Below are positions 1 to 64,000 of a stretch of 64,000 nt of DNA, piece by piece (the first letter of the stretch is position 1; each line of letters begins with the position of its first letter). Both the position numbers and the translations under genes were made by a program. The notes under the pieces are model-generated. The model saw only the letters and a list, made by a program, of their open reading frames with translations, ran no database searches and had not been told where the DNA came from. Source of the stretch: Engelhardtia mirabilis (GTDB lineage Bacteria > Planctomycetota > UBA1135 > GCA-002686595). The stretch spans positions 310,001 to 374,000 of the forward strand of contig CP036296.1 in NCBI GenBank assembly GCA_007751255.1, in the 5' to 3' direction.

Positions 1-1124
1 GGCACCGAGCGCGACGCCGAACCGGCGGGGATCACCACGCGCTGGGGCAGGGGCAGGTAGTCGCGCGCGGGCTCGGCGCTGCCGGCGGCGAAGAGCAGCA
101 CGGCCAGGTCCGCGGTGGTCGGCCCGGCCCGCTCGATCCGCAGGGCGCCGGGGCCCGCACCCTCGCCGGGCGATGAGAGCAGCTCGATGCCGACCGTCGT
201 GTCCCGCGGAGCCAGGTGCACATCGAACCAGGCCGCCGCGTGCCCGATCCCGAAGCCCGGTCCGCCGTGCCCGCCGTCGGGGATCGCCACGAGCTCCCAA
301 TCGAGGCCGTGCACCTCGCGCGCCGTACGCCACAGGTGCTCGGACTGGTCGAAGGGCACCGAGTTGTCGGCGGTGCCGTGGATCAGCTTGAAGGGCGGAT
401 CGTCGCGGGACAGCAACTGCGTCGGGTCGGCTGTCAACGTCAACTCGGGGGCGGCTTGGATCGGCGCGCCGATCAACTTGCTCTCCGGCGAATCGAACAG
501 GTCGTGGTCGATCATCGACGGCAGCATCGACATCCGCAGGAAGTCGGTGGGGCCGTAGTAGTCGGCCACCGCCTGCACGCGACTCGACTCGCCCAGGTGA
601 TCGCCGACCGTGCCCTCCACGTCGACGCTGACGCCGCCGACCCCGAGGGTGTCCACGCCCCCGCTGGTGCCGAGAAAGGCCGCCAAGTGCCCGCCGGCCG
701 AGGACCCCGACGCGCCGAACCGATCGGGGTCGAGGCCGTAGGTCGCCGCATTCGCGCGCAGCCAACGCACCGCCGCCTTGCAGTCGTGCATCTGCGCCGG
801 CCAGGGCGCAATCCCACTGACGCGGTAGTCGATGCTCGCCACCGCGTAGCCGGCCAGCACCAACGGCGCCGCCGTGCTCGGGAACTTCGAGCCCCCGGCC
901 CAACCGCCCCCGTGGATCCAGATCACCGTCGGCAGGGGCCCGCTCGGGCTCGGCGGCAGGTAGAGGTCCAACTTCAGATCCAACTGCGCGCCGCCGACGC
1001 CGGGAACGGTGGCGTAGACCAGATCGGAGTGGGTCGGCCCGAGCTGCGTGCGCGCCGTCGTGGGTGAAGACGTGCAGCAGACGAGCGCGAGCGCGGCGAC
1101 GAGGCCGCGAGGGGAAGAGTGCAT
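1..1124 (-). CDS. Secreted alpha/beta hydrolase (acetyl-esterase/BD-FAE type), C-terminus outside window
   Basis: Read on the minus strand from ATG at 1122-1124; 374 codons are present and the gene runs off the window start, so it is partial. The N-terminus (about residues 1-25) looks like a signal peptide. The fold is that of carboxylesterase/acetyl-esterase enzymes: oxyanion HGGGW at 71-75, nucleophile elbow GSSAG at 140-144 (Ser142), Asp253 in HGTADN, His286 in GGHGG. It probably hydrolyses esters outside the cytoplasm; the substrate is unknown. After residue 310 a beta-rich stretch (GALRIERAG ... DYLPL ... IPAG) resembles a Calx-beta or similar Ig-like domain, as often appended to planctomycete secreted enzymes. 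The family is clear from the motifs; the specificity and the appended domain are inferred. Confidence 0.85.
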   Translation of the reverse strand, partial: MHSSPRGLVAALALVCCTSSPTTARTQLGPTHSDLVYATVPGVGGAQLDLKLDLYLPPSPSGPLPTVIWIHGGGWAGGSKFPSTAAPLVLAGYAVASIDYRVSGIAPWPAQMHDCKAAVRWLRANAATYGLDPDRFGASGSSAGGHLAAFLGTSGGVDTLGVGGVSVDVEGTVGDHLGESSRVQAVADYYGPTDFLRMSMLPSMIDHDLFDSPESKLIGAPIQAAPELTLTADPTQLLSRDDPPFKLIHGTADNSVPFDQSEHLWRTAREVHGLDWELVAIPDGGHGGPGFGIGHAAAWFDVHLAPRDTTVGIELLSSPGEGAGPGALRIERAGPTTADLAVLLFAAGSAEPARDYLPLPQRVVIPAGSASRSV

Positions 1125-1719
1125 GGGGAAGAGGGATCGAGGACTTCGTGGAGCGGGCGTCGGCAACATCAACGGGTCCGCGCCCGCCGGGTTCCGCGTC
1201 AAGTCGTGGCTAGGACTTCGAGGCCCCTTGTCGTGCCCCGCGGCCAGACCTCCGGCAACCCCATTCGACGTCGGGCGGGAGCTGGCCCTGAGCGGTCTCA
1301 GGATCCGGTAGCAATCCCCGCGGCCCACCGACCTCGAAGCGGACACCCGCTGACCGCCTGTCTTCGCGCGCCGGCTCGTGCTCGACGCCTCTGCGGACGG
1401 TCACGGGGATCTCTCGCAGCTCGACGGCAACCTGGACCGTGCACCCGGACCGCGGCCTCGGACCGGACCCCACTCTGCGCGGAGGGTCGGGATGCGCGGG
1501 CGATCAGGACGGCCTCGCGCCCTGGGCGATCGCGGCTCGAGATCGCTCCAACTGATCGTGTCGCCCCCGTCGATCGGCGCGAGCGATTGTTCCTCGGTCC
1601 CGTTCGCGATCCCGCGCGCGACGCTCGGAGGCCGAGCATCCGGTCACGCGGCCCCGCGCCGCCCCCCGGGCAGCGCCGCCCCTGTCCACCCGCAGGCCCC
1701 CGCGGTACCTTCTTCCCCC
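1125..1719. other. Intergenic region between divergent genes, no gene recognised
   Basis: This 595-bp stretch separates the minus-strand hydrolase from the plus-strand formate dehydrogenase. Open frames here are out-of-frame extensions without homology-like motifs. It must hold the promoters of both genes, but no convincing -35/-10 pair, operator or RNA gene was recognised. I looked for a selenocysteine tRNA, expected to be about 95 nt with a GGTTCGA T-loop, and found none. Confidence 0.5.
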
Positions 1720-3384
1720 GTGTCCACCGACCAAGATCTCGTCGCACGCTGGGCCGTGGAGCCGGCCCCGCTGCTGCCCCTCCTGCACGCCTTCCACAAC
1801 CGCGACGGCTACCTCTCCGAGGCGGCCCTGCGCGCGGTGTCCGAGGGGCTGCGGATCCCCCTGGCGGACCTCTACGGGACGGTGACCTTCTACCACCACT
1901 TCGCGCGCGAAGAGGGCGGGCACAGCCGGCCGCGGGTGTGCGACGGGCCGATCTGCAAGCTGCGCGGCTCCGACGAGTTGATGGCCGAGCTGGACGGCGC
2001 CACGCCGATGCCCTGCGCCGGGCGCTGCGACGATCCGATCCCGGTGCTGGTCGAGAACCGCTACCTGGCCGGGCGGCCCGGCGCGAAGTTGCGCGAGACC
2101 CCGGCACCCATGCCGGACGACAACCCGGGCGAGCTCGAGGAGTGCTGCTTCGCAGGCATCCGCGAGGACGGCCGCGCGACGCTGATGGGCTACTGCTCCG
2201 ACGGCGGCTACGGGGCCCTGACCCGCGCGGTGCGCGAGGGCTCGCCTGCGGGTGTGATCGAGGTGGTCGAGGCCAGTGGCCTGGCCGGGCGCGGCGGCGC
2301 CGGCTTCCCCACCGGGCGCAAGTGGCGCGCGGTGGCCGAGGCGCCGGGGGGACCCAAGACGATCGTCTGCAACGCCGACGAGGGCGAGCCGGGCTGCTTC
2401 AAGGATCGAGTCCTGATGGACTACGACCCCCACGCGGTGATCGAGGGCATGGCCCTGGCGGCCTTCGCCACCGGCGCGACGCGCGGCTTCATCTACCTGC
2501 GCTACGAGTACCCGCACACCGAGCGCATCCTCGAGGACGCCATCCTCGACGCGCGCGACGCGGGGCTCCTGGGCCAGCGCATTCTCGGCAGCGACTTCAG
2601 CTTCGAGCTGTACGTGCGCCGCGGGGCGGGGGCCTACATCTGCGGCGAGGAGACCTCGCTGCTCAACAGCCTGGAGGGCAAGCACCCCTTCCCGCGCAAC
2701 AAGCCGCCCTACCCGGTGACCCACGGCTTCGAGGACCTGCCCACGGTCGTCAACAACGTCGAGACCCTGGCGTCGGTGCCGCCGATCCTGGCCAAGGGCG
2801 CCGACTGGTACCGCGGCCTGGGCCTGGGCGACCACGCGGGCACCAAGATCATCAGCCTGTCGGGCGACGTGCAGCGGCCGGGCAACTACGAGGTGCCGAT
2901 CGGTCTGCCGCTCGACACGTTGCTGAACGACTGGGCCGGCGGGCCGCTCGAGGGGCGCACCTTTCAGGCGGTGACCATGGCCGGCCTGTCCGGCGGGTTC
3001 CTCGGCAAGTTCGACGACGTGACCCTCGACGAGCCCTGCCTGCGCGCGCGCGGCTCGTTCCTCGGCGCCGGCGGGATCATGGTCTTCGACGACCGTCGCG
3101 ACATGGTTGACCTGGCGCGCCAAGCCATGGCCTTCTTCGCCCACGAGTCCTGCGGCAAGTGCTTCCCCTGCCGCATCGGCACCCAGCGCCTGACCGAGCG
3201 CCTGGCCGGCGAGGCCGGGCCCGCGGACGCCGACGAGTGGAAGCGCGAGGTAGCCGACATCGGCACCACCATGGCCGCGGTCAGCGCCTGCGGCCTCGGC
3301 ATCGCCGCCCCCCTGATCACCCAGAGTCTGTTGCGCGACTTCCCCGATGCGGTCGACGCGAACCTGGAGGCCCGCAAGTCATGA
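1720..3384 (+). CDS. NAD-dependent formate dehydrogenase, NuoE-NuoF fused flavoprotein subunit (FdsB/HoxF-like)
   Basis: This is the diaphorase subunit that passes electrons from formate, via FMN and Fe-S clusters, to NAD+. Residues 1-120 are a NuoE/FdsG-like domain with four [2Fe-2S] cysteines (Cys74, Cys79, Cys99, Cys103). Residues 180-554 are NuoF-like: glycine-rich NADH/FMN motif GRGGAGFPTGRKW at 190-202, NADEGEPGCFKD at 218-229, GAGAYICGEETSL at 302-314, and the N3-type [4Fe-4S] motif ESCGKCFPCRIGT at 476-488 with a further Cys524. The GTG at 1720 is preferred (554 aa) because upstream sequence in the frame is low-complexity and unlike the family. The stop overlaps the next start (ATGA at 3381-3384), so the two subunits are translationally coupled. 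Subunit E and F fusion is known in HoxF. The adjacent catalytic subunit makes this a formate dehydrogenase and not a hydrogenase. Confidence 0.93.
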   Translation: MSTDQDLVARWAVEPAPLLPLLHAFHNRDGYLSEAALRAVSEGLRIPLADLYGTVTFYHHFAREEGGHSRPRVCDGPICKLRGSDELMAELDGATPMPCAGRCDDPIPVLVENRYLAGRPGAKLRETPAPMPDDNPGELEECCFAGIREDGRATLMGYCSDGGYGALTRAVREGSPAGVIEVVEASGLAGRGGAGFPTGRKWRAVAEAPGGPKTIVCNADEGEPGCFKDRVLMDYDPHAVIEGMALAAFATGATRGFIYLRYEYPHTERILEDAILDARDAGLLGQRILGSDFSFELYVRRGAGAYICGEETSLLNSLEGKHPFPRNKPPYPVTHGFEDLPTVVNNVETLASVPPILAKGADWYRGLGLGDHAGTKIISLSGDVQRPGNYEVPIGLPLDTLLNDWAGGPLEGRTFQAVTMAGLSGGFLGKFDDVTLDEPCLRARGSFLGAGGIMVFDDRRDMVDLARQAMAFFAHESCGKCFPCRIGTQRLTERLAGEAGPADADEWKREVADIGTTMAAVSACGLGIAAPLITQSLLRDFPDAVDANLEARKS

Positions 3385-6086
3385 GCACGATCACCATCGA
3401 CGGCCAGAGCGTCCCCTTCGAGGACGGCGAGACGATCTACGAGGTCTCGCGCCGGTTGGAGCGCGACGTCCCGACCCTGTGCTACGACGACCGGCTGGAG
3501 GCCTTCGGGGCCTGCCGCCTGTGCGTGGTCGAGCTCGAGGGCGCGCGCAACCCGGTGGCCTCCTGCACCACCATGGCCGCGGACGGCATGGTCGTGCGCA
3601 CGGCGACCGAAGCCATCGAGCGCCACCGCAAGACCCTGATGGACCTGGTCGTGTCCGAGAACCCCAAGGGCGCGCGGATCGACCCCCTGCGCGGCCTGGC
3701 CAGCCAGGAGCTCGCGCACCTCGCCGTGCGCTACGAGTCGGACGGCTCGCGCTTCGTCGGCAAGCAGTCGGGGACCTCGCGGCCCGACGACACGAACCCG
3801 ATGATCCTGCGCGACTACGACAACTGCATCAGTTGCTACCGCTGCGTGCGGGTCTGCGCCGAGCGCGAGGGCGACTACGCGATCAGCGTGGCGAACCGCG
3901 GCTTCGAGACCCAGATCACGACCGAGTTCGCGGGGCTGCTCGAGGACTCCGACTGCACCTTCTGCGGCCAGTGCGTGCAGACCTGCCCGACCGGCGCCCT
4001 GGGCGACCTGCGCTCGATGGAGGCCCAGGACCAGCCCGGCGAGTTTGAGAAGACGCGCTCGATCTGCCCCTACTGCGGCGTCGGTTGCAGCGTCGACATC
4101 CTGACCAAGAACGAGAAGATCGTCGGCGTGCAGCCGGCCATGGACGGCCCCGCGAACCTGGGCGCCCTGTGCGTCAAGGGGCAGTTCGGCTGGGACTGGG
4201 TCGACTCCGACGAGCGCCTGACCCAGCCCCTGGTCCGCAAGGACGGCAAGCTCGTCCCGGCCTCCTGGGAAGAGGCCTGGGAGCGCGCCGCCAAGGGCTT
4301 CAAGAGCGTCGTCGAGAAGCACGGCCGCCACGCGGTCTACGCCGTGGCCTCGGGCCGCGCGCCCCACGAATCGGCTTACAGCGTTCAGAAGTTCGTGCGC
4401 TACGGCTTCGGCACCAACTACGTGGATAACTGTAGCCGTGCCTGACACGCTCCCACGGTAGCCGGTCTGGCTGCCACCCTCGGTCGTGGTGCGATGAGCA
4501 ACCCGCTCGTCGACATGGAGAAGCCCGACGTCATCTTCTGCATCGGTACGAACATGACGGAGACGCATCCCGTGGCGGCGACGCGTCTGAAGACGGCGAT
4601 CCGCAACGGCGCCACGCTGATCTGCGCCGACCCGCGCAAGATCCCCCTGGCGCGCATGGCGGACCTGCACCTGCCCCTGCGGGTCGGATCCGACGTGGCG
4701 CTCCTCGGCGCCATGGCTCACGTGATCGTGCGCGACGGCCTGACCGACGAGGCCTTCATCGCCGAGCGCACCGAGGGCTACGACGCGTTGGTCAAGCACC
4801 TCGAGACGATGACGCCCGAGTGGGCCGAGGGCATCTGCGGCGTGCCCGCCGCCGACATCGAGCGCGCGGCGCACCTCTACGCGGGGGCCGAGCGCGGCGC
4901 GATCTACTACACCCTCGGCATCACCGAGCACATCTGCGGCGTGGACAACGTCCAGAGCCTCTCGAACCTGGTGCTCTTGACCGGGAACATCGGGCGCGAG
5001 GGCACGGGCATCAACCCGATGCGCGGCCAGAACAACATCCAGGGCGCCGGCGACGCGGGGGCCCTGCCCAACAACTACCCGGGCTTCCAGCCGGTCACCA
5101 ACCCGGCCAACCAAGCGAAGTTCGCCCAGGCCTGGGGCCGCGAGGTCGACCTCGAGCTGGGCATCACCAAGGTGCGCGCCCTGGAGCAGTGCGGCGAGTC
5201 GATCTTCGCCATGCTGATCTGCGGCGAGAACACGGTGGTCTCCGACCCCGACCGCGCCCACTGCGAGCACGCCCTCGACGCCCTCGAGCACCTGGTCGTG
5301 ATCGACATGTTCCTGACCGAGACGGCCGAGCGCGCCGACGTGGTCTTCCCCGCCGCCGGCTGGGGCGAGGTCGACGGCGTCTTCACCAACACCGAGCGCC
5401 GCGTCCAGCGCGTGCGCAAGGCGGTCGAGCCCCCCGGCTCGGCCAAGCCCGACTGGGAGATCATCGCCGGCATCGCGCGGGCCATGGGCCTGGGCGACGG
5501 CTTCCCCTACCAGTCGGCCAAGGACGTGTTCAACGAGCTGTGCCAGCTCTCCACGACCTATGCCGGCCTCGACTGGGACCGCATCGACAAGGGCGAGTAC
5601 CACTGGCCGGTGCCCGACCGCGAGCACCCCGGCACGCCGATCCTGCACCTGGGCGAGTTCCCCCGCGGCCGCGGCCTGTTCGTCACGCCCGGCTACCGCG
5701 ACCCGGCCGAGACGGTCAGCGACGACTACCCGATCTGGCTCACCACCGGCCGCCGCCTCGCGCACTACCACACGCGCACCATGACCGGCCGCGCCAAGGG
5801 ACCGGACTGGCTGGTGCCCGAGGAGCTGCTCGAAGTCCACCCCGACGACGTCCAGCGCCTGAGCCTGGTCGACGGCGGCGTGGCCCTGATGAAGAGCCCC
5901 CGCGGCGAGGTCCTGATCAAGGTCAAGGCCACCGACCAGTCCCCGCGCGGAACGGTCTTCTGCTCCTTCAGCTTCGGCGACGTGCGCGTCAACGACCTGA
6001 CCGGCGCCGGCTACGACCCGATCACCGACACGGCCGAGCTGAAGGTCTGCCCGGTGAGCGTCGAGCCGGCGGGCGCGCGGGTCTGA
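3381..6086 (+). CDS. fdhA: NAD-dependent formate dehydrogenase catalytic subunit, selenoprotein (UGA 4443-4445 = Sec355)
   Basis: This molybdopterin enzyme oxidises formate to CO2 in the cytoplasm. The 901-aa frame is interrupted only by TGA at 4443-4445. Sequence continues in the same frame with family motifs on both sides: VDNCSRA before and HAPTVAGLAATLGRGAMSN after, matching the active-site segment in which E. coli FdhF carries Sec followed by an invariant His. N-terminal clusters are a ferredoxin-type [2Fe-2S] (Cys34, 45, 48, 62), [4Fe-4S] at Cys149/152/155/159 and at Cys192/195/198/202, and the enzyme's own [4Fe-4S] at Cys229/232/236/264. Downstream come GQNNIQGAGDAGALP and YHTRTMTGR, typical of the Mo-bisMGD fold. 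A bacterial SECIS lies just after the UGA. Standard gene calling would split this into two genes (3381-4445 and 4494-6086). The start is ATG 3381, overlapping the upstream stop. The selA/B/C/D and fdhD genes are not in the window. Confidence 0.93.
4457..4475 (+). promoter_or_regulatory. Bacterial SECIS element (selenocysteine insertion hairpin)
   Basis: Directly after the in-frame UGA the coding sequence can form a 7-bp stem (GGTAGCC with GGCTGCC, one G-U pair) closed by the pentaloop GGTCT at 4464-4468. The loop bases occupy nucleotides 19-23 after the UGA. E. coli fdhF has the same GGUCU loop at the same spacing, where SelB binds. Structure and spacing are read from the sequence; SelB recruitment is inferred from the known family. 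Confidence 0.88.
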
Positions 6087-6167
6087 CGCGGCGAGAGCCA
6101 GTCGCACGACAAAGCCCGCCGGTTCCGAATCGGTTGGGCCTCGGTCGGCCCCGCGGCGTACGGGACA

Positions 6168-7349
6168 CTAGGAAGCGGCGTCCGGGAACAGAGGCTCGTC
6201 CGCCGCCAGCGTCTCGAGCGGGACGACATCCACGCGATCATCGATCGGGTAGCGCTTGCGACCGGGGTAGACGACCGCAACCCGCTCGAGCGCGAGGTCG
6301 GCGATCGCGATCCGAATGGACTTGGTCATCGTCGGCGCGTCGGCGCGCTTGCACTCGACCCCGAGAAGTCGCGACCCGCGTCGCAGAACGAGGTCGATCT
6401 CCGCACCCTGGTGTGTCGCCCAGAACCACGCGTCGTCATGCGGCACTCGGGCCAGGATCTGCTCGATCGCGAAGCCCTCCCAAGACGCGCCCAGCTTCGG
6501 GTGTTCGAGCAGTGCCATCTCCGAATCGAGCCCCAAGAGGGTGTGGAGTAGTCCGCTGTCACGGACGTAGACCTTCGGCGACTTGACCTGGCGCTTCTTC
6601 AAGTTGGCATGCCACGGCTGGAGCTGTCGGACCACGAGCGCGTCGGTCAGCAGGTCGAGGTAGCGCCTGCACGTGGCCTCGCTCACGCCCAGCGCACGCG
6701 CGGGTTCGGCGGCATTCCAGGTCTGGCCGTGGTAGTGCGCGACCATGGTCCAGAAGCGACGCAGGGCGGTCGACGGCACACGTACACCCCAGTCCGGGAG
6801 GTCGCGCTCCAGGAGCGTCCGCACGAACTGGCGCCGCCACTGGGCGCTATCCTCCTCAGTCGCCGCGAGGAAAGAACGCGGGAATCCGCCGCGTAACCAG
6901 AGCGGCCGCTGACTCTTCGGGCCCACCTCATTCAGGTCGAAGCCGCCAAGCTCTACATGCTCCGCACGACCGGCGAGGCTCTCCGAGCTCTGGCGCAAGA
7001 GCGCGCCCGACGCGCTGCCGAGGATCAGAAAGCGTGCCTCGGATCCGCGGCGATCCGCCAGCACCCGCAGGGCGGGGAAGAGGTCCGGACGGCGCTGGAC
7101 CTCGTCGATGACCACCAGGCCCTCGAGCGGCCGCAGCGCGGTCATGGGCTCGTCAAGTCGTGCCAAGGAGACCGGGTCCTCGAGGTCGAAGTAGTTGACG
7201 GAATCGGGATCGGCGAACTCCCGGGCTAGAGTCGTCTTTCCGGACTGCCTGGGGCCGGTGAGTACGGTGACCGGACTCCGTCTCAGCGCCTCTTCGACCG
7301 AGCCTCGAGCCCGGGAGCGGGGGATCTGCATCGCGGCCGTGTCTACCAT
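6168..7349 (-). CDS. AAA-family ATPase with DUF4143 domain
   Basis: This 393-aa protein has a P-loop near the N-terminus (Walker A GPRQSGKTT at 32-40; Walker B LVVIDE at 78-83; a GSASGALLRQSSESLAGR segment of the AAA_14 family). The second half is DUF4143, including a winged-helix-like stretch (LGVSEATCRRYLDLL) and a nuclease-like AEIDLVLRRGSRLLGVECKR core near the C-terminus. Cellular function is not established for the family; toxin-antitoxin, defence and regulatory roles have been suggested. It is a single gene, convergent with the formate dehydrogenase, and an inverted repeat covers its start codon. Such genes are often horizontally acquired. ATG 7349 is used; an internal ATG seven codons in is an alternative. 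Confidence 0.88.
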   Translation of the reverse strand: MVDTAAMQIPRSRARGSVEEALRRSPVTVLTGPRQSGKTTLAREFADPDSVNYFDLEDPVSLARLDEPMTALRPLEGLVVIDEVQRRPDLFPALRVLADRRGSEARFLILGSASGALLRQSSESLAGRAEHVELGGFDLNEVGPKSQRPLWLRGGFPRSFLAATEEDSAQWRRQFVRTLLERDLPDWGVRVPSTALRRFWTMVAHYHGQTWNAAEPARALGVSEATCRRYLDLLTDALVVRQLQPWHANLKKRQVKSPKVYVRDSGLLHTLLGLDSEMALLEHPKLGASWEGFAIEQILARVPHDDAWFWATHQGAEIDLVLRRGSRLLGVECKRADAPTMTKSIRIAIADLALERVAVVYPGRKRYPIDDRVDVVPLETLAADEPLFPDAAS

Positions 7350-7382
7350 GAAAATACTTCATGCCGTGAGGGATTTTCATGG
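7346..7382. promoter_or_regulatory. Inverted repeat over the start of the AAA/DUF4143 gene
   Basis: CCATGAAAAT (7346-7355) and ATTTTCATGG (7373-7382) are perfect 10-bp inverted repeats separated by 17 bp, in an AT-rich island in GC-rich DNA. The left arm contains the ATPase start codon. A nested TGAA-N5-TTCA dyad (TGAAAATACTTCA) lies in the left half. It could be an autoregulatory operator or an mRNA hairpin; both are inferences. Confidence 0.5.
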
Positions 7383-7555
7383 ATGGATTGGCCCTGGCTA
7401 GGCCCAGGGCCGTCCGGCATCGTCAGGATGACCTGCCGGAGCCGCGCCGGAATCAGCCCATCCCGGGGGGGCCCCGACCCGTGCCACGGTCGAATGGTCG
7501 AGGTCTACGCGTGCGCGTAGGTCGCGACGCCCCTCGACACAGGCTAGTTCCCGCC

Positions 7556-8128
7556 ATGCCCACCGACCCCTTCGCCCACGACCGCTACACGATCCGCCGC
7601 AAGCTGCTCAAGCTCTTCGGCGCTGGCTTCTACGTGCTCGACGTTCGCGGCGACGTGGTCGCCTACTCCGAACAGAGGGCTTTCCGGCTGAAGGAGGACA
7701 TCCGTGTCTTCGCAGGCGAGGCCCAGTCCGAGCCGTTGCTGCGGATCAGGGCGCGGCAGGTGATCGACTTCGCCGCCTGTTACGACGTGGTCGACGAGCG
7801 CGACGGCAGGGTGGTCGGCGCGGCGCGGCGCCGGGGGTTGTCGTCGATCGTGCGGGACTCCTGGGAGCTGCTCGACGCCGAGGGAGGGCTGGTCGCGCGG
7901 TTGCAAGAGGACTCCCTGGGCATGGCCCTCTTGCGGCGGTTGCTGGTCAACCTGGTGCCCCAACGCTTCACCCTCGGCGAGGGCCCCGGCGCCGTCCAGT
8001 TGACCCAGCGCTTCAACCCGTTCGTCTACAAGCTCGAGGTCGCGATCCCGTCCTCGTCGACCATCGACCGCCGCCTCGTGCTGGCCCTGGCGATCCTGAT
8101 CGCGGCGATCGAGGGCCGCCAGGACTGA
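7556..8128 (+). CDS. LURP-one-related / phospholipid-scramblase-like protein
   Basis: The 190-aa protein begins with RYTIRRKLLKLFGAGFYVLD and contains the repeating short beta-strand pattern of the LURP-one/Tubby-C superfamily: a strand describing its own status (VVAYSEQRAFRLKEDIRVF), then RARQVIDFAACYDVVDERDGRVVGAARRRG and SIVRDSWELLDAEG. The last 20 residues (LVLALAILIAAIEG) form a hydrophobic stretch that could be a membrane tail. The function of bacterial members is unknown. Start ATG 7556 is chosen because earlier in-frame sequence carries no family features. The gene appears to stand alone, 31 bp before the next gene on the same strand. Confidence 0.75.
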   Translation: MPTDPFAHDRYTIRRKLLKLFGAGFYVLDVRGDVVAYSEQRAFRLKEDIRVFAGEAQSEPLLRIRARQVIDFAACYDVVDERDGRVVGAARRRGLSSIVRDSWELLDAEGGLVARLQEDSLGMALLRRLLVNLVPQRFTLGEGPGAVQLTQRFNPFVYKLEVAIPSSSTIDRRLVLALAILIAAIEGRQD

Positions 8129-8159
8129 CCGGGCCCTTGCCGACGACGAGAGAGCACGG

Positions 8160-9902
8160 ATGAAGGGAACGCTACTCACCCTGGCCTTGGTCGCCCTGGG
8201 CGCACTCCTCTACTCGGTCGCTCGAAGCGGCCGAGGGGCCGACGATCGACGCGCAGCGACGGGCGCGTCTCCAGCCGTCGAGGCGTCCGCAGAGGCGCAG
8301 GGGCCAAGGTCCTTGGCGACCGAGGTCGTTCGCGAGCGCGCTGGAGGAGACGTCTCCACGCTCGATCTGCCCCCTGCGGCGCAAGCGGCCTCGCCCTCGT
8401 CGGTGGTCGTCATTCGCGTCGTGGGCCCCGACGGATCGCCGTCCGTGGCGGAGGTCGGTGTCGTGGGTCTCTCGGCCACAGGTTTCATGACCGAGGTCGA
8501 GTTGGGCCGGACCGACGCCGACGGCATCGCTCTCACCACCCGCGAGGCGCTGACTGGCGGCGTCGAAGTCTTCGCGGGGACGGACTCACTCGTCGGTTGG
8601 ACACGCATCCTCGCGGGTGAGGAGATCGCGGACGAGACCTTGGTGCAGCTTCGTGCGGCGTCCGAGCTCTCGGGCAGGGTCGTCGACCTGCGGGGCTCGC
8701 CGGTCGGCGGGGCCGAAGTCGTCGGCTACCAGTCGAACGCGCCGGCGCCCACGACGGCGGCGATCCTCGCCCAGGAGGCCGACGGCTGGGGCAACCCGCG
8801 TCGGACCACGACCGACCCCGACGGGCGCTTCCGCTTCGGCGCGGTCGACGGGCACTCGCGGTGGTGGGTTCACGGGGTGATCCGGGGTTCCCTCAGCGGC
8901 CCGTTGGCGGAGCCGGCACGACCGGGAGTCCCCGTCGAGCTCGTCCTCCGACCCCTTGCGGCGGCGATGGTGTCGGCGACGACGGACGAGGGTGCTGCAC
9001 TCGCGCTCCGCGGCGGGCTGCAGGTGAAGGGTGGATGCCAAGTCGCCATCCGCCGCGGCGCGCGGGGAATGGTCGCGTCGAACCACCCGCTCCTGCCCCT
9101 GGCGGGGATCGATCCGCTCGAGGTCGATCCGACCGGGACCGGCGGCTGGCCGATCGTGTTGGAGTTCGAGGAACTCCGCGCCGACTTCGCCGCCGAGGTC
9201 GCCCTGGAGCTCGAGCTGCCGGGAACGGAGCGCGTCGAGTCCTCCCTGCGCCTCGCGCCGTTCGCCCAGGTGGGTTGGGAGCTGCTCGACGTGGTCCTGC
9301 CGACGAAGGGCGCAACACAAGAGCAGGGTTCGGTTCGTGTGCAGCTCGCTGGCGCGCGGTCGATCGTGGCTGGGCGGGCCGCCTGCTCCGACGACTGGGC
9401 GTTCACGCTCGAGGGGCTGGGCGGCGCGTCCGATCTGCTCTACGAGCTGACGGCGCTGGACGACGACCAGCTCGTCCAGCGGGTCCCCGCCGGCCGCTAC
9501 CGGGCCGCCTTGCTCTCGGCGCGCGGCATCGAGATCCCGCCGACGGGCCCGCGCGAGATTCGAGTCAGGCCGGGCCCGGCCGCGCTGGTCCGCTTTGACC
9601 CGGGAGTCCTCGGCACCCTCGAGATCGAGCTCGGACCCGACTTCGTCCTCGCGGGCACCCCCGTGCTCGAGCTCGAGACGGCCCAGGGACTGACCCACTG
9701 CTCCTGGTCCGGCGCCAGCACCTGCGTCGACGGACTGCCGCTCGGCCCGTGCACGGTCCGTTGGTTCGGGTCGCCACCCGACGCGCGCCTTCTCGTGCTC
9801 GACGGCGAGCTCCCCATCGCCGAGGGAACGGGCTCCGTCTCCTTCGACATCTCGGCCGACCGACCGGTCACGTCCGTGCGGCTGACCGGGCCCGCGAAGT
9901 GA
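8160..9902 (+). CDS. Membrane-anchored protein with carboxypeptidase-regulatory-like domain
   Basis: This 580-aa protein has one N-terminal hydrophobic helix (about residues 3-22), probably a signal anchor, followed by a low-complexity Ala/Arg linker. Around residues 160-260 a beta-sandwich resembles CarboxypepD_reg domains (SGRVVDLRGSPVGGAEVVGY ... TTDPDGRFRF). Flanking segments show the same kind of short strands (EVGVVGLSATGFMTEVELGRTDADG). No catalytic motif was found. In this lineage such proteins are typically extracytoplasmic and of unknown role. The gene ends 45 bp before the convergent beta-helix gene. Confidence 0.7.
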   Translation: MKGTLLTLALVALGALLYSVARSGRGADDRRAATGASPAVEASAEAQGPRSLATEVVRERAGGDVSTLDLPPAAQAASPSSVVVIRVVGPDGSPSVAEVGVVGLSATGFMTEVELGRTDADGIALTTREALTGGVEVFAGTDSLVGWTRILAGEEIADETLVQLRAASELSGRVVDLRGSPVGGAEVVGYQSNAPAPTTAAILAQEADGWGNPRRTTTDPDGRFRFGAVDGHSRWWVHGVIRGSLSGPLAEPARPGVPVELVLRPLAAAMVSATTDEGAALALRGGLQVKGGCQVAIRRGARGMVASNHPLLPLAGIDPLEVDPTGTGGWPIVLEFEELRADFAAEVALELELPGTERVESSLRLAPFAQVGWELLDVVLPTKGATQEQGSVRVQLAGARSIVAGRAACSDDWAFTLEGLGGASDLLYELTALDDDQLVQRVPAGRYRAALLSARGIEIPPTGPREIRVRPGPAALVRFDPGVLGTLEIELGPDFVLAGTPVLELETAQGLTHCSWSGASTCVDGLPLGPCTVRWFGSPPDARLLVLDGELPIAEGTGSVSFDISADRPVTSVRLTGPAK

Positions 9903-9947
9903 CGAACACGAGAGCCGACGTCGTGCCGCAGCGGGCCGCGCGTCCGC

Positions 9948-11117
9948 TCACTTCAACAGGATCTGCGCGGAGTTCGTGACGAACGAGCCGCCGCCCGCGA
10001 GGGCCACCAGGGCCTGCACGTCGACCTCGATGCCGACGACGGAGGGTCCGGTTGGCGGCGTCACGATCGCGGTGGCGGGGACGTTCTGCCCCTGCAGGAC
10101 GAGCAGCTCCAGCAGGAGTAGCTGGCCGAGGTCCACACGCAGGTTCTCACCCAGGTAGCTCGTCGGGAGGCTGGTGCTGGACCCGGCCGCGACCGCGACG
10201 ACGGCGACGTCGCCCGGTGCACCGAACACGGTCAGCTCGCGGTCCAGATACGGATTGAGCGGGCTGGCGGGGATGGTGGGGCCGACCTGCAGGTAGGGCT
10301 CGGCGGTCGTCAACGGGGGGGTCGGCGCGTCCGAGAAGTCGACTCCGCTCCACGTGAGGTCGAGGGTTCCGCCGAGGACCTGCACCGACGGCACCTGAGT
10401 CAGCGCCGGGGCGAGCGGCGAGGAGGGATCGTAACCTCCGGCGATCTCGTGGTTCGACGAGCCACGAACCGTCAAGCTCGCCGCCCCGTCGAGGACGCGG
10501 ATCGCAGGGCCCGGAGTACCGGATCCGAAGAAGAGGTCGCCGGCGTTCCCCCCGATGATCCGGGTACCCACGGCACTGACCTCCGACTCGCCCGACAGGG
10601 CCAGGCCGGCCGTGCCGTTCTTGGTTTCGGGCGCGATGCCACCGGCGATCCCGCTGCTCACCAAGCTGACCTTGGAGTCGGTCACGGTGAGCGCGGCCAA
10701 CGACGATGAGAAAGCCCCGAAGCCGGCGCGTGTGAGCACGACGTCCGCGCAGCCCTCGATCTCGACGTTGTAGCAGCTCGTCGCGTCCAGCCGTACGCGC
10801 CCGGGTAGGTTGCGCAGCACGAGGTGTTCGACCTGGAGGTCGAGCAGGGTGATGGTCGTCGGCCCGCCCCCGCTGCCATCGACGACCAGACCCGGATGGA
10901 CGATCTTCACGCTCTCGAAGAAACCGACCACGTAGCCGAACAGCTTCAGGTCCTTGGTGATCGTCGTACCCGTGTAGTCGCCGGGCATGAGTTGCAGGAT
11001 GTCCCCGTCGCTCGCCGCTGCGACGGCGGCCGGGAGGTCGGCGAAGTCCGCGGGACCGTCGTCGTCGATGGTCCAGATCTGAGGAGCGAGGGCGAGGGAT
11101 GCGAGGGCGAGCAGCAT
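9948..11117 (-). CDS. Secreted right-handed beta-helix protein (paralogue A)
   Basis: The 389-aa protein starts at ATG 11117 with a short signal peptide (MLLALASLALAP). It begins with the planctomycete-type motif WTIDDDGPADFADLPAAVAAASDGDILQL, shared with DUF1565/pectate-lyase-like proteins in which a scheduled 'event' region precedes a parallel beta-helix. The middle holds strand repeats (LDLQVEHLVLRNL, YNVEIEGCADVVLTRAG, LTVTDSKVSLVSSGI). The last 110 residues are a beta-sandwich ending in SAQILLK. It is a close tandem paralogue of the next gene, 109 bp away; the C-termini (TGPS.. GIEVDVQALVAL .. SFVTN..QI.LK) are nearly superimposable. No catalytic residues of polysaccharide lyases were recognised. 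Upstream in-frame codons were rejected as the start because they precede the signal peptide. Confidence 0.8.
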   Translation of the reverse strand: MLLALASLALAPQIWTIDDDGPADFADLPAAVAAASDGDILQLMPGDYTGTTITKDLKLFGYVVGFFESVKIVHPGLVVDGSGGGPTTITLLDLQVEHLVLRNLPGRVRLDATSCYNVEIEGCADVVLTRAGFGAFSSSLAALTVTDSKVSLVSSGIAGGIAPETKNGTAGLALSGESEVSAVGTRIIGGNAGDLFFGSGTPGPAIRVLDGAASLTVRGSSNHEIAGGYDPSSPLAPALTQVPSVQVLGGTLDLTWSGVDFSDAPTPPLTTAEPYLQVGPTIPASPLNPYLDRELTVFGAPGDVAVVAVAAGSSTSLPTSYLGENLRVDLGQLLLLELLVLQGQNVPATAIVTPPTGPSVVGIEVDVQALVALAGGGSFVTNSAQILLK

Positions 11118-11226
11118 GTGAAATGGGGGTGGTCGTAGGTCGGGCTGGACCCGTGGTTGGCAGATCTGGTGTCGCACACTCTCCTGCCGATTCGCTCCGC
11201 GATGTCGGCGACACCGGCGAATCGAT

Positions 11227-12393
11227 CTACTTCAACACGATCTGCGAGGCGTTCGTGACGAAGGATGTGCCGCCCGAGAGCGCGACCAGTGCTTGGACAT
11301 CGAGCTCGATCCCGGAGAGGCTGGGGCCGGTGGGCTGGGCCACGGTCACGAAGGCCGGGACGTCCTGCCCCTGCAGGGCGAGGAGCTCGAGCACGACGAG
11401 CTGGTCGAGGTTCACCCGCAGGCTCTCACCCGAGAAGCCCGTCGGGAGACTCGTGCTGGAGCCCACTGCGATAGCGACGGCGGCGACGTCGCCGGGCGCG
11501 CCGAAGACCCTCAGGTCGCGAGTCGGATCAGGACCGAACAGCGGCGCCCCGACTGGGCCGACCTCCAGGTAGGGCTCTGCCGGACTCACCGCGGGCACCG
11601 GCGCGTCCGGGAAGTCCACCGCGCTCCACGAGAGGTCCAGGGTTCCACCGAGGATCTCCACCGATGGGGCTTGGGTGAGGACCGAGTCGAGCGACGAGAA
11701 CGGATCGTGGCCCCCGTCGATGGGGTGATAGGAGGACCCGTGAACCGTCACGCTCGCCGCACCGTCGACGACCTGAATCGCCGGGCCGGGAATCAGGCTG
11801 GAGAAGACGGCATCGCCGACGTTGCCCCCGGTGAGCACACAGCCCGCGAGCCGCACGTCGGAATCGCCCCAGAGGGCCAGACCGGCCTTGCCGTCCAGGG
11901 TCGAGGCCTCCGTTCCACCTGTGATGTTGCAGGTCGTCAAGCGGACCGCGGAGTCGGTCACTTCGATCGATGCCGAGGGCAGGGCTCCGTCGCTGACGTA
12001 GGACCGCGTGACGACGACGTCCGTGCAGCTCTCGACCTGAAGTCCGGCGACGGTGGCCGTGTCCACCCGAGTTCGGGCAGTCAGGTTACGCAGCACCAAG
12101 TCGTCGACCCGCAGATCGGTCAGGGTGAAGGTCGTCGCACCGCCACCGCTGCCGTCGACGATCAGTCCCGGTGCACCGATCTTCGGAATCTCGAAGGAGG
12201 AGGGCGGGTAGCCGAGGAGCTTCAGGTTCTTGGTGATCGTCGTGCCCGTGTAGCTCCCGGGCATGAGCTGCAGGATGTCTCCGTCGCTCGCGGCGGCGAC
12301 GGCTGCCGGCAGATCGGCGAAGTCCGCCGGGCCATCGTCGTCGATGGTCCAGCTCTGCTGAGCGAGGGCGAGGGTCACAAGGGTGAGCAGCAT
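11227..12393 (-). CDS. Secreted right-handed beta-helix protein (paralogue B)
   Basis: This 388-aa protein starts at ATG 12393 with signal peptide MLLTLVTLALAQQ and has the same architecture as its neighbour: WTIDDDGPADFADLP motif, beta-helix with VDGSGGGATTFTLTDL and repeated strands, and the same C-terminal beta-sandwich ending in ASQIVLK. The two genes are in tandem on the minus strand and probably arose by duplication. Divergence is spread through the helix rungs while the first 70 and last 60 residues are best conserved. The function is unknown. Cysteines in the rungs (ESCTDVV, LTTCNITGG, LAGCVLTGG) differ from paralogue A. Confidence 0.8.
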   Translation of the reverse strand: MLLTLVTLALAQQSWTIDDDGPADFADLPAAVAAASDGDILQLMPGSYTGTTITKNLKLLGYPPSSFEIPKIGAPGLIVDGSGGGATTFTLTDLRVDDLVLRNLTARTRVDTATVAGLQVESCTDVVVTRSYVSDGALPSASIEVTDSAVRLTTCNITGGTEASTLDGKAGLALWGDSDVRLAGCVLTGGNVGDAVFSSLIPGPAIQVVDGAASVTVHGSSYHPIDGGHDPFSSLDSVLTQAPSVEILGGTLDLSWSAVDFPDAPVPAVSPAEPYLEVGPVGAPLFGPDPTRDLRVFGAPGDVAAVAIAVGSSTSLPTGFSGESLRVNLDQLVVLELLALQGQDVPAFVTVAQPTGPSLSGIELDVQALVALSGGTSFVTNASQIVLK

Positions 12394-13069
12394 GTCAGAC
12401 CGTCCAATCGTGGGCCGCGCGGCGGAGTCGGCGGTTGGCATCCCCGGGGTCGGAGAGCTAGGGGCAAGCCTACGGCGGACCGACGAGCTGTGGCGCTCGG
12501 GCGGCGGGAGAGACTCGCGTACCGGGGCGCTGGGCCCGCGGCACTGGTGCCATGCCACCGACCACGCCCCCGGGGCAGGATCTCGAGCCCGCAAGACGCC
12601 GGCCAGTCGGCCGCAGGTCCGCTCGTCGACGGCGCGCCCCGCGCCGGCCGTAGCGTGCTCGCCATGGCGACCGCGGCGGGGCGTGTCCGCGCGGTCGGCC
12701 GGACCTCGTCGCTGACGGTCGAGGCATGCGGAACGAGGTCCCAGCGACGGTTCGCGCCCTGATCGAGGTCGACAGGGACTTCGACCTCTCGTTCGTGCCC
12801 GGCGCCGGTCACGACGTGGAGGTACTGTCGACCGTCGAGCGGCGTTGCCGGGACTTCCTGGTGCGGTCGCTCATGGGTGTCGAGCCGCGTCATGGAGTCC
12901 GTCGTGGCCTGTCGAGTCGTCACTCGACCGGTAGGGAGCTCGCAAGTTCTCGATTGCTCCACCAGGAAACACGGACTGCGCGGCACATTCTCTTCGGCGC
13001 TTCCGTCGCCGCCCTGCGCACACATCGGATCGGCGTCCTCCTCCAGCCAGGTCTCAGACCAACCCTCCC
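12394..13069. other. 676-bp intergenic region, no gene recognised
   Basis: This region lies between divergent beta-helix genes. Open frames on both strands (for example 12726-13094 plus and 12375-13025 minus) have arginine-rich, shadow-like compositions and no recognisable motif. Codon-phase GC bias is not convincing for any of them. It should contain the two divergent promoters. A decayed gene cannot be excluded. Confidence 0.45.
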
Positions 13070-14341
13070 ATGGTTCTCCTCACCTCGTTCCTGATTGCCA
13101 CTGCCCCCCTCGTCCAGGCCAAGGTCTGGGTCGTCGATCCCGGCGGCGGAGGCGACTTCGTCCAGATCCCCCAGGCCATCGCCGCCGCTGCTGACGGCGA
13201 CACGATCCTCGTGCGCGGCAGCGAGGGCATGGACTTCGTCGTCGACGGCAAGGGCCTTGCGATCGTGGCCGACACCGGCCTGACTGTTCCCACGGGCGCG
13301 ATCACGGTTCGCAACCTCGCCGCCGGCCAGCGCGCCGTGCTTCGGGGCCTGTCCGCATCCGCTGGCGCCGGAGCCTTCGTGCCCAGCGAGGGGCTGACCA
13401 TCGAGAACTGCACCGGCAGCGTCTGGGTCGAAGACTGCGACTTCAGCGGCGACACGCCGGTCTCGCCGTTCCTCACGGCTGTCGCGGACGGCGGCTCCGT
13501 GTCCGGGTCCGACCAGGTGTCGCTCGTCGACTGCACCTTCGTCGGCAACGTCGGCGCGATCCCGACCGTGAGCACCGGCGGCGCAGGCCTGGTGGTCGAG
13601 AACTCCTCCGTGCAGGTCTACGGCGGCAGCGTGCAGGCCGGCGGCGGCTGGAACCAGTCCGCCTTCTCCGCCGACAACATCAGCGGTGGTCAGGGCGGCC
13701 AGGGTCTGGTCGCTGTCGGCAGCTTCGTGCTCTTGGATGGCGCTGTGGTGCTCGGAGGCAACGGCGGAATCGGCGCGGATGCCGGGTTCTTCCTGACCAA
13801 CTGCACTGCCGGCGGCGATGGTGGGACGGCATTGGTCGCGAACGCCTCGACGGTCGTGCGCCGAGCGGTCACCCTCGCCGGTGGCGCCGGGGGCGCGGGT
13901 GGAGCGTCCGGCGCGACGAACTGCGCCGACGGGCAAGCGGGCGCGAGCGAGGACCTGACCCTCGTGCAGCGGACCGACCTGGCCGGCATCTCGCACACGA
14001 TCGAAGTGAGCCCCAACCCGGTGCGCGAAGGTCAGTCGGCGACGGTCACCTTCGACGGTCAGCCCGGCGATCTGGTGCTGCTCCTGATCTCGCCGGCGCC
14101 GGCCGGCCTCTACCTGCCGAGCCTCGGCGGCTCCCTGCTGGTGGGATCGCCCCTGTTCCAGCTCGCGGGCTTCGGCGCGACCCCCGCGAGCGGGCAACTG
14201 GTGGTGCCCTTCACCCTCTCGAGCTTCGGCCCGGGCATCGAGGTGATCGGCCTCTACGAGCAGCCCCTGGTGCTCACCGTCGGCGGCCAGCTCGTGCTCG
14301 GCTCGGGTGAGTACGTGACTCACCTCGACGCCGCCTTCTGA
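13070..14341 (+). CDS. Secreted beta-helix protein with C-terminal beta-sandwich
   Basis: The 423-aa protein has a signal peptide (MVLLTSFLIATAPLVQA) followed by VWVVDPGGGGDFVQIPQAIAAAADGDTILV, the same entry motif as in the two upstream minus-strand proteins. A glycine-rich parallel beta-helix follows (repeats such as LTIENCTGSVWVEDCDFSG, VSLVDCTFVGN). A Gly-rich collagen-like stretch (VTLAGGAGGAGGASGATN) lies near residue 275. Residues 305-423 (from HTIEVSPNPVREGQSATVTF) form the beta-sandwich module reused in several secreted proteins of this window. It is a third, more distant member of the local beta-helix group, on the opposite strand. Function unknown. Confidence 0.8.
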   Translation: MVLLTSFLIATAPLVQAKVWVVDPGGGGDFVQIPQAIAAAADGDTILVRGSEGMDFVVDGKGLAIVADTGLTVPTGAITVRNLAAGQRAVLRGLSASAGAGAFVPSEGLTIENCTGSVWVEDCDFSGDTPVSPFLTAVADGGSVSGSDQVSLVDCTFVGNVGAIPTVSTGGAGLVVENSSVQVYGGSVQAGGGWNQSAFSADNISGGQGGQGLVAVGSFVLLDGAVVLGGNGGIGADAGFFLTNCTAGGDGGTALVANASTVVRRAVTLAGGAGGAGGASGATNCADGQAGASEDLTLVQRTDLAGISHTIEVSPNPVREGQSATVTFDGQPGDLVLLLISPAPAGLYLPSLGGSLLVGSPLFQLAGFGATPASGQLVVPFTLSSFGPGIEVIGLYEQPLVLTVGGQLVLGSGEYVTHLDAAF

Positions 14342-14355
14342 GCTGAAGGTCAAGG

Positions 14356-14387
14356 CCCCGATCGCCGGCTCCTGTCGGCGGTCGGGG
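14356..14387 (+). terminator. Hairpin terminator after the beta-helix gene
   Basis: A 12-bp stem (CCCCGATCGCCG with CGGCGGTCGGGG, one G-T pair) with an 8-nt loop lies 15 bp after the stop at 14341. There is no T-run, as usual for terminator-like hairpins in very GC-rich genomes. Confidence 0.55.
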
Positions 14388-14511
14388 TCGGACGGACCCA
14401 CGGCGCGGCGGCGCGAGCCGCATGGCCGGATCGCTCGCGCGGGAGCCTCGGCAGGGCAGATCGGCGCGCTATCCTTGCGCGCCCCCGATCGCCGCAGCGC
14501 CCCCGCTCTCG

Positions 14512-15624
14512 ATGTCCGCCGTCCCGACCCCAGCCCGTTCGATCGCTCTCGCCCTCATCGCGCCGGCCCTGGCGACGGCTGCCCAGGGAGCGGGGCCGGA
14601 CCAGGGCCAAGCGCCGCCGGTCACTGCGACGGTCGTGACCAGCGACGGCTCCGACTGGTTGCGCCTGGTCTCCGGCGAGTGGCTCAAGGGCGAGCTGATC
14701 GTCCTCGACCGCGGCACCGTGCAGTTCGACAGCGCGGAGCTCGACGACCTGGAGATCGACTGGGCGGACGTGGTCGAGCTGCGCACGGCGCGGGAGTTCA
14801 CCCTGCTGCTGGAGGGGCGCGAGCAGCTCATCGGGCGGGTGCAGTTGCTCGATGGACGCCTGCTCGTCGAGCAGGGCGAGCGCCTGCGCGACCTGCCCCG
14901 CGAGGCCGTGGTCCGCATCGTCCCCGGCGAGCCGCGCGAGTCGAACTTCTGGTCGGGCAAGCTCACCCTGGGCTCCACCGTGCGGCGCGGCAACACCGAT
15001 CAGCTCGACTTGACCACCGGCCTCTCGCTCCTGCGCCGCACCGCGCGCAGCCGGCTGACGATCGACTGGGACAGCGCCTACTCCGAGCTCGACGGAGAGA
15101 GCAACTCCGACAACCAACGCCTGCGCTCGCGCTACGACTGGTTCCTGAACTCGCGACTGTTCCTGACGCCGCTGGGGTTCGAGCTGTACCGCGACGAGTT
15201 CCAGAACATCGAGCTGCGCGCCTCGCCCTACACGGGCCTGGGCTACGCGGTCGTCGATCGGTCGACCGTGGAGTGGGACCTCTCCGCCGCCCTCGGCTAT
15301 CGGGTCACCCGCTACGCCTCGGTCGAGACGGGCTCCAGCGCCCAGGACGAGAGCGCCACGGGCATCCTCGGCACGACCCTGTCCTGGAGAGCCAGCTCCA
15401 CGGTCGACGTGGACTTCGCCTACTCGGCCGAGATCGGCCTGGAGGACGTGCAGGACACGAACCAGTTGGCATCGGCCGAGCTCTCGGTCGACCTGTGGTG
15501 GGACTTCGACCTGGACCTGCGCCTGCAGTGGAACCGCGTGGGCCAGCCCGCGCCGGACTCGGACGGGCAGGTGCCCAAGAAGGACGACCTGCTGCTCGCC
15601 GTCGGCCTGTCCTGGAGCTTCTGA
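14512..15624 (+). CDS. DUF481 outer-membrane-type beta-barrel protein
   Basis: The 370-aa protein starts at ATG 14512 with a signal peptide (ARSIALALIAPALATAAQG). The first third (residues 40-140) contains short strands of the type GEWLKGELIVLDRGTVQFDSAELDDLEIDWADVVEL, as in DUF481 proteins. From about residue 145 (FWSGKLTLGSTVRRGNTDQLDLTTGLSLLRRT) to the end, alternating amphipathic strands end in a terminal aromatic LSWSF, fitting an outer-membrane barrel. DUF481 members are predicted salt-inducible outer-membrane proteins of unknown function. The frame upstream of 14512 is open but lacks a signal peptide at its N-terminus, so the later start is preferred. Confidence 0.8.
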   Translation: MSAVPTPARSIALALIAPALATAAQGAGPDQGQAPPVTATVVTSDGSDWLRLVSGEWLKGELIVLDRGTVQFDSAELDDLEIDWADVVELRTAREFTLLLEGREQLIGRVQLLDGRLLVEQGERLRDLPREAVVRIVPGEPRESNFWSGKLTLGSTVRRGNTDQLDLTTGLSLLRRTARSRLTIDWDSAYSELDGESNSDNQRLRSRYDWFLNSRLFLTPLGFELYRDEFQNIELRASPYTGLGYAVVDRSTVEWDLSAALGYRVTRYASVETGSSAQDESATGILGTTLSWRASSTVDVDFAYSAEIGLEDVQDTNQLASAELSVDLWWDFDLDLRLQWNRVGQPAPDSDGQVPKKDDLLLAVGLSWSF

Positions 15625-15721
15625 CGCCCCGCGGCCGCTTGGCCGGGAAGAAGTTCGACGCATGGGTCGTCCCACCCCGCCGTTGAAGAGTGGTCCACCT
15701 GCCCCCGAGAACCCCCGAACC

Positions 15722-16261
15722 ATGAACTACGCAACTCGCCTCGCCCTCCTCGTGCCCGCCCTCTGCCTGCCCCTCGCCTGCCAGGGCCCTGCCGAGAGTT
15801 CCGGTGCCGGCGACGCGCCTCAGGGCGGCGGGTCCGCGGACTCGCGCGGTGATTGGACGGTGCACTGGGAGTACACCTTCGAGCACCTCGACTTCCCGAA
15901 CTACGACGCCCGGCACCTGGCCAACTCCGTGCGGGTCTTCCTGGGGGACACCCAGGTTCGGATCGAGGTGCTCGACGAGCGGACCTGGAAGGTCGTGGGC
16001 ACCCCTGACGAGGTCGAGCTGGCGCGCTTCCTGGCGGTGTCCTTCGACCAGCAGGTGATGAGTCGCCAGCACCGGGGCAGCGTCTACGACTTCCAGCAGG
16101 CGGACGCGCGCCAGGCCCTGGTCCGCGCACGCGGGATGCAGGGCTGGGGCGAGAACTGGATCGTCGGCGCCAAGGACTCCGCGCGCGTCTACGCGATGAT
16201 CCCGCGCGAGGAGACGGACGCCTTCGACGCGATCCTGAGCGAGCTCGACGCGCCGCGTTGA
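15722..16261 (+). CDS. Small lipoprotein, unknown function
   Basis: The 179-aa protein starts at ATG 15722 with a hydrophobic signal ending in LCLPLACQG; Cys20 is a possible lipidation site, although the residues before it only loosely fit the lipobox. The mature part is mixed alpha/beta (WTVHWEYTFEHLDFPNYDARHLANSVRVFLGDTQVRIEVLDERTWKVVGTP). I do not recognise a family. It follows the DUF481 gene by 97 bp in the same direction and could be cotranscribed. Its stop codon lies inside a short tandem repeat. Confidence 0.7.
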   Translation: MNYATRLALLVPALCLPLACQGPAESSGAGDAPQGGGSADSRGDWTVHWEYTFEHLDFPNYDARHLANSVRVFLGDTQVRIEVLDERTWKVVGTPDEVELARFLAVSFDQQVMSRQHRGSVYDFQQADARQALVRARGMQGWGENWIVGAKDSARVYAMIPREETDAFDAILSELDAPR

Positions 16262-16300
16262 CGGCTCCCGCTGACGGCTCCCGCTGACGGTTACCGTCAG
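16259..16300. repeat. 13-bp tandem repeat running into a 17-bp palindrome
   Basis: TGACGGCTCCCGC occurs twice in tandem (16259-16271 and 16272-16284), followed by a third partial unit TGACGG. This runs into CTGACGGTTACCGTCAG at 16284-16300, palindromic apart from its centre. The first unit contains the stop codon of the lipoprotein gene. It could be a protein-binding site or a weak terminator. Confidence 0.55.
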
Positions 16301-16664
16301 TCGGAAGACCTTCCCCATCGAGAATCAAGTCAGGATCGACCTGTAGACTCGCCTCCAACCGCTTGAAGAGGGAGGGCGTCTCGCAATACGTCGCGACGAT
16401 TCTGCTGCTCAACTCTTCGCTCTTGATCGGCAGCCGGATGTTCCCCGCGACTTCCGGGCGTCTGGATCTCTACCGCGAAGAGGACATCGAGCGCAGATAC
16501 AGCGGTCTTGGTCGAGGCGATGCGCGGATGCCAGGCGAGTGGGTCGCGTGTGTCGAGAGGCGGGTCAAGTGCTCGGCCTCGTGTCAGCTTCCGGTGGATT
16601 GCACGTCCTTCGAAGAGGGTTGGGTCTACATGTCGCCGTCGTCATCGATTACTCCAGTCGCGCC
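16262..16664. other. Intergenic region of lower GC, possible gene remnant
   Basis: These 403 bp separate the lipoprotein and lipase-like genes. Apart from the repeat at its start, no complete gene was recognised. Composition is slightly less GC-rich than the flanks. A minus-strand frame starting at 16412 (MSSRIVATYCETPSLFKRLEASLQ...) reads less like a shadow than other frames, but loses protein-like character after about 45 codons. It may be a decayed gene fragment. Confidence 0.35.
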
Positions 16665-17528
16665 ATGAGCGACCCGCACCAATCGGCGGCGGATTCCGCC
16701 GCGGAGTTCGAGATCTTCCAGGGCGCCAGGCGATTTCACTGTCGCATCAGGTCACCTGAAGGGCGCCCTGAGGGTCGCGTGCTGCTGGTGCATGGGCTGG
16801 GGGAGCACTCCGGCCGCTACGGGGGCCTGATCGAGCGCTTCACCGGGCGCAGCTTGGAGGTCGTGTCGTTCGACCTCGAAGGACACGGGCTCAGCGCCGG
16901 TCGGCGCGGTCACACGTCCTTCGAAGCGACCTATGACGCGATCGAAGAGCTGGACGGCATCGCCGTCGCGCGTCGAGGACCCTGCCCCACGTTCGTCTAC
17001 GGCCACAGCCTCGGTGGTGCCATCGCCCTCGGCTTCGCCCGGGATCGTCGGCCGGAGCTCGTCGGCATGATCGCAGCCTCACCGGGTCTGGAGCCAGCGA
17101 CCGCGGTTCCCGAGGCGCGCCTGTGGTTCGGTCGGCTGGCCGCGAGCGTTGCGCCGTGGTTGACCGTGAGCAACGGGCTCGATCTCGAGGGGCTCTCTCG
17201 CGATCCTGCGATCGTCGCCGCCTATCGGACCGATCGCCTGAATCACGGTCGGATCAGCGTCGGCCTGGGACTCGAGACCTTGCGTCGAGGCAAGGAGCTG
17301 CTGCGCGGCGCAGCGGCGATCGAGGTCCCGCTCCTGCTGATGCACGGATCAGCCGACGTGCTGACCAGCGCCGCCGCATCGCAGTCCTTCGCCACCACCG
17401 CTGGCTGCGACTTCAAGCTCTGGGGCGGTCTCTTCCATGAGTTGCACCACGAGCCCGAGCGGGACGAGGTGCTGACGTTCGTCTTGGAGTGGATCGAGCG
17501 TCGGATCTCGAGCGCTGTCGACCCCTGA
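16665..17528 (+). CDS. Alpha/beta hydrolase, monoacylglycerol-lipase-like (Hydrolase_4)
   Basis: This 287-aa cytoplasmic protein has no signal peptide. It has the lysophospholipase/monoacylglycerol lipase signature: HGLGEHSGRY from 43, FDLEGHGLSAG from 69, nucleophile elbow GHSLG at 113-117 (Ser115), then HGSADVLTS with the Asp and FHELHHE with the catalytic His near the C-terminus. The predicted reaction is hydrolysis of monoacylglycerol or a related ester; specificity cannot be read from sequence. ATG 16665 is preferred over upstream in-frame codons because the family alignment starts there. Confidence 0.88.
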   Translation: MSDPHQSAADSAAEFEIFQGARRFHCRIRSPEGRPEGRVLLVHGLGEHSGRYGGLIERFTGRSLEVVSFDLEGHGLSAGRRGHTSFEATYDAIEELDGIAVARRGPCPTFVYGHSLGGAIALGFARDRRPELVGMIAASPGLEPATAVPEARLWFGRLAASVAPWLTVSNGLDLEGLSRDPAIVAAYRTDRLNHGRISVGLGLETLRRGKELLRGAAAIEVPLLLMHGSADVLTSAAASQSFATTAGCDFKLWGGLFHELHHEPERDEVLTFVLEWIERRISSAVDP

Positions 17529-17620
17529 CAACCGAGGCCGTTCAGCCGGTCTCGGGATTTGCCCGTCGCTTCCGGTCAGCAGTCTCTGCCCTCACGTTCC
17601 GTGGGGTTCGCGCCCCTCGC

Positions 17621-17654
17621 TCCCGCGCGGCGGAGCGAGCTCCGCCGCGCGGGA
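17621..17654. terminator. Perfect 16-bp hairpin between convergent genes
   Basis: TCCCGCGCGGCGGAGC (17621-17636) and its exact reverse complement (17639-17654) are separated by GA. It lies 93 bp after the lipase stop and 52 bp from the stop of the convergent sigma-factor gene, so it most likely serves as a bidirectional terminator. Confidence 0.65.
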
Positions 17655-17705
17655 CAGAACGCAAGGCTGCCGACTGGACCGATCACCTGATCTTCCCGTT
17701 CGGCC

Positions 17706-19568
17706 TCAGTACGCGATCCGCTTCTGCCAGTCCGGGAACAGGTCGTTCAGGTCCTTGTGGGGCGACTCGACCGGGTTGCCCTCGGCGTCACTCCACGGGA
17801 AGCGCTCGACCGAGGTCCTGATGAAGGCGATGCCATCGTCCGGGCGGTCGCTGCCCAATGGGTCGTCGAGCATGTTCGTCATCCGGCATTGATCGAAGAC
17901 CACCGTGGCCGGGAATGAGAGGGTCGAGAGGTTGGAGTCGACTAGGTCGAACTCGCAGCGCTCGAAGCGCGCGACGATTCCGCCTGTTCCGATGCTGAAC
18001 AGCGTTCCGTAGCGGGGATGGCGCCCATAGCCACCCTCGAAGACGCTGTCGCGGGCATAGACGGCCAGCTCCTCGGTCCCGAACAGGCAGGAGGCGCCCG
18101 CACCCATGTCGAAGCCGATCGCTCGCACGTGGTCGAAGTAGACCGAGGCCGGCTCGCTGCGTAGGGCCAGCAAGTAGGCGTTGTCGGTGAAGACGGTCAG
18201 GTCCCTGAACGCGAGGTTCGACAGAGGGGCCTTGGTGCTGAGACTTCCCGCGATCAGCAAGGTTGCGCCCATGCCAGCACCTCGAATTGTCACGTCGCGG
18301 GGGAAGGGTTCGAGCTCTCGCATGAGTGCCTGGAGTTGGAAGACGCCCGCGGGCAGCATCAGGGTGGCTCCGTCGGAGAGCAGGCGGTCGGGATGCCTGA
18401 TGTCGTCGAGCACGCTTACGTTCGGACCCTGCGCCAGCGGCTCGAAGAGCTGGGCGAAAGCCGTCGCGTCCGATACCAGGTCCAACTGAGCGCCGGTCAT
18501 GCCCAGGTCCATCAGGGCCAAGAGCGAGAGTACCTCGCCCGACTCGGCGAGCCGATCGATGCGGTCCTGGTCCTCCGCTCGACCGCGGCCGATGTGGCCG
18601 GGCGCCACGAGTACGACTCCCTTGAAGTGCTCGATGAGCGCTTCAAGCCGTTCCGGGTCGATCTCCTCGCCCCGAACATCGCGCCAGGCCTCGGTCAGCT
18701 CTTCACGGGCATAGGCCAAGAGTGCCTCGGAGAAGAGCTCGTCGGAGTCCGTGGCCAGGGCCGCTGCTGCGCGCCGATACGTCTCTGCGTCGCCCGCGAC
18801 TTCGTCCTCTTGACCCGACGGCGCCGGGGCCTCGACGGAGCCGCGGCTGACCATACCGACGGCTCCGAGCACCGCGCCCGGCTCGGACTCGGGCCACAGG
18901 ATTGCGAGGGCGACCAACGGGACGGCGAGGGCGAAGAGCTTCATGGCAGGGCTGAGTGTGAGCACGGTTTGCAGGAGCGAGGCGGAAGTGGTGGTGGAGA
19001 CCAGGGAGCTCTCGGTTGCGAGCAGCGGCGCGAGGCAGCGTGCCCAGGCCAGGCGCTCGCCGCCGTGGCGGGCGTCGAGTCGCTCGCGCAGGCGGTCGAG
19101 CCCGACCTTCAAGCGCCAGCGCACGGTGCCCGCCGGCGTCTGGGTGTGGGCCGCGATCTGCGCCGGGCTGCGATCCTCGAAGAAGCGCAGCAGGAGCGTC
19201 GAGCGGTAGGGCTCGTCCAACTCACGCACCAGCTCGCAAACCAACGCCCGCAGCTCGTGGCGCTCGCTGAGCTCCTCGGCCGAGGGCATCGCTGCCTCCG
19301 GCCGGGCAGCCGCTCGGTCGCGCTCGGACGTCGCGCGGTTGCGGTCGCGTTCGATGCGCTTCCAGGCCACGTTGCGAACCACCGCCCGCAGCCAGGGCCG
19401 CAGGGGGCGGTCGCTGGCCGGCGGCCGGCGCAGGGCCGCGAGGACCGCGTCCTGAACCACGTCGTCGGCGACCTGGGCGTCGCGCAGGAGCGCGAGCGCC
19501 AGGGAGCGCATCCAGCCCTGCTCCGCGAGCAGGGTCTCGATCGGAATCGTGTCGGTGGCAGCGTGCAT
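17706..19568 (-). CDS. ECF sigma factor fused to a membrane helix and an extracytoplasmic beta-helix-like domain
   Basis: The 620-aa protein starts at ATG 19568. Residues 12-75 are sigma-70 region 2 (DAQVADDVVQDAVLAALRRP, RPWLRAVVRNVAWKRI) and 105-165 region 4 (DEPYRSTLLLRFFEDRSPAQIAAHTQTPAGTVRWRLKVGLDRLRERL in part). A single hydrophobic helix at about 209-225 (KLFALAVPLVALAILW) is followed by a Gly/Ala/Glu linker and a C-terminal half. That half has beta-solenoid-like strands (VTIRGAGMGATLLIAG, LAFRDLTVFTDNAYLLAL, VARFERCEFDLVDSNLSTLSF, VVFDQCRMTNM). The topology puts the sigma domains in the cytoplasm and the rest outside, so the protein may sense externally without a separate anti-sigma factor. 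Membrane-linked ECF factors are known in Planctomycetota; this C-terminal domain I do not recognise. A separate anti-sigma gene is not adjacent. Confidence 0.82.
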   Translation of the reverse strand: MHAATDTIPIETLLAEQGWMRSLALALLRDAQVADDVVQDAVLAALRRPPASDRPLRPWLRAVVRNVAWKRIERDRNRATSERDRAAARPEAAMPSAEELSERHELRALVCELVRELDEPYRSTLLLRFFEDRSPAQIAAHTQTPAGTVRWRLKVGLDRLRERLDARHGGERLAWARCLAPLLATESSLVSTTTSASLLQTVLTLSPAMKLFALAVPLVALAILWPESEPGAVLGAVGMVSRGSVEAPAPSGQEDEVAGDAETYRRAAAALATDSDELFSEALLAYAREELTEAWRDVRGEEIDPERLEALIEHFKGVVLVAPGHIGRGRAEDQDRIDRLAESGEVLSLLALMDLGMTGAQLDLVSDATAFAQLFEPLAQGPNVSVLDDIRHPDRLLSDGATLMLPAGVFQLQALMRELEPFPRDVTIRGAGMGATLLIAGSLSTKAPLSNLAFRDLTVFTDNAYLLALRSEPASVYFDHVRAIGFDMGAGASCLFGTEELAVYARDSVFEGGYGRHPRYGTLFSIGTGGIVARFERCEFDLVDSNLSTLSFPATVVFDQCRMTNMLDDPLGSDRPDDGIAFIRTSVERFPWSDAEGNPVESPHKDLNDLFPDWQKRIAY

Positions 19569-19816
19569 GGGGTCTCCACGGACCGACTCCGCCCATGGGC
19601 CCGACCGTTGGGGGAATTCTCCGCGAAACCCGCAATGGCCAGGCACCCGCACGGTGCGCGCTGGCGCGCCGCGTGGGCCCCGGATCGGGAGTCGCCCCCG
19701 CTGCGGTCGGGCTCTGAGGTGTTGTGCGTCGGGTGCCGAGCCTCCGGCGGGGGGCCCGCGCCGACCTGGACCGGTCCCGGCGCGGCGCCCGATCGGCCCG
19801 ATCGAGCCGCGCGCGA

Positions 19817-22375
19817 CTACTCCAGGAGCCGGTTGAAGTAGATGACGACGCCAGCGCCTGTCGAGTTGCCCCGCGCCGAGGTCGCCACGTCGCGCGTCCC
19901 ATCCCCGTCGAGGTCGTCGATCGCGATCCCGGTCAAGTCATGGGCGGAGCTGAACTTCACCGCCGGAGCGAACCCGCCGTCGCCCTCGCCAAGCAGCACC
20001 GCGATCCCGTCCCCGGTGTACGAGATGATGGCCAGGTCCGGCACCCCATCCCCATCGAGGTCGTCGACGGCCAATGCCTTGAGGTTCTCGTTCACCGCCT
20101 GGGTCTGCGCAAGAGCGAAGGTCCCGTCCCCCGCGCCCAGGTAGATCGACACTCCAGAATCTTGCAACGCGACCAGGTCCAGGTCGCCGTCTGCGTCGAC
20201 GTCGTCGATTGCGACCGCGACAAGGTACTTGCCCGTATCGATCGTCAGCGCCTGCTTGAAGGAGCCGTTGCCCCACCCGAGGAGCACCGACAGGCTGCCG
20301 AGTTGGGCGCTGGCCGTCACCAGATCGAGCGCGCCGTCCCCGTTCAGGTCGCCGATCGCCACGGACCGGGGCTTGGCTCCCACGCCGTAGCCCTTCCGGG
20401 GTCCGAAGGTGCCGTCACCCACTCCCAGGAGCACCGAAACGACGCCCCAGGAGTAGTTCGCGATGGCCAAGTCGGGCGCTCCGTCCCCGTTCAGGTCACC
20501 GATTGCGACCGACTGAGCCCCGCCGCCGCCCTCGAGGACCAGCTTCGGTGCGAAGGTCCCGTCGCCCGCGCCCAGCAGCACCGACGCCGAGCTGACGGCG
20601 GGGCCGCCAGTCGTGACGGCGAGGTCCGGGATCCCGTCCCCGTTCAGGTCACCGGTCGCGATCGAGTTGGGCTTGTACCCCGCAACCCATTCCTGCGATG
20701 GCCCGAAGCTCCCATCGCCCGTTCCCAGGCGCACGTAGATGCTATTGGAGACGTCGTTAGCGACCGCGAGGTCACGGACCCCGTCCCCGTCGAAGTCGTC
20801 GATCGCGACCGCTCGGGGGTTGGGGCCCGCCGCCAAGAGCGGCGTCACGGTGAAGGTGCCGCCGCCCGCGCCGAGCAGGACCGTGACGGAAGTAGAGCCG
20901 TGGAATTTGGCGATGGCGAGATCGCGGACCCCATCGCCGTCCAGGTCGTCGACGGCGAACGCGCCGGGGTATTGGTGGACCGCCGAGACCTGCGCGGGAG
21001 CGAACGCTCCGCCACCCGCACCCAGCAGGACGGACACGTTCGACGCGTCGCGGTTCGCGAGCGCCAGGTCCGGCAGCCCGTCGCCGTTCAGGTCGTCGAC
21101 CACCAGCGCGCGGGGATCGCCACCCGCCGGCAGGTTCTGGGCCGGCGAGAAGGTGCCGTCCCCCGCGCCGAACAGGACCGACACGTCTTCGGAACTCGCG
21201 TTCCCGACGGCCAGGTCCGTCGCGCCATCCCCGTCGAGGTCCGCCGCCGCGATGGCATAGGGACCATCGCCCGCCGCGCTGAACAGCGCCGGAGCGAAGG
21301 TCCCGTCGCCCGCGCCCAACAAGAGGGCGACGTCGCCCGAGAGCTCGTTGGCGACCACGAGGTCGAGCCGGCCGTCGCCGTTCAGGTCGTCGATCGTCAG
21401 CGCGCGTGGAAATCCGCCCGCCGGGAAGCTCTGCGCCGGACCGAACGTGCCATCCCCGAGCCCCAGCAGCACCGACACGTCGTCGGACGGACCGTTGGCG
21501 ACGGCCAAGTCGAGCGCGCCGTCCCCGTTCAGGTCACCGACGGCCATGTCGAAGGGCGTGCTCCCGGTCGTGAAGCCGAGATGCGGACCGAACGTCCCGT
21601 CGCCCGCACCGAGGAGGACCGAGACGGTGTCGGTGCTCACGTTGGTGACGGCGACGTCGAGCGCGCCGTCCCCGTTCAGGTCCGCGAGCGCCAGGGAATC
21701 GGGTCCAAGCCCGGCCGGAAAGTTCTGGGCCGCGCCGAACGACCCGTCACCCACGCCCAAGAGCACCGACACGTCGCCCGAGCCGTAGTTGGACACGACC
21801 AGGTCGGGCACGCCGTCACCGTCCAGGTCGTCGAGGGCGACCTCCTTCGGAGACACCCCCGCCGAGTATTGCGCGAGGGGGAAGAGGGGGCCGTCGGCGC
21901 TCCCGAAGACGACGCGGAGCGCCTGGGTGAACGCGACGCCGCCCTGCGCCGCGGGGTCGGCGACGGCCGCCTGGAAGACCAGTTGCAGTCCGCACCAGGA
22001 GGGCGGCACCGCGGCCAACTGGGCGATCGGCGGCGAGTCGCCTTGGCCGTCGAGGAAGAACGCGGCCAACAACGACGGCTGCCCCGGATAGGCGGTCGCG
22101 CCGAAGGCCGGGAGCGCGAGGGCGCCCGCGACCGGGCTGAAGAAGAGCGCCCCGAAGGCGTTCGGCGCGCCGCTCGTCACCTCGAGGAGGATGGGCCCAC
22201 CGAGCACCGGTAGCCCCTGCGCCTTCAGGGCCGGAACGCCGGCGGAGCCGGGGGTGCCCTGGCCCAGGGCCTCGAGGGTCGGGCCAGCGCCGCAGCCCGA
22301 CTGGGCGGAGGCCAGGGCGGGGAGGGTCGCGAGCAGGGCGGCGGCGAGCGGAGTGCGGATGGTCATCGGTGCCAT
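19817..22375 (-). CDS. Secreted VCBS/FG-GAP protein with 14 Asp-rich repeats
   Basis: The 852-aa protein has a signal peptide (LAAALLATLPALASAQ); ATG 22375 and ATG 22366 are both possible starts. Residues 25-190 form a beta-sandwich module (GLPVLGGPILLEVTSGAPNAFG) that in other proteins of this window sits at the C-terminus. From about residue 190 to the end there are 14 consecutive repeats of about 48 residues, each with a calcium-loop D-x-(D/N)-G-D-G-x-x-D motif (DLDGDGVPD, DLNGDGALD and so on) followed by VSVLLGxGDGTF. Fourteen units correspond to two seven-bladed propellers. It is predicted extracellular, Ca2+-binding and possibly adhesive or carbohydrate-binding; no enzyme motif was found. 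The sigma-factor gene follows on the same strand after 248 bp. Confidence 0.88.
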   Translation of the reverse strand: MAPMTIRTPLAAALLATLPALASAQSGCGAGPTLEALGQGTPGSAGVPALKAQGLPVLGGPILLEVTSGAPNAFGALFFSPVAGALALPAFGATAYPGQPSLLAAFFLDGQGDSPPIAQLAAVPPSWCGLQLVFQAAVADPAAQGGVAFTQALRVVFGSADGPLFPLAQYSAGVSPKEVALDDLDGDGVPDLVVSNYGSGDVSVLLGVGDGSFGAAQNFPAGLGPDSLALADLNGDGALDVAVTNVSTDTVSVLLGAGDGTFGPHLGFTTGSTPFDMAVGDLNGDGALDLAVANGPSDDVSVLLGLGDGTFGPAQSFPAGGFPRALTIDDLNGDGRLDLVVANELSGDVALLLGAGDGTFAPALFSAAGDGPYAIAAADLDGDGATDLAVGNASSEDVSVLFGAGDGTFSPAQNLPAGGDPRALVVDDLNGDGLPDLALANRDASNVSVLLGAGGGAFAPAQVSAVHQYPGAFAVDDLDGDGVRDLAIAKFHGSTSVTVLLGAGGGTFTVTPLLAAGPNPRAVAIDDFDGDGVRDLAVANDVSNSIYVRLGTGDGSFGPSQEWVAGYKPNSIATGDLNGDGIPDLAVTTGGPAVSSASVLLGAGDGTFAPKLVLEGGGGAQSVAIGDLNGDGAPDLAIANYSWGVVSVLLGVGDGTFGPRKGYGVGAKPRSVAIGDLNGDGALDLVTASAQLGSLSVLLGWGNGSFKQALTIDTGKYLVAVAIDDVDADGDLDLVALQDSGVSIYLGAGDGTFALAQTQAVNENLKALAVDDLDGDGVPDLAIISYTGDGIAVLLGEGDGGFAPAVKFSSAHDLTGIAIDDLDGDGTRDVATSARGNSTGAGVVIYFNRLLE

Positions 22376-22606
22376 GGGGCGAAGGTGTCGGACGAAGCGA
22401 AAGGTGTGGACAAAGGTGTCGAGTGGACTCCCACACCATGGCAGGCCCGTCGCGCGAGCGGGGCTGGTTTCCGCACGACTTCGCCGCTCCCCGCGGGTGC
22501 GGGGCACGTTCGAGCTGTGTACGGATCCGGCGGTCGCCGCCGTCGGTGACCGACCGGCTAGGGTGTCGGAACGGGCGACCGCGAAGCGAGCGCTCGCCCC
22601 ACACCC

Positions 22607-23626
22607 GTGACCTGCATCGACGCGATTCGGACCCTGTCGGTCCTGTTGCCCTTGGCCGCCTGCCAGCTCGGCGGTTCGGCAACCGAACCGCCGCCGCGGG
22701 AGCACACCCGGTCGGCCCACCTGTTCGGAACGCGGTTCGAGTTGCGGCTCGCCGGGCCGGATGCGGCGGCCCTCGACGCGGCGGCGAGCGCGGCCCTGGC
22801 CGAAGGCGAGCGCCTCGAGGCGCTCGTCAGTGGCTGGGTCGAGGGATCGGGGCTGATGCGGTTCAATGACTCCGCTCGGGTAGCCGGGCGCTTCGAGGTG
22901 ACTCCCGAGCTGGCGCGCCTGGTCGAGCAGGCGCAGTCCTGGTGCCACGCGAGCGGTGGCGCCGTGGACCCGACGGTCGGCGCGCTGCTCGAGCTCTACG
23001 GCTACTACGACGGCGGCGGCGCGGCACCCTTGCCTGAGGAATTGGCCACGACCCTCGAGCGGGTGGGTTGCGACGCGCTGCGAGTGGAAGGGCACGCCCT
23101 CGTCACCACCGTGGACGGCGTGCGCCTGGACCTGGGTGCGGTGGCCAAGGGCTTCACCGTCGACCGCATGGCCGCGCTGCTGCGCGCGGCGGGCGTCGAG
23201 GACGCGGTGATCAGCGCCGGCGGCAGCTCGGTCTTGGCCTTTGGTGGCGAGCCCGGCGGCGTCGGCTGGCCGCTCGTGGTGGACCCCGGCGCGGGGCCCG
23301 AGATCTGGCGCCTGCGCGACGAGGCGGTGGGCATCTCCGGCCAGCTCTCCGAGCCGGTCTTCGTGGACGGCCGCCTGGTCAGCCACCTGATCGACCCGCG
23401 CAGCGGCCTGCCGGTGGACCACGACACCCTGCAGGTCGCCGTGCGCGCCGCCAACGCGACCGACGCCGACCTGGCCTCGACCGCGCTCCTCGTGCTCGGC
23501 ACCGAGGCCGCCGCCGCCTGGCTGGCCGATCCCGCGGCCTGCCCATCGATCCTCGCCGTCACGCTCACCGACGTGGCACGGGCCGATCGGACTGCGCGAG
23601 AGATCGCCCGTCTGCGCGCCCGCTGA
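22607..23626 (+). CDS. apbE: FAD:protein FMN transferase (ApbE), lipoprotein
   Basis: The 339-aa protein, starting at GTG 22607, has a lipoprotein signal (LLPLAAC, Cys19). It shows ApbE motifs: GTRFELRL near 41-48, FNDSARVAGRFEV, the substrate-binding GGAVDPTVGALLELYGY, DLGAVAKGFTVDRM, VISAGGSS, HLIDPRSGLPVDHD and the metal-binding ATDADLASTALLVLG. ApbE covalently attaches FMN to a threonine of target flavoproteins such as NqrB/C or RnfG in the extracytoplasmic space. No such target is in the window. It is divergent from the VCBS gene (231 bp upstream) and convergent with the Gfo/Idh gene, 10 bp apart. Confidence 0.92.
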   Translation: MTCIDAIRTLSVLLPLAACQLGGSATEPPPREHTRSAHLFGTRFELRLAGPDAAALDAAASAALAEGERLEALVSGWVEGSGLMRFNDSARVAGRFEVTPELARLVEQAQSWCHASGGAVDPTVGALLELYGYYDGGGAAPLPEELATTLERVGCDALRVEGHALVTTVDGVRLDLGAVAKGFTVDRMAALLRAAGVEDAVISAGGSSVLAFGGEPGGVGWPLVVDPGAGPEIWRLRDEAVGISGQLSEPVFVDGRLVSHLIDPRSGLPVDHDTLQVAVRAANATDADLASTALLVLGTEAAAAWLADPAACPSILAVTLTDVARADRTAREIARLRAR

Positions 23627-23635
23627 CGGGGGGTC

Positions 23636-25066
23636 TCAGCCCCCGGTCGGCTCGGGCGCGAAGCCGACGTCCTCGAGCGTCACGCGCCGGCCCGTGCGGT
23701 AGGACTCGGCGCTCATGATCGCGGCGATGGTCGACGTGCGCGCCACCTCGAGCGGCGCCGTCGGCGTGGAGCGCTCGCGCACGCTCGTGAAGAAGTTCTC
23801 GAGGTGCAGGCGCGTGGTGTCGAAGGTGCCGTCGCTGCGGGTCGTCCCGCCGGCCCCGCGACCGGCCAGCCACAGCTCGCTGGCCTTGCCCTCCATGGCC
23901 TTGGCCGCGGCCGGATCCTTCAGGTGGATCATCGGCCTGCGCGGGTCGAGCTTGCCCTCCTCCAAGGAGTCGGCGTAGCGCTCGGAGAAGCGGTCCGGGT
24001 AGACCTCCAGCTCCCACGAAACGTGCATCGTTCCCTCGCTGCCGTAGAGCCAGGTCCCGGGCACGCCGAAGGAGTTGGAGTCGGTCTGCATGTAGTTGAC
24101 GCTGATCCCGGCGTCGGGGTACTCGACGTTGGCGGACAGCACGTCCGGCGTCTCGCGCGCGCCGCCCCAGTGGTAGACGCCGCCCGAGGCCGTGGCGCTG
24201 GCGGGCAGGCCCAGACCCACCACGAACTCGATCGCGTCGACCGAGTGCGACTGGTTGTCGCCGCAGACGCCGTTGCCGTAGTCCCAGAACTTGCGCCACT
24301 CGAAGTAGCGCTCGGCGTCGTACTCGCGCTCCGGCGCGATGCCGGCCAGGAACAGCTCCCACTCCACGTCTGCGCGCTCGGGCGCCGGGCCGTACTCCAA
24401 GAGCGGATGCCGCAGCGCGCCGTTGGAGCCGTGGCGGTGGACTTCCATGCGCGCCAGGCGCACCTCGCCGATCCAGCCCCGCTCGACGATCGCCTTGGCC
24501 TGGCGGTAGAGCTCGTTCTCGCGCAGCTGGTAGCCGACCTGGACGATGCGACCGTGCTTGGCGACCGCCGCCTCGAGCGAGCGCAGCTGGTCGGCCGTGT
24601 TCGCGGCGCACTTCTCGACGTACACGTCGCAGCCGGCCTCGACCGCCGCCTGGGCGATCGGCGCGTGGGAGAAGTCGGGCGTGGCGACCACCACGGCGTC
24701 GAGATCCTCGCGCTCGAGCATCAGGCGGTAGTCGCGATACTCGGTGGGGCGGTCGTGGACCTTCGAGACCGCGTCGCTCGCGGTGCGCAGGTTGCCGAGG
24801 AAAGTGTCGCAGACGGCGACCAACTCGACCCCGCTGATGGTCTGGTCGGTGGCGTTGGCCAGCTCGCTCGGATAGCCCATGCGAGCCATCAGGTTGCTGC
24901 CCCGACGGCCGGGTCCGACGATCCCGACCCGCAGGGCGTCGTCGATGCGCCAGCGGCCGAGCTTGGGCCTCGATCCGGTCAGGACGCTCGGGAGGAACGC
25001 CGCACCGGCCAAGGAGAGACCCGCGTCGCGCAGGACGTCGCGGCGGGTGGGGGAGGGTTTCGACAT
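23636..25066 (-). CDS. Tat-exported Gfo/Idh/MocA-family oxidoreductase
   Basis: This 476-aa protein begins with a twin-arginine signal (SPTRRDVLRDAG, then a hydrophobic stretch GLSLAGAAFLPSV). The Rossmann domain follows (LRVGIVGPGRRGSNLM) with AVVVATPDFSHAPIAQAAVEAG and DVYVEKCAAN, where the family usually has EKP; the catalytic Lys is present but the Pro is replaced by Cys. The second domain carries QVGYQLRENELYRQAKAIVERGWIGEV, then WRKFWDYGNGVCGDNQSHSVD in a C-terminal extension typical of planctomycete exported members. Likely role is NAD(P)-dependent redox chemistry on a sugar or sugar derivative; the substrate is unknown. The Tat signal implies export folded with cofactor. Confidence 0.9.
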   Translation of the reverse strand: MSKPSPTRRDVLRDAGLSLAGAAFLPSVLTGSRPKLGRWRIDDALRVGIVGPGRRGSNLMARMGYPSELANATDQTISGVELVAVCDTFLGNLRTASDAVSKVHDRPTEYRDYRLMLEREDLDAVVVATPDFSHAPIAQAAVEAGCDVYVEKCAANTADQLRSLEAAVAKHGRIVQVGYQLRENELYRQAKAIVERGWIGEVRLARMEVHRHGSNGALRHPLLEYGPAPERADVEWELFLAGIAPEREYDAERYFEWRKFWDYGNGVCGDNQSHSVDAIEFVVGLGLPASATASGGVYHWGGARETPDVLSANVEYPDAGISVNYMQTDSNSFGVPGTWLYGSEGTMHVSWELEVYPDRFSERYADSLEEGKLDPRRPMIHLKDPAAAKAMEGKASELWLAGRGAGGTTRSDGTFDTTRLHLENFFTSVRERSTPTAPLEVARTSTIAAIMSAESYRTGRRVTLEDVGFAPEPTGG

Positions 25067-25159
25067 CGAGGGGAGCGCGATTCGAAGTTGGATTGGGCGA
25101 GCGGTGCCGAGTCTAGCACGGCCTGGCGTCGCACCCGGCGCGACCCGCGCGGAGCCGGC

Positions 25160-27076
25160 TCAGTCCAGCGCGGCCGCCGCCTCACGCAGGACCGCCTCGA
25201 GGTCGGCCAGGCGGAAGGGCTTCTCGAGGAAGCCGCTCATGCCGGCGGCGCGGCAGTCGGCAGCGCCCTGCTCGGACACGTCGGCCGAGAGGGCCACGAT
25301 CCGCGGGCAGTGGCAGCCGAGGCGTTCGGTCAGCTCGACCGTGGCTTCGAGCCCGTCCATCTCGGGCATGTGGATGTCCATCAGGACCAGGTCGAAGGGG
25401 CTCTCGACACAGGCGCGCAGGGCCTCGCGCCCGTTCTCGACCATGGTCGCGGTCAAGCCCAGGCGCCGCAGCATGCCGCTCGCCACCCGTTGGTTGATGG
25501 GGTTGTCTTCCGCGACGAGGACACGCAGGTGGGCGATGGCCGCGTCCAACGCCGGCTCGACCGACGCGGCTTCCGGGCCGGTGGTCGCCGCGGCCTCGGC
25601 CGGCAGACGCAGCTCGAAGGTCGAGCCGCGGCCCACGACGCTGCTGACCTCGATCGTGCCACCGAGCAGGACCGCGAGCTGGCGACTGATCGTCAGCCCC
25701 AGGCCAGTTCCGCCGTGGGTGCGCGAGATCGTCGCATCCTCCTGGCGGAAGCCGTCCCAGATGGCCGCGGTGTCGAGGATGCCCTTGCCGCTGTCGACGA
25801 CGGTGAAGACCAGCTGGGCCGCTTCCCCGTCGTCGCCCAAACGAGCCCGGAGCTCGACCCGGCCCTGGTCCGTGAACTTGACCGCGTTGGAGACGAGGTT
25901 GACCAAGATCTGTCGCAGGCGGTGGGGATCGGTGACGAACCGGCGCCCGTCGTCGATTGAACTCTCGGCCACCAGGTCGACGCCCTTGTTCCGCGCCAGC
26001 TCCGTGAACAGGCTCGCGGTGGACTCGATCAACGGGCCGACGTCCGTCGGCTGCCAGTCGAGTGCCAGCTCCCCGGCTTCGATCTTGGTCAGGTCGAGGA
26101 TGTCGTTGATCAACACCAGCAGGTGCTCGCCCGAGTGGGTGATCATCGACAGCAACTCGCGCTGCTCGGTGCTGAGCTCGGTGCCCTCGAGCACCTGCAA
26201 CAGACCCAGCACGCCATTGAGCGGCGTGCGGATCTCGTGCGACATCGTGGCCAGGAACATGCTCTTGGCCCGCGTCGCCTCCTTGGCCTCGAGCTCGGCT
26301 CGCTTCTGCGCGGTGATGTCGGTATGCGTTCCGGTGAAGCGCACCGCGTTGCCATCGCCATCGCGGCGCACCACCTTGCCGCGGTCGAGGATGTAGACCC
26401 ACGATCCGTCCTTGTGCCGCATCCGGTGGACGTTCTCGTACGCCGGGGTGCGCTCCTCGATGTGCGCCTGGATGTCGGCGAAGCAGGCATCCAGATCGTC
26501 CGGGTGCACACGGCTCTGCCACGAGCCGAGGTTGAAGGGGATCTCCGAGAGATCGTGCCCCAGCATCTGGGCCCAACGCTCGTTGAACTGGACGGCTCCG
26601 GTCTGAGGGTTCCAGTCCCACATTCCGAGCTGCGTGCCCTCCAGCACCAGCTCGAGTCGCTCGGTCTTCTGGGCCAGGGCGTACTCGGCATTGAGGGCCG
26701 CGCCCAGATCGACCGCTGTGGCGGTGCAGGTGGCCGGCCCGTCGCCGTCCGGCACGACGTGCACCGAGAGATCGAACCAGCGCGAGTCGCGCAACTCCAG
26801 GGTCAGGTCCACTTGACCGACCTGCACGGTGAACTCGGAACTGTCGCCGCCCCGGGCCAGGGCCTCGTCGACCTGTCGGCGGCCCGCGGGGGTCAACAGG
26901 TCGTCGAGCCGTAGCTCCTCGGTCTCCAGGGAGTCCGGGTCCCCGCCCAGGTGCCGCAACAGTGACGCGGCCCCCGCGGTCAAGGGTCGACCGGGAACCT
27001 CGACCCAGGCGATCCGCTCGATCGGCGGCGGCGACGTGGGGCCGGGTTCCAGGGGAAAGGGAGAGGTGCGGGACAT
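25160..27076 (-). CDS. Cytoplasmic hybrid histidine kinase (PAS-HisKA-HATPase-REC)
   Basis: The 638-aa protein has no transmembrane helix. An N-terminal region (1-130) of PAS-like fold is followed by a PAS_3 domain at about 140-258 ending in HTDITAQKRAELEAKEATRAK. HisKA contains the phospho-acceptor His280 in MSHEIRTPLNG. The ATPase domain shows N-box NLVSNAVKFTD, G1-like DSGKG and G2 GTGLGLTIS. The C-terminal receiver has VLVAEDNPINQRV and phospho-acceptor Asp567 in VLMDIHMPEMDG, with conserved Lys in FLEKPF. The receiver suggests phosphorelay to an unlinked HPt or regulator. No response regulator gene is adjacent. Confidence 0.93.
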   Translation of the reverse strand: MSRTSPFPLEPGPTSPPPIERIAWVEVPGRPLTAGAASLLRHLGGDPDSLETEELRLDDLLTPAGRRQVDEALARGGDSSEFTVQVGQVDLTLELRDSRWFDLSVHVVPDGDGPATCTATAVDLGAALNAEYALAQKTERLELVLEGTQLGMWDWNPQTGAVQFNERWAQMLGHDLSEIPFNLGSWQSRVHPDDLDACFADIQAHIEERTPAYENVHRMRHKDGSWVYILDRGKVVRRDGDGNAVRFTGTHTDITAQKRAELEAKEATRAKSMFLATMSHEIRTPLNGVLGLLQVLEGTELSTEQRELLSMITHSGEHLLVLINDILDLTKIEAGELALDWQPTDVGPLIESTASLFTELARNKGVDLVAESSIDDGRRFVTDPHRLRQILVNLVSNAVKFTDQGRVELRARLGDDGEAAQLVFTVVDSGKGILDTAAIWDGFRQEDATISRTHGGTGLGLTISRQLAVLLGGTIEVSSVVGRGSTFELRLPAEAAATTGPEAASVEPALDAAIAHLRVLVAEDNPINQRVASGMLRRLGLTATMVENGREALRACVESPFDLVLMDIHMPEMDGLEATVELTERLGCHCPRIVALSADVSEQGAADCRAAGMSGFLEKPFRLADLEAVLREAAAALD

Positions 27077-27149
27077 GGAGCCGAGTCGTCGCTATCGAGC
27101 GCCGCTCCGGGCCTTCCGTAGTCCGTCCGCGGCTCGACCCCCGCGAATC

Positions 27150-27779
27150 TCAGCTCCGCAACAGCTGTCGCAGCAGTTCGGGGGGTTGCGCGCCCGAGAG
27201 CCCCCTCGACCCGTCGACCACGAAAGTCGGGACCGAGCCGATACCGAGCGACACCGCCCGGGCCTCGTCCCCGCGGACCTGTTCGGCGAAGGCGTCGCCG
27301 GCGAGGAGCTGCGCGACGGGCTCGGGCTCGAGGCCGACCTCCTCGGCCAGCCGCGCGAGCTCGGCGGTCTCGCCGATGGCCACGCCCTCGGTCATGTAGG
27401 CCGCCATCAGGCGCTCCTGCATCGCGCCGGCCAGGTCGCTCAGACGCGCGAGGGCCACCAGGCGGTGGGCGTCGAAGGTGTTGCCCGGCTGGATCGCGTC
27501 GAAGTCGAAGGCCAGACCCTCGGCGGCCGCGGTGTCGACCATGCGATCGATCATGCCCTGGGCCTCTTGAAGGGAGGTGTCGTACTTGCGGGCCAAGCGC
27601 TCGGCGTAGGTCCGATCGGCAGTGATCCGTCGCGGGGCCGAGGGGTCGAGCTCGAAGGCGCGCCACTGGACTTCAGGTGGCTGGTCGAGGCCGGCCAGGG
27701 CGGCTTCCAGCCGCCGTTTGCCTACGTAGCACCAGGGGCAGGCGATGTCGGACCAGACCTCGAGGGTGGGGGACTGCAT
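27150..27779 (-). CDS. DsbA-family (FrnE-like) thiol oxidoreductase
   Basis: The 209-aa protein starts at ATG 27779 and has no signal peptide. Thioredoxin-fold CxxC is at Cys14-Cys17 (ACPWCYVGKRRL), with the long helical insertion of the FrnE/2-hydroxychromene isomerase group and a cis-Pro loop IGSVPTFVVDG. FrnE-like proteins act as disulfide isomerases or stress oxidoreductases in the cytoplasm. Its start lies 29 bp from the large palindrome at 27808, which separates it from the divergent PadR operon. Confidence 0.9.
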   Translation of the reverse strand: MQSPTLEVWSDIACPWCYVGKRRLEAALAGLDQPPEVQWRAFELDPSAPRRITADRTYAERLARKYDTSLQEAQGMIDRMVDTAAAEGLAFDFDAIQPGNTFDAHRLVALARLSDLAGAMQERLMAAYMTEGVAIGETAELARLAEEVGLEPEPVAQLLAGDAFAEQVRGDEARAVSLGIGSVPTFVVDGSRGLSGAQPPELLRQLLRS

Positions 27780-27807
27780 GGCGCGCGGGGTTGCGGTGGC
27801 GGGGCGT

Positions 27808-27966
27808 CGGTGGCGCGGGGCGTACGGTGGCGCGGGACGTACGGTGGCGGGACCCTTTGTCCCACCGGCGCGCAACATCGTCGGCAAAGCCGACGGTGTT
27901 GCGCGCCGGTGGGACAAAGGGTCCCGCCACCGTACGTCCCGCGCCACCGTACGTCCCGCGCCACCG
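27808..27966. repeat. Long palindromic element, copy 1
   Basis: Two 78-nt arms (27808-27885 and 27889-27966) are reverse complements with two mismatches and a 3-nt AAA loop. The outer arm part is built from iterated GGGACGTACGGTGGC units. The inner part is GGGACCCTTTGTCCCACCGG followed by a variable segment. It lies between the divergent dsbA-like and padR genes. Related copies are at 33242 and 33934. No transposase or coding potential was seen within it. Confidence 0.92.
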
Positions 27967-28043
27967 ACTGCTCACAAACCACCGCGGCGCAGGGGCTTGG
28001 GCCACCACATCGGATCGCCGGCGACTCCCTTCGGGAATACTCG

Positions 28044-28053
28044 GTATGCATAC
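28044..28053. promoter_or_regulatory. Palindrome GTATGCATAC upstream of padR, possible operator
   Basis: A perfect 10-bp palindrome lies 24 bp before the padR start in an AT-richer stretch (GAATACTCGGTATGCATACGCGGTAAT). PadR-family repressors commonly bind short AT-rich dyads near their own start, so this is a plausible autoregulatory site. Inference only. Confidence 0.45.
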
Positions 28054-28077
28054 GCGGTAATCGTCGCGGAGCAGCCC

Positions 28078-28596
28078 ATGACGATCCGCAACAGCCTCCT
28101 GGCCCTGTTGGCCGAGCAGCCCGCCCACGGCTACGGGCTCAAGTCCGCCTTCGAGCAGCGCACGGCCGGGACCTGGTCCCTGAACGTGGGCCAGGTCTAT
28201 ACCACCCTCACGCGGCTCGAGCGCGACGGCCTGGTCGAGCCCGCGGCGGGCGGCGAGGGCCAGAAGCAGACCTGGCGCATCACCGACGCCGGCCGCACGG
28301 TCCTGCGCGACTGGCTCGACGCGCCGGTCCTGGCCGACCCGCCGCCGCGGGACGAGTTGGTGCTGAAGGTGCTCCTGGCCACGGCCACCGACTCGATCGA
28401 CCTGGGGCCGATCCTGCACTCCCAGCGCGTCGCGACCCTCGAGCGGTTGCAGCGGCTGACGCGGCTCAAGGCCAAGGCCGATCCCGACCAGGAGCTGGCT
28501 TGGACCCTCCTGCTCGACGCGTTGGTGCTCGACGCCCAGGCCCAGATCCAGTGGCTCGACCTGTGCGAGGCGCGCATCGCGGAGCGCGACCGATGA
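28078..28596 (+). CDS. PadR-family transcriptional regulator
   Basis: The 172-aa protein begins with MTIRNSLLALLAEQPAHGYGLKSAFEQRTAG, then WSLNVGQVYTTLTRLERDGLVEPAAGGEGQKQTWRITDAGR, the classic winged-helix core of PadR (PF03551). The C-terminal helical part (Vir_Sens-like dimerisation) follows. ATG 28078 is chosen over upstream in-frame codons that run through the palindrome. It overlaps the ABC ATPase start by 4 bp (ATGA), giving a PadR-ABC-FtsX operon that is typical of drug-responsive efflux under PadR repression. Confidence 0.92.
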   Translation: MTIRNSLLALLAEQPAHGYGLKSAFEQRTAGTWSLNVGQVYTTLTRLERDGLVEPAAGGEGQKQTWRITDAGRTVLRDWLDAPVLADPPPRDELVLKVLLATATDSIDLGPILHSQRVATLERLQRLTRLKAKADPDQELAWTLLLDALVLDAQAQIQWLDLCEARIAERDR

Positions 28597-29321
28597 GCGC
28601 GTCGGACGAGCCCGTGCTCGCGCTCGAGGCCCTCGAGCGCGTCCATGGCAGCGGCGAGCAGGCGGTCCGTGCGCTGGGGCCGATCGACCTGACGGTCGCG
28701 CGCGGTGAGTTCGTCGCCGTGATGGGGCCGTCGGGGTCGGGCAAGTCGACGCTCTTGGCCCTCGCCGGCGCCCTCGACGATCCCACCGGCGGCCGCGTGT
28801 GCGTGCACGGTCACGACCTTGCGCGCCTCTCGGCTCGGGACCTCGCCGCCCTGCGACGGCGCAGCATCGGCTACGTGTTCCAGGACCTGAACCTGCTGCC
28901 GGGCCTGTCCGCCCTCGAGAACGTGGCCCTGCCGCTCGAGCTCGACGGCGTGCGCCAACGGCACGCGCGCGCCGAGGCCCTCGCGACCCTGCAGCGGGTG
29001 CGCATCGACCACCTCGCCGCCCGCTTCCCCGACGACCTCTCCGGCGGCGAGCGCCAGCGGGTCGCCATCGCCCGCGCGATCGTCGGTCCGCGCACGTTGA
29101 TGCTGGCTGACGAGCCCACCGGCGCCCTCGACTCGGTCACCGGCGAACGGGTCATGCGCCTGTTGCGCGGGGCCTGCGACGACGGGCGCTCGGTGGTCCT
29201 GGTGACCCACGACGCGTCCCACGCGGCCTGGGCCGACCGGGTGCTGCACCTGCGCGACGGCCTGTGGTTCGAGCCCGCCGTCGCCGACGCCGCAGCCCGC
29301 TTCGACGGAGTCGGCAGTTGA
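28593..29321 (+). CDS. ABC transporter ATP-binding protein (LolD/MacB type)
   Basis: The 242-aa ATPase contains Walker A GPSGSGKST, Q-loop VFQDLNLLPGLSALENVALPLEL, signature LSGGERQRVAIARAI, Walker B LMLADEPTGALD and H-loop VTHDASHA. The DEPTGALD form is typical of LolD/MacB/FtsE-type exporters that pair with FtsX-like permeases, and one is encoded next. Start ATG 28593 overlaps the padR stop. Confidence 0.95.
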   Translation: MSASDEPVLALEALERVHGSGEQAVRALGPIDLTVARGEFVAVMGPSGSGKSTLLALAGALDDPTGGRVCVHGHDLARLSARDLAALRRRSIGYVFQDLNLLPGLSALENVALPLELDGVRQRHARAEALATLQRVRIDHLAARFPDDLSGGERQRVAIARAIVGPRTLMLADEPTGALDSVTGERVMRLLRGACDDGRSVVLVTHDASHAAWADRVLHLRDGLWFEPAVADAAARFDGVGS

Positions 29322-31729
29322 AGGCCCTGCGAGCCCTGCGCGCCCTGGCGCGGGTGGAGCTGCGCGACCTGGGCCGCCACCGCGGTCGATCGCTGCTGGT
29401 GATCCTGCTCGTGGCCGTGCCGGTCGCGGCCCTGACCGGGGCCGGCGCCCTGGTGCGGACCATGTCGCCCACCTTGGAGGAGCAGCGCGCCGCGCGCTTC
29501 GGGAGCGCCGACCTGCGCGTCGAGTACGGCTCGCCTGAACAGGCGGCCGCGATGCGAGCGAGCCTGGGACCTGGCGCGCGCACCACGACGCTCGGCTACG
29601 GCGTGCTGGCCGCCGGCCAGCGCGGGGCGAAGGTCGATGCCCTGGCTGTCGAGGCCGACCTGAACGACGGTGACCTGGGCCTGTTGACGGGGCTACTGCG
29701 GATCACCGCCGGGCGTGCGCCCGCGGCGCCGGACGAGCTGGCCCTGTCGCCCAACGTGGCGACGGCCCTGGGCGTGGCCCCCGGCGACAGCGTGGACATC
29801 GACGGCCATCGGGGACGAGTCAGTGGTCTGGTGGTCAGTCCGGAGCGCTTGGGCGACCCCATCGTCCTGCGCCCACTGCAGTCGGGTCGTGGCGGAGCGG
29901 GGACGCTCCTGGCCGCCGCGCCCGCGGCCGAACTCGACCGCGCCGTGCGCGGCCTGACCGAACTCGGTGCAAGGCCCGAGCTGCGCGGGGAGCTCGATCC
30001 CGCCGACGGCTTCGAGGCCGCCGTGCTGTTCGTCGTCGGCGGGCTCGGCTTCGTCGAAGCGGCGCTCGTGGTGGCCGCTGCCTTCGCGGTGGGTCTGCGC
30101 CGGCGTCAGCGCGAACTCGGACTGTTGGCGGCCAGCGGTGCCCCCGGTCGACTGCTCGGGCCGGGCCTGCTCGCCGCGCCGTTGGTGCTGGCCCTGCTCG
30201 GCTCGGCTGCAGGGGTCGCCGTGGGCCTCGCCGCGGCGTGGCTCGCCCATCCACTGCTCGACGGCTGGAACCAGCGCCTGAACGGTCCCTTCGAGGTATC
30301 GCTCGCGCACCTGCTGGGCGGCGTGGCGCTCGGCCTGGTGGCCGCGAGCCTGGCGGCGCTGCTCCCGATCTGGACGGCCCTGCGCGTGCCCGTGCGCACG
30401 GCCCTCTCCGGCCGTCGCCCCCCGGCCGGTCGCGCGCGGGGTTGGCTGGCCCTCGGCCTGGCGTTGGTCGTCTCGGGCGTGCTCGTGCTCGCCATCGGGC
30501 TGCGCCTCGAGGGCGCGATCAACGTTGTCGCGATCCTGGCCGGATCCGTCCTGGGGGTGCTCGGCCTGGGCTCGGCGAGTCCGTGGCTGCTCGAGGCCCT
30601 GAGCCGCAGAGCCACGCGCCTGACGCCCGCTTGGCGCCTCGCCGTACGCGACGCCGGCCGCTTCCGCGCGCGCAACGCGCCTGTGGTGACCGCGGTGCTG
30701 GCGGGCCTCTCGGCGAGCCTGTTGCTCGCGGCCCTCTCGTCGAGCGTCGAGGCCTTCGTCGGTCAGGTCGTGCCGACCCTGCGCGCGGACCAGTTGCTGG
30801 TCGAGGGCCCGGGCGCCGGTCGCGTGGCCGCCGAGCTGGCCGCGGAGCTGAACGGCGAGGCCGCGGCGCTGCAAGCAGTGGTGAGCGGCGGGCAACCGGT
30901 CATGGCGCGTCCCTCCGGCGACGGCGGTGGCGCCGGGACCTGGTTGGCCGTCGGCGACGCCGATCTGCTGCGGGCCATGGCGATCGAGGTCGCCGACTTC
31001 GCCGCTAGCGGCGTCGTGTGGCTCCGGCGTCCCGCGGGCGCAGTCGATCACCTGCCCGCCGAGCTCGAGCTGCTGGGCGGGGTCGAAGTCATCGCGCGCC
31101 TGCCCACTCGCACCCTCGACGAAGCGCAGCCGTCGCGCACGCCGCTCGCCCTCTTGCCGGTGGCGATGGTCGAGCAGCTCGGTCTGGAAGTCGGCGCGGC
31201 GCAGCGCGGGCGGCCGGCGCCCTGGATCGTGCGCGCGAGGGGGCCCGTCGACGCGGCCCGCTTCGAGCGGGCGCGCCAGCTCGCGGCCCAGGTGCCGGGC
31301 ACCACCGTCGACGCCGAGCTGCTGCGCACGAACCCCACCCTCTCGACCCTCGCGATCGCCCTGGCCCTGTCCATGGCCACGGGGCTGCTGGTGATCTTCA
31401 TCGCCACGGCCCTCTCCGCCGTGGAGTCCGCCGACGACGCGCGCACCCTCCAAGCGGTCGGCGCGCCGCCGGCGCTGCTGCACGGCACCCAGGCCGCGCG
31501 CGCCGCTTACCTGGCGTTGTTGGGCTCCGCCCTGGCGATCCCGGGCGGATTGCTGCCGGGATTCGGCCTGGTCGAGCTGGCCGAAGTGCCGCTCGAGTTC
31601 GCCCTGCCCTGGCGCGTGATGGCCATCGTCCTGATCGGCATGCCGACCCTCGCCTGGCTGGGCGCTTGGTCGGCGAGTCGAGTGCGTCCGCTGTTCACCG
31701 ATCGTCGGCCACTCGTGGCCGCCGAGTAG
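29318..31729 (+). CDS. FtsX-like ABC transporter permease
   Basis: The 803-aa membrane protein starts at TTG 29318, overlapping the ATPase stop by 4 bp (TTGA). It has an N-terminal helix (RSLLVILLVAVPVAALTGAGAL), a large extracytoplasmic region, then two FtsX-type helix groups around residues 225-340 (LFVVGGLGFVEAALVVAAAFAVGLRRRQRELGLLAASG, typical GA-rich helices) and near the C-terminus. Further helices lie around 385-480. It forms a MacB-like exporter with the preceding ATPase. The substrate is unknown; the PadR regulator suggests response to a small toxic molecule. Confidence 0.9.
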   Translation: MKALRALRALARVELRDLGRHRGRSLLVILLVAVPVAALTGAGALVRTMSPTLEEQRAARFGSADLRVEYGSPEQAAAMRASLGPGARTTTLGYGVLAAGQRGAKVDALAVEADLNDGDLGLLTGLLRITAGRAPAAPDELALSPNVATALGVAPGDSVDIDGHRGRVSGLVVSPERLGDPIVLRPLQSGRGGAGTLLAAAPAAELDRAVRGLTELGARPELRGELDPADGFEAAVLFVVGGLGFVEAALVVAAAFAVGLRRRQRELGLLAASGAPGRLLGPGLLAAPLVLALLGSAAGVAVGLAAAWLAHPLLDGWNQRLNGPFEVSLAHLLGGVALGLVAASLAALLPIWTALRVPVRTALSGRRPPAGRARGWLALGLALVVSGVLVLAIGLRLEGAINVVAILAGSVLGVLGLGSASPWLLEALSRRATRLTPAWRLAVRDAGRFRARNAPVVTAVLAGLSASLLLAALSSSVEAFVGQVVPTLRADQLLVEGPGAGRVAAELAAELNGEAAALQAVVSGGQPVMARPSGDGGGAGTWLAVGDADLLRAMAIEVADFAASGVVWLRRPAGAVDHLPAELELLGGVEVIARLPTRTLDEAQPSRTPLALLPVAMVEQLGLEVGAAQRGRPAPWIVRARGPVDAARFERARQLAAQVPGTTVDAELLRTNPTLSTLAIALALSMATGLLVIFIATALSAVESADDARTLQAVGAPPALLHGTQAARAAYLALLGSALAIPGGLLPGFGLVELAEVPLEFALPWRVMAIVLIGMPTLAWLGAWSASRVRPLFTDRRPLVAAE

Positions 31730-31752
31730 CCCCGATCGAAAGTTACAGACCC

Positions 31753-33225
31753 ATGATCGCGCCCAACCTCACGCTCCTGGCCGCCGCGGCCCTTTCAGCC
31801 TCGCCCCAGGCGTCGAATTCCTTCGGTCTCGAGCTCGAGCCCTACACGGCCTTCGGACCCGGTGGCGTCGAGCTGGTCGGGGAACGTGGACACTTCGACG
31901 TGCCCCTCGACCACGGCGACCCGGACGGCCCGACGCTCGAGCTGGCCTTCGTGCGCTTCCCCAGCACCAATCCGGATCCCGGTCCGCCGATCGTGTTCCT
32001 GGCCGGCGGCCCGGGCGCGTCGGGGATCGACTACTGCGTCGGCCCGGCCGCGGGGCGCACCCTGCGGCTCTTGGACCACGGTGACGTGATCGGCCTCGAC
32101 CAGCGCGGCACCGGGCAGAGCGAGCCCGACTTCGACGCCGGACCGCAGTTCGTGGTCGAGCTGGATCCCGGGCGGGTCTACACCCGCGACGAGATCGGCG
32201 TGGCCTACGCCGAGCTCGTCGGGCGCGCCGCCGACCACTGGCGCGAAGCCGGCTTCGACCTGGCGCACTTCAACACCACCCAGAACGCCGCCGACGTGGA
32301 CGCCCTGCGCCGGGCGCTGGGGCTGGAGCAGATCGTGCTCTACGGCTCGAGCTACGGCTCGCACCTGGGTCTCGAAGTCCTGCGCCGTCACCCCGACGGC
32401 GTGGCCCGCGCGCTGCTCGGCAAGGTCGAGGGTCCGGACCAGACCTACAAGCTGCCGAGCACGACCCAGCGCTTCCTGGAGCAGCTCGGTGAGCTGGTGC
32501 GCGCGGACCCGGGCGTCGCGGAGCAGATGCCGGACCTGGTGGGGACGGTCGCGAAGCTGTTGACGCAGCTAGAAGAAGAGCCGGCCCTGGTCGAGGTGGA
32601 GCGCAATGGCGAGGCGCTGCGCGTGCTGGTCAGCGCCTTGGACCTGCGCACGATGATCGCCGAGAGCCTGGGCCTGGCCTTCAGCATCGTCGAGCTGCCG
32701 GCCCAGATCGCCGCCCTGGCCGCCGGGGACTGGAGTTCGATGGGGGACTACACCCTGTCCAATCGGCGCCTCGAAGTTTGGTCACCGATGGCGATCGCCA
32801 TGGACTGCGCCTCGGGCGCTTCCAAGCGCCGCGCGGCACAGATCCGGCGCGAGCGCCGCGACCCCGCCAACCTCTTGAGTGACGCGGTCAACGGTCCCTA
32901 TCCGGACCTGTGTGAGTCCTGCGGTGCCGGCGACGTGGGAGACGACTTTCGCAAGGGCGCGCGGTGTGAAGTGCCGGTGCTGTTCGTCAGCGGGACCATC
33001 GACGCGCGCACGCCGCCAGCGAACGTGGAAGAGATCCTCGAGCACTTCCCCGCTGCCGTGCACGTGATCTGTCAGAACGCCGGCCACGAGCCGATCGAGA
33101 TCCTCTCGCGCGAGTACGTGGACCTGGCGCGGGCGTTTCTGGACGGCGAGGCGGTCGAGAGCGTCACGCTGGAGCTACCCCAGCCGCGCTTCAAGCCGAT
33201 CGAGGTCGTGCGAGAAGAGCCGTAG
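31753..33225 (+). CDS. Secreted alpha/beta hydrolase, proline-iminopeptidase/TAP-like
   Basis: The 490-aa protein has a signal peptide (LTLLAAAALSASPQA). The core has the oxyanion loop LAGGPGASG at 83-91, LDQRGTGQSE from 115, nucleophile GSSYG at 198-202 (Ser200), then Asp in SGTIDARTPPAN and His in NAGHEP. The GGPGxSG and DQRGTG motifs with a TAP-like C-terminus are typical of tripeptidyl or prolyl aminopeptidases (S33). A pair of cysteines (LCESCGAG) occurs before the TAP-like part. It probably trims peptides outside the cytoplasm. It follows the permease by 23 bp. Confidence 0.88.
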   Translation: MIAPNLTLLAAAALSASPQASNSFGLELEPYTAFGPGGVELVGERGHFDVPLDHGDPDGPTLELAFVRFPSTNPDPGPPIVFLAGGPGASGIDYCVGPAAGRTLRLLDHGDVIGLDQRGTGQSEPDFDAGPQFVVELDPGRVYTRDEIGVAYAELVGRAADHWREAGFDLAHFNTTQNAADVDALRRALGLEQIVLYGSSYGSHLGLEVLRRHPDGVARALLGKVEGPDQTYKLPSTTQRFLEQLGELVRADPGVAEQMPDLVGTVAKLLTQLEEEPALVEVERNGEALRVLVSALDLRTMIAESLGLAFSIVELPAQIAALAAGDWSSMGDYTLSNRRLEVWSPMAIAMDCASGASKRRAAQIRRERRDPANLLSDAVNGPYPDLCESCGAGDVGDDFRKGARCEVPVLFVSGTIDARTPPANVEEILEHFPAAVHVICQNAGHEPIEILSREYVDLARAFLDGEAVESVTLELPQPRFKPIEVVREEP

Positions 33226-33241
33226 CGTGTCGTGGGACGTA

Positions 33242-33385
33242 CGGTGGCTGGACGTACGGTTGGACGTACGGTGGCGGGACCATTTGTCCCACCGGGCGCA
33301 GTATCGCCGGCAAAGCCGGCGATACTGCGCGCCGGTGGGACAAATGGTCCCGCCACCGTACGTCCAACCGTACGTCCCACCACCG
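33242..33385. repeat. Long palindromic element, copy 2
   Basis: Arms 33242-33311 and 33315-33385 are reverse complements except for a few positions and a 1-nt indel (CCGGGCGC in the left arm, CCGGCGCGC in the complement of the right), with an AAA loop. Same construction as copy 1, with GTACGGTTGGACGTACGGTGGC units outside and GGGACCATTTGTCCC inside. It lies between the peptidase stop and the small secreted-protein gene. An extra GGGACGTACGG unit precedes it from 33234. Confidence 0.92.
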
Positions 33386-33407
33386 TGTCCCGCTGCGCTC
33401 GCTCGCC

Positions 33408-33911
33408 ATGTCCAACCTCCTCGTGTTGGCGTCCCTCCTTACGCCGCTTGCCATTCCTTCCCCCGTTGCTCCGCCCGGCCAGGCCACGACCCTCGGTGGC
33501 GGCTGCCAATCCCAATTCACCTCGTCCGAGTACAACGGCTCGGGAGTCAACCCGGACATCCTGGACAGCGCCTTTGGGCCGTTCATCGTGCCGGGTTTCA
33601 CCGGTTCTTGGGATACCTGCACCGACTTCTCAGCCTTCACGCCTGGCAGCCTGGCGATTCTCGCCGTCGGCTTCGGCGCGACTAGCGGCATCGTCCTCGA
33701 CGGCGGCGAGATCCTCGTCGACCCGACGCTCCCGACGATCAATTACTTCTACTTCATCGGCGGTGCGGAGCTCGAGTGCCTGTCGCCCGGGATCACCTAC
33801 GATCCCGTGCTCTGTGGGCTCGACGTCTATGCCCAGTGGGTCATCTTCGACGGGTTGCCGGCCGGCTACACGCTGACCAACGCGATTCACGGCACGATCG
33901 GCTCGGTCTGA
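33408..33911 (+). CDS. Small secreted protein, unknown function
   Basis: The 167-aa protein has a signal peptide (LLVLASLLTPLAIPSPVAP). The mature part is beta-rich with four cysteines (GGGCQS, WDTCTD, LECLSP, VLCGLD) that could form two disulfides. I recognise no family. It is the only gene between palindrome copies 2 and 3, which lie in opposite orientation, and starts 22 bp after copy 2. It could be a passenger of a composite element, or an ordinary exoprotein. Confidence 0.65.
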   Translation: MSNLLVLASLLTPLAIPSPVAPPGQATTLGGGCQSQFTSSEYNGSGVNPDILDSAFGPFIVPGFTGSWDTCTDFSAFTPGSLAILAVGFGATSGIVLDGGEILVDPTLPTINYFYFIGGAELECLSPGITYDPVLCGLDVYAQWVIFDGLPAGYTLTNAIHGTIGSV

Positions 33912-33933
33912 GTCGACTTGCTATCGGGACGTA

Positions 33934-34081
33934 CGGTGGCGTGGGACGTACGGTTGGACGTACGGTGGCGGGATCATTTGTCCCACCGGCGCGCAGTATC
34001 GCCGGCTTTGCCGGCGATACTGCGCCCGGTGGGACAAATGATCCCGCCACCGTACGTCCAACCGTACGTCCCACGCCACCG
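33934..34081. repeat. Long palindromic element, copy 3 (inverted relative to copy 2)
   Basis: Arms 33934-34006 and 34010-34081 are reverse complements except for one 1-nt indel, with a TTT loop. Its core is the reverse complement of that in copy 2: the shorter GGGCGC side is in the right arm and the loop is TTT rather than AAA. One base pair differs from copy 2 on both arms (GATCATTTG/CAAATGATC). It ends 8 bp before the start of the methyltransferase gene. Confidence 0.92.
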
Positions 34082-34089
34082 CACACGCC

Positions 34090-34809
34090 ATGCACCTTCG
34101 GCCCTCTCCCTCGCTGCTGATCCTCTCGCTCATCGCGACCGGTTGTGCCGGCACCACTCCGGCCACCACGCCCCTCGCGCCCGAAGCCAGCGTCAAGCCG
34201 GGCATCAACACGAGCTACCTCGACCCGGACCTCGACGTGGACGCCATGGTGGCGCGCTTCGAGGTCGAGTCGCGTGAGATCGCGGCCTCGCGCGACGCGA
34301 TCGCGGCGGCGGTGGGGATCGAGCCGGGCGACGCCGTGGCCGACATCGGCGCGGGCACCGGCCTGTTCCTGGCGCCCTTCGCGACCGCGGTCGGCCCACG
34401 CGGGGAGCTGTTCGCGGTCGACATCGCGGCTCCCTTCGTCGAGCACCTGACCCAGCGGGCCCGCGACGAGGGCTTCGCCAACGTGCGGGCCGTGCTCTGC
34501 ACCGAGGACTCGGTCGAGCTCCCGCCGGACTCGATCGACATCGCCTTCGTGTGCGACACCTACCACCACTTCGAGTTCCCGCGCTCGACCACCACGTCGA
34601 TCCACACGGCCCTGCGTCCGGGTGGCGAGTTGTTCATCGTGGACTTCGAGCGCATCCCCGGCGTTTCACGCGATTGGCTGCTCGAGCACGTGCGCGCGGG
34701 CAAGCAGACGGTGATCGAGGAGATCACCTCGTTCGGCTTCGAACTCGTCGAGGAGGTCGACGTAGCGGGGCTCGAGGAGAACTACGCCCTGCGCTTCCGG
34801 CGCCGGTGA
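34090..34809 (+). CDS. Class I methyltransferase-like protein with lipoprotein-type signal
   Basis: The 239-aa protein begins with a short hydrophobic segment ending in ATGCAG (Cys19), a likely lipidation signal. It then has a class I SAM-binding fold: DAVADIGAGTGLFLAPFA (motif I), FAVDIAA (motif II), DIAFVCDTYHHFE, then LRPGGELFIVDFER. The sequence is closest in style to Methyltransf_11/31-type enzymes. A SAM-dependent enzyme outside the cytoplasm would lack obvious SAM, so the signal may serve as a membrane anchor or the start may be misplaced; exported SAM-fold proteins are nonetheless annotated in related bacteria. The substrate is unknown. Confidence 0.8.
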   Translation: MHLRPSPSLLILSLIATGCAGTTPATTPLAPEASVKPGINTSYLDPDLDVDAMVARFEVESREIAASRDAIAAAVGIEPGDAVADIGAGTGLFLAPFATAVGPRGELFAVDIAAPFVEHLTQRARDEGFANVRAVLCTEDSVELPPDSIDIAFVCDTYHHFEFPRSTTTSIHTALRPGGELFIVDFERIPGVSRDWLLEHVRAGKQTVIEEITSFGFELVEEVDVAGLEENYALRFRRR

Positions 34810-34831
34810 GGCATCGCGGTCTGGGTGTAGC

Positions 34832-37800
34832 CTACGCCGCCGACCGGCGCGCGGATGCTCCCTGGGTCAGGGCGTAGGCGATCGGGATGACCAGCAGGGT
34901 GAACGCCGTGCTGGCGACGATGCCGAACACGAAGGACCAGGCCAGCCCTGAGAAGATCGGGTCGAACACGATCACCCAGGCGCCCATGACCGCGGCGCCG
35001 GCGGTCAGCACGATCGGGCGCAGGCGCACGGCGCCGGCTTCGATGCAGGCGTCGACGGTGGACAGGCCCAGGGCGCGGTGGGTCTCGATGAAGTCGATCA
35101 GGATGATCGAGTTGCGCACGACGATGCCGGCCAGGGCGATCACTCCGATCATGCCGGTGGCGGTGAAGAAGATCGGGTTCTCGAAGGGCCCCACCGGGTC
35201 GCCGGCGATCAGGTTGAGGATCCAGAAGCCGGGGAAGACGCCGATCATGGTCAGTGGGATGGCCAGCATCATCAGCGCGGAGAGGCCGAACGAGCGCGTC
35301 TGGGCCACGAGCAGCACGTAGATCCCGGCCAGCGCTGCGGCGAAGGCCAGGCCCAGGTCGCGGAACACGTCGACGGTCACCTGCCACTCGCCCTCGCCGG
35401 CCAGGTCGACCTCGTAGCCCTCGGGCAGGGGGCGCTCGCGCAGGTCCGCCATGAGGGCGAAGATCGCGTCGACGGGGCTCTTGCCCACGGCCTCGCCGAC
35501 CACGTACTGCATGTCGCGCAGGTCCTTGCGGTAGAGCGCGCGGTCGTCCGGCCCCTCGACCCGCCGCACCAGCTCCCCCAGGGGCACCGGCGCGCCGCTG
35601 GCGGAGGGCACGGTCAGGGCCAAGAGGTCGGCCTCGGTGGAGCGCTCGGCGCGCGGCAGCTCGAGGCGGATCTCCAGGGGCAAGCGTTCGCCCGCAGCAC
35701 GCAGCACGCCGGCGGAGGTCCCCGACAGGGCCACTGCGAGGGTGCGGGCCACCTCTTGCGGAGCGACCCCGCGCGCGGCGGCCTCGAGGCGATCCACCTG
35801 GAACGAGAGGCGCGGGCGCGACGCTTCGACGAAGGTGTCCACGTCGTGCAAGAAGGGCACGCGACCGAAGCGCTCGGCCACGTCGGCGGTCACGCTCGCC
35901 AGCTCGTCGGCGCTGCCGTCCAGGGGGCCGTAGACCTCCGCCACGACGCCGGCCAGGACCGGCGGGCCCGGCGGGGCCTCGACGATCGAGATCCGCACGC
36001 CGTGCTGGGCCGCCGTCGCCTCGAGCGCTGGCCGCGCGGCCAACACGATCTCGTGGGCCTGACGCCCGCGGTTGTGGCGCGGAACCAGGTTCACCCGCAG
36101 ATCGGCCACCTGTGGGCCGCGGCGCAGGAAGTAGTGGCGCACCATCCCGTTGAAGTCGTGGGGCGAGGCGTGGCCCGTGTAGCCGGTCACGTCGGTGACC
36201 TCGCCGATCGCCAGGCAGTCGCGCATCAGGTCGGTCACGGCGCGGTCCATGGTCTCGAGCCCAGTGCCCTCGGGCGCGTCGACGATGACCTGGAACTCCG
36301 ACTTGTTGTCGAAGGGCAGCATCTTGAGCGGCACGAAGCCGAGCGCCGCGAGGCCGATCGAGCCCAGGAACGACAGGCCCACGACGCCCAGGAGCACCAG
36401 GCTGCGCCGGCGGCTGGTCAGGAAGAAGCTGGCCAGGCGGCGGTAGCTACGGATCACCACGCCCTCGGACACCTCGTGTCCGTCACCCGGACGCACGTGG
36501 TTCTTGAGCAGGTGGTAGGTGGCCCAGGGCGTGACCGTGAACGCCACGACCAGCGACAGCAGCATCGCCACCGGGACGTTGAAGGGCATCGGCCGCATGT
36601 ACGGCCCCATCATCCCCGTCACGAAGAACAGGGGCAGGAACGACACGATCACTGCCAGGGTCGCGAGGATCACCGGCGGTCGCACCTCGTCCACCGCGAA
36701 CACCGTCGCCTGGCGCGGGGGCAGCTTGCCCAGAGACAGGTGGCGGTGGATGTTCTCCACGTCCACGATCGGATCGTCGACCAATAGACCCAGCGAAAGG
36801 ATCAACGCGAACAGCGTCACGCGGTTGATCGAGTAGCCCACCAAGAGGTCGGCGAAGAGCGTCACCGCCAGGGTCAAGGGCACGGCCAGGGCCACGATCA
36901 ACGCCGCACGCCAGCCGAGGCTCGCGCCCACCAGCACCACGATCGTCCCGACGGCGATCAACAGGTGCCCGACCAGCTCGTTGACCTTCTCGTCCGCCGT
37001 CTCGCCGTAGTTGCGCGTGACCAGCCAGTGCACGTCGTCCGGCAGCAGTTCGCCGGCCAGCTCGTCGAAGCGCGCCAGGGTCTGCTCCGCGACGACCACG
37101 GCGTTGGTGCCCTTGCGCTTGGCGACCGAGAGGGTCACCGCGGGGCGCGGGTTCCCGTCGACCCAGGCCGGCGGCACGCCCGCGCCGTGCTCGAGGGCGG
37201 CGGCGGAGGGGCCGAAGGCGAGCCGGGTGTAGGTGGTGGGCTCGGCGGGACCGTCGACGACCCGCGCCACGTCGCCCAGCAGCACCGCTCGCCCGTCGGC
37301 CATGGCCACCACGACCGACTCGAGCTCGGCGGCCGAGCTCAGGAAGGGGCCGACCTCGACCTCGCGGCTACCCTCCGGTCCGACCAGGGCTCCGACCCGC
37401 GCGTTCACGTTGTCGGCGCCCAGGGCGTCCATCACGTGGCTCGCGGTGATCCCGCGCGCGGCCAGGCGCGGCGCGTCGAGCTGCACCCGCACCGTGCGCC
37501 GATGGCCGCCGACGACCGCCACGCGCGACACGTCGGCGACCGTCTGCAGGCGCGCCGCCAGCTCGTCGGCGTAGCGCACCAGGTCGGGCGTTCCCGCGCC
37601 CTCGCCGAACAGGGTCAGGGTCAGGATCGGAACGTCGTCGAGCTCCACCGGTCGCACGATCCAGCTCGAGACCTGGGTCGGCACGCGATCCTGGTTGGAC
37701 TGGATCTTGTTGTAGACGTTGACGAGGGCCTTCTCACGGTCCTCGCCGACCTCGAAGCGCACCGTGACCAGGGCCTGACCCGGCGCCGACATGGAGTAGA

Positions 37801-38074
37801 CGTGCTCCACGCCGGAGATCTCCAGCAGCAGCCGCTCCAGGGGCTCGGCCGCCAGGGTCTTGGTCTCCTGCGCGCTGGCGCCCGGCGCCTCGATCGCCAC
37901 GTCGATGAAGGGCACCACGATCTGCGGGTCCTCCTCGCGCGGCGTCGCCGTCAGGGCCACGGCGCCCATGCCCAGGCAGAGCAGGATCAGCAGGATCGAG
38001 AAGTTGCTGCCGAGGAAGGACTCGACGATGCGCGAGGTCAGGGACGCGTGCTCGGCGGGTGCGCGGTCACTCAC
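34832..38074 (-). CDS. RND-family efflux permease (AcrB-like)
   Basis: The 1080-aa inner-membrane transporter starts at GTG 38074, overlapping the stop of the adaptor gene (GTGA). N-terminal TM1 (SNFSILLILLCLGMGAVAL) is followed by the periplasmic porter DATPREEDPQI..., with GVEHVYS. TM4 carries GLLVDDPIVDVENIHRHLS; the two Asp residues are the usual proton-relay acids. The second repeat begins near SFFLTSRRRSLVLLGVVGLSFLGSIG. It exports substrates across the envelope with the adaptor encoded upstream. No TolC-like outer-membrane factor gene is in the window. Substrates cannot be deduced. Confidence 0.93.
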   Translation of the reverse strand: MSDRAPAEHASLTSRIVESFLGSNFSILLILLCLGMGAVALTATPREEDPQIVVPFIDVAIEAPGASAQETKTLAAEPLERLLLEISGVEHVYSMSAPGQALVTVRFEVGEDREKALVNVYNKIQSNQDRVPTQVSSWIVRPVELDDVPILTLTLFGEGAGTPDLVRYADELAARLQTVADVSRVAVVGGHRRTVRVQLDAPRLAARGITASHVMDALGADNVNARVGALVGPEGSREVEVGPFLSSAAELESVVVAMADGRAVLLGDVARVVDGPAEPTTYTRLAFGPSAAALEHGAGVPPAWVDGNPRPAVTLSVAKRKGTNAVVVAEQTLARFDELAGELLPDDVHWLVTRNYGETADEKVNELVGHLLIAVGTIVVLVGASLGWRAALIVALAVPLTLAVTLFADLLVGYSINRVTLFALILSLGLLVDDPIVDVENIHRHLSLGKLPPRQATVFAVDEVRPPVILATLAVIVSFLPLFFVTGMMGPYMRPMPFNVPVAMLLSLVVAFTVTPWATYHLLKNHVRPGDGHEVSEGVVIRSYRRLASFFLTSRRRSLVLLGVVGLSFLGSIGLAALGFVPLKMLPFDNKSEFQVIVDAPEGTGLETMDRAVTDLMRDCLAIGEVTDVTGYTGHASPHDFNGMVRHYFLRRGPQVADLRVNLVPRHNRGRQAHEIVLAARPALEATAAQHGVRISIVEAPPGPPVLAGVVAEVYGPLDGSADELASVTADVAERFGRVPFLHDVDTFVEASRPRLSFQVDRLEAAARGVAPQEVARTLAVALSGTSAGVLRAAGERLPLEIRLELPRAERSTEADLLALTVPSASGAPVPLGELVRRVEGPDDRALYRKDLRDMQYVVGEAVGKSPVDAIFALMADLRERPLPEGYEVDLAGEGEWQVTVDVFRDLGLAFAAALAGIYVLLVAQTRSFGLSALMMLAIPLTMIGVFPGFWILNLIAGDPVGPFENPIFFTATGMIGVIALAGIVVRNSIILIDFIETHRALGLSTVDACIEAGAVRLRPIVLTAGAAVMGAWVIVFDPIFSGLAWSFVFGIVASTAFTLLVIPIAYALTQGASARRSAA

Positions 38075-39123
38075 GGGAGCACCACCTGCTCGCCCGCCGC
38101 GAGGCCGTCCAGGACCTCGACGCGCTCGCCGATGCGCTTGCCGATCCGCACCGTGACCGACTGGATGCGACCCTCGCGCACCAGGCCCACGCGCTGCACC
38201 TGCCCGATGCGCTCGACCGCGGCGGCGGGGATCAGGAGCGCCTCGCGTTCACCCACCGCCAGGCCCACTCGGCCCATGGCGCCGGGGCGCAGGTCGCCGC
38301 TGGGTTCGAGGTCCAGGTGAACGATCACCGTTCCGGTCATCGCATCGGCCGGCGGCAGGATCCGCGCCAGGCGCGCGGAGCGGCTCGGCAGGCCGTCGAA
38401 GTCCACATGCAGGTCCGCGCCGGGCTCCAGGCCCGCCACGAGTTGTTCGGGCACCGCCAGCCGCAGGCGCAGTCGATCGCCGCGATAGAGCGTCAAGAGC
38501 GCGCGACCGGGCAGCGCCAAGTCCCCGGCCTCCGCCTGTCGCTCGAGCACGCGACCGTCGAAGGGCGCCGCGAGCTGGAACCAGGTCAGCGCCGTCTCCG
38601 CCTCCGCCACAGCCTGCTCGGCGGCGACCTCCTGGGCGCGTCCCGCATCCCGCGCCGCCTGGGCACCCTCCAGATCCTGGGCGGTGATCGCGTCGCTCTC
38701 GCCCAGGGCCACGATGCGATCCAGGGCGAGTTGGGACTGGAGCGCGCGGGCCCCCGCGGCGTCGAGGGCCGCTCGGGCCTGGGCGAGCTGGGCCCTGGCG
38801 TCGCGGTCGTCGAGCGTCGCGACGATCTCGCCCGCCGCGACCCGGTCGCCCTCGCGCGCGCGCAGCTCGACCACCGTGCCCATGACCCGCGCCGCCAGCG
38901 TCGCCGGATCGACCGCCTCCACGAAGCCCGGGTAGACGCGCAGGTCGGTGATCCGCTCGCGCTGCACCGTTTGCGTGCGCGTGGTCGCGGCGACCGCCTG
39001 GCCCGCGGGAATCGAAGCCTGGACGTACTCGTGGCGCCCGATGATCCCCTGGAACCACAGCAGGGCCAGGACCAGCCCCCCGAGCAGGGCCAGGACGACG
39101 ATTCTCTGGGGCCAGGACTTCAT
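38071..39123 (-). CDS. RND efflux periplasmic adaptor (membrane fusion protein)
   Basis: The 350-aa adaptor starts at ATG 39123. An N-terminal helix (RIVVLALLGGLVLALLWF) anchors it. A lipoyl-like half (VMGTVVELRAREGDRVAAGEIVATLDDRD) is followed by a short coiled-coil hairpin (AQLAQARAALDAAGARALQSQLALDRIVALGES) and the second half LAAPFDGRVLERQAEAGD. A beta-barrel and membrane-proximal domain complete the fold. It is cotranscribed with the permease (4-bp overlap) and links it to an outer-membrane channel. Confidence 0.93.
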   Translation of the reverse strand: MKSWPQRIVVLALLGGLVLALLWFQGIIGRHEYVQASIPAGQAVAATTRTQTVQRERITDLRVYPGFVEAVDPATLAARVMGTVVELRAREGDRVAAGEIVATLDDRDARAQLAQARAALDAAGARALQSQLALDRIVALGESDAITAQDLEGAQAARDAGRAQEVAAEQAVAEAETALTWFQLAAPFDGRVLERQAEAGDLALPGRALLTLYRGDRLRLRLAVPEQLVAGLEPGADLHVDFDGLPSRSARLARILPPADAMTGTVIVHLDLEPSGDLRPGAMGRVGLAVGEREALLIPAAAVERIGQVQRVGLVREGRIQSVTVRIGKRIGERVEVLDGLAAGEQVVLP

Positions 39124-39380
39124 GGGGTTCGTTCTTGCGCTGTACCGAGTTGCGGCCGTTGGCGGCTCCGAGGGCTTGCGCCGCCGAGGAACCTCGACAC
39201 CAGGGGGGGCGGTGCCGCATGGCCCGCACTCACGCCTGTTGGAGCCACGCTTCCGGTGGTGGTTCCCGAGCCCTCGCCGAAAGACGCGAGCCGATGCCCG
39301 ACGTCCAGAGCGTGCCGCCGAGGGGCAGCAGGACCCGGCCGACGCTTGCGCCTGCGCCGGCCTGCCGGCTGCGAGGACGA

Positions 39381-40613
39381 TCAGCGCGGCGCCAGTTTGC
39401 AGCTCAGGCGGGCCGTGGCCGGGACCGGCGGGTGGTCGAGGGACAGTCGCCAGCCGCGGAAACCCTCCGGTGCCCAACCGACCCGCTCGAAGGCTAGCTC
39501 CAGCAGCGATCGGTAGCGGTCGACATGGGGCGTCGCCGCGCCGGTCAGACCGCGGCCCAGGTCGACGACGGTCTCGTTGATCGTGATCGGGTGCGGAGGC
39601 AGACCTCCCTCGGTCGGATCGCCCCAGCCGCCGTGCAGCCGGCTGATCACCGAGGGTTCGGGCCGCTTGGGCCATCCGAGGTCGTCGGCGATGAACAGGT
39701 CGAGCTGCAGGCGCCGCACCGGGGCGAACTGGTTGCTCGTCAACTCGCAGACGTCGTCCTCGGCGGAGCCCGACGCGGGTCCGACCTGGCGCACGACCAT
39801 GCCGTAGGTGCAGTCGATCGCCCCCTGTTGACCGATCGCGCCACCCTTCAATAGGAACTGAAGTCCGTTGCCGGCCTGGACGACGTCGACCTCCGGCAGG
39901 GGCGTGGAGCAGTGGGCGCGGATCAGCGCGGCGTCGGGCGGACTTCCGTCGACCGGAACCAGCGGCGCCACCACGACTCGCTCTGCGCTCGCCTCGCCCC
40001 AGCGGGCGATCCGGAACAACGGCCAGCGAATGCCCTCACGAAGGTGCTGGAAGCCGATCAGCGAGCAGATCTGCACCAGGTCGACGACTTCCGGGCGCTC
40101 GCGGTTGCGCGCCGCGATGTAGGTCGTGAGTTGGGTCTCCGCCTGGACGCCCAGCATCGAGCTCTGGGCCCGGAAGGCCTGGCGGCGGGACTCGAGCAGG
40201 ACCTTGGGCTGGGCCGCGGGGTCCAGGCCCGCGACCATCGCGTGCAGGGTTCCGCGGTCGCCGGTGTGTCGCTCGACCATGGCGTCGAAGTCGTCCAGGG
40301 CGCGATCGATGCGCTGGATGGCCTGGCTCGGGGCGCCCCGCCGGCGCAGGGCGCGGGTCACCTTGGCCAGGGCGGCCCGGCCCGGGACCGAGTCGACCCA
40401 CTGGTAGGGGTCCTCGCCCGAGACCACCTGGAACAGGCGCCAGGCCAGCATCTTGTCCACCTCCAGGCGGCGGGCGAGCTCCTGGGGCTGGGCCGCGAGG
40501 CTGTCGCCGGCGACCAGGCCCTCGCTGAGAGCCTCGCGCAGGGCCCGGGCCGTGCGCCCGAAGTCCTCCTGGAACTCGGCCGCGGGGGATTGACCGACCT
40601 GATCGAGCCGCAT
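39381..40613 (-). CDS. Conserved cytoplasmic protein of unknown function
   Basis: The 410-aa protein has no signal peptide or membrane helix. The first 80 residues are helical and include an HTH-like stretch (PQELARRLEVDKMLAWRLFQVVSGEDPYQW). A second helical region follows (RQAFRAQSSMLGVQAETQLTTYIAARN). The C-terminal half is beta-rich (PEVDVVQAGNGLQFLLKGGAIGQQGAIDCTYGMV). I do not recognise the family; a transcriptional regulator with a large effector-like domain is one reading. It lies 257 bp upstream of the RND operon on the same strand, so it could be its regulator, but this is inference. Confidence 0.65.
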   Translation of the reverse strand: MRLDQVGQSPAAEFQEDFGRTARALREALSEGLVAGDSLAAQPQELARRLEVDKMLAWRLFQVVSGEDPYQWVDSVPGRAALAKVTRALRRRGAPSQAIQRIDRALDDFDAMVERHTGDRGTLHAMVAGLDPAAQPKVLLESRRQAFRAQSSMLGVQAETQLTTYIAARNRERPEVVDLVQICSLIGFQHLREGIRWPLFRIARWGEASAERVVVAPLVPVDGSPPDAALIRAHCSTPLPEVDVVQAGNGLQFLLKGGAIGQQGAIDCTYGMVVRQVGPASGSAEDDVCELTSNQFAPVRRLQLDLFIADDLGWPKRPEPSVISRLHGGWGDPTEGGLPPHPITINETVVDLGRGLTGAATPHVDRYRSLLELAFERVGWAPEGFRGWRLSLDHPPVPATARLSCKLAPR

Positions 40614-40784
40614 CGGCCCAGGGTGCTCCTGGAGCGGGGTGATGTCGAGGGAGAATCTCTCTTGTGGCTTCTCATGAGAACGGCCCTAATGGTCTCCGCG
40701 AGCGCGGGGAGAGCCCCGCGCCGGCCTCCTCCCAAGCGGCCCCGACCGCCGGTCGCCTAGCCAAGTCGTTCCCCAGAGCCCCCG

Positions 40785-42278
40785 ATGAAGCCCCTTCTCG
40801 CAGCCACGCTCGCCCTGACCCTCGTCGCCCCGGCCTTCCCCCAGGCAACCGTGAACGAGCTCCAGAAGCTGTTCCCCCCCGGCGGCGCGTTCCTCGACAG
40901 TTTCGGTCGCGACGTGGCCGTGCTCGGCGACACGGCGGTGGTCGGCGCCCATGGCGACGACGGCAAGGGCAGCGTCGCCGTCCTGAAGCGTGTCGCGGGG
41001 TCCTGGACGCCCGCCGGCAAGCTCAGCGTCGCGGGCGGCAACCCCGGCGACTCCTTCGGCTGGCGCGTGGAGCTGCTCGAGGACGTGCTCTACGTGGCGG
41101 CGACCGGCACCGACGGCGGCGCCACCAACTCGGGCTCGGTGTACCGCTTCGACCGCGTGGGCGACTCCTTCGTCCCGGCCGGACAGCTGCAGTCGCCGGA
41201 CCCGGGTGACTTCGGCGCCTTCGGCTTCGACATGGACGCGGCCGCTGACCTGCTGGTGGTCGGTGCGCCCGACCAGGCCGAGGTTCAGGTCCTGGCCGGC
41301 GCCGTCTACGTCTTCCGCAAGGTCGGCGCGAGCCTGGTCCTGGAGCAGAAGCTGACCGCGCCCGTGCCTTCCCTGGCGTCGGAGTTCGGCTTCGCCGTCG
41401 CCACCGACGGGCAGCGCATCGTGGTCGGCTCCGTCGGCGAGGACGCGGTCGCGAACGACGCCGGGGCGGCGTTCGTCTACGCCTGGAACGGCTCCAGTTG
41501 GCAGCTCGAGGACAGCCTGTTCGCGGCCGACGGCGGTGACAGCGACTACTTCGGCGCCGCCCTCGACATCGACGGCGACCAACTCGTCGTCGGTGCCTAC
41601 AACCACGACCTCCCGACGGTCGGCGCCGGCGCTGTGTACGTCTATGGCCTGCAAGGCGGTCAATGGTCGGCCGACGCGAAGCTCGGCACCCTCACCGGCT
41701 TCAACAACGAGGCCTTCGGCTGGTCGGTCGAGCTCGACGGCCCGCGCCTGATGATCGGCGCCACCGGTCACTTCAGCGGCGCCGGCGGCGTCTTCCAGTA
41801 CCACCACGACGGCAACCAGTGGGTCCAGGTCCACCGCTGGCTCGCCGCCGACCCCTTCGCCGGTGGCGGCCTCAAGCCCGGCCTCGGCTTCTGCCTGGCG
41901 CTCGACGGCGAGACGCTGTTCGCCGGCGCGCCCTTCGCCGGCGGAGCCGTGAGCAACTCGGGCGCCGCGTTCGTGTTCGAGGCCACGGACCTGGCCCTCG
42001 ACGCCCTGCCGGACGACGTGGTCGGCGGGCAGGTGCTCGAGCTGCGCACCCACGGCGGTCTGGCCGGCGCGCCCATGGGCCTGGCCCTGACCGGCGTCAG
42101 CGGCCTGCCCTTCTTCGACGTGCTGTACCTCGGCAGCTTCGATCCGGCCGGGCAGGTGAGCTTCTTGCCCGTGGTCCCGCCGGCGCTCGTCGGACTCGAG
42201 CTGGACTTCCTCGCCGGCGGCTTCTGGAACCCGGCCGAGCTGGGCTTCTCGAACACGGTGACCGTGACCGTGCTCTGA
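40785..42278 (+). CDS. Secreted FG-GAP_2 propeller protein with 7 repeats
   Basis: The 497-aa protein has signal peptide MKPLLAATLALTLVAPAFPQA. Seven repeats of about 50-55 residues follow, each with an FG...(V/L)..D....VGA......GAVYV(F/Y) pattern (for example FGWRVELLEDVLYVAA, FGFAVATDGQRIVVGS, FGAALDIDGDQLVVGA, FGWSVELDGPRLMIGA), as in FG-GAP_2 (PF14312), so one seven-bladed propeller. The final 110 residues form the beta-sandwich module seen in other proteins here (GLPFFDVLYLGSFDPAGQVSFLPVVPPALVGL), ending NTVTVTVL. It lacks the DxDGDG calcium loops of the VCBS proteins. Confidence 0.88.
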   Translation: MKPLLAATLALTLVAPAFPQATVNELQKLFPPGGAFLDSFGRDVAVLGDTAVVGAHGDDGKGSVAVLKRVAGSWTPAGKLSVAGGNPGDSFGWRVELLEDVLYVAATGTDGGATNSGSVYRFDRVGDSFVPAGQLQSPDPGDFGAFGFDMDAAADLLVVGAPDQAEVQVLAGAVYVFRKVGASLVLEQKLTAPVPSLASEFGFAVATDGQRIVVGSVGEDAVANDAGAAFVYAWNGSSWQLEDSLFAADGGDSDYFGAALDIDGDQLVVGAYNHDLPTVGAGAVYVYGLQGGQWSADAKLGTLTGFNNEAFGWSVELDGPRLMIGATGHFSGAGGVFQYHHDGNQWVQVHRWLAADPFAGGGLKPGLGFCLALDGETLFAGAPFAGGAVSNSGAAFVFEATDLALDALPDDVVGGQVLELRTHGGLAGAPMGLALTGVSGLPFFDVLYLGSFDPAGQVSFLPVVPPALVGLELDFLAGGFWNPAELGFSNTVTVTVL

Positions 42279-42303
42279 GCCCCGAGCGGCTCGAGGACGA
42301 ACG

Positions 42304-42339
42304 GCGCCGCCCCGCAGCCCACCGGCCGCGGGGCGGCGC
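42304..42339. terminator. Hairpin between convergent genes
   Basis: GCGCCGCCCCGC (42304-42315) and GCGGGGCGGCGC (42328-42339) form a perfect 12-bp stem with a 12-nt loop, 25 bp after the FG-GAP_2 stop and 7 bp from the stop of the convergent cytochrome gene. A bidirectional terminator is likely. Confidence 0.65.
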
Positions 42340-42346
42340 TCTCGCT

Positions 42347-44014
42347 TCAGCCCTCCCAGACGTCGCTCGCCAGGACCTCGGGCGTCAGGTCCGCCTGGTC
42401 GTAGAGCGAGCGGAACAGCTCCACCTCGGGCGTCTCGTAGCGGAACAGCTCCGCGGCCCAGCGGGCGTTCAGGGTCTGGTACAGCAGGCTGGCCTCGATC
42501 GTGAGCCGCCCGGGGACGACGAGGTCCAGCTCGAAGTGGACCCGATCGCCGTCGGCCTTGAAGTCCTCGTCGCCGTCGACCCCCACCGGCGCGGTGCGGG
42601 CGGCCTCGGGGTGGTTCGGATCCCAACCGGCCGGCAGCAGGCGGTCGTCCACGTACCACTTCGCCCCGCGCATCAGGGTGTGGGTCGGCTCGCCATTCGA
42701 ATCCGCCATCACGGCCTGGTAGGTGGCGACCTCGTCACCCGTACGGATCGAGTCGCGGTGGGGCTCGATCGGACCGCCCGCGAGCTCCGACCCCAGGGGC
42801 TGGCCATCGGCGCCGAGGATGCGCCCACGCGAGTCGACGTCGCCGCTGGCGAACAGCACCTGGCCGGACTCGTCGCGCACGACCACGCGCAGCCAGGCGC
42901 GGCGGGTCGGGTGCGCGCTGGGCAGCTTGTGTCCGGTCAAGTTCTGGACCGAGACGGCGAAGCTCAGCTTGTCGTCGCTGTCGCGGAGGTCGCCGATCCG
43001 CACCCGCGCGGTGCGCTCGCGGAGCTGCGCGCGGGTCGCCGCCACGCTCGCCTCGAAGGCCTCGGCCGGCGCCTCGACGCCGAGCGCCTCGGGGTGGTCG
43101 CGCAGCATCGACAGCACCAGGGTGTTGCCGCCCACGAACAGGTGCCGCCCGAACGGCTCGCGCGGCTCGATCTGCGGGAAGTCGCGGCCCATGGGGTTGC
43201 GCACGATGCGCGTGGTCAGGGGCTCGCCGTCCTCGTCGCGGGTGGGCGCGTGGCAGTCCTGGCAGCTCGCGGCGAGGGGACCGGGCTCGTCCAGCTCGTC
43301 GTTGAAGAAGGAGTTGCGCCACTCGAGATACGGCGCCTGCTCCAGGAAGACCCCGCCCACGTCGTGGCCCTGCGCGTCGAGCACCGGGGTCTCGAGGGTG
43401 TGGCAGGTGCCGCACAGGGCCGAGTCGGAGATGTGCTCGCCGTGGGTCGGTGTGAAGCCCGTGAAGCGCTGCATCGGCATCGTGAAGGGCGCCTCGTGGG
43501 GCCCGTAGAGACGCCGCTCGGGATTCAGCCGGTAGCCGGCGCTGTAGCTCTCCTGGGTCCCCAGACCCTCGGGCGAGATCCCGTGGCAGATCGTGCAGGA
43601 CACGCCGTCGCGAGCCAGCTCGCCCAGGGCCGAGTCGCAGTCGAGCACGTGCATCAACGAGCCCGTGCCGTGGTCGTCGAGCCCGACCTGCTCCGCCATG
43701 GGCGAGTGGCAGCCCAGGCAGGTGGCCTCGATCTCGGCCTGGCGCGTGGGCAGCGCGGCGACCTCGGCCGAGACCACCGCGCGCCACAGGGGATCGCGCG
43801 CGGAGTTGGCCATCATCGTCCCGCGCCACAGGTCGAAGGGCGCGATCGGGCGCTGCTTCGCGTCGCGCATGGCCGTGGCCGCCGGCGCGTTCGAATGGCA
43901 GCGCGCGCAGGAGGACGAGGGCTGCACCCCCGGTCCCGGCGCGGGGGGCTCGTCGACCTGGCGCAACAGGGGCAGGGCGAAGAGGGCCAGGGGCGTCCAG
44001 ACGGCGGCTCGCAT
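42347..44014 (-). CDS. Secreted pentahaem cytochrome c
   Basis: The 555-aa protein has a short N-terminal hydrophobic segment and five CxxCH haem motifs: CARCH 36-40, CLGCH 99-103, CTICH 140-144, CGTCH 201-205, CQDCH 251-255. Additional histidines (GPHEAPF, GEHISD) may be distal ligands, as in cytochrome c554-type multihaem proteins. The last 250 residues are beta-rich (VRIGDLRDSDDKLSFAVSVQNLTGHKLPSAHPTRRAWLRVVVRD) and resemble the C-terminal domain common in planctomycete c-type cytochromes. It is predicted extracytoplasmic electron transfer; the partner is unknown. It is divergent from the CIA30 gene. Confidence 0.9.
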   Translation of the reverse strand: MRAAVWTPLALFALPLLRQVDEPPAPGPGVQPSSSCARCHSNAPAATAMRDAKQRPIAPFDLWRGTMMANSARDPLWRAVVSAEVAALPTRQAEIEATCLGCHSPMAEQVGLDDHGTGSLMHVLDCDSALGELARDGVSCTICHGISPEGLGTQESYSAGYRLNPERRLYGPHEAPFTMPMQRFTGFTPTHGEHISDSALCGTCHTLETPVLDAQGHDVGGVFLEQAPYLEWRNSFFNDELDEPGPLAASCQDCHAPTRDEDGEPLTTRIVRNPMGRDFPQIEPREPFGRHLFVGGNTLVLSMLRDHPEALGVEAPAEAFEASVAATRAQLRERTARVRIGDLRDSDDKLSFAVSVQNLTGHKLPSAHPTRRAWLRVVVRDESGQVLFASGDVDSRGRILGADGQPLGSELAGGPIEPHRDSIRTGDEVATYQAVMADSNGEPTHTLMRGAKWYVDDRLLPAGWDPNHPEAARTAPVGVDGDEDFKADGDRVHFELDLVVPGRLTIEASLLYQTLNARWAAELFRYETPEVELFRSLYDQADLTPEVLASDVWEG

Positions 44015-44194
44015 CTGTGGATGTTAGTGGCGTGCAGGTGGTGAGCGGCGGAGCCGGCCGGGCAATCCCGGGCGGGCTGTCGTGGCGGAGGGGGGGCCGC
44101 GATCTGAGAGTCCTCGGGCCCACGGGGGTTCCCGCGCCATCGGACGAATCGTGGCCGCATCCGCAGCCCGCCGCGGCGCGAAGACCCCCGCACC

Positions 44195-45244
44195 ATGCTG
44201 CAGCCCCTCGCCGCCCTCCTGACCCTCGCCGCCGTGTCCCACTTCAACGAACTCGAGACCCTGCCCCTGATGGCGTTCGACGAGTCCCCCGCAGCCGCGC
44301 TCTGGCGGCCGGTGCACGACAGCGTCATGGGTGGCGTCTCCGACGGGCAGGTGCGCGCGATCGAGGGCGCGGTCCGCATGGCGGGCGACATGTCGCTCGA
44401 CAACAACGGCGGTTTCGCCTCCTTCCGGGCGGGCGTCGAGCTGCCCGACCTCGCCGCCTACCACGGCCTCGCCCTGCGGGTGCGCGGCGACGGCCAGACC
44501 TACAAGCTCAGCCTGCGGACCGACAACCGCTGGGACGGGGTCAGTTGGCAGACCTCGTTTGCGACCACCGCTGACACCTGGACCACGGTCTACCTGGCCT
44601 TCGAGCACCTCACGCCCTCCTGGCGCGGACGGCTGGTCGCCAATGCGGGGGTCTTCGATGCCTCGAGCATCGATCAAGTCGGGATCTTGATCGCCGACAA
44701 GCAACCCGGGCCCTACCAGATCGACGTGGCGGCGATCGACGCCTGGCGCGCCGCCCCTTCCGCGCAGGAGGGAGCCCCCGAAGCCCCCGCCCAGGGCACG
44801 CGACTCGCCGCCAGTGTTCGCACCTGCGTCCTCGCGGGGAGCCTGGACGCGGGGCTCGATGCGAGCGGCCTGGTCGACGCGCTGCGCTGGAGTGAGCGTG
44901 TGCTGGTGATCGCCGCGCCCGACCAGTTGGGCGCTCCGGCGTCGATCCAGATCGGCAGCCTGCTCGCCCGCGACGGCGAGCTCGCCAACCGCGAGCTGCG
45001 GATCGTGCACCTGATGGGTTCGAACGGCGGTCGCGTCGCCGGCCGCACCCTGGGGAGCGATCAGGTTCGGGGCCTGCGCGAGCAGTGGGACCTGCCCGCT
45101 GGCGAGTGGTCCGCGGTCCTGGTGGGCAAGGACGGCGGCGTCAAGGCGCGCTGGTCGGAGCCCGTCGTACCGAACGACCTCTTCGAGCTGATCGACGCCA
45201 TGCCGATGCGGACCCGCGAGGTCGACACGCGGCGGCCGATCTAG
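44195..45244 (+). CDS. CIA30-domain protein fused to a DUF4174 domain
   Basis: The 349-aa protein starts with a hydrophobic segment (LAALLTLAAVS). Residues 25-185 match the CIA30 (complex I intermediate-associated protein 30) pattern: WRPVHDSVMGGVSDGQV, NNGGFASFRAGVELPDLAAYHGLALRVRGDGQTYKLSLRT, then IGILIADKQPGPYQIDVAAI. Residues 205-340 resemble DUF4174, a thioredoxin-like fold without CxxC (LVIAAPDQLG ... RELRIVHLMGSNGGRV ... WSAVLVGKDGGVKARWSEPVVPNDLFELIDAMPMRTREV). Bacterial CIA30 proteins are of uncertain function; the fusion is unusual. Its neighbour is a multihaem cytochrome. Confidence 0.8.
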   Translation: MLQPLAALLTLAAVSHFNELETLPLMAFDESPAAALWRPVHDSVMGGVSDGQVRAIEGAVRMAGDMSLDNNGGFASFRAGVELPDLAAYHGLALRVRGDGQTYKLSLRTDNRWDGVSWQTSFATTADTWTTVYLAFEHLTPSWRGRLVANAGVFDASSIDQVGILIADKQPGPYQIDVAAIDAWRAAPSAQEGAPEAPAQGTRLAASVRTCVLAGSLDAGLDASGLVDALRWSERVLVIAAPDQLGAPASIQIGSLLARDGELANRELRIVHLMGSNGGRVAGRTLGSDQVRGLREQWDLPAGEWSAVLVGKDGGVKARWSEPVVPNDLFELIDAMPMRTREVDTRRPI

Positions 45245-45252
45245 AGCTTCCG

Positions 45253-45289
45253 CCGGATCGCGTCCGACCGCTCGGCCGATGCGATCCGG
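45253..45289 (+). terminator. Terminator-like hairpin after CIA30 gene
   Basis: CCGGATCGC (45253-45261) and GCGATCCGG (45281-45289) form a 9-bp stem with a 19-nt loop just after the stop at 45244. There is no T-run. Confidence 0.45.
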
Positions 45290-45349
45290 GAGCCGCCCTC
45301 GCATACTCGCCCCTTCAAGTGGTTCGAGATCGAGGCAAGGCGACTGGCG

Positions 45350-46993
45350 ATGGCTGACACGCAGGGTGGGTTCGGTTGGCGACGGGAGGTCGGCGCACTG
45401 GGCGCGGCGCTGATGGCGTTCCTGGGGCTGTCCTCGTGCACGGCCACCGGGAGCGCGGGACCCGGCGAGGTCCGCGTCCTGACCTGGAACATCTGGCACG
45501 GGGGGCGCGAAGACGGCGCGGCCGTCGGTCCGGTGCGGGTGGCGGAGGTGATCGCGGACAGCGGCGCCGACATCGTCGCCATGCAGGAGACCTACGGCTC
45601 GGGGCCGCGCATCGCCACAGCGCTCGGATTCCACCTGCAGCTGCGCGGCACCAACGTCTCGATCCACAGTCGCTACCCGATCCTCGAGGACATCTCGGTC
45701 TTCGAGGAGTTCAAGTGCGCCGGCGCGCTGATCGAGCTGCCGGATCGCTCGCGCCTGGCCCTCTATTCGATCTGGCTGCCCTACGACGCCGAGATCTGGG
45801 AAGAGGGCACGCGCGACAGCTCCGATCCGCAGACCCTGCTCGCGGCCTGTCAGTCCTCGGCGCGCGACCTGGAGGCGATGCGGCTGGCGATCGAGGAGCG
45901 CCTCGCGGGGCCCGACTTCGCGGGCGTGCCGATCGTGATCGCGGGCGACTTCAACTCGATGTCGCACCTGGACTACGGCGAGGTGGGCTTCGACCAGTAC
46001 GGGGTCGCCCTGGACTGGCCCACCAGCCGGGTCTTGACCGAGGCTGGCTTCCTCGACGCCTACCGCGAGTGCAACCCCTCCATCGACCGCGCGGCGGACA
46101 GCACCTGGACGCCGCGCTTCCCCGAGCAGGAACAGGACCGCATCGACTTCGTCTACTACCGCGCCGACGGTTGGCGTGCGGTGCAGTCGCGCATCATCCG
46201 CGAGCACCGCGAGGGCTTTCCCTCGGACCACGCCGCGTTGTTGACGGTCTTTCAGCCCACGCCGGTGCCGCTGGAGACCGACGAGCCCCTGCGCGTCGTC
46301 AGCTACAACATCCGCCACGGCGTCGGGCTGGACGACCAGCTCGATCTGGAGCGCACGGCCGGCGTCCTGCGCGACCTCGCGCCCGACTTCGTGGGCCTGC
46401 AAGAGGTCGATCTGGATTGCGAGCGCAGTGGGGGCGTGAACCAGGTCCATCAGCTCGCCGCGGAGCTCGCGATGCATCCGGCCTTCGGTGGCTTCATGGA
46501 CTACCAGGGCGGGCGCTACGGGATGGGGATCCTCTCGCGCCATCCGATCGTCGACGCCTACAGCCTGCGCCTGCCCGACGGCAACGAGCCGCGCGTGGCC
46601 CTGGTCGTCGAGGCCCAGTTGCCCGGCGGGGAGCGGGTGCTCGTGGTAAGCGTCCACTTCGACTGGGTCGAGGACGACGCCTTTCGCTTCGCCCAGGCGA
46701 CGGCCCTCGCCGAGTTCCTGGCTGACCTCGGCCAGCCCTACATCCTGCTCGGCGACTTCAACGACGGCCCGAACTCGCGAACCCTGGGCTTGTTCCGAGC
46801 ACTCGCGACGGAGGCGGCGAAGCCCCCGAGCGACCCGCTGACCTTCCCGGCGGACGGCGCGCTGAAGGAGATCGACTTCGTCTTCTGCTCGCCGCCCGCG
46901 GACTGGTCGGTCGAGAGCGTGGACGTCATCGACGAGCCCCTGGCCTCGGATCACCGGCCCGTGCTGGCCGAGCTGCGCCTGCTGACACGCTGA
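45350..46993 (+). CDS. Lipoprotein with two endonuclease/exonuclease/phosphatase domains
   Basis: The 547-aa protein has a lipoprotein-like signal (LGLSSC, Cys30). Residues 40-303 form one EEP domain (VRVLTWNIWHGG, MQETYG, VIAGDFNSMSHLD, TPRFPEQEQDRIDFVY, SDHAALL) and 313-545 a second (LRVVSYNIRHG, VGLQEVD, ILLGDFNDGPNS, EIDFVF, LASDHRPV). Both halves retain the catalytic Asn/Glu/Asp/His set typical of Mg2+-dependent phosphodiesterases. Likely substrates are extracytoplasmic phosphodiesters or nucleic acids. A tandem of two apparently intact EEP domains in one lipoprotein is uncommon. Confidence 0.88.
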   Translation: MADTQGGFGWRREVGALGAALMAFLGLSSCTATGSAGPGEVRVLTWNIWHGGREDGAAVGPVRVAEVIADSGADIVAMQETYGSGPRIATALGFHLQLRGTNVSIHSRYPILEDISVFEEFKCAGALIELPDRSRLALYSIWLPYDAEIWEEGTRDSSDPQTLLAACQSSARDLEAMRLAIEERLAGPDFAGVPIVIAGDFNSMSHLDYGEVGFDQYGVALDWPTSRVLTEAGFLDAYRECNPSIDRAADSTWTPRFPEQEQDRIDFVYYRADGWRAVQSRIIREHREGFPSDHAALLTVFQPTPVPLETDEPLRVVSYNIRHGVGLDDQLDLERTAGVLRDLAPDFVGLQEVDLDCERSGGVNQVHQLAAELAMHPAFGGFMDYQGGRYGMGILSRHPIVDAYSLRLPDGNEPRVALVVEAQLPGGERVLVVSVHFDWVEDDAFRFAQATALAEFLADLGQPYILLGDFNDGPNSRTLGLFRALATEAAKPPSDPLTFPADGALKEIDFVFCSPPADWSVESVDVIDEPLASDHRPVLAELRLLTR

Positions 46994-47016
46994 GGCGCGC
47001 CACCCTCCGGTGCGGT

Positions 47017-47250
47017 CTATTGCAGCCAGCCGCGAATCTGCGCCAGGGTCGGCACGCCGCCCGCGTGCACGAGCTTGTCGTCGATCACGACCCCGGGGGT
47101 CGAGAGCGCGCCGAAGGCCATGATCGTGGCGATGTCGGTCTCCTTCTGGACCTCGACCTCGAGGCCGAGCTCCTGGGCCGCCTGGTTGATCAACTTCGCG
47201 GTCTGGACGCAGTTCTTGCAGCCGGGCCCGAGCACTTTGATGACGGTCAT
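47017..47250 (-). CDS. Small redox-active disulfide protein (glutaredoxin-like)
   Basis: This 77-aa thioredoxin-fold protein has Cys11-Lys-Asn-Cys14 (GPGCKNCVQTAKLI) and a cis-Pro region (STPGVVID), matching the TM0996/MTH895 family. Such proteins are often encoded beside a YraQ/DUF318-type permease, as here (next gene 36 bp upstream in transcription order). They may reduce a substrate or partner disulfide. Confidence 0.9.
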   Translation of the reverse strand: MTVIKVLGPGCKNCVQTAKLINQAAQELGLEVEVQKETDIATIMAFGALSTPGVVIDDKLVHAGGVPTLAQIRGWLQ

Positions 47251-47286
47251 GGGTTCTCGTTGCTCCCCGTTCGAGGGGGCGAAGGT

Positions 47287-48252
47287 TCAAGTGAGGGCGT
47301 TGAAGGTCCAGCCGACCAGGGTCAGCGCGACCGTCAAGATCGCGGCGTACAGGGCCAACGCCGGCCAGCGGACGACCTTGCGCAGGATCAGCATCTCGGG
47401 CAGCGAGAGGGCGGCGATGCTCATCATCAGCGCCAGCACCGTCCCGATCGGCACGCCCTTGCCCAAGAGCGCCTCGGCCACCGGGACGATCCCGGTGGCG
47501 TTGGAATACAGCGGCACGCCGATCAGCACCGCGGCGGGAACCGAAAGCAGGCTGCTGTCCCGGCCGAGGTTCTCGGCGACCCAGGTTTCGGGCACGAAGC
47601 CGTGGAACAGGGCGCCGACGCCGACGCCGATCAGGATCCACAGCCAGATGCGGCCCAGGATCTCGCGCACCTCGCCCAGGGCGAAGCGGTGCCTGTCCGC
47701 GAAGCCGCGGGGCCGGGCGGGCAGGGCCGCGTCGCCGACCTGGATCTTCCAGACGTAGCCCTCGACCCAGCGCTCGGCGTGCAAGAGCTCCATCAGAACG
47801 CCGCCGACCCAGGCCACCGCGAGGCCCGCGGCGACGTAGAGCGCGGTCAGCTTCCAGCCGATGGTCCCCGCCAACACCAGCACCGCGACCTCGTTGATCA
47901 TCGGGCTGGCGATCAGGAACGAGAAGGTCACCCCGACAGGGATGCCGGCCTCGACGAAGCCGATGAACAGGGGCACGGACGAACAGGAGCAGAAAGGCGT
48001 GACCGCACCGAGGGCGATGGCCAGGGCGCGCGCCAGCCAGCGCGGCTTCCCGCGCACGTAGTCGCGCACGCGCTCGGGCGACAAGAGGGCCCGCAGGAAG
48101 CCCATCGCGTACATCACCATCACCAGCAGCGCGAAGATCTTCGTCACGTCCATGACGAAGAAGTGCACCGCGCTCTCGAGGTGGCTGCCGGCCTCGAGCA
48201 GGCCGAGCTGCTCCAACTGGTGGACGCAGAAGCTGGCGAATCGATCGAACAT
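47287..48252 (-). CDS. Putative permease, DUF318/YraQ (ArsP-like) family
   Basis: The 321-aa membrane protein starts at ATG 48252. It has about eight hydrophobic helices and the family motif VTPFCSCSSVPLF with two cysteines, plus a second half motif IGVPLYSNATGIVPVAEAL. Related ArsP proteins export trivalent organoarsenicals through cysteine coordination. Here the CxC-type motif and neighbouring disulfide protein suggest a metalloid or thiol-reactive substrate, but no ArsR is adjacent to this pair. Upstream in-frame codons were rejected because they lack hydrophobic character. Confidence 0.88.
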   Translation of the reverse strand: MFDRFASFCVHQLEQLGLLEAGSHLESAVHFFVMDVTKIFALLVMVMYAMGFLRALLSPERVRDYVRGKPRWLARALAIALGAVTPFCSCSSVPLFIGFVEAGIPVGVTFSFLIASPMINEVAVLVLAGTIGWKLTALYVAAGLAVAWVGGVLMELLHAERWVEGYVWKIQVGDAALPARPRGFADRHRFALGEVREILGRIWLWILIGVGVGALFHGFVPETWVAENLGRDSSLLSVPAAVLIGVPLYSNATGIVPVAEALLGKGVPIGTVLALMMSIAALSLPEMLILRKVVRWPALALYAAILTVALTLVGWTFNALT

Positions 48253-48747
48253 GGTGGCGACTACCGGGGGGGCAGCACGCAGGCCGCGCGCGGCGCGAGC
48301 AGTCTGGAGGGGGTGAGCCGTTGGATGCGGCCCGAAGCAGTTTGCGCTTGTACAGTCGAGGGGGCGTCCCAAAAGGGACTTGTGGGCCCGCAGGACAATT
48401 TCGATCGGAGCGACAGGGGGAAGCCCCAGCGGGTTCGAGCGCCGCTCGCACGCTGACGGCACCTTCCGATCCACCCGTACGCCGGCAGGGCGTGAAGCCC
48501 CGTCTGCGGCGGGACGGCCCACGAGACGCCAACAGCGATCGAGCTCCGCGCCCAACAGGTGCGGGTCGACGGACCCCTCTGCCCCGCTGACGGGCCAGGC
48601 GCGGCGAGTCGCTTCAGCCGGGAGTGAAGGCCCGCAGCCCGTAGCAAGGTTACGGATCGCACGGCGGCGCCAGCGACCGATTGGCACGAGCTCGCCGCGG
48701 ATGCGGGCGACCGCTGGGAGCTCCCCCAGGCCGCTGCGGGCCGCGGA
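48253..48747. other. 495-bp intergenic region, no gene recognised
   Basis: It lies upstream of the permease-disulfide protein pair and downstream of the mechanosensitive channel stop. It contains a small perfect hairpin GTCCC-AAAA-GGGAC (48366-48379) and a weak AGCGGGTTCGAGCGCCGCT dyad. Both strands were checked for a tRNA-like T-arm; the GGTTCGA here has a 9-nt loop and no supporting acceptor or anticodon arm. A 5' regulatory leader or sRNA is possible but unsupported. Confidence 0.4.
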
Positions 48748-50202
48748 TCAGCTCAGCAGGTCGTCCTCGTCGTTGCTTGCCAGCTCGTGCGCGACCTGGT
48801 CGTCGATGTCGCTCTCGGGCGAGACGTCGATGGCCTCCGGTTGCGGGCCGACCTCGCGACTCTTCGGCACACCGACCGGGGTCGAGGCCGGCTCGGACGG
48901 CTGGCCTGCGCCCTGGCGATCGAGCAGGACCCGGTACTCGGGCGACGGCATCTCGATGCCCGCGGTATCGAGGGCCTCCTTGACCAGGCGGTGGGCCTCG
49001 CTGGCGACCTTGGCGAAGCTCGCGCTGCGTTGATCCACCCAGCCGTAGAACTCCAGGTTCACCGTCGAATCGCCCAGGGCCAGCACCAGCGCCGACGGCT
49101 TGGGGTCGTCGACCACGCCCTTCATCCGGTCGAGGGTGGCAATGCCGCAGGCCTGGGCCTCGTCCACGTCGACGCCGGTCCCGAGGCCGACGGCCACGAC
49201 GAAGCGCCGCAGGGGGTTGCGCGTGTAATTCACGACCGTGCCGTTGAAGACCGTGGCGTTGGGCAGCCGCAGGTGGTTGCCGTCGGCATCCATCAGCGTG
49301 GTCTCACTGGTGGTCATGCGCAGAACGGTCCCCGACTGGCCGCCGACGCTGACCACGTCGCGGGCTCGGAAGGGCTGACGGATGGCCAGCAGCACACCGG
49401 CGAGGTAGTTCTCGACGATGTTCCGAAAGGCGAAGCCAAGGGCCAGTCCCAGGACGCCCGCGGCTCCGAGGATCGTGCCGATCACGGCGCCGGCATCCAG
49501 GAAGCGCAGGGCTCCCACCAACCCTGCTCCGAGGATGGCCACGAAGATGGTCTGCCGGACCAGGGCTTGCAGCAGGGTGCGTTCGCCCAGCCAGCGGTCG
49601 AGCAGGGTCGTGTCGCGCACCAGTCGAGCGAGCAGCCAGGCCGCGATCACGATCGCCAGGGCGAATCCGAACAGCGGCAGGGAGGAAACGGCGGTGCGCC
49701 CGGAGTCGATGATCTCGGCCCAGGAGTCGGCGGTGCGTGCGCGCAGGCTGCGCTCCACCCGCACCCCGTCGACCACCAGCAGGACTCCGTCCAGCTTCTC
49801 GAGCGTGCTCACCGCCAGGTCGGCGCTCCCGCGGTTGGTCGCGGTTCCCGAGAGCACCACGATGCCGGCCTCGACCTCGGCACGGACATCTTCCAGCCCG
49901 TCGATGGCAGCCAGCACGGCACGGGACCGCTGACTGAGCTTGGCCTCCTCGGAGAGGATCTCCTTGACCTCCGACTGGCCGGCCTCGTCCACCAGCCGCT
50001 GGTTCTCGGGCGATTGGATCTGCGCCGATGGGTTGTCCGTCGGCTGGGTCTCGACCGGCCCGCCGGCATCGACGTCGGCGGAGTTCACTGAATCGCCAGC
50101 GGCGGCGGGCGCGTCGTCCTGGGCCAGCGCGGCGGTCGGCGCCGAGAGAGAGAGCGCCAGAACGACCAGCGCGGTCAGCCACCGGGAGTGAGGGAAGGTC
50201 AT
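48748..50202 (-). CDS. Mechanosensitive channel (MscS) with N-terminal BON domain
   Basis: The 484-aa protein starts at ATG 50202 with a signal peptide (WLTALVVLALSLSAPTAALAQ). A BON domain lies at about 85-150 (VRAEVEAGIVVLSGTATNRGSADLAVSTLEKLDGVLLV), probably periplasmic. Membrane helices around 165-260 are followed by the MscS pore helix and beta domain (LGAAGVLGLALGFAFRNIVENYLAGVLLAIRQPFRARDVV, then LRLPNATVFNGTVVNYTRNP). It opens under membrane tension to release solutes. The BON domain may tether it to membrane or cell wall. Start choice: MTFPHS is preferred to an upstream TTG. Confidence 0.92.
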   Translation of the reverse strand: MTFPHSRWLTALVVLALSLSAPTAALAQDDAPAAAGDSVNSADVDAGGPVETQPTDNPSAQIQSPENQRLVDEAGQSEVKEILSEEAKLSQRSRAVLAAIDGLEDVRAEVEAGIVVLSGTATNRGSADLAVSTLEKLDGVLLVVDGVRVERSLRARTADSWAEIIDSGRTAVSSLPLFGFALAIVIAAWLLARLVRDTTLLDRWLGERTLLQALVRQTIFVAILGAGLVGALRFLDAGAVIGTILGAAGVLGLALGFAFRNIVENYLAGVLLAIRQPFRARDVVSVGGQSGTVLRMTTSETTLMDADGNHLRLPNATVFNGTVVNYTRNPLRRFVVAVGLGTGVDVDEAQACGIATLDRMKGVVDDPKPSALVLALGDSTVNLEFYGWVDQRSASFAKVASEAHRLVKEALDTAGIEMPSPEYRVLLDRQGAGQPSEPASTPVGVPKSREVGPQPEAIDVSPESDIDDQVAHELASNDEDDLLS

Positions 50203-50276
50203 GGGGCTCAAAGTACGCCCCCGGCACCCCGCGGCAACAGCTTCGGAGCGTCGGACTCGGCTATCATCCGCCCCCC

Positions 50277-51092
50277 ATGAATGGCGACGACGACACCGTG
50301 ACCAGCGCTCCGGGCAAGGACCCCGAGTTGCTCGAAGGTTGGGTCCGCGAGGTGCTCGAGGAGGAGCTCGACCGCGAGTACCTGGTCGAGCTCGCCCGCC
50401 TGCAGGTGGAGCTGCTCAAGCTGCAGACGCACCTCGTAGCAACCTCGCGGCGGGTGGCGATCCTGTTCGAGGGTCGCGACACGGCCGGCAAGGGCGGCAC
50501 GATCCAGCGCTTCTCCCAGCGCATGATGCCGCGCCACCAACGGGTCGTGGCCCTGCCCAAGCCGACCGAGATGGAGATGGGCCAGTGGTACTTCGGGCGC
50601 TACATCGCGCAGCTACCGAACCCGGGTGAGATCGTGTTCTTCGACCGCAGTTGGTACAACCGCGCGGTCGTCGAGCCGGTGATGGGCTTTTGCACCGCGG
50701 CCCAGTACGAACGCTTCATGGAGCAGGTGGTGGTCTTCGAGCAGATGCTGCTCGAGGACGGGCTGCTGCTGGTCAAGCTGTGGTTCTCGATCGACCGGGT
50801 CGAGCAGCACGACCGGCTGGCGCGGCGCCAGACCAACCCGCTCAAGCGCTGGAAGTTGTCGACCGTGGACCTGCAGGCGCAGCAGAAGTGGGAGGCCTTC
50901 ACCCGCTACAAGGAGGCCATGTTCGCGCGCACCAGCACGGCGTCCTCGCCCTGGTACGTGATCGAGGGCAACGACAAGAAGCAGGCGCGGCTGGAGAGCA
51001 TCCGCCACGTGCTGGGTTGCATCGACTACCCCGACCGCGGCCAACGGGGGCTGCGGTTGGAACCGCGACCCGAGGTGGTACGGCGAGTTTGA
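50277..51092 (+). CDS. ppk2: Polyphosphate kinase 2 (PPK2 family, class I)
   Basis: This 271-aa single-domain PPK2 has Walker A EGRDTAGKGG at 65-74, lid region (RMMPRHQRVVALPKPTEMEMGQWYFGRYI) and Walker B-like FFDRSWYNRA at 121-130, then LKRWKLSTVD and ERWEAFTRYKEAMF-type segments. PPK2 uses polyphosphate to phosphorylate nucleoside mono- or diphosphates; class I enzymes mainly act on diphosphates. It starts at ATG 50277, divergent from the MscS gene by 74 bp, and ends 25 bp before the GNAT gene. Confidence 0.93.
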   Translation: MNGDDDTVTSAPGKDPELLEGWVREVLEEELDREYLVELARLQVELLKLQTHLVATSRRVAILFEGRDTAGKGGTIQRFSQRMMPRHQRVVALPKPTEMEMGQWYFGRYIAQLPNPGEIVFFDRSWYNRAVVEPVMGFCTAAQYERFMEQVVVFEQMLLEDGLLLVKLWFSIDRVEQHDRLARRQTNPLKRWKLSTVDLQAQQKWEAFTRYKEAMFARTSTASSPWYVIEGNDKKQARLESIRHVLGCIDYPDRGQRGLRLEPRPEVVRRV

Positions 51093-51117
51093 GCCGAGCG
51101 GCGGGAGGGTTCAGCGC

Positions 51118-51609
51118 ATGGGTCTCGAGATAGGAGTTGCGACGCCGGCGCAGCGGGCCGATTGGCTGCGCCTGCGCGGGGCCCTGTGGCCCGGCCCCGA
51201 GGACGAGCACGCGCGGGAAGTGGACAGTCTGATCGCCGGAGGCGAGGGGGATTGGCCCCAGGTCGCGCTCCTGGCCCAGGTTGGCGGCGCCGTAGTCGGG
51301 CTGGCCGAGGTCTCGGTGCGCCCCTGCGCGGAGGGCTGCGAGACGACCGACGTGGGCTACCTCGAGGGCTGGTTCGTGGTGCCTGAGTTGCGCGGCACCG
51401 GGGTCGGTCGCGCCCTGCTGGAGGCCGCCCAGGACTGGGCCCGCGAGCGTGGCTGCGCCGAATTCGCCTCCGACACCGAGCACGACAACGACCTGTCCCG
51501 CCGCGCCCATCTGGCCTGCGGCTTCGAGGACGCCGGTCTGGTGCGGTGCTTCGTCAAGTCGCTCGAGCGCCGACCGGGGTCAGTGAGAAACGTTCAACCA
51601 GGGGGTTGA
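51118..51609 (+). CDS. GNAT acetyltransferase, AAC(6')-I-like
   Basis: The 163-aa protein fits the aminoglycoside 6'-N-acetyltransferase pattern: DWLRLRGALWPGPEDEH near the N-terminus, LAEVSVRPCAEGC, GWFVVPELRGTGVGRALLEAA (acetyl-CoA-binding R/Q-x-x-G-x-G/A type loop) and EFASDTEHDNDLSRRAHLACGFEDAG with C-terminal FVKSLE. Acetylation of aminoglycosides is inferred from resemblance and not shown; environmental members may have other amine substrates. Its stop (51607-51609) lies beside an ArsR-type operator of the next gene. Confidence 0.78.
   Translation: MGLEIGVATPAQRADWLRLRGALWPGPEDEHAREVDSLIAGGEGDWPQVALLAQVGGAVVGLAEVSVRPCAEGCETTDVGYLEGWFVVPELRGTGVGRALLEAAQDWARERGCAEFASDTEHDNDLSRRAHLACGFEDAGLVRCFVKSLERRPGSVRNVQPGG
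51595..51608. promoter_or_regulatory. ArsR-family operator, upstream site
   Basis: CAACC-AGGG-GGTTG is a 14-bp dyad overlapping the stop codon of the GNAT gene. The same half-site is used by the second dyad 40 bp downstream. Confidence 0.65.
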
Positions 51610-51634
51610 CGATTGGTCCGGGGCGGGAAAGCAT

Positions 51635-51648
51635 CAACCAAATGGTTG
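51635..51648. promoter_or_regulatory. ArsR-family operator covering the arsR start codon
   Basis: CAACCA-AA-TGGTTG is a perfect dyad containing the ATG at 51642-51644. CAACCA/TGGTTG half-sites are typical upstream of ArsR-SRPBCC gene pairs. A repressor here would block transcription or, if RNA-bound, initiation. Centre-to-centre spacing to the first site is 40 bp. Confidence 0.7.
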
Positions 51649-52016
51649 TGGAATCTTCCGACGAGCTCGACGCCGCTTTCGGCGCCCTAGCCCACCCTAC
51701 GCGGCGGGCGATGCTCGCCATGCTCGCCCAGGGCCAGCGCACCGTGGGTGAGCTGGCCGAGCCCTTCGACGTCTCCCTGGCGGCCTCATCCAAGCACCTC
51801 CAGGTGCTCGAGCGCGCCGGCTTGGTCGAGCGGGAGGTGGTCGGTCGCCGGCACACCTGCCACCTGCGCCCGGCGCGGCTCGCGGCGGTGGTCGATTGGA
51901 CCGAGCGCTGCCGCGCGACCTGGGACGCGAACTTCGCGCGGCTGGACGCCGTGCTGGGCGAGTTGAAGGCGGGCACGAAGAGCTCCGCTCGTCGTCCCAA
52001 GGGCCGCAAGCGCTGA
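51642..52016 (+). CDS. ArsR-family transcriptional regulator
   Basis: The 124-aa winged-helix protein (ALAHPTRRAMLAMLAQGQRTVGELAEPFDVSLAASSKHLQVLERAGLVEREVVGRRHTCHLRP) belongs to the ArsR subgroup that is not metal-sensing by the classic CxC motif and is usually paired with an SRPBCC/AHSA1 gene, as here. ATG 51642 gives the family start; the operator dyad overlaps it. Autoregulation is likely. Confidence 0.93.
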   Translation: MVVESSDELDAAFGALAHPTRRAMLAMLAQGQRTVGELAEPFDVSLAASSKHLQVLERAGLVEREVVGRRHTCHLRPARLAAVVDWTERCRATWDANFARLDAVLGELKAGTKSSARRPKGRKR

Positions 52017-52048
52017 GGTCAGGTCCACACCGACCCCTGAGAATCCCC

Positions 52049-52549
52049 ATGCAAGACTTCACCTCCACCCTCTCGATCGTCGCCCGCGGCGAGCGCGAAC
52101 TCCTGATCACCCGCCAGTTCAGCGCCCCCCGCGAGCTGGTCTTCCGCGCCATGACCGATGCCGAGCTGGTCGCCCGCTGGATGACCGGCCCCGCTGGTTG
52201 GCAGATGGTGGACTCGAAGGCGAAGGTCGCGCCCGGCGGCGCCTTCCGCCACGCCTGGCGTCACGACGACGGCCGCGAGATGGCCATGGTCGGCGAGTAC
52301 CGGGAGGTCGATCGGCCGGCGCGGATCGTGCGCACCGAGTGCTTCGAGTTCGGCTGCGAGGCCCAGGCGGGCGAGCAGCTCGCGACCATGACCCTGGTCC
52401 AGGTCGACGGTGTGACCGAGGTCTGCGTGGTCGTGCTCTACCCCTCGGCGGAGGCCCGCGACGGAGCCCTGGCCTCGGGTATGGAAGATGGCTTGGCCGA
52501 GAGCTACCGGATGCTCGACCTCCAACTCGCCACCGCGGCCCTGGGCTGA
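52049..52549 (+). CDS. SRPBCC/AHSA1-family protein
   Basis: The 166-aa START-like fold protein has the pattern ELLITRQFSAPRELVFRAMTDAELVARWMTGPAGWQM ... PGGAFRHAWRHDDGREMAMVGEYREVDRPARIVRTECF, characteristic of the activator-of-Hsp90-like domain. Partners of ArsR regulators of this kind may bind hydrophobic ligands, but the role is unknown. It lies 32 bp after arsR and its stop overlaps the next start by one base (TGATG). Confidence 0.92.
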   Translation: MQDFTSTLSIVARGERELLITRQFSAPRELVFRAMTDAELVARWMTGPAGWQMVDSKAKVAPGGAFRHAWRHDDGREMAMVGEYREVDRPARIVRTECFEFGCEAQAGEQLATMTLVQVDGVTEVCVVVLYPSAEARDGALASGMEDGLAESYRMLDLQLATAALG

Positions 52550-52916
52550 TGGCTACGCGCCGTTCCGCGGGCGCGGGTTCCGCCGGAGCCGACGGGCTCG
52601 CCCAGGCGCTCGCTTGGCTCGAGCGCCAGGGCACCAAGGCCGAGATCGCGAAACTCGAGCGCTACGGGATCGATGCCCACCGGCCCTTCGGCGTCGCGGT
52701 CGGCGAGCTGAAGCGCTACGCCAAGTCCGTCGGGCGCGACCACGACCTGGCCCTGGGCCTGTGGGCGAGCGACCGCTACGAGGCAGGCTCCTGGCCTCGA
52801 TGGTGGGCGAGCCCGAGGGCCTGGCCGCTGCCGACGACTCCACCGCGAGCTGGATCGGGCGGCACGCGGCGCGCGAGCTCGGCGGTGCTGCGGTGCGCGC
52901 GCGACTGAAGCGCTGA
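52549..52916 (+). pseudogene. Remnant of a DNA alkylation repair (AlkD-like) gene
   Basis: The first 66 codons are AlkD-like: AQALAWLERQGTKAEIAKLERYGIDAHRPFGVAVGELKRYAKSVGRDHDLALGLWASDRYEA. After ASDRYEA (about 52785) homology continues in the next frame as RLLASMVGEP, then jumps to ADDSTASWIGRHAARELGGAAVRARLKR, which resembles the extreme C-terminus of the family. So there is a frameshift near 52790 and a deletion of about 100 codons near 52820, leaving about 120 codons out of roughly 230. The catalytic centre region is missing. It is the third cistron of the arsR-SRPBCC unit and is likely non-functional. Confidence 0.8.
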
Positions 52917-52946
52917 GGGGCGTCGTTCGCCGCCCACGAATGCGAA

Positions 52947-52980
52947 CCGGCCCCGGGGTCCCATCGGATCCCGGGGCCGG
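52947..52980. terminator. Hairpin between the alkD remnant and the convergent gene
   Basis: CCGGCCCCGGG (52947-52957) and CCCGGGGCCGG (52970-52980) form an 11-bp perfect stem with a 12-nt loop, 17 bp before the stop of the convergent minus-strand gene. Likely bidirectional. Confidence 0.65.
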
Positions 52981-52997
52981 ACGATCGCGCTCGAGGC

Positions 52998-53999
52998 TCA
53001 GGGCGTGGTCGCCGTCACCGCGTTGGTGGCCGCGAGGCCCAGCGGACCCTGGGGATCGAGGATCCAGGCCTGGGCGACGAGCTCGGTCCCCGTCGGCACG
53101 CCGGGGGTCAGGGCGAAGCCGAGGCTCGCGCTGCCGCCGGCGTCACACTGCACGGGCACCGACCACAGAGGATTCGGAACCAGGGTCCCGCCGGCGATGG
53201 GCAGGTTCAGTTGGGACGTGCCCGCGATGATCCAGGCCGGAGCAAGGGGGCGCGCCGACGAGATGGCGAGGGTCGTCGTGACACCGGCCGCCAGGCTGCC
53301 GCTGCCGCCGAGGCCGGGCGTTCCGACCGTGCCGGCCAGGCCCTGTCCGATGTTGACCCACTGGGCGTGCATCGAGAAGGACAGGTCGTGGGGCCAGTTC
53401 TGGAACAGGGTCGTTCCAGTGCTGTAGCGGAAGTGCGAGCCGTTGCCGCCCAGGCCGGTGACGGGGCCCCAGTCGGGATAGATCGGCTGCTCGCCGACGA
53501 CGCGGAACCAGTACTTCACGCCGCCCTGTAGGGTCACCGGGGTCGGCAGGGTGTAGTGGTAGTCGTAGTTGAGTTTGCCGCCGACCGACCCAACGAAGGT
53601 CTCGCCGGCGTTGCCCGAGACGTGGAAGGTGGCGATGACCGTCTCGAGCTCTTCCTTCTCGGGCAGGGCCGTGATCACCGGCTGGAAGCCCCCCGGGACC
53701 GAGTCGAAGAACGACACGCGGAAGCCGGTGACCTTGCCGTACTGGGCGTTCAGCGAGTAGCCGCCGCGCCAGCGCACCTCGGTGATCGTCTGCGTCTCGG
53801 CCAGGGTGAACTCGTCCCACGAGTAGGTGTCGGAGTCCGACCCGTCCTCCGGCACCCAGGCCGAGTTGTTGATGTCGCTGGTGCCGGCCGGCGGCTTGAC
53901 GAAGACCTCACCGGCGAGGGCCGGGGCGGCCGTGCCCGCGACGACGGCGAGCAGGAGCGGGAGGCTGGAGAGCGACGCGATTCGTGTGGTGTAGCGCAT
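52998..53999 (-). CDS. Secreted protein with C-terminal beta-sandwich, unknown function
   Basis: The 333-aa protein has a signal peptide (LLLAVVAGTAAPALAG). The N-terminal region (residues 30-200) is a beta-sandwich of DUF-like character with DTYSWDEFTLAETQTITEVRWRGGYSLNAQYGKVTGFRVSFFDS ... PVTLQGGVKYWFRVVGEQPIYPDWGP, resembling exoproteins that describe a display or object-binding domain. The last 110 residues are the local beta-sandwich module (APAWIIAGTSQLNLPIAGGTLVPNPLWSVPV ... QAWILDPQGPLGLAATNAV). No enzyme motif was recognised. Confidence 0.75.
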   Translation of the reverse strand: MRYTTRIASLSSLPLLLAVVAGTAAPALAGEVFVKPPAGTSDINNSAWVPEDGSDSDTYSWDEFTLAETQTITEVRWRGGYSLNAQYGKVTGFRVSFFDSVPGGFQPVITALPEKEELETVIATFHVSGNAGETFVGSVGGKLNYDYHYTLPTPVTLQGGVKYWFRVVGEQPIYPDWGPVTGLGGNGSHFRYSTGTTLFQNWPHDLSFSMHAQWVNIGQGLAGTVGTPGLGGSGSLAAGVTTTLAISSARPLAPAWIIAGTSQLNLPIAGGTLVPNPLWSVPVQCDAGGSASLGFALTPGVPTGTELVAQAWILDPQGPLGLAATNAVTATTP

Positions 54000-54062
54000 G
54001 GGGATGCTCTGGTTGGCTCAGGGGTGAAAGGTGGGGTCGACGCGCAGTGGCGTCGATCGCCG

Positions 54063-55661
54063 TCAGGGCACGGCCTCGAAGCGCAGGCCGTCGGTCAGGG
54101 CGGCGAGGGTCCCGTCGGTCTGCAGCGGGTCGAGGGCGAAGACCTGGACGAAGAGGTCCGTGCCCACGCCGAGTCCGGCCAGGGCGGCCACTGGCACGGG
54201 GATCTGCACGGCGCCGTCGGCCAACAGCGGGTTGCCGGAGCCCGCGTCGGTCACGGTGGCGACCAACTGGAACGGCAGGCCGACCAGCAGGCTGCCGCCC
54301 AGGAAGGGCAGGTCGCCCGCGGTGGTACCCACGGCGACCCAGGCGGGCTGGTTGATCGGCAGCTCGTCAGCCAGCACCACGAAACCCGCGGCGGTCGCAC
54401 TCGGAACGCCGCTCGAGCCCATGGCCGGCAGGCCACCGGCGCCGTTGACCTTGGCCAGGCCATAGCGCTCGACGATGCAGTGGGTCGCGGCGCCGTGGAC
54501 CTCACCGGTGACGGCGTCGCCGGCCCAGGCGTCCAAGCGGCCGTCGGCATTGGTGTCACCCAGACCGACGCTGTAGCTCTGCACGCTGGTCGGCAGGCTG
54601 TCGGTCAAGGCGAACTGGCCGTTGCCGTCGTTGGTCAGCATCTGGATCGCCTGCGAACCGCCGCTGCACGCCACCAGGTCCAGGTCGCCGTCACCGTCGA
54701 GGTCACCACTGGCCAGGCTCTTGATGTAGTAGCCGAAGTTGGTGGAGGTCCACGGGGTCAGTGTCCCGGCGCCGTCGGACTGGAAGGTCGCGACCCAGTA
54801 CTCGGAGCCGATCGCGACGTCGACGTCTCCGTTCCCGTCCCAGTCGCCGACGACCAGGCTCGAGGGGAAGGAGCCGGCGGGCAGGGTGCCCGGCGCCGGT
54901 GTGAAGACTCCGTTGCCGTCTCCGAAGGCCAGCGCCAGGGCGTTGGGGGTGGGGCCGGTCTGGAGCGCGGCCACGTCGATGTGACCGTCGCCGTTGAAGT
55001 CGCCCATGCCAGCGTCGAGGGCGACGCCCGAGAGGCTCTGGATCGGCTGGGCGGTGAGGTTCATCTGCCCGTCGCCCAGGGCCACGGCCAGGGCGCCGGT
55101 GTTGCCGATGCCGGGCACCGGGTGGCGCGCGAGGACGACCACGGCGTCGAGCAGGCCGTCGTCGTTGACGTCCTCGAGGAAGGCCGCCACGGGGTTGTCG
55201 TCGTGGGGCGGGAAGAACAGCAGCGGCTCGAAGGTCCAGCTGCCGCCACCGTTGTTGCGGTACAGGCGCAGACCGTCGCTCTGGTAGGTCCCGAGCACCA
55301 GCTTGCCTTGCAGGGCCACCAGGAGGTCCTGATCCCCGTCACCGTCAACGTCGCCGAAAGCGATCGCGGTGGGGCCGGTGCCAACGGCCAGGGTCGCTTC
55401 GCCGGCGGTGCCGCTCGGCGAGCCGAGCAGGATCCGCAGGTAGTTCGCCGACGGGCTGGCGATCCAGGTGTCGTCGATGCCGTCGCCGTTGAAGTCGGCG
55501 CAGGCGATGTCGCCCACCGGCCCCTCGGCCGACGCGGACGTGGGCTGGTAGTTGAAGGCCAGGCACTCCTGCGCAGCGCTCGCAGGATTGGCCGCGGACA
55601 ACAGGCACGTGAGTCCGAGGCCGAGAGAGAGGGCAGCGGGAGAGTTGATTCGAGCAGGCAT
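54063..55661 (-). CDS. Secreted VCBS protein with 7 Asp-rich repeats
   Basis: The 532-aa protein starts at ATG 55661 with a signal peptide ([19 protein letters not shown]). Seven DxDGDG-type loops follow ([63 protein letters not shown]), one seven-bladed Ca2+-binding propeller. The C-terminal 120 residues, from [13 protein letters not shown], are the beta-sandwich module that the 14-repeat protein has at its N-terminus. It is followed by the preceding secreted protein on the same strand after 63 bp, so they may be cotranscribed. Confidence 0.88.
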
Positions 55662-55898
55662 GGGACGGACCTTCGGTCGTGGGTCGGTCGCCTCAGGCTC
55701 CCCGGCGACGTCGAGCGCTGTCGTCCGAGTGGGGTCCGCTGGGACCCGTCGGGCGCGCCCGATCCATGAGTCGCGGAAGACTCGCCCAGGGCGATCTGAT
55801 TGCACCCTACGCGTGAGCCTGCGAAGCCAGCGATGAAGCGTCGTTCATCCGGCGCAAGTCGAAGTGAGCCCGATCGAAGTCGACGAGCCGCTGGCTTT

Positions 55899-55918
55899 GG
55901 CAGCTCACGCGAGCTGCC
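55899..55918 (-). terminator. Hairpin terminator after the nitronate monooxygenase-like gene
   Basis: GGCAGCTC and GAGCTGCC form an 8-bp perfect stem with a 4-nt loop, about 25 bp past the stop (55943) of the minus-strand gene. The rest of 55662-55942 holds no recognised gene. Confidence 0.55.
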
Positions 55919-55942
55919 GAATCGAAGCCTTCCGGGTCTGAA

Positions 55943-56956
55943 TCAAGGACGCGCGCGCGCTGCCGCGGCAAAGCGCCGCACGATCTCTCCCGCCGGCTCC
56001 ACCGCGTCGATCCCGGCCACGCTCTTGCCCGCCTGCCAGAAGTCCTTGGAGCCGCTTTCGTCGAGGGAGGCCCGCTTGAGCTGCCAGATCGACTTGAGGG
56101 CGTAGATGGTGCGCATCCAGTGCTTGGTTCGGCGACCGCGCAGCATCCAGCGGGCGAGCGGCCCGGCCTTCAGGCCGACGCTCTGGATGTAGGGCGTGTT
56201 GATGACCGAGACGGGGATGCCGGACAGGCGCTCGGACAGCACGATGTCGTCCGCGTCGGCCTCGACGATCGCGCGTTTGTAGGGCTCCGCCGCGCGGCAC
56301 TCGTCGGTGGCGATGAAGCGCGTGCCCATCTGCACGCCCGCGTAGCCAGCGTCGAGGGCCTCGACGAAGCGCTGCTCGCTGCCCACGCCCCCGGCGCAGA
56401 CGATCGGCAGGCCCAGGTCGGCGAGCTCCGCGTGCAACGCCTCCAGGGACTTCGCTCCGGCGTGGCCCCCGGCGCGGTTGTTGACGGCGATCAGCCCGTC
56501 CACGCCGCCGTCGCGGCCCTTCTGCGCCCACTTGCGCTCGGTCACGTCGTGGTAGACCACGCCGCCCACCGCATGGACCTTTTCGACCACCCAGCGGGGA
56601 TTGCCGAGGGACGTGATGAAGAAGCGCACGCCCTCCTCGAGGGCGATGTCGATCCACTCCTGCATGCGCGCGTGGTAGCGCTTCGAGGACTGCTCGATCA
56701 GCGCGTTCATGCCGATCGGCTTCGACGTGAGCCGCCGCATCAGGCGAAGCCCAGCGCGGTACTCGTGCCCGTGGACGTAGGTCAACGAGATGGGCTGGAA
56801 GACGCCCAGGCCGCCGGCCTCCGAAACCGCAGCCACCAGCTCGGGATTCGAGCAGGGGTACATGGGCCCGCAGATCAGCGGCACCTCGACGCCCGCGTGG
56901 CGGGTGAAGGGCGTCGCGAGGGGGGACTGGGCACCGGCCGTCGATGTGCTTTCCAC
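55943..56956 (-). CDS. Nitronate monooxygenase-like FMN enzyme
   Basis: The 337-aa protein starts at GTG 56956. It is a TIM-barrel of the NMO/2-nitropropane dioxygenase group: VPLICGPMYPCSNPELVAAVSEAGGLGVF, LTSKPIGMNALIEQ, VDGLIAVNNRAGGHAG, LPIVCAGGVGSEQRFVEALDAGYAGVQMGTRFIATDE (phosphate-binding and the mid-barrel motif). It is expected to oxidise nitronates or act as an NADH:quinone-type flavin reductase; the true substrate is unknown. Upstream frame codons were rejected because they read as low-complexity arginine-rich sequence. Confidence 0.85.
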   Translation of the reverse strand: MESTSTAGAQSPLATPFTRHAGVEVPLICGPMYPCSNPELVAAVSEAGGLGVFQPISLTYVHGHEYRAGLRLMRRLTSKPIGMNALIEQSSKRYHARMQEWIDIALEEGVRFFITSLGNPRWVVEKVHAVGGVVYHDVTERKWAQKGRDGGVDGLIAVNNRAGGHAGAKSLEALHAELADLGLPIVCAGGVGSEQRFVEALDAGYAGVQMGTRFIATDECRAAEPYKRAIVEADADDIVLSERLSGIPVSVINTPYIQSVGLKAGPLARWMLRGRRTKHWMRTIYALKSIWQLKRASLDESGSKDFWQAGKSVAGIDAVEPAGEIVRRFAAAARARP

Positions 56957-57167
56957 GCCGCGACGGTAGCGCACGGCGCTCGCGCGATCCTCGCCGGATG
57001 TGAGGATCAACCTCTGGTGCGCATGAGGTTCAACCTCCGGTTCGCGGCCCGGACCGCGCTCTCGGGCCCGCGAGGCGGCCGGCATGGTCCTTGCTTGAAG
57101 CCCCTTGCACCACGAGCGGGCCCTCGACGCGAAGTCCGATGGCCCGCGACGCCCCGACCCCCGACCC

Positions 57168-57173
57168 AGGAGG
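57168..57173 (+). promoter_or_regulatory. Strong Shine-Dalgarno AGGAGG
   Basis: AGGAGG lies 4 bp before ATG 57178, with the run CCCAGGAGGCCCC. Most genes in this window lack such a site, so it fixes this start and may indicate high expression. Confidence 0.75.
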
Positions 57174-57177
57174 CCCC

Positions 57178-58431
57178 ATGCTTCTTCGCACCCTATTCAC
57201 CTGCGCCGCCCTCGCCCCCGCGCTGGCGGCGCAGTCTGCACCGATCCAGTTGCAAGGCCAGGACGCCGACGACCGCTTCGGTGAGTCGATCGCGTTCGTC
57301 GGCGACCTCGACGGCGATGGCCTGTCCGAGTTGGCGGTGGGCGCCCCTGGCAAGCAGTCGTCGAGCACGCAGACCGTCGGCACCGTGTCGCTCTTCTCCG
57401 GCGCCAACGGACGCGAGTTGGGCGTGGCCTTCGGCGCCCTGGCCGGCACCGGCTTCGGCGCGAGGATCGCGCCTTCCCGCGACCTCTCCGGGGACGGCGT
57501 GCCCGACCTGCTCGTCGGCGCGCCCGATGCCGATCGCGTGGTCGCCATCGACGGCGCGAGCTTCGCGGCCGGCAACCCCGCGCCCCTGTGGAGCAATGAC
57601 GGCGAGCCCAACGGGCAGTTCGGTCGCGCCCTGGACTCGATCGGCGACCAGACCGGCGACGGCGTCCCGGACCTCGCGGTCGGCGCACCCTTCGGCGGCG
57701 GCGACATCGCGGGCTTCGGACCGGGCCAGGTCTGGCTCTTGTCCGGCGCGACCGGCCGCTCCTTCGGCGTGCTCTCGGCACCCGGGGCCGACAACGGCTC
57801 GTTCGGTTGGAGCCTGGCCAATGTCGGTGACGTGAACGGCGACGGTCGTGACGACTTGGCTGTCGGCGCACCGCTCGACGACGGCGTGGCTACGGCAGTG
57901 GGAGCCGTCTACCTCTTCTCGCCGGCGACCGATGCACCCCTGACCTCTTGGTTCGGGCGCAGGGCCGGCGATGACTTCGGCCACGCCCTCGAGCGCGGGC
58001 CGGACGTGAGCGGCGACGGCGTCGCGTCCCTCTTCATCGGCGCGCCCGCCAGCACGATCGCGCCCCCGACGGCGGGTTCGGTGTTGTGGCTCGAGCTGAG
58101 CAACGGTCAACGCCTGGCGCAGTTCAGCGCTCCGACCGTCGGCGGCCGCTTCGGTTGGGCCCTGGCCAGCGACGGTGCCGGCCAACTCGCGGTGGGTGAG
58201 CCCCTCGCTCCCGCGAGCATCGAATCGATCGGCATGGTCCACACCTTCGACCTTCGAACGGCCTCGAGCTCCGTGGTCGCAGGCAGCCAGGGTGAAGCCG
58301 AGTTCGGCGCGACCCTGGCCTGGAATCCCGCCGCGGACGTCTCCAGTTCCGACGTGCTCGCCATCGGTGCGCCCTTCTTCGACGTCGAGTTCGGCTCCGA
58401 CGAGGGCCAGGTCGACCTCTACCTGAACTGA
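57178..58431 (+). CDS. Secreted FG-GAP (integrin-alpha-like) protein with 7 repeats
   Basis: The 417-aa protein has signal peptide MLLRTLFTCAALAPALAAQ. Seven FG...GDxxGDG(V/L)xxLxVGAP repeats follow (FGESIAFVGDLDGDGLSELAVGAP, FGARIAPSRDLSGDGVPDLLVGAP, FGRALDSIGDQTGDGVPDLAVGAP, FGWSLANVGDVNGDGRDDLAVGAP, FGHALERGPDVSGDGVASLFIGAP and two more degenerate), giving a seven-bladed propeller. No additional domain is attached. It ends 77 bp before a convergent gene. Confidence 0.9.
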   Translation: MLLRTLFTCAALAPALAAQSAPIQLQGQDADDRFGESIAFVGDLDGDGLSELAVGAPGKQSSSTQTVGTVSLFSGANGRELGVAFGALAGTGFGARIAPSRDLSGDGVPDLLVGAPDADRVVAIDGASFAAGNPAPLWSNDGEPNGQFGRALDSIGDQTGDGVPDLAVGAPFGGGDIAGFGPGQVWLLSGATGRSFGVLSAPGADNGSFGWSLANVGDVNGDGRDDLAVGAPLDDGVATAVGAVYLFSPATDAPLTSWFGRRAGDDFGHALERGPDVSGDGVASLFIGAPASTIAPPTAGSVLWLELSNGQRLAQFSAPTVGGRFGWALASDGAGQLAVGEPLAPASIESIGMVHTFDLRTASSSVVAGSQGEAEFGATLAWNPAADVSSSDVLAIGAPFFDVEFGSDEGQVDLYLN

Positions 58432-58454
58432 CCGCGACGGCATCCCTCGGCCCA

Positions 58455-58490
58455 GGCGACCCGTCCACCCTTGAAGGTGGGCGGGTCGCC
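58455..58490. terminator. Long hairpin between convergent genes
   Basis: GGCGACCCGTCCACC and GGTGGGCGGGTCGCC form a 15-bp stem (one T-G pair) with a 6-nt loop CTTGAA, between the FG-GAP stop and the serine hydrolase stop. Likely a bidirectional terminator. Confidence 0.65.
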
Positions 58491-58507
58491 GCCGTCTCGG
58501 GCCGCAG

Positions 58508-60706
58508 CTACTTCAACTCGAAGCTGCCCTCGGGGACGTCCACGCCCAGCTCGGTCTGCCCGATCACGACGCGGATCTCGCCGATGATCGGATTGGCCAG
58601 CTCGATCTTGGTGGCGAAGGGCAGTTGCATGCCGGACACGTCGCGGAAGTCGCCGAACTCGGCGGACTGGCCCATGCGCCCCATGCCTGGGATCAACGCG
58701 AAGCTGTCCACCCGGCGCACCAGGCCGGTTTCGGCCTCGATGTAGAGGGTCGTGGCCGGGCCCGACGTGTCGCCGGCGCGCACGATCAGGACGTCCACGC
58801 CGTCGTCCGACAGGCGTTGGATCACGCGCAAGCTCGAGTGCCAGCGCGACAGGTCGCCGAAGTGGGCCAGGAGGTGGTCCGTGCGCGCCCATGCGGCACG
58901 TTCGCCCTCGAGCACCTCGAACTCCGTGGCCGAGGTCTCGGAGCGCAGAACCTCGCCGTCGAAGGCGACGCGTTCGAAGCTCTCGCCGGTGATGCTGTCG
59001 ACCCGAAAGCGGTCGGGCCAGGCGGTCAGGGTCGTGAGTTCGCCCTCCATGTTCACGCTGGCGATCTCGATCGTCCCCGTGCGCCGCATGGGCCCCAGGT
59101 CGGCGAGCAGGTCGAGCCGGTGGGCCGCCAGCACCTTGGCAACGACCTCCTCGGCCCCCGGCAGGTCCGCGTCGGGCTCGAAGCGGTACTCGCGGTGGTC
59201 GCCAATGGCGTAGCCCGTGACCTCCCCCGCTTCGCCGCGCTGGAAGGCCAGCACCGTGCCCGGGTTCATGCGGATCTTCCACTGATCCTCACCGGCGTAG
59301 TCGAGGGCGACCACCCCGCGGCCGAGGACCTCCAGGGCCAGCTCGTCTCCGTCCTCGATGATGCCCCGGTACAGGTCCTCGTCGTTCTCGCGGTAGTAGC
59401 CCAGGTAGTCGTCGTGGGGCGGGGCCAGCTGGTTGGGATCGAAGGGCGCGCCCAGGAACAGCTCGCCCAGGGCCTCCTCCACCTGCACGCCGGTCATGGT
59501 CCCGCGCGACTGGGTGAAGTAGAGCACCATCGCGCGGCTGTCGGGGAAGACCCAGGCGTGGGTGCCGTCGGAGCCGTTGTGGCCGAAGGCGACGACCTCG
59601 CGCTCCGCTTCCGCAGCGCCCTCCGCGGCGCCCTCTTCGGGCCGCGTCCACAGCTCCATCAGGTGCCCGTAGTCGACGCGCGCGCCCGGCAGGCCGGTGC
59701 CGGCCGGCAGGGGGAAGGGCCCCGGTCGCAGGGCCTTGCGCACGTAGGCCGGCCGGATCAAGCGCTCGCGCCCCGCGCGGCCCTTGTCCAGCCACAGCTG
59801 CATGAACAGGGCGTAGTCGTCGAGGGTCGCGTAGAGACCCTGGGAGCCGAGGAAGAAGGGAAACAGGGGCGGGTCCTGCGGACTCCAGAAGCGCTTCCAT
59901 TCGCCGGGCGCGCCCGCGTACTTGCTACAGGCGCGAGCCCGTAGGGCGTTGCCCTCGGTCATCAACAGCGTCGACTCCTCCATGCCCAGGGGCTCGAGGA
60001 TGCGCGCGCGCACGAAGTCCGCGGCGCTGCCGCCGCTCGCCACTTCGATCACGGCGGTCAGGGTGTCGGTGCCCTGGTCGCTGTACTGGAAGGCGCTGCC
60101 GGGCTCGAAGTCGAGGGTGTAGTCGGCACCCAGGGCGGCCACGGCCTGGATGTCGCCCAGGCTGGCCAGGTCCCGTCCCACCAAGAGGGAGTAGGGAAAG
60201 CCGCCGGTGTGCGTCATCAGGTGCTCGATCGTCACGTCGCGCAGGCCCTCGGCGTCGAAGTAGGGCAGGTACTTCGAGACCGGGTCGTCGAGCTCGACCA
60301 GGTCGTCACCGATCAGCATCCACAGGGCTGTGCCGATCAACGGCTTGGTCATCGAGCGCACGCAGAACACGCTGCCGGGCTCCATGGGCGTCTCGCTCTC
60401 GCGGTCGCGCCAGCCGTAGGCCCCGTGCAGGATCGAGCGACCGTTCACGATCACCTGCAGCTCGGCGCCGACCACCTGGCCCTGGTCGACGAAGCCCCGG
60501 ACCAGCGCTTCGAGTCGCGCCAGAGCTTCGGGCGACACGCCCTCGGCGATGGCCGTCGAGGCCGGGAAGGGCGACTCGTCGATCGGCTGGGCGGCGGCGA
60601 CACCTCCGTCGACCTGCGGGTCCTGCGCGGCGCCGGCTTGGAGGGCGACGGTCAGGGCGACCGCGAAGGTTGCGAAGGATCTGCGATGGAGGTGCGGGGT
60701 CGGCAT
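58508..60706 (-). CDS. Secreted serine hydrolase (beta-lactamase/PBP fold) with C-terminal domain
   Basis: The 732-aa protein starts at ATG 60706 with a signal peptide (FATFAVALTVALQAGAAQ). Residues 55-420 form a class C beta-lactamase-type fold with SxxK at 118-121 (VRSMTKP), YSD at 208-210 in place of YxN, and a GHNGSDGTH third motif. The last 300 residues are a beta-rich region probably binding a carbohydrate or peptide (SFALIPGMGRMGQSAEFGDFRDVSGMQLPFATKIELANPIIGEIRVVIGQ). Likely a hydrolase acting on peptides, esters or D-alanyl substrates; not necessarily an antibiotic lactamase. It follows the kinase gene by 46 bp on the same strand, probably cotranscribed. Confidence 0.88.
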   Translation of the reverse strand: MPTPHLHRRSFATFAVALTVALQAGAAQDPQVDGGVAAAQPIDESPFPASTAIAEGVSPEALARLEALVRGFVDQGQVVGAELQVIVNGRSILHGAYGWRDRESETPMEPGSVFCVRSMTKPLIGTALWMLIGDDLVELDDPVSKYLPYFDAEGLRDVTIEHLMTHTGGFPYSLLVGRDLASLGDIQAVAALGADYTLDFEPGSAFQYSDQGTDTLTAVIEVASGGSAADFVRARILEPLGMEESTLLMTEGNALRARACSKYAGAPGEWKRFWSPQDPPLFPFFLGSQGLYATLDDYALFMQLWLDKGRAGRERLIRPAYVRKALRPGPFPLPAGTGLPGARVDYGHLMELWTRPEEGAAEGAAEAEREVVAFGHNGSDGTHAWVFPDSRAMVLYFTQSRGTMTGVQVEEALGELFLGAPFDPNQLAPPHDDYLGYYRENDEDLYRGIIEDGDELALEVLGRGVVALDYAGEDQWKIRMNPGTVLAFQRGEAGEVTGYAIGDHREYRFEPDADLPGAEEVVAKVLAAHRLDLLADLGPMRRTGTIEIASVNMEGELTTLTAWPDRFRVDSITGESFERVAFDGEVLRSETSATEFEVLEGERAAWARTDHLLAHFGDLSRWHSSLRVIQRLSDDGVDVLIVRAGDTSGPATTLYIEAETGLVRRVDSFALIPGMGRMGQSAEFGDFRDVSGMQLPFATKIELANPIIGEIRVVIGQTELGVDVPEGSFELK

Positions 60707-60752
60707 CTGGGGGCTCGCGGACTCGGAGTCGGAAGGTTCGGGAGACAGGGGC

Positions 60753-63494
60753 TCAACCGCCGACGTCGGCGGAGGGTGTTCCTTCGACCACGGCCTCGAC
60801 CTCGCGCAGCAGCGCGGCGGCCTCCGTATCGAGGGCGCGATCGGCGTAGGTGGCGCGTAGCAGGGTGAGCTGCGCGGCAGCGACCTCGTCGTGGCCCAGA
60901 CGCGCGTGGGCCATGGCGCGAAAGGCGTGGTCGGCGGGCGCCATCTCGGCGGCCAGGCCACCTTGGATCGAGGTGAGCGACCCGGGCAGGCGGTCGAGGA
61001 GCTCCGCGGCCGCGGCGTTGTCACCCAGGCGATAGCGCGCCACGGCCTTGGCCGTCAGCATCGCCGGGTGCGTCGGCTCTTCGACGAGCGCGCGCTCGAC
61101 CGCGCCCGCGGCCAGGTCGTAGGACGCCCGCTCGAGGCCGGGCCGCAGCGCGAGCCGGTAGGCGATCACCACCAGGTTGTCGCGCAGGCTCTCGCGCTCG
61201 CCGATCGAGCGCCCCGCGTCGAGCAGCACCTGGTGGGCCTCGGCCAGGGCCTCGAGGGCGTCTTCGAGCAGGCCCCGCTCGGACATGCGCGAGGCGTAGT
61301 ACTTCAGGTTCGAGGCCAGGGCGTCGGCACCCCAGATCGGCCGCGCCAACTCGATCATCTCGCGCAGCATCCGGTCCGCCTCGACGATGCTGGCCCGGTC
61401 CTTGCGCGTGCGCACGATCTGGAACAGGGCGTCGTTGGCGGCGAGGTAGTAGGTGCCGCGCGCGTGGCCGCAGGCGCGGAAGCGCTCGATCGCCTCGCGC
61501 AGGTAGGGCTCGGCCTGCTCGGCCGCGCCGCGCTGGGCCAGGTAGGACCCCAGGCTCATGGCGGAGACCGCGACGATCGGACCCTGGTCCCCATAGAAGT
61601 CGCGCGTCTCGTCGTAGATCTGGCGCAGGGTCTCGATGGCGGACGAAGAGCCGCTGTTGACCTGCACGATCAGGCGCTGCTCGAGGGTGGTCAGGATGCG
61701 CGAGCCCGAGGGCGAGGAGCCGGCGCGCAACTGCTCCAGGGCCTCGCCGAAAAGGGCGTCGGCCTCCGCGAAGTCGCCGCGGTTCGCCAACAGGTCCGCC
61801 AGCTCGATGCGCGCTTCGTAGCCGGCCAGGCCCGGCGCGTCCGAGGCGCCCTCCAGCAGGGCCAGGGACCGGCGCAGGGACTGCTCGGCCTCGTCGTCTT
61901 CGCCTTGCAGGCGCAGCAGCTGGCCCAGGTGACCGAGCCCGATCGCGACGTTGGGGTGGTCCTCGCCGTGGACGCGCTGCCAGACGCCGAGGGACTCGCG
62001 GCACAGCTCCGTGGCGCGCGTGAAGTCGCCGGCGTCGTGCAACCGCTCGACCAGGGTGTCGAGCACGGCGGCGTAGGTCGCGTCCTCTTCGCCGAAGACC
62101 GCGCGCACGGTCGCCAGGACCGCCTCGACCTCCGCCGGGTCGGAGGCGCGCGCGGCGTCGGTCATGGCCAGCACGTCCTGCAGCGAGTCGCTGATCGCCT
62201 TCGAGCGGGCCACCTCGGCGCGCGCCTCGAGGTAGCCCGAGATGGTCCCGAACAAGCCCAGGCCCACGACCGCCAGCAGCACCAGCGCCGCCGCCGCCGC
62301 CCGCCTGTGGCGCCCGGTGAACTTCCGCAGGCGGTAGAACGAGCCCGGCGGCCCGGCCTCGACCGGCTTGTGCTCCAGGTGGCGCACCACGTCCTGGGCG
62401 AAGGAGGCCGCGGTCTCGTAACGCCGCGTGCGGTCCTTCTCCAGCGCCTTCATCACGATCCAGTCGAGGTCGCCGCGGAACAGGCGCGAGAGGCTGCCCG
62501 CGTCGCTGGCGCGGCTCTTGGCGATGCCGTCCGCGTCGGCGCCGAGTTTGCTGACGCGCGTGGACGGCGCGGGCGGCTCGTCCTCGCGGATCATGCGCGT
62601 CATCTCCTCGAACCCGGCCGTGCGCAGCTCGGTGGGGTCGACCGGCGTGGTGCCCGTCAGGAGTTGGTAGAGCAGCACGCCCAGGGCGTAGATGTCGCTG
62701 CGCGTGTCCACGTCCAGGCCGCTCATCTCGGCCTGCTCGGGGCTCATGTACTCGGGCGTGCCGATGACCTGGTGGAACTCGGTGAACAGGGTGCGCTCGG
62801 TCAGGCGCTGGTTGGTGGCCTTGGCCACGCCGAAGTCGATGATCTTGGGCACCGGCTGCCCGTCGTGGGAGGTCACCAGCACGTTGGCCGGCTTGAGGTC
62901 GCGGTGGATCACGCCCTTCTGGTGGGCGTGCTGCACCGCGCGGCAGACGTCGACGAACAGGCGCAGGCGTTCGTCGGTGGGCAGCTTGTGGGTGTCGCAG
63001 TACTTGTGGATCGCGACGCCGCGCACCAGCTCCATCACGAAGTAGGGCCGCCCGGCCTCGGTGGCGCCGGCGTCGAGCACCCGCGCGATGCAGGGGTGGT
63101 CCATCATCGCCAGGGCCTGGCGCTCGGCCTCGAAGCGGGCGATCACCTGCTTGGTGTCCATGCCCAGCTTGATCACCTTGAGCGCCACCTTGCGGGTCAC
63201 CGGCGAGGTCTGCTCGGCCATGTAGACCACGCCCATGCCCCCCTCGCCGATCTGCTGCAGCAGCTTGTAGGGCCCGATCCAGGCACCGGGGCCCTCGAAG
63301 CCGGGCTCCACGGCCGGGCTCTCGAGGAACTCGGCCGAGGCGTCGTGGGCCGCCAGCAGGGCGTCGACGCGGTCGCGCAGCTCGCGATCCTCGCCGCAGG
63401 CGCCGTCCAGGAAGGCCTCACGCTCGGGACCCGCCGCGCGCTCGCGGGAGGCGTGGAAGAGGGTCTCGAGGCGTTCTCGCTGTGCGGGGTCCAT
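60753..63494 (-). CDS. Transmembrane Ser/Thr protein kinase with C-terminal TPR-type domain
   Basis: The 913-aa protein has a short N-terminal region, then a kinase domain: G-loop GEGGMGVV at 83-90, Lys106, HRD at 197-199 (VIHRDLKPANVL), DFG at 220-222, and GTPEYMSPEQ. One membrane helix lies at about 399-421 (AAAAALVLLAVVGLGLFGTISG). The extracytoplasmic half carries tetratricopeptide-like repeats (for example VWQRVHGEDHPNVAIGLGHLGQLLRLQGEDDEAEQSLRRSL). Such STPK-TPR kinases are abundant in Planctomycetota. Probably senses an external ligand and phosphorylates unknown proteins. Confidence 0.93.
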   Translation of the reverse strand: MDPAQRERLETLFHASRERAAGPEREAFLDGACGEDRELRDRVDALLAAHDASAEFLESPAVEPGFEGPGAWIGPYKLLQQIGEGGMGVVYMAEQTSPVTRKVALKVIKLGMDTKQVIARFEAERQALAMMDHPCIARVLDAGATEAGRPYFVMELVRGVAIHKYCDTHKLPTDERLRLFVDVCRAVQHAHQKGVIHRDLKPANVLVTSHDGQPVPKIIDFGVAKATNQRLTERTLFTEFHQVIGTPEYMSPEQAEMSGLDVDTRSDIYALGVLLYQLLTGTTPVDPTELRTAGFEEMTRMIREDEPPAPSTRVSKLGADADGIAKSRASDAGSLSRLFRGDLDWIVMKALEKDRTRRYETAASFAQDVVRHLEHKPVEAGPPGSFYRLRKFTGRHRRAAAAALVLLAVVGLGLFGTISGYLEARAEVARSKAISDSLQDVLAMTDAARASDPAEVEAVLATVRAVFGEEDATYAAVLDTLVERLHDAGDFTRATELCRESLGVWQRVHGEDHPNVAIGLGHLGQLLRLQGEDDEAEQSLRRSLALLEGASDAPGLAGYEARIELADLLANRGDFAEADALFGEALEQLRAGSSPSGSRILTTLEQRLIVQVNSGSSSAIETLRQIYDETRDFYGDQGPIVAVSAMSLGSYLAQRGAAEQAEPYLREAIERFRACGHARGTYYLAANDALFQIVRTRKDRASIVEADRMLREMIELARPIWGADALASNLKYYASRMSERGLLEDALEALAEAHQVLLDAGRSIGERESLRDNLVVIAYRLALRPGLERASYDLAAGAVERALVEEPTHPAMLTAKAVARYRLGDNAAAAELLDRLPGSLTSIQGGLAAEMAPADHAFRAMAHARLGHDEVAAAQLTLLRATYADRALDTEAAALLREVEAVVEGTPSADVGG

Positions 63495-63732
63495 GGGGGT
63501 CAGCGTAGGTGCTGCGCGAACTCCTGCGCCGACCGGGGCTCGGCGGCCTCACGCATTCGGCGACAAATCTCGCGTCGGGTCCGCCCGCGCGACGGGAACG
63601 ATCTGGACCTTCGCTGCTCGCCACCGCGGCTGCGGCGCCCGCTGTCGATCGTGGGGTCCCCCTCGCGCCAATCGCGGCCTACGATCGCCCCGCCGGCGCG
63701 ACTCCACCCCGCGCCCGTCGCCGCAAATCCCC

Positions 63733-64000
63733 ATGACTTTCGACCACGCTTGGACTCCCACCGCGCCGCCCTGGGGCCAGACGGAGTCGGGCGACGAGCG
63801 CCGCGTGGGCGTCGAGATCGAGTTCATCGGCCCCGATGTGGCCCAGACCAGCTCGGCATTGCTGCCGGTCCTCGGGGGCCGTCTGGACGTCGTCAGTCGC
63901 TACGAGCACGTGATCCGCGGCGACGAGGCGGGGCCCTGGAGGGTGGAGCTCGACTTCGCCTATCTCCGCGATCGGGCGCGCGACCAGGCCGCGGCCGAGC
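63733..64000 (+). CDS. Putative amidoligase (partial, N-terminus)
   Basis: Only 89 codons lie in the window. From ATG 63733, the sequence MTFDHAWTPTAPPWGQTES is followed by RRVGVEIEFIGPDVAQTSSALLPVLGG and WRVELDFAY, which matches the start of the amidoligase/glutamine-synthetase-like fold (GVEIEF, then W-x-V-E-x-D). Amidoligases join amino groups to carboxylates in small peptide-like products, often in clusters with a gamma-glutamyl cyclotransferase-like partner; none is visible here. Truncated at the window end. Confidence 0.65.
   Translation, partial: MTFDHAWTPTAPPWGQTESGDERRVGVEIEFIGPDVAQTSSALLPVLGGRLDVVSRYEHVIRGDEAGPWRVELDFAYLRDRARDQAAAE

What the first reader, a model, noticed from the sequence alone, without database searches (positions are those of the whole stretch)
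27808..34081. Undescribed family of long palindromes (three copies)
Elements at 27808-27966, 33242-33385 and 33934-34081 each have 70-78 nt arms with a 3-nt loop, near-perfect, intergenic, and no coding potential. Outer arms are iterated GTACGGTGGC/GTACGGTTGG units and the core is GGGACC(A/C)TTTGTCCCACCGG. This is much longer than REP or typical terminator hairpins. It does not match a family I know. Possible roles: non-autonomous mobile element, recombination target, or RNA structure.
Basis: seen in the sequence. Interest (0 to 1): 0.8.

Follow-up and report, generated by a model that had tools for sequence, protein, structure and literature searches.

The report
Long hairpin repeats with transposase partner
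This bacterial genome carries at least 76 long, mostly near-perfect DNA palindromes, two of which flank a predicted gene for a REP-associated (RAYT-type) transposase that likely spreads them as folded single strands; the two arms of one palindrome differ by 1-2% on average, while different copies differ by 11-16%.

The parts
27806..27968 (.). family-A palindrome 1 (arms 27806-27885 and 27889-27968, loop AAA), between divergent genes
27839..27868 (+). REP-like unit of palindrome 1, left arm (GTAC foot, then bulged stem-loop)
   Evidence: a family-A unit was folded
27906..27935 (-). REP-like unit of palindrome 1, right arm, inverted
33241..33386 (.). family-A palindrome 2 (loop AAA), between tandem genes
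33266..33295 (+). REP-like unit of palindrome 2, left arm
33332..33361 (-). REP-like unit of palindrome 2, right arm, inverted
33931..34084 (.). family-A palindrome 3 (loop TTT), between tandem genes; same interior as palindrome 2 in mirror image
33960..33989 (+). REP-like unit of palindrome 3, left arm
34026..34055 (-). REP-like unit of palindrome 3, right arm, inverted
33408..33911 (+). small gene (167 aa) bracketed by palindromes 2 and 3; context only

Best explanation
The three palindromes belong to a dispersed repeat family of at least 76 copies, two of which flank a predicted RAYT-type (REP-associated Y1) transposase gene, and they are likely REPIN-like non-autonomous elements that this enzyme is predicted to cut and join as folded single-stranded DNA. 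Shown: each palindrome is two inverted copies of a conserved unit (family A: a GTAC foot and a bulged stem-loop) around an interior that varies between copies but is self-complementary; arms are near-identical within an element and diverged between copies; sites differ between congeneric genomes; there is no target-site duplication; the transposase has intact HuH and Y---NP motifs and sits between two near-identical copies. Inferred: the RAYT binds the unit and processes it, probably when it is single-stranded during replication, giving local and distant copies. Inferred with less confidence: the arms are homogenised by DNA-polymerase template switching inside the hairpin, which would also flip the spacer and extend complementarity into unique flanking DNA.
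Against: No movement or enzyme activity was observed. GTAG is not the foot of family A, and stands at the outer foot of only 14 (left) or 15 (right) of 28 family-B palindromes. No RAYT was found beside family B in the stretches held, and the one close B-B pair (L142) has two different interiors. Folding of single B and G004 units was no better than shuffles. Of 20 Y1 loci fetched from G043, G025 and G001, some cut by contig ends, none had the GTACGG motif. No RAYT was found for G004, which has many copies, but the Pfam model used also missed the own-genome RAYT. A plain sequence search against the PDB did not find 4er8. The spacer inversion rests on one orthologous pair, and independent insertion at the same site is not excluded. 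Complementary unique flanks could also mean insertion into existing hairpins. At 5 of the 13 compared sites (L158:12609, L165:9602, L166, L167, L169) the flanks differ by more than the element.
Confidence: 0.78

Rival explanations
1. They are selected RNA or DNA structures, mainly bidirectional transcription terminators or 3'-end stabilisers, kept because they help their neighbour genes.
For: Enrichment between convergent genes; 25 of the 31 convergent copies lie within 20 bases of, or overlap, a predicted stop codon (counted from the rows).
Against: 12 of 74 lie between divergent genes, window copy 1 among them; no T-run borders the three window hairpins; copies are absent at 10 of 13 comparable sites in a congener; arm mismatches show no excess of G-T over A-C (12 versus 16, strand arbitrary). 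A bias to convergent and unidirectional gaps is also reported for REPs (PMC3733652, passages).
Confidence: 0.1
2. They are non-autonomous elements of another, undetected transposase, and the RAYT lies between two copies by coincidence.
For: One RAYT found against more than 200 motif hits; family B has no known partner; 20 Y1 loci of G043, G025 and G001 lack the motif.
Against: The two copies at the RAYT are near-identical and lie 79 and 6 bases from the ORF, as in described REPtrons; RAYTs in G061 and G025 are also beside palindromes; no target duplication, which fits Y1 enzymes (recalled).
Confidence: 0.12
3. They are mutation products, fold-back inverted duplications grown by template switching, not transposed at all.
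For: Near-perfect arms; unique complementary flanks beyond the element ends (own B mean 7.3 bp versus 1.6 in swapped controls); spacer inversion.
Against: The units are conserved in sequence at unlinked sites and across genera, which needs copying between places.
Confidence: 0.05

Closest known systems
REPIN / REPtron (REP doublets with RAYT = TnpA_REP; PMC3116915, PMC8266576, passages)
   Same: Inverted doublet of a conserved unit forming a hairpin, intergenic, many copies, compensatory arm changes, a class-2 Y1 enzyme gene flanked by copies; family-A unit has a bulged stem.
   Different: Arms mostly 46-86 nt, nearly perfect, usually with a 3-nt loop; family A has a GTAC, not GTAG, foot; the RAYT has V-R where 4er8 has W-Q, a pair I take to be the W94-Q95 that PMC6006769 finds conserved in GTAG-associated subclasses; and it carries a DnaA-like C-terminal domain.
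TIRtron / TIRYT (PMC3733652, section 16), probably TnpA_Y1 subclass 2.1 = RAYT group 1 (PMC6006769, section 20)
   Same: Y1 gene flanked by long inverted repeats, C-terminal DnaA-like or HTH domain; some TIR families are repeated and self-complementary.
   Different: The GGGGWSAS consensus is absent from the flanking palindromes here; the flanks here are members of a family with at least 46 copies, whereas PMC6006769 found no REP-like sequences near subclass 2.1 genes.
IS200/IS605 (IS608, ISDra2)
   Different: Class-1 motif Y---Q (PMC6006769) versus Y---NP here; many small copies without a gene rather than a multi-copy IS.
MITEs of DDE transposons
   Same: Small, intergenic, inverted-repeat, without a gene.
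   Different: No target-site duplication.

Membership tests
REPIN | inverted doublet of a conserved unit, able to form a hairpin, many intergenic copies | tested here: met
   intergenic, where 12 of 74 overlap a predicted gene end by 3-56 bases
REPIN (family A) | GTAG or GTGG tetranucleotide at the foot of the unit | tested here: not met
   the foot is GTAC; so family A is called REPIN-like, not a GTAG REPIN
REPIN (family B) | GTAG or GTGG tetranucleotide at the foot of the unit | tested here: inconclusive
   GTAG at the outer foot in 14 of 28 left and 15 of 28 right arms, and in seven solo units of the form GTAG...CTAC
REPIN / REPtron | RAYT gene flanked by copies | tested here: met
   family A; none found for family B
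REPIN / REPtron | mobilised by the RAYT | not testable with these tools
   only presence/absence between congeners
RAYT / TnpA_REP class 2 | HuH motif and Y---NP motif | tested here: met
   H60-F-H62 and Y119-IDA-N123-P124; H60, H62, Y119 invariant in 32 sequences, N123 nearly so, P124 variable among homologs; motif definition from PMC6006769 (passages)
RAYT / TnpA_REP class 2 | TnpA_REP fold | tested here: met
RAYT / TnpA_REP class 2 | score above the NCBIfam NF047646 and Pfam PF01797 cut-offs | tested here: not met
   53.9 versus 80 bits and 16.7 versus 23 bits: a divergent relative
TnpA_Y1 subclass 2.1 (RAYT group 1) | C-terminal DnaA-like or HTH extension | tested here: met
TnpA_Y1 subclass 2.1 (RAYT group 1) | placement in the subclass tree | not tested
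   I built no tree with the published reference set
TIRtron | flanking repeats with GGGGWSAS (majority consensus) | tested here: not met
   5 exact matches in L033, none in the two flanking palindromes; 3.6 expected by chance
MITE (DDE type) | target-site duplication | tested here: not met
   direct repeats at the edges of 66 elements no longer than in swapped controls

The most novel reading that the evidence does not exclude
DnaA-tailed RAYTs (subclass 2.1, group 1), so far reported without REP partners, do have them: very long, near-perfect hairpins built from two REP-like units, kept perfect by template switching that homogenises the arms, flips the spacer and lets the palindrome grow into unique flanking DNA. 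The tail would take over substrate recognition from GTAG reading, and one enzyme may serve two unit families (A and B).
Probability: 0.4. Interest if true: 0.75.

Novelty: new variant of a known kind. Interest (0 to 1): 0.6.

Why it matters
A survey of Y1 enzymes reported no REP-like sequences beside genes of the large DnaA/HTH-tailed subclass (PMC6006769, section 20); here an enzyme with such a tail sits inside a many-copy palindrome family, so its substrate becomes directly testable. The hairpins (up to 175 nt) are also longer and more perfect than dimers usually expected to survive: PMC3733652 (passages) suggests perfect dimers are removed by SbcCD-type nucleases, so how this lineage keeps them is a question in itself. 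With two unit families, solo units and presence/absence between congeners, the set is a natural record of arm homogenisation and spacer flipping.

Tried and rejected
Rfam: 10 matches, all below gathering score, nine miRNA models and one sRNA model fitting a perfect hairpin; rejected. Pfam PF01797 against the own genome gave 0 hits; I first took this as absence of a RAYT, which was wrong: the protein scores 16.7 bits against a cut-off of 23. One whole element as a BLAST query found no copy in 40 relatives, because interiors differ; the shared motif then showed clear enrichment in 3 of 60. Y1 copies of G043, G025 and G001 as partners of the GTACGG units: not supported. Target-site duplication: not found. 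Gene families recurring at 3 or more loci beside copies: five, of common kinds such as ABC ATPases and dehydrogenases. Papers naming TIRYT, TIRtron or RAYT group 1: 2; papers joining RAYT, Planctomycet- and palindrom-: 3. Complementary flanks were also measured for family A (6.8 versus 1.0 bp), but there they include repeated units, so I do not use them.

Papers, as seen: PMC3733652 passages and section 16; PMC6006769 passages and section 20; PMC3116915, PMC8266576 and PMC8604942 passages; PMC8794818 listing and start of abstract only.

Full report
Observation. The three palindromes are present as described, slightly longer. They lie between genes predicted by codon usage: copy 1 between divergent genes, copies 2 and 3 between tandem genes, bracketing a 167-aa gene. 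Copies 2 and 3 carry the same interior in mirror image: the same 1-nt asymmetry on opposite arms, and loops AAA and TTT.

Copy number and families. The window is part of a 6.95 Mb genome in 2 contigs. The motif CGTACGGTGSC occurs 119 times on + and 116 on -, against 0 and 1 for the reversed control (only the first 100 places are listed there). Family A (GTACGGTGSCGSGAYC) has 50 and 51 hits against 0 and 0. Family B (core GGCGTTCGTACGGTGCCAGGCAC) was found by following the motif. From the stretches fetched, 76 distinct elements were parsed, 46 A and 30 B, identical copies counted once; this is a lower bound. Solo B units also exist, seven of the form GTAG...CTAC, 38-57 nt, most of them set, by eye, in a short inverted repeat of unique flanking DNA.

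Arms. A separate palindrome scan gave 76 entries (two elements counted twice, because L034 and L140 overlap; eight of the 74 others show only part of their arms): 48 of 4555 arm pairs are mismatched and 70 of 76 have 3-nt loops. Arms of one element differ by 0.9% (A, 27 of 46 identical) or 1.9% (B, 12 of 30), while copies differ by 16% and 10.9% over the same stretch (300 sampled pairs each; mismatches only, gaps left out). So the arms evolve together or are born together.

Relatives. Of 60 other genomes searched, three show clear enrichment of the motif against the reversed control: G004 (26/23 against 6/2), G043 (17/15 against 0/1), G025 (43/37 against 8/3). Palindromes there share GTACGGTGCC near the outer end but differ inside. 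G061, a congener of G004, has its own related set. In the stretches I held, 13 G004 sites could be compared with G061: 10 lack motif and palindrome in G061 and 3 share the element. At five of the 13 (L158:12609, L165:9602, L166, L167, L169) other DNA differs too, and L159 is split over two G061 contigs. One G061 element is missing at the matching point of G004. The 13 are a part of the G004 elements fetched (33, plus the longer-loop one at L174:11871).

Shared sites. At L174:11871 / L187:10009, 2 of 3 arm differences are changed on both arms, and the 29-nt spacer is 0.86 identical in inverted and 0.55 in direct orientation; among 16 G061 copies the wrong orientation never exceeds 0.62. At L159 / L205+L207, 4 of 4 arm differences are changed on both arms. 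Template switching between inverted-repeat arms is known to homogenise arms and invert spacers (PMC8604942, passages), and it fits. Independent insertion or replacement at the same site is not excluded.

Edges. Complementarity runs past the conserved ends into unique DNA: mean 7.3 bp in own family B (28) versus 1.6 in swapped controls, 3.0 versus 0.8 in 15 GATC-ended G004 copies, 3.25 versus 1.6 in 16 G061 copies; 7 GGTT-ended G004 copies show little (1.4 versus 1.1). REPs inserted within small palindromes have been described (PMC3733652, passages). Direct target duplications were not found in 66 elements.

Placement. Of 74 entries 31 lie between convergent, 31 between tandem and 12 between divergent genes; 136 control gaps of 60 bases or more gave 18, 77 and 41. 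Twelve overlap a predicted gene end by 3-56 bases. REPs show a similar preference (PMC3733652, passages).

Why this is a new variant. PMC6006769 (section 20) reports that subclass 2.1, with DnaA-like or HTH tails, showed no REP-like sequences near its genes, and says it probably corresponds to the TIRYTs of PMC3733652. My assignment to that subclass rests on the tail, the motif and the length, not on a tree. Here such a gene is flanked by palindromes of a family with at least 46 copies. In G061 a 44%-identical RAYT lies beside one palindrome (none found on its other side), and a different G025 RAYT is flanked on both sides by short perfect palindromes.

Local copying. All 5 family-A pairs within 5 kb, among 40 A elements, have interiors at least 0.95 identical, against 0.4% of 775 far pairs at 0.9 or more. 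They include window copies 2 and 3 and the pair at the RAYT. The one close B-B pair (L142) has different interiors.

Limits. No activity was measured. Family B has no known enzyme. Counts are lower bounds, since searches were capped and only stretches of the genome were read.

Noticed in passing
L182:8861-10217 (G061): RAYT and palindrome lie between two copies of a 100-bp direct repeat (8861-8960 and 10118-10217, 96% identical; the second overlaps the palindrome's end), as if inserted with a long duplication.
   Followed up: partly
L160:9964-10500, L177:9984-11400, L175:12271-13076, L158, L170 (G004): 12 of 33 G004 palindromes have a direct duplicate of 46 bp or more within 1.5 kb, often a copy of part of a neighbouring gene; own genome 6 of 66, counted only over 60 bp.
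   Followed up: partly
L107 (G043), 1440-1940: A longer element, about 380 bp, with the same GTACGGTGCC ends and long internal complementary arms, apparently between the stop codons of two convergent genes (by eye).
   Followed up: no
G025, whole genome: 52 matches to Y1_Tnp, the next highest of 61 genomes having 13; nine fetched G025 copies showed no GTACGG motif nearby.
   Followed up: partly
L023, L027, L053 and window 33241-34084: Pairs of palindromes with the same interior lie 0.3-2.8 kb apart, some bracketing whole genes, which resembles composite units.
   Followed up: partly
L238 (G031), 929-979 and 1208-1256: Two near-identical palindromes of about 50 nt with TTC loops lie near another Y1 gene, both on its downstream side.
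   Followed up: no
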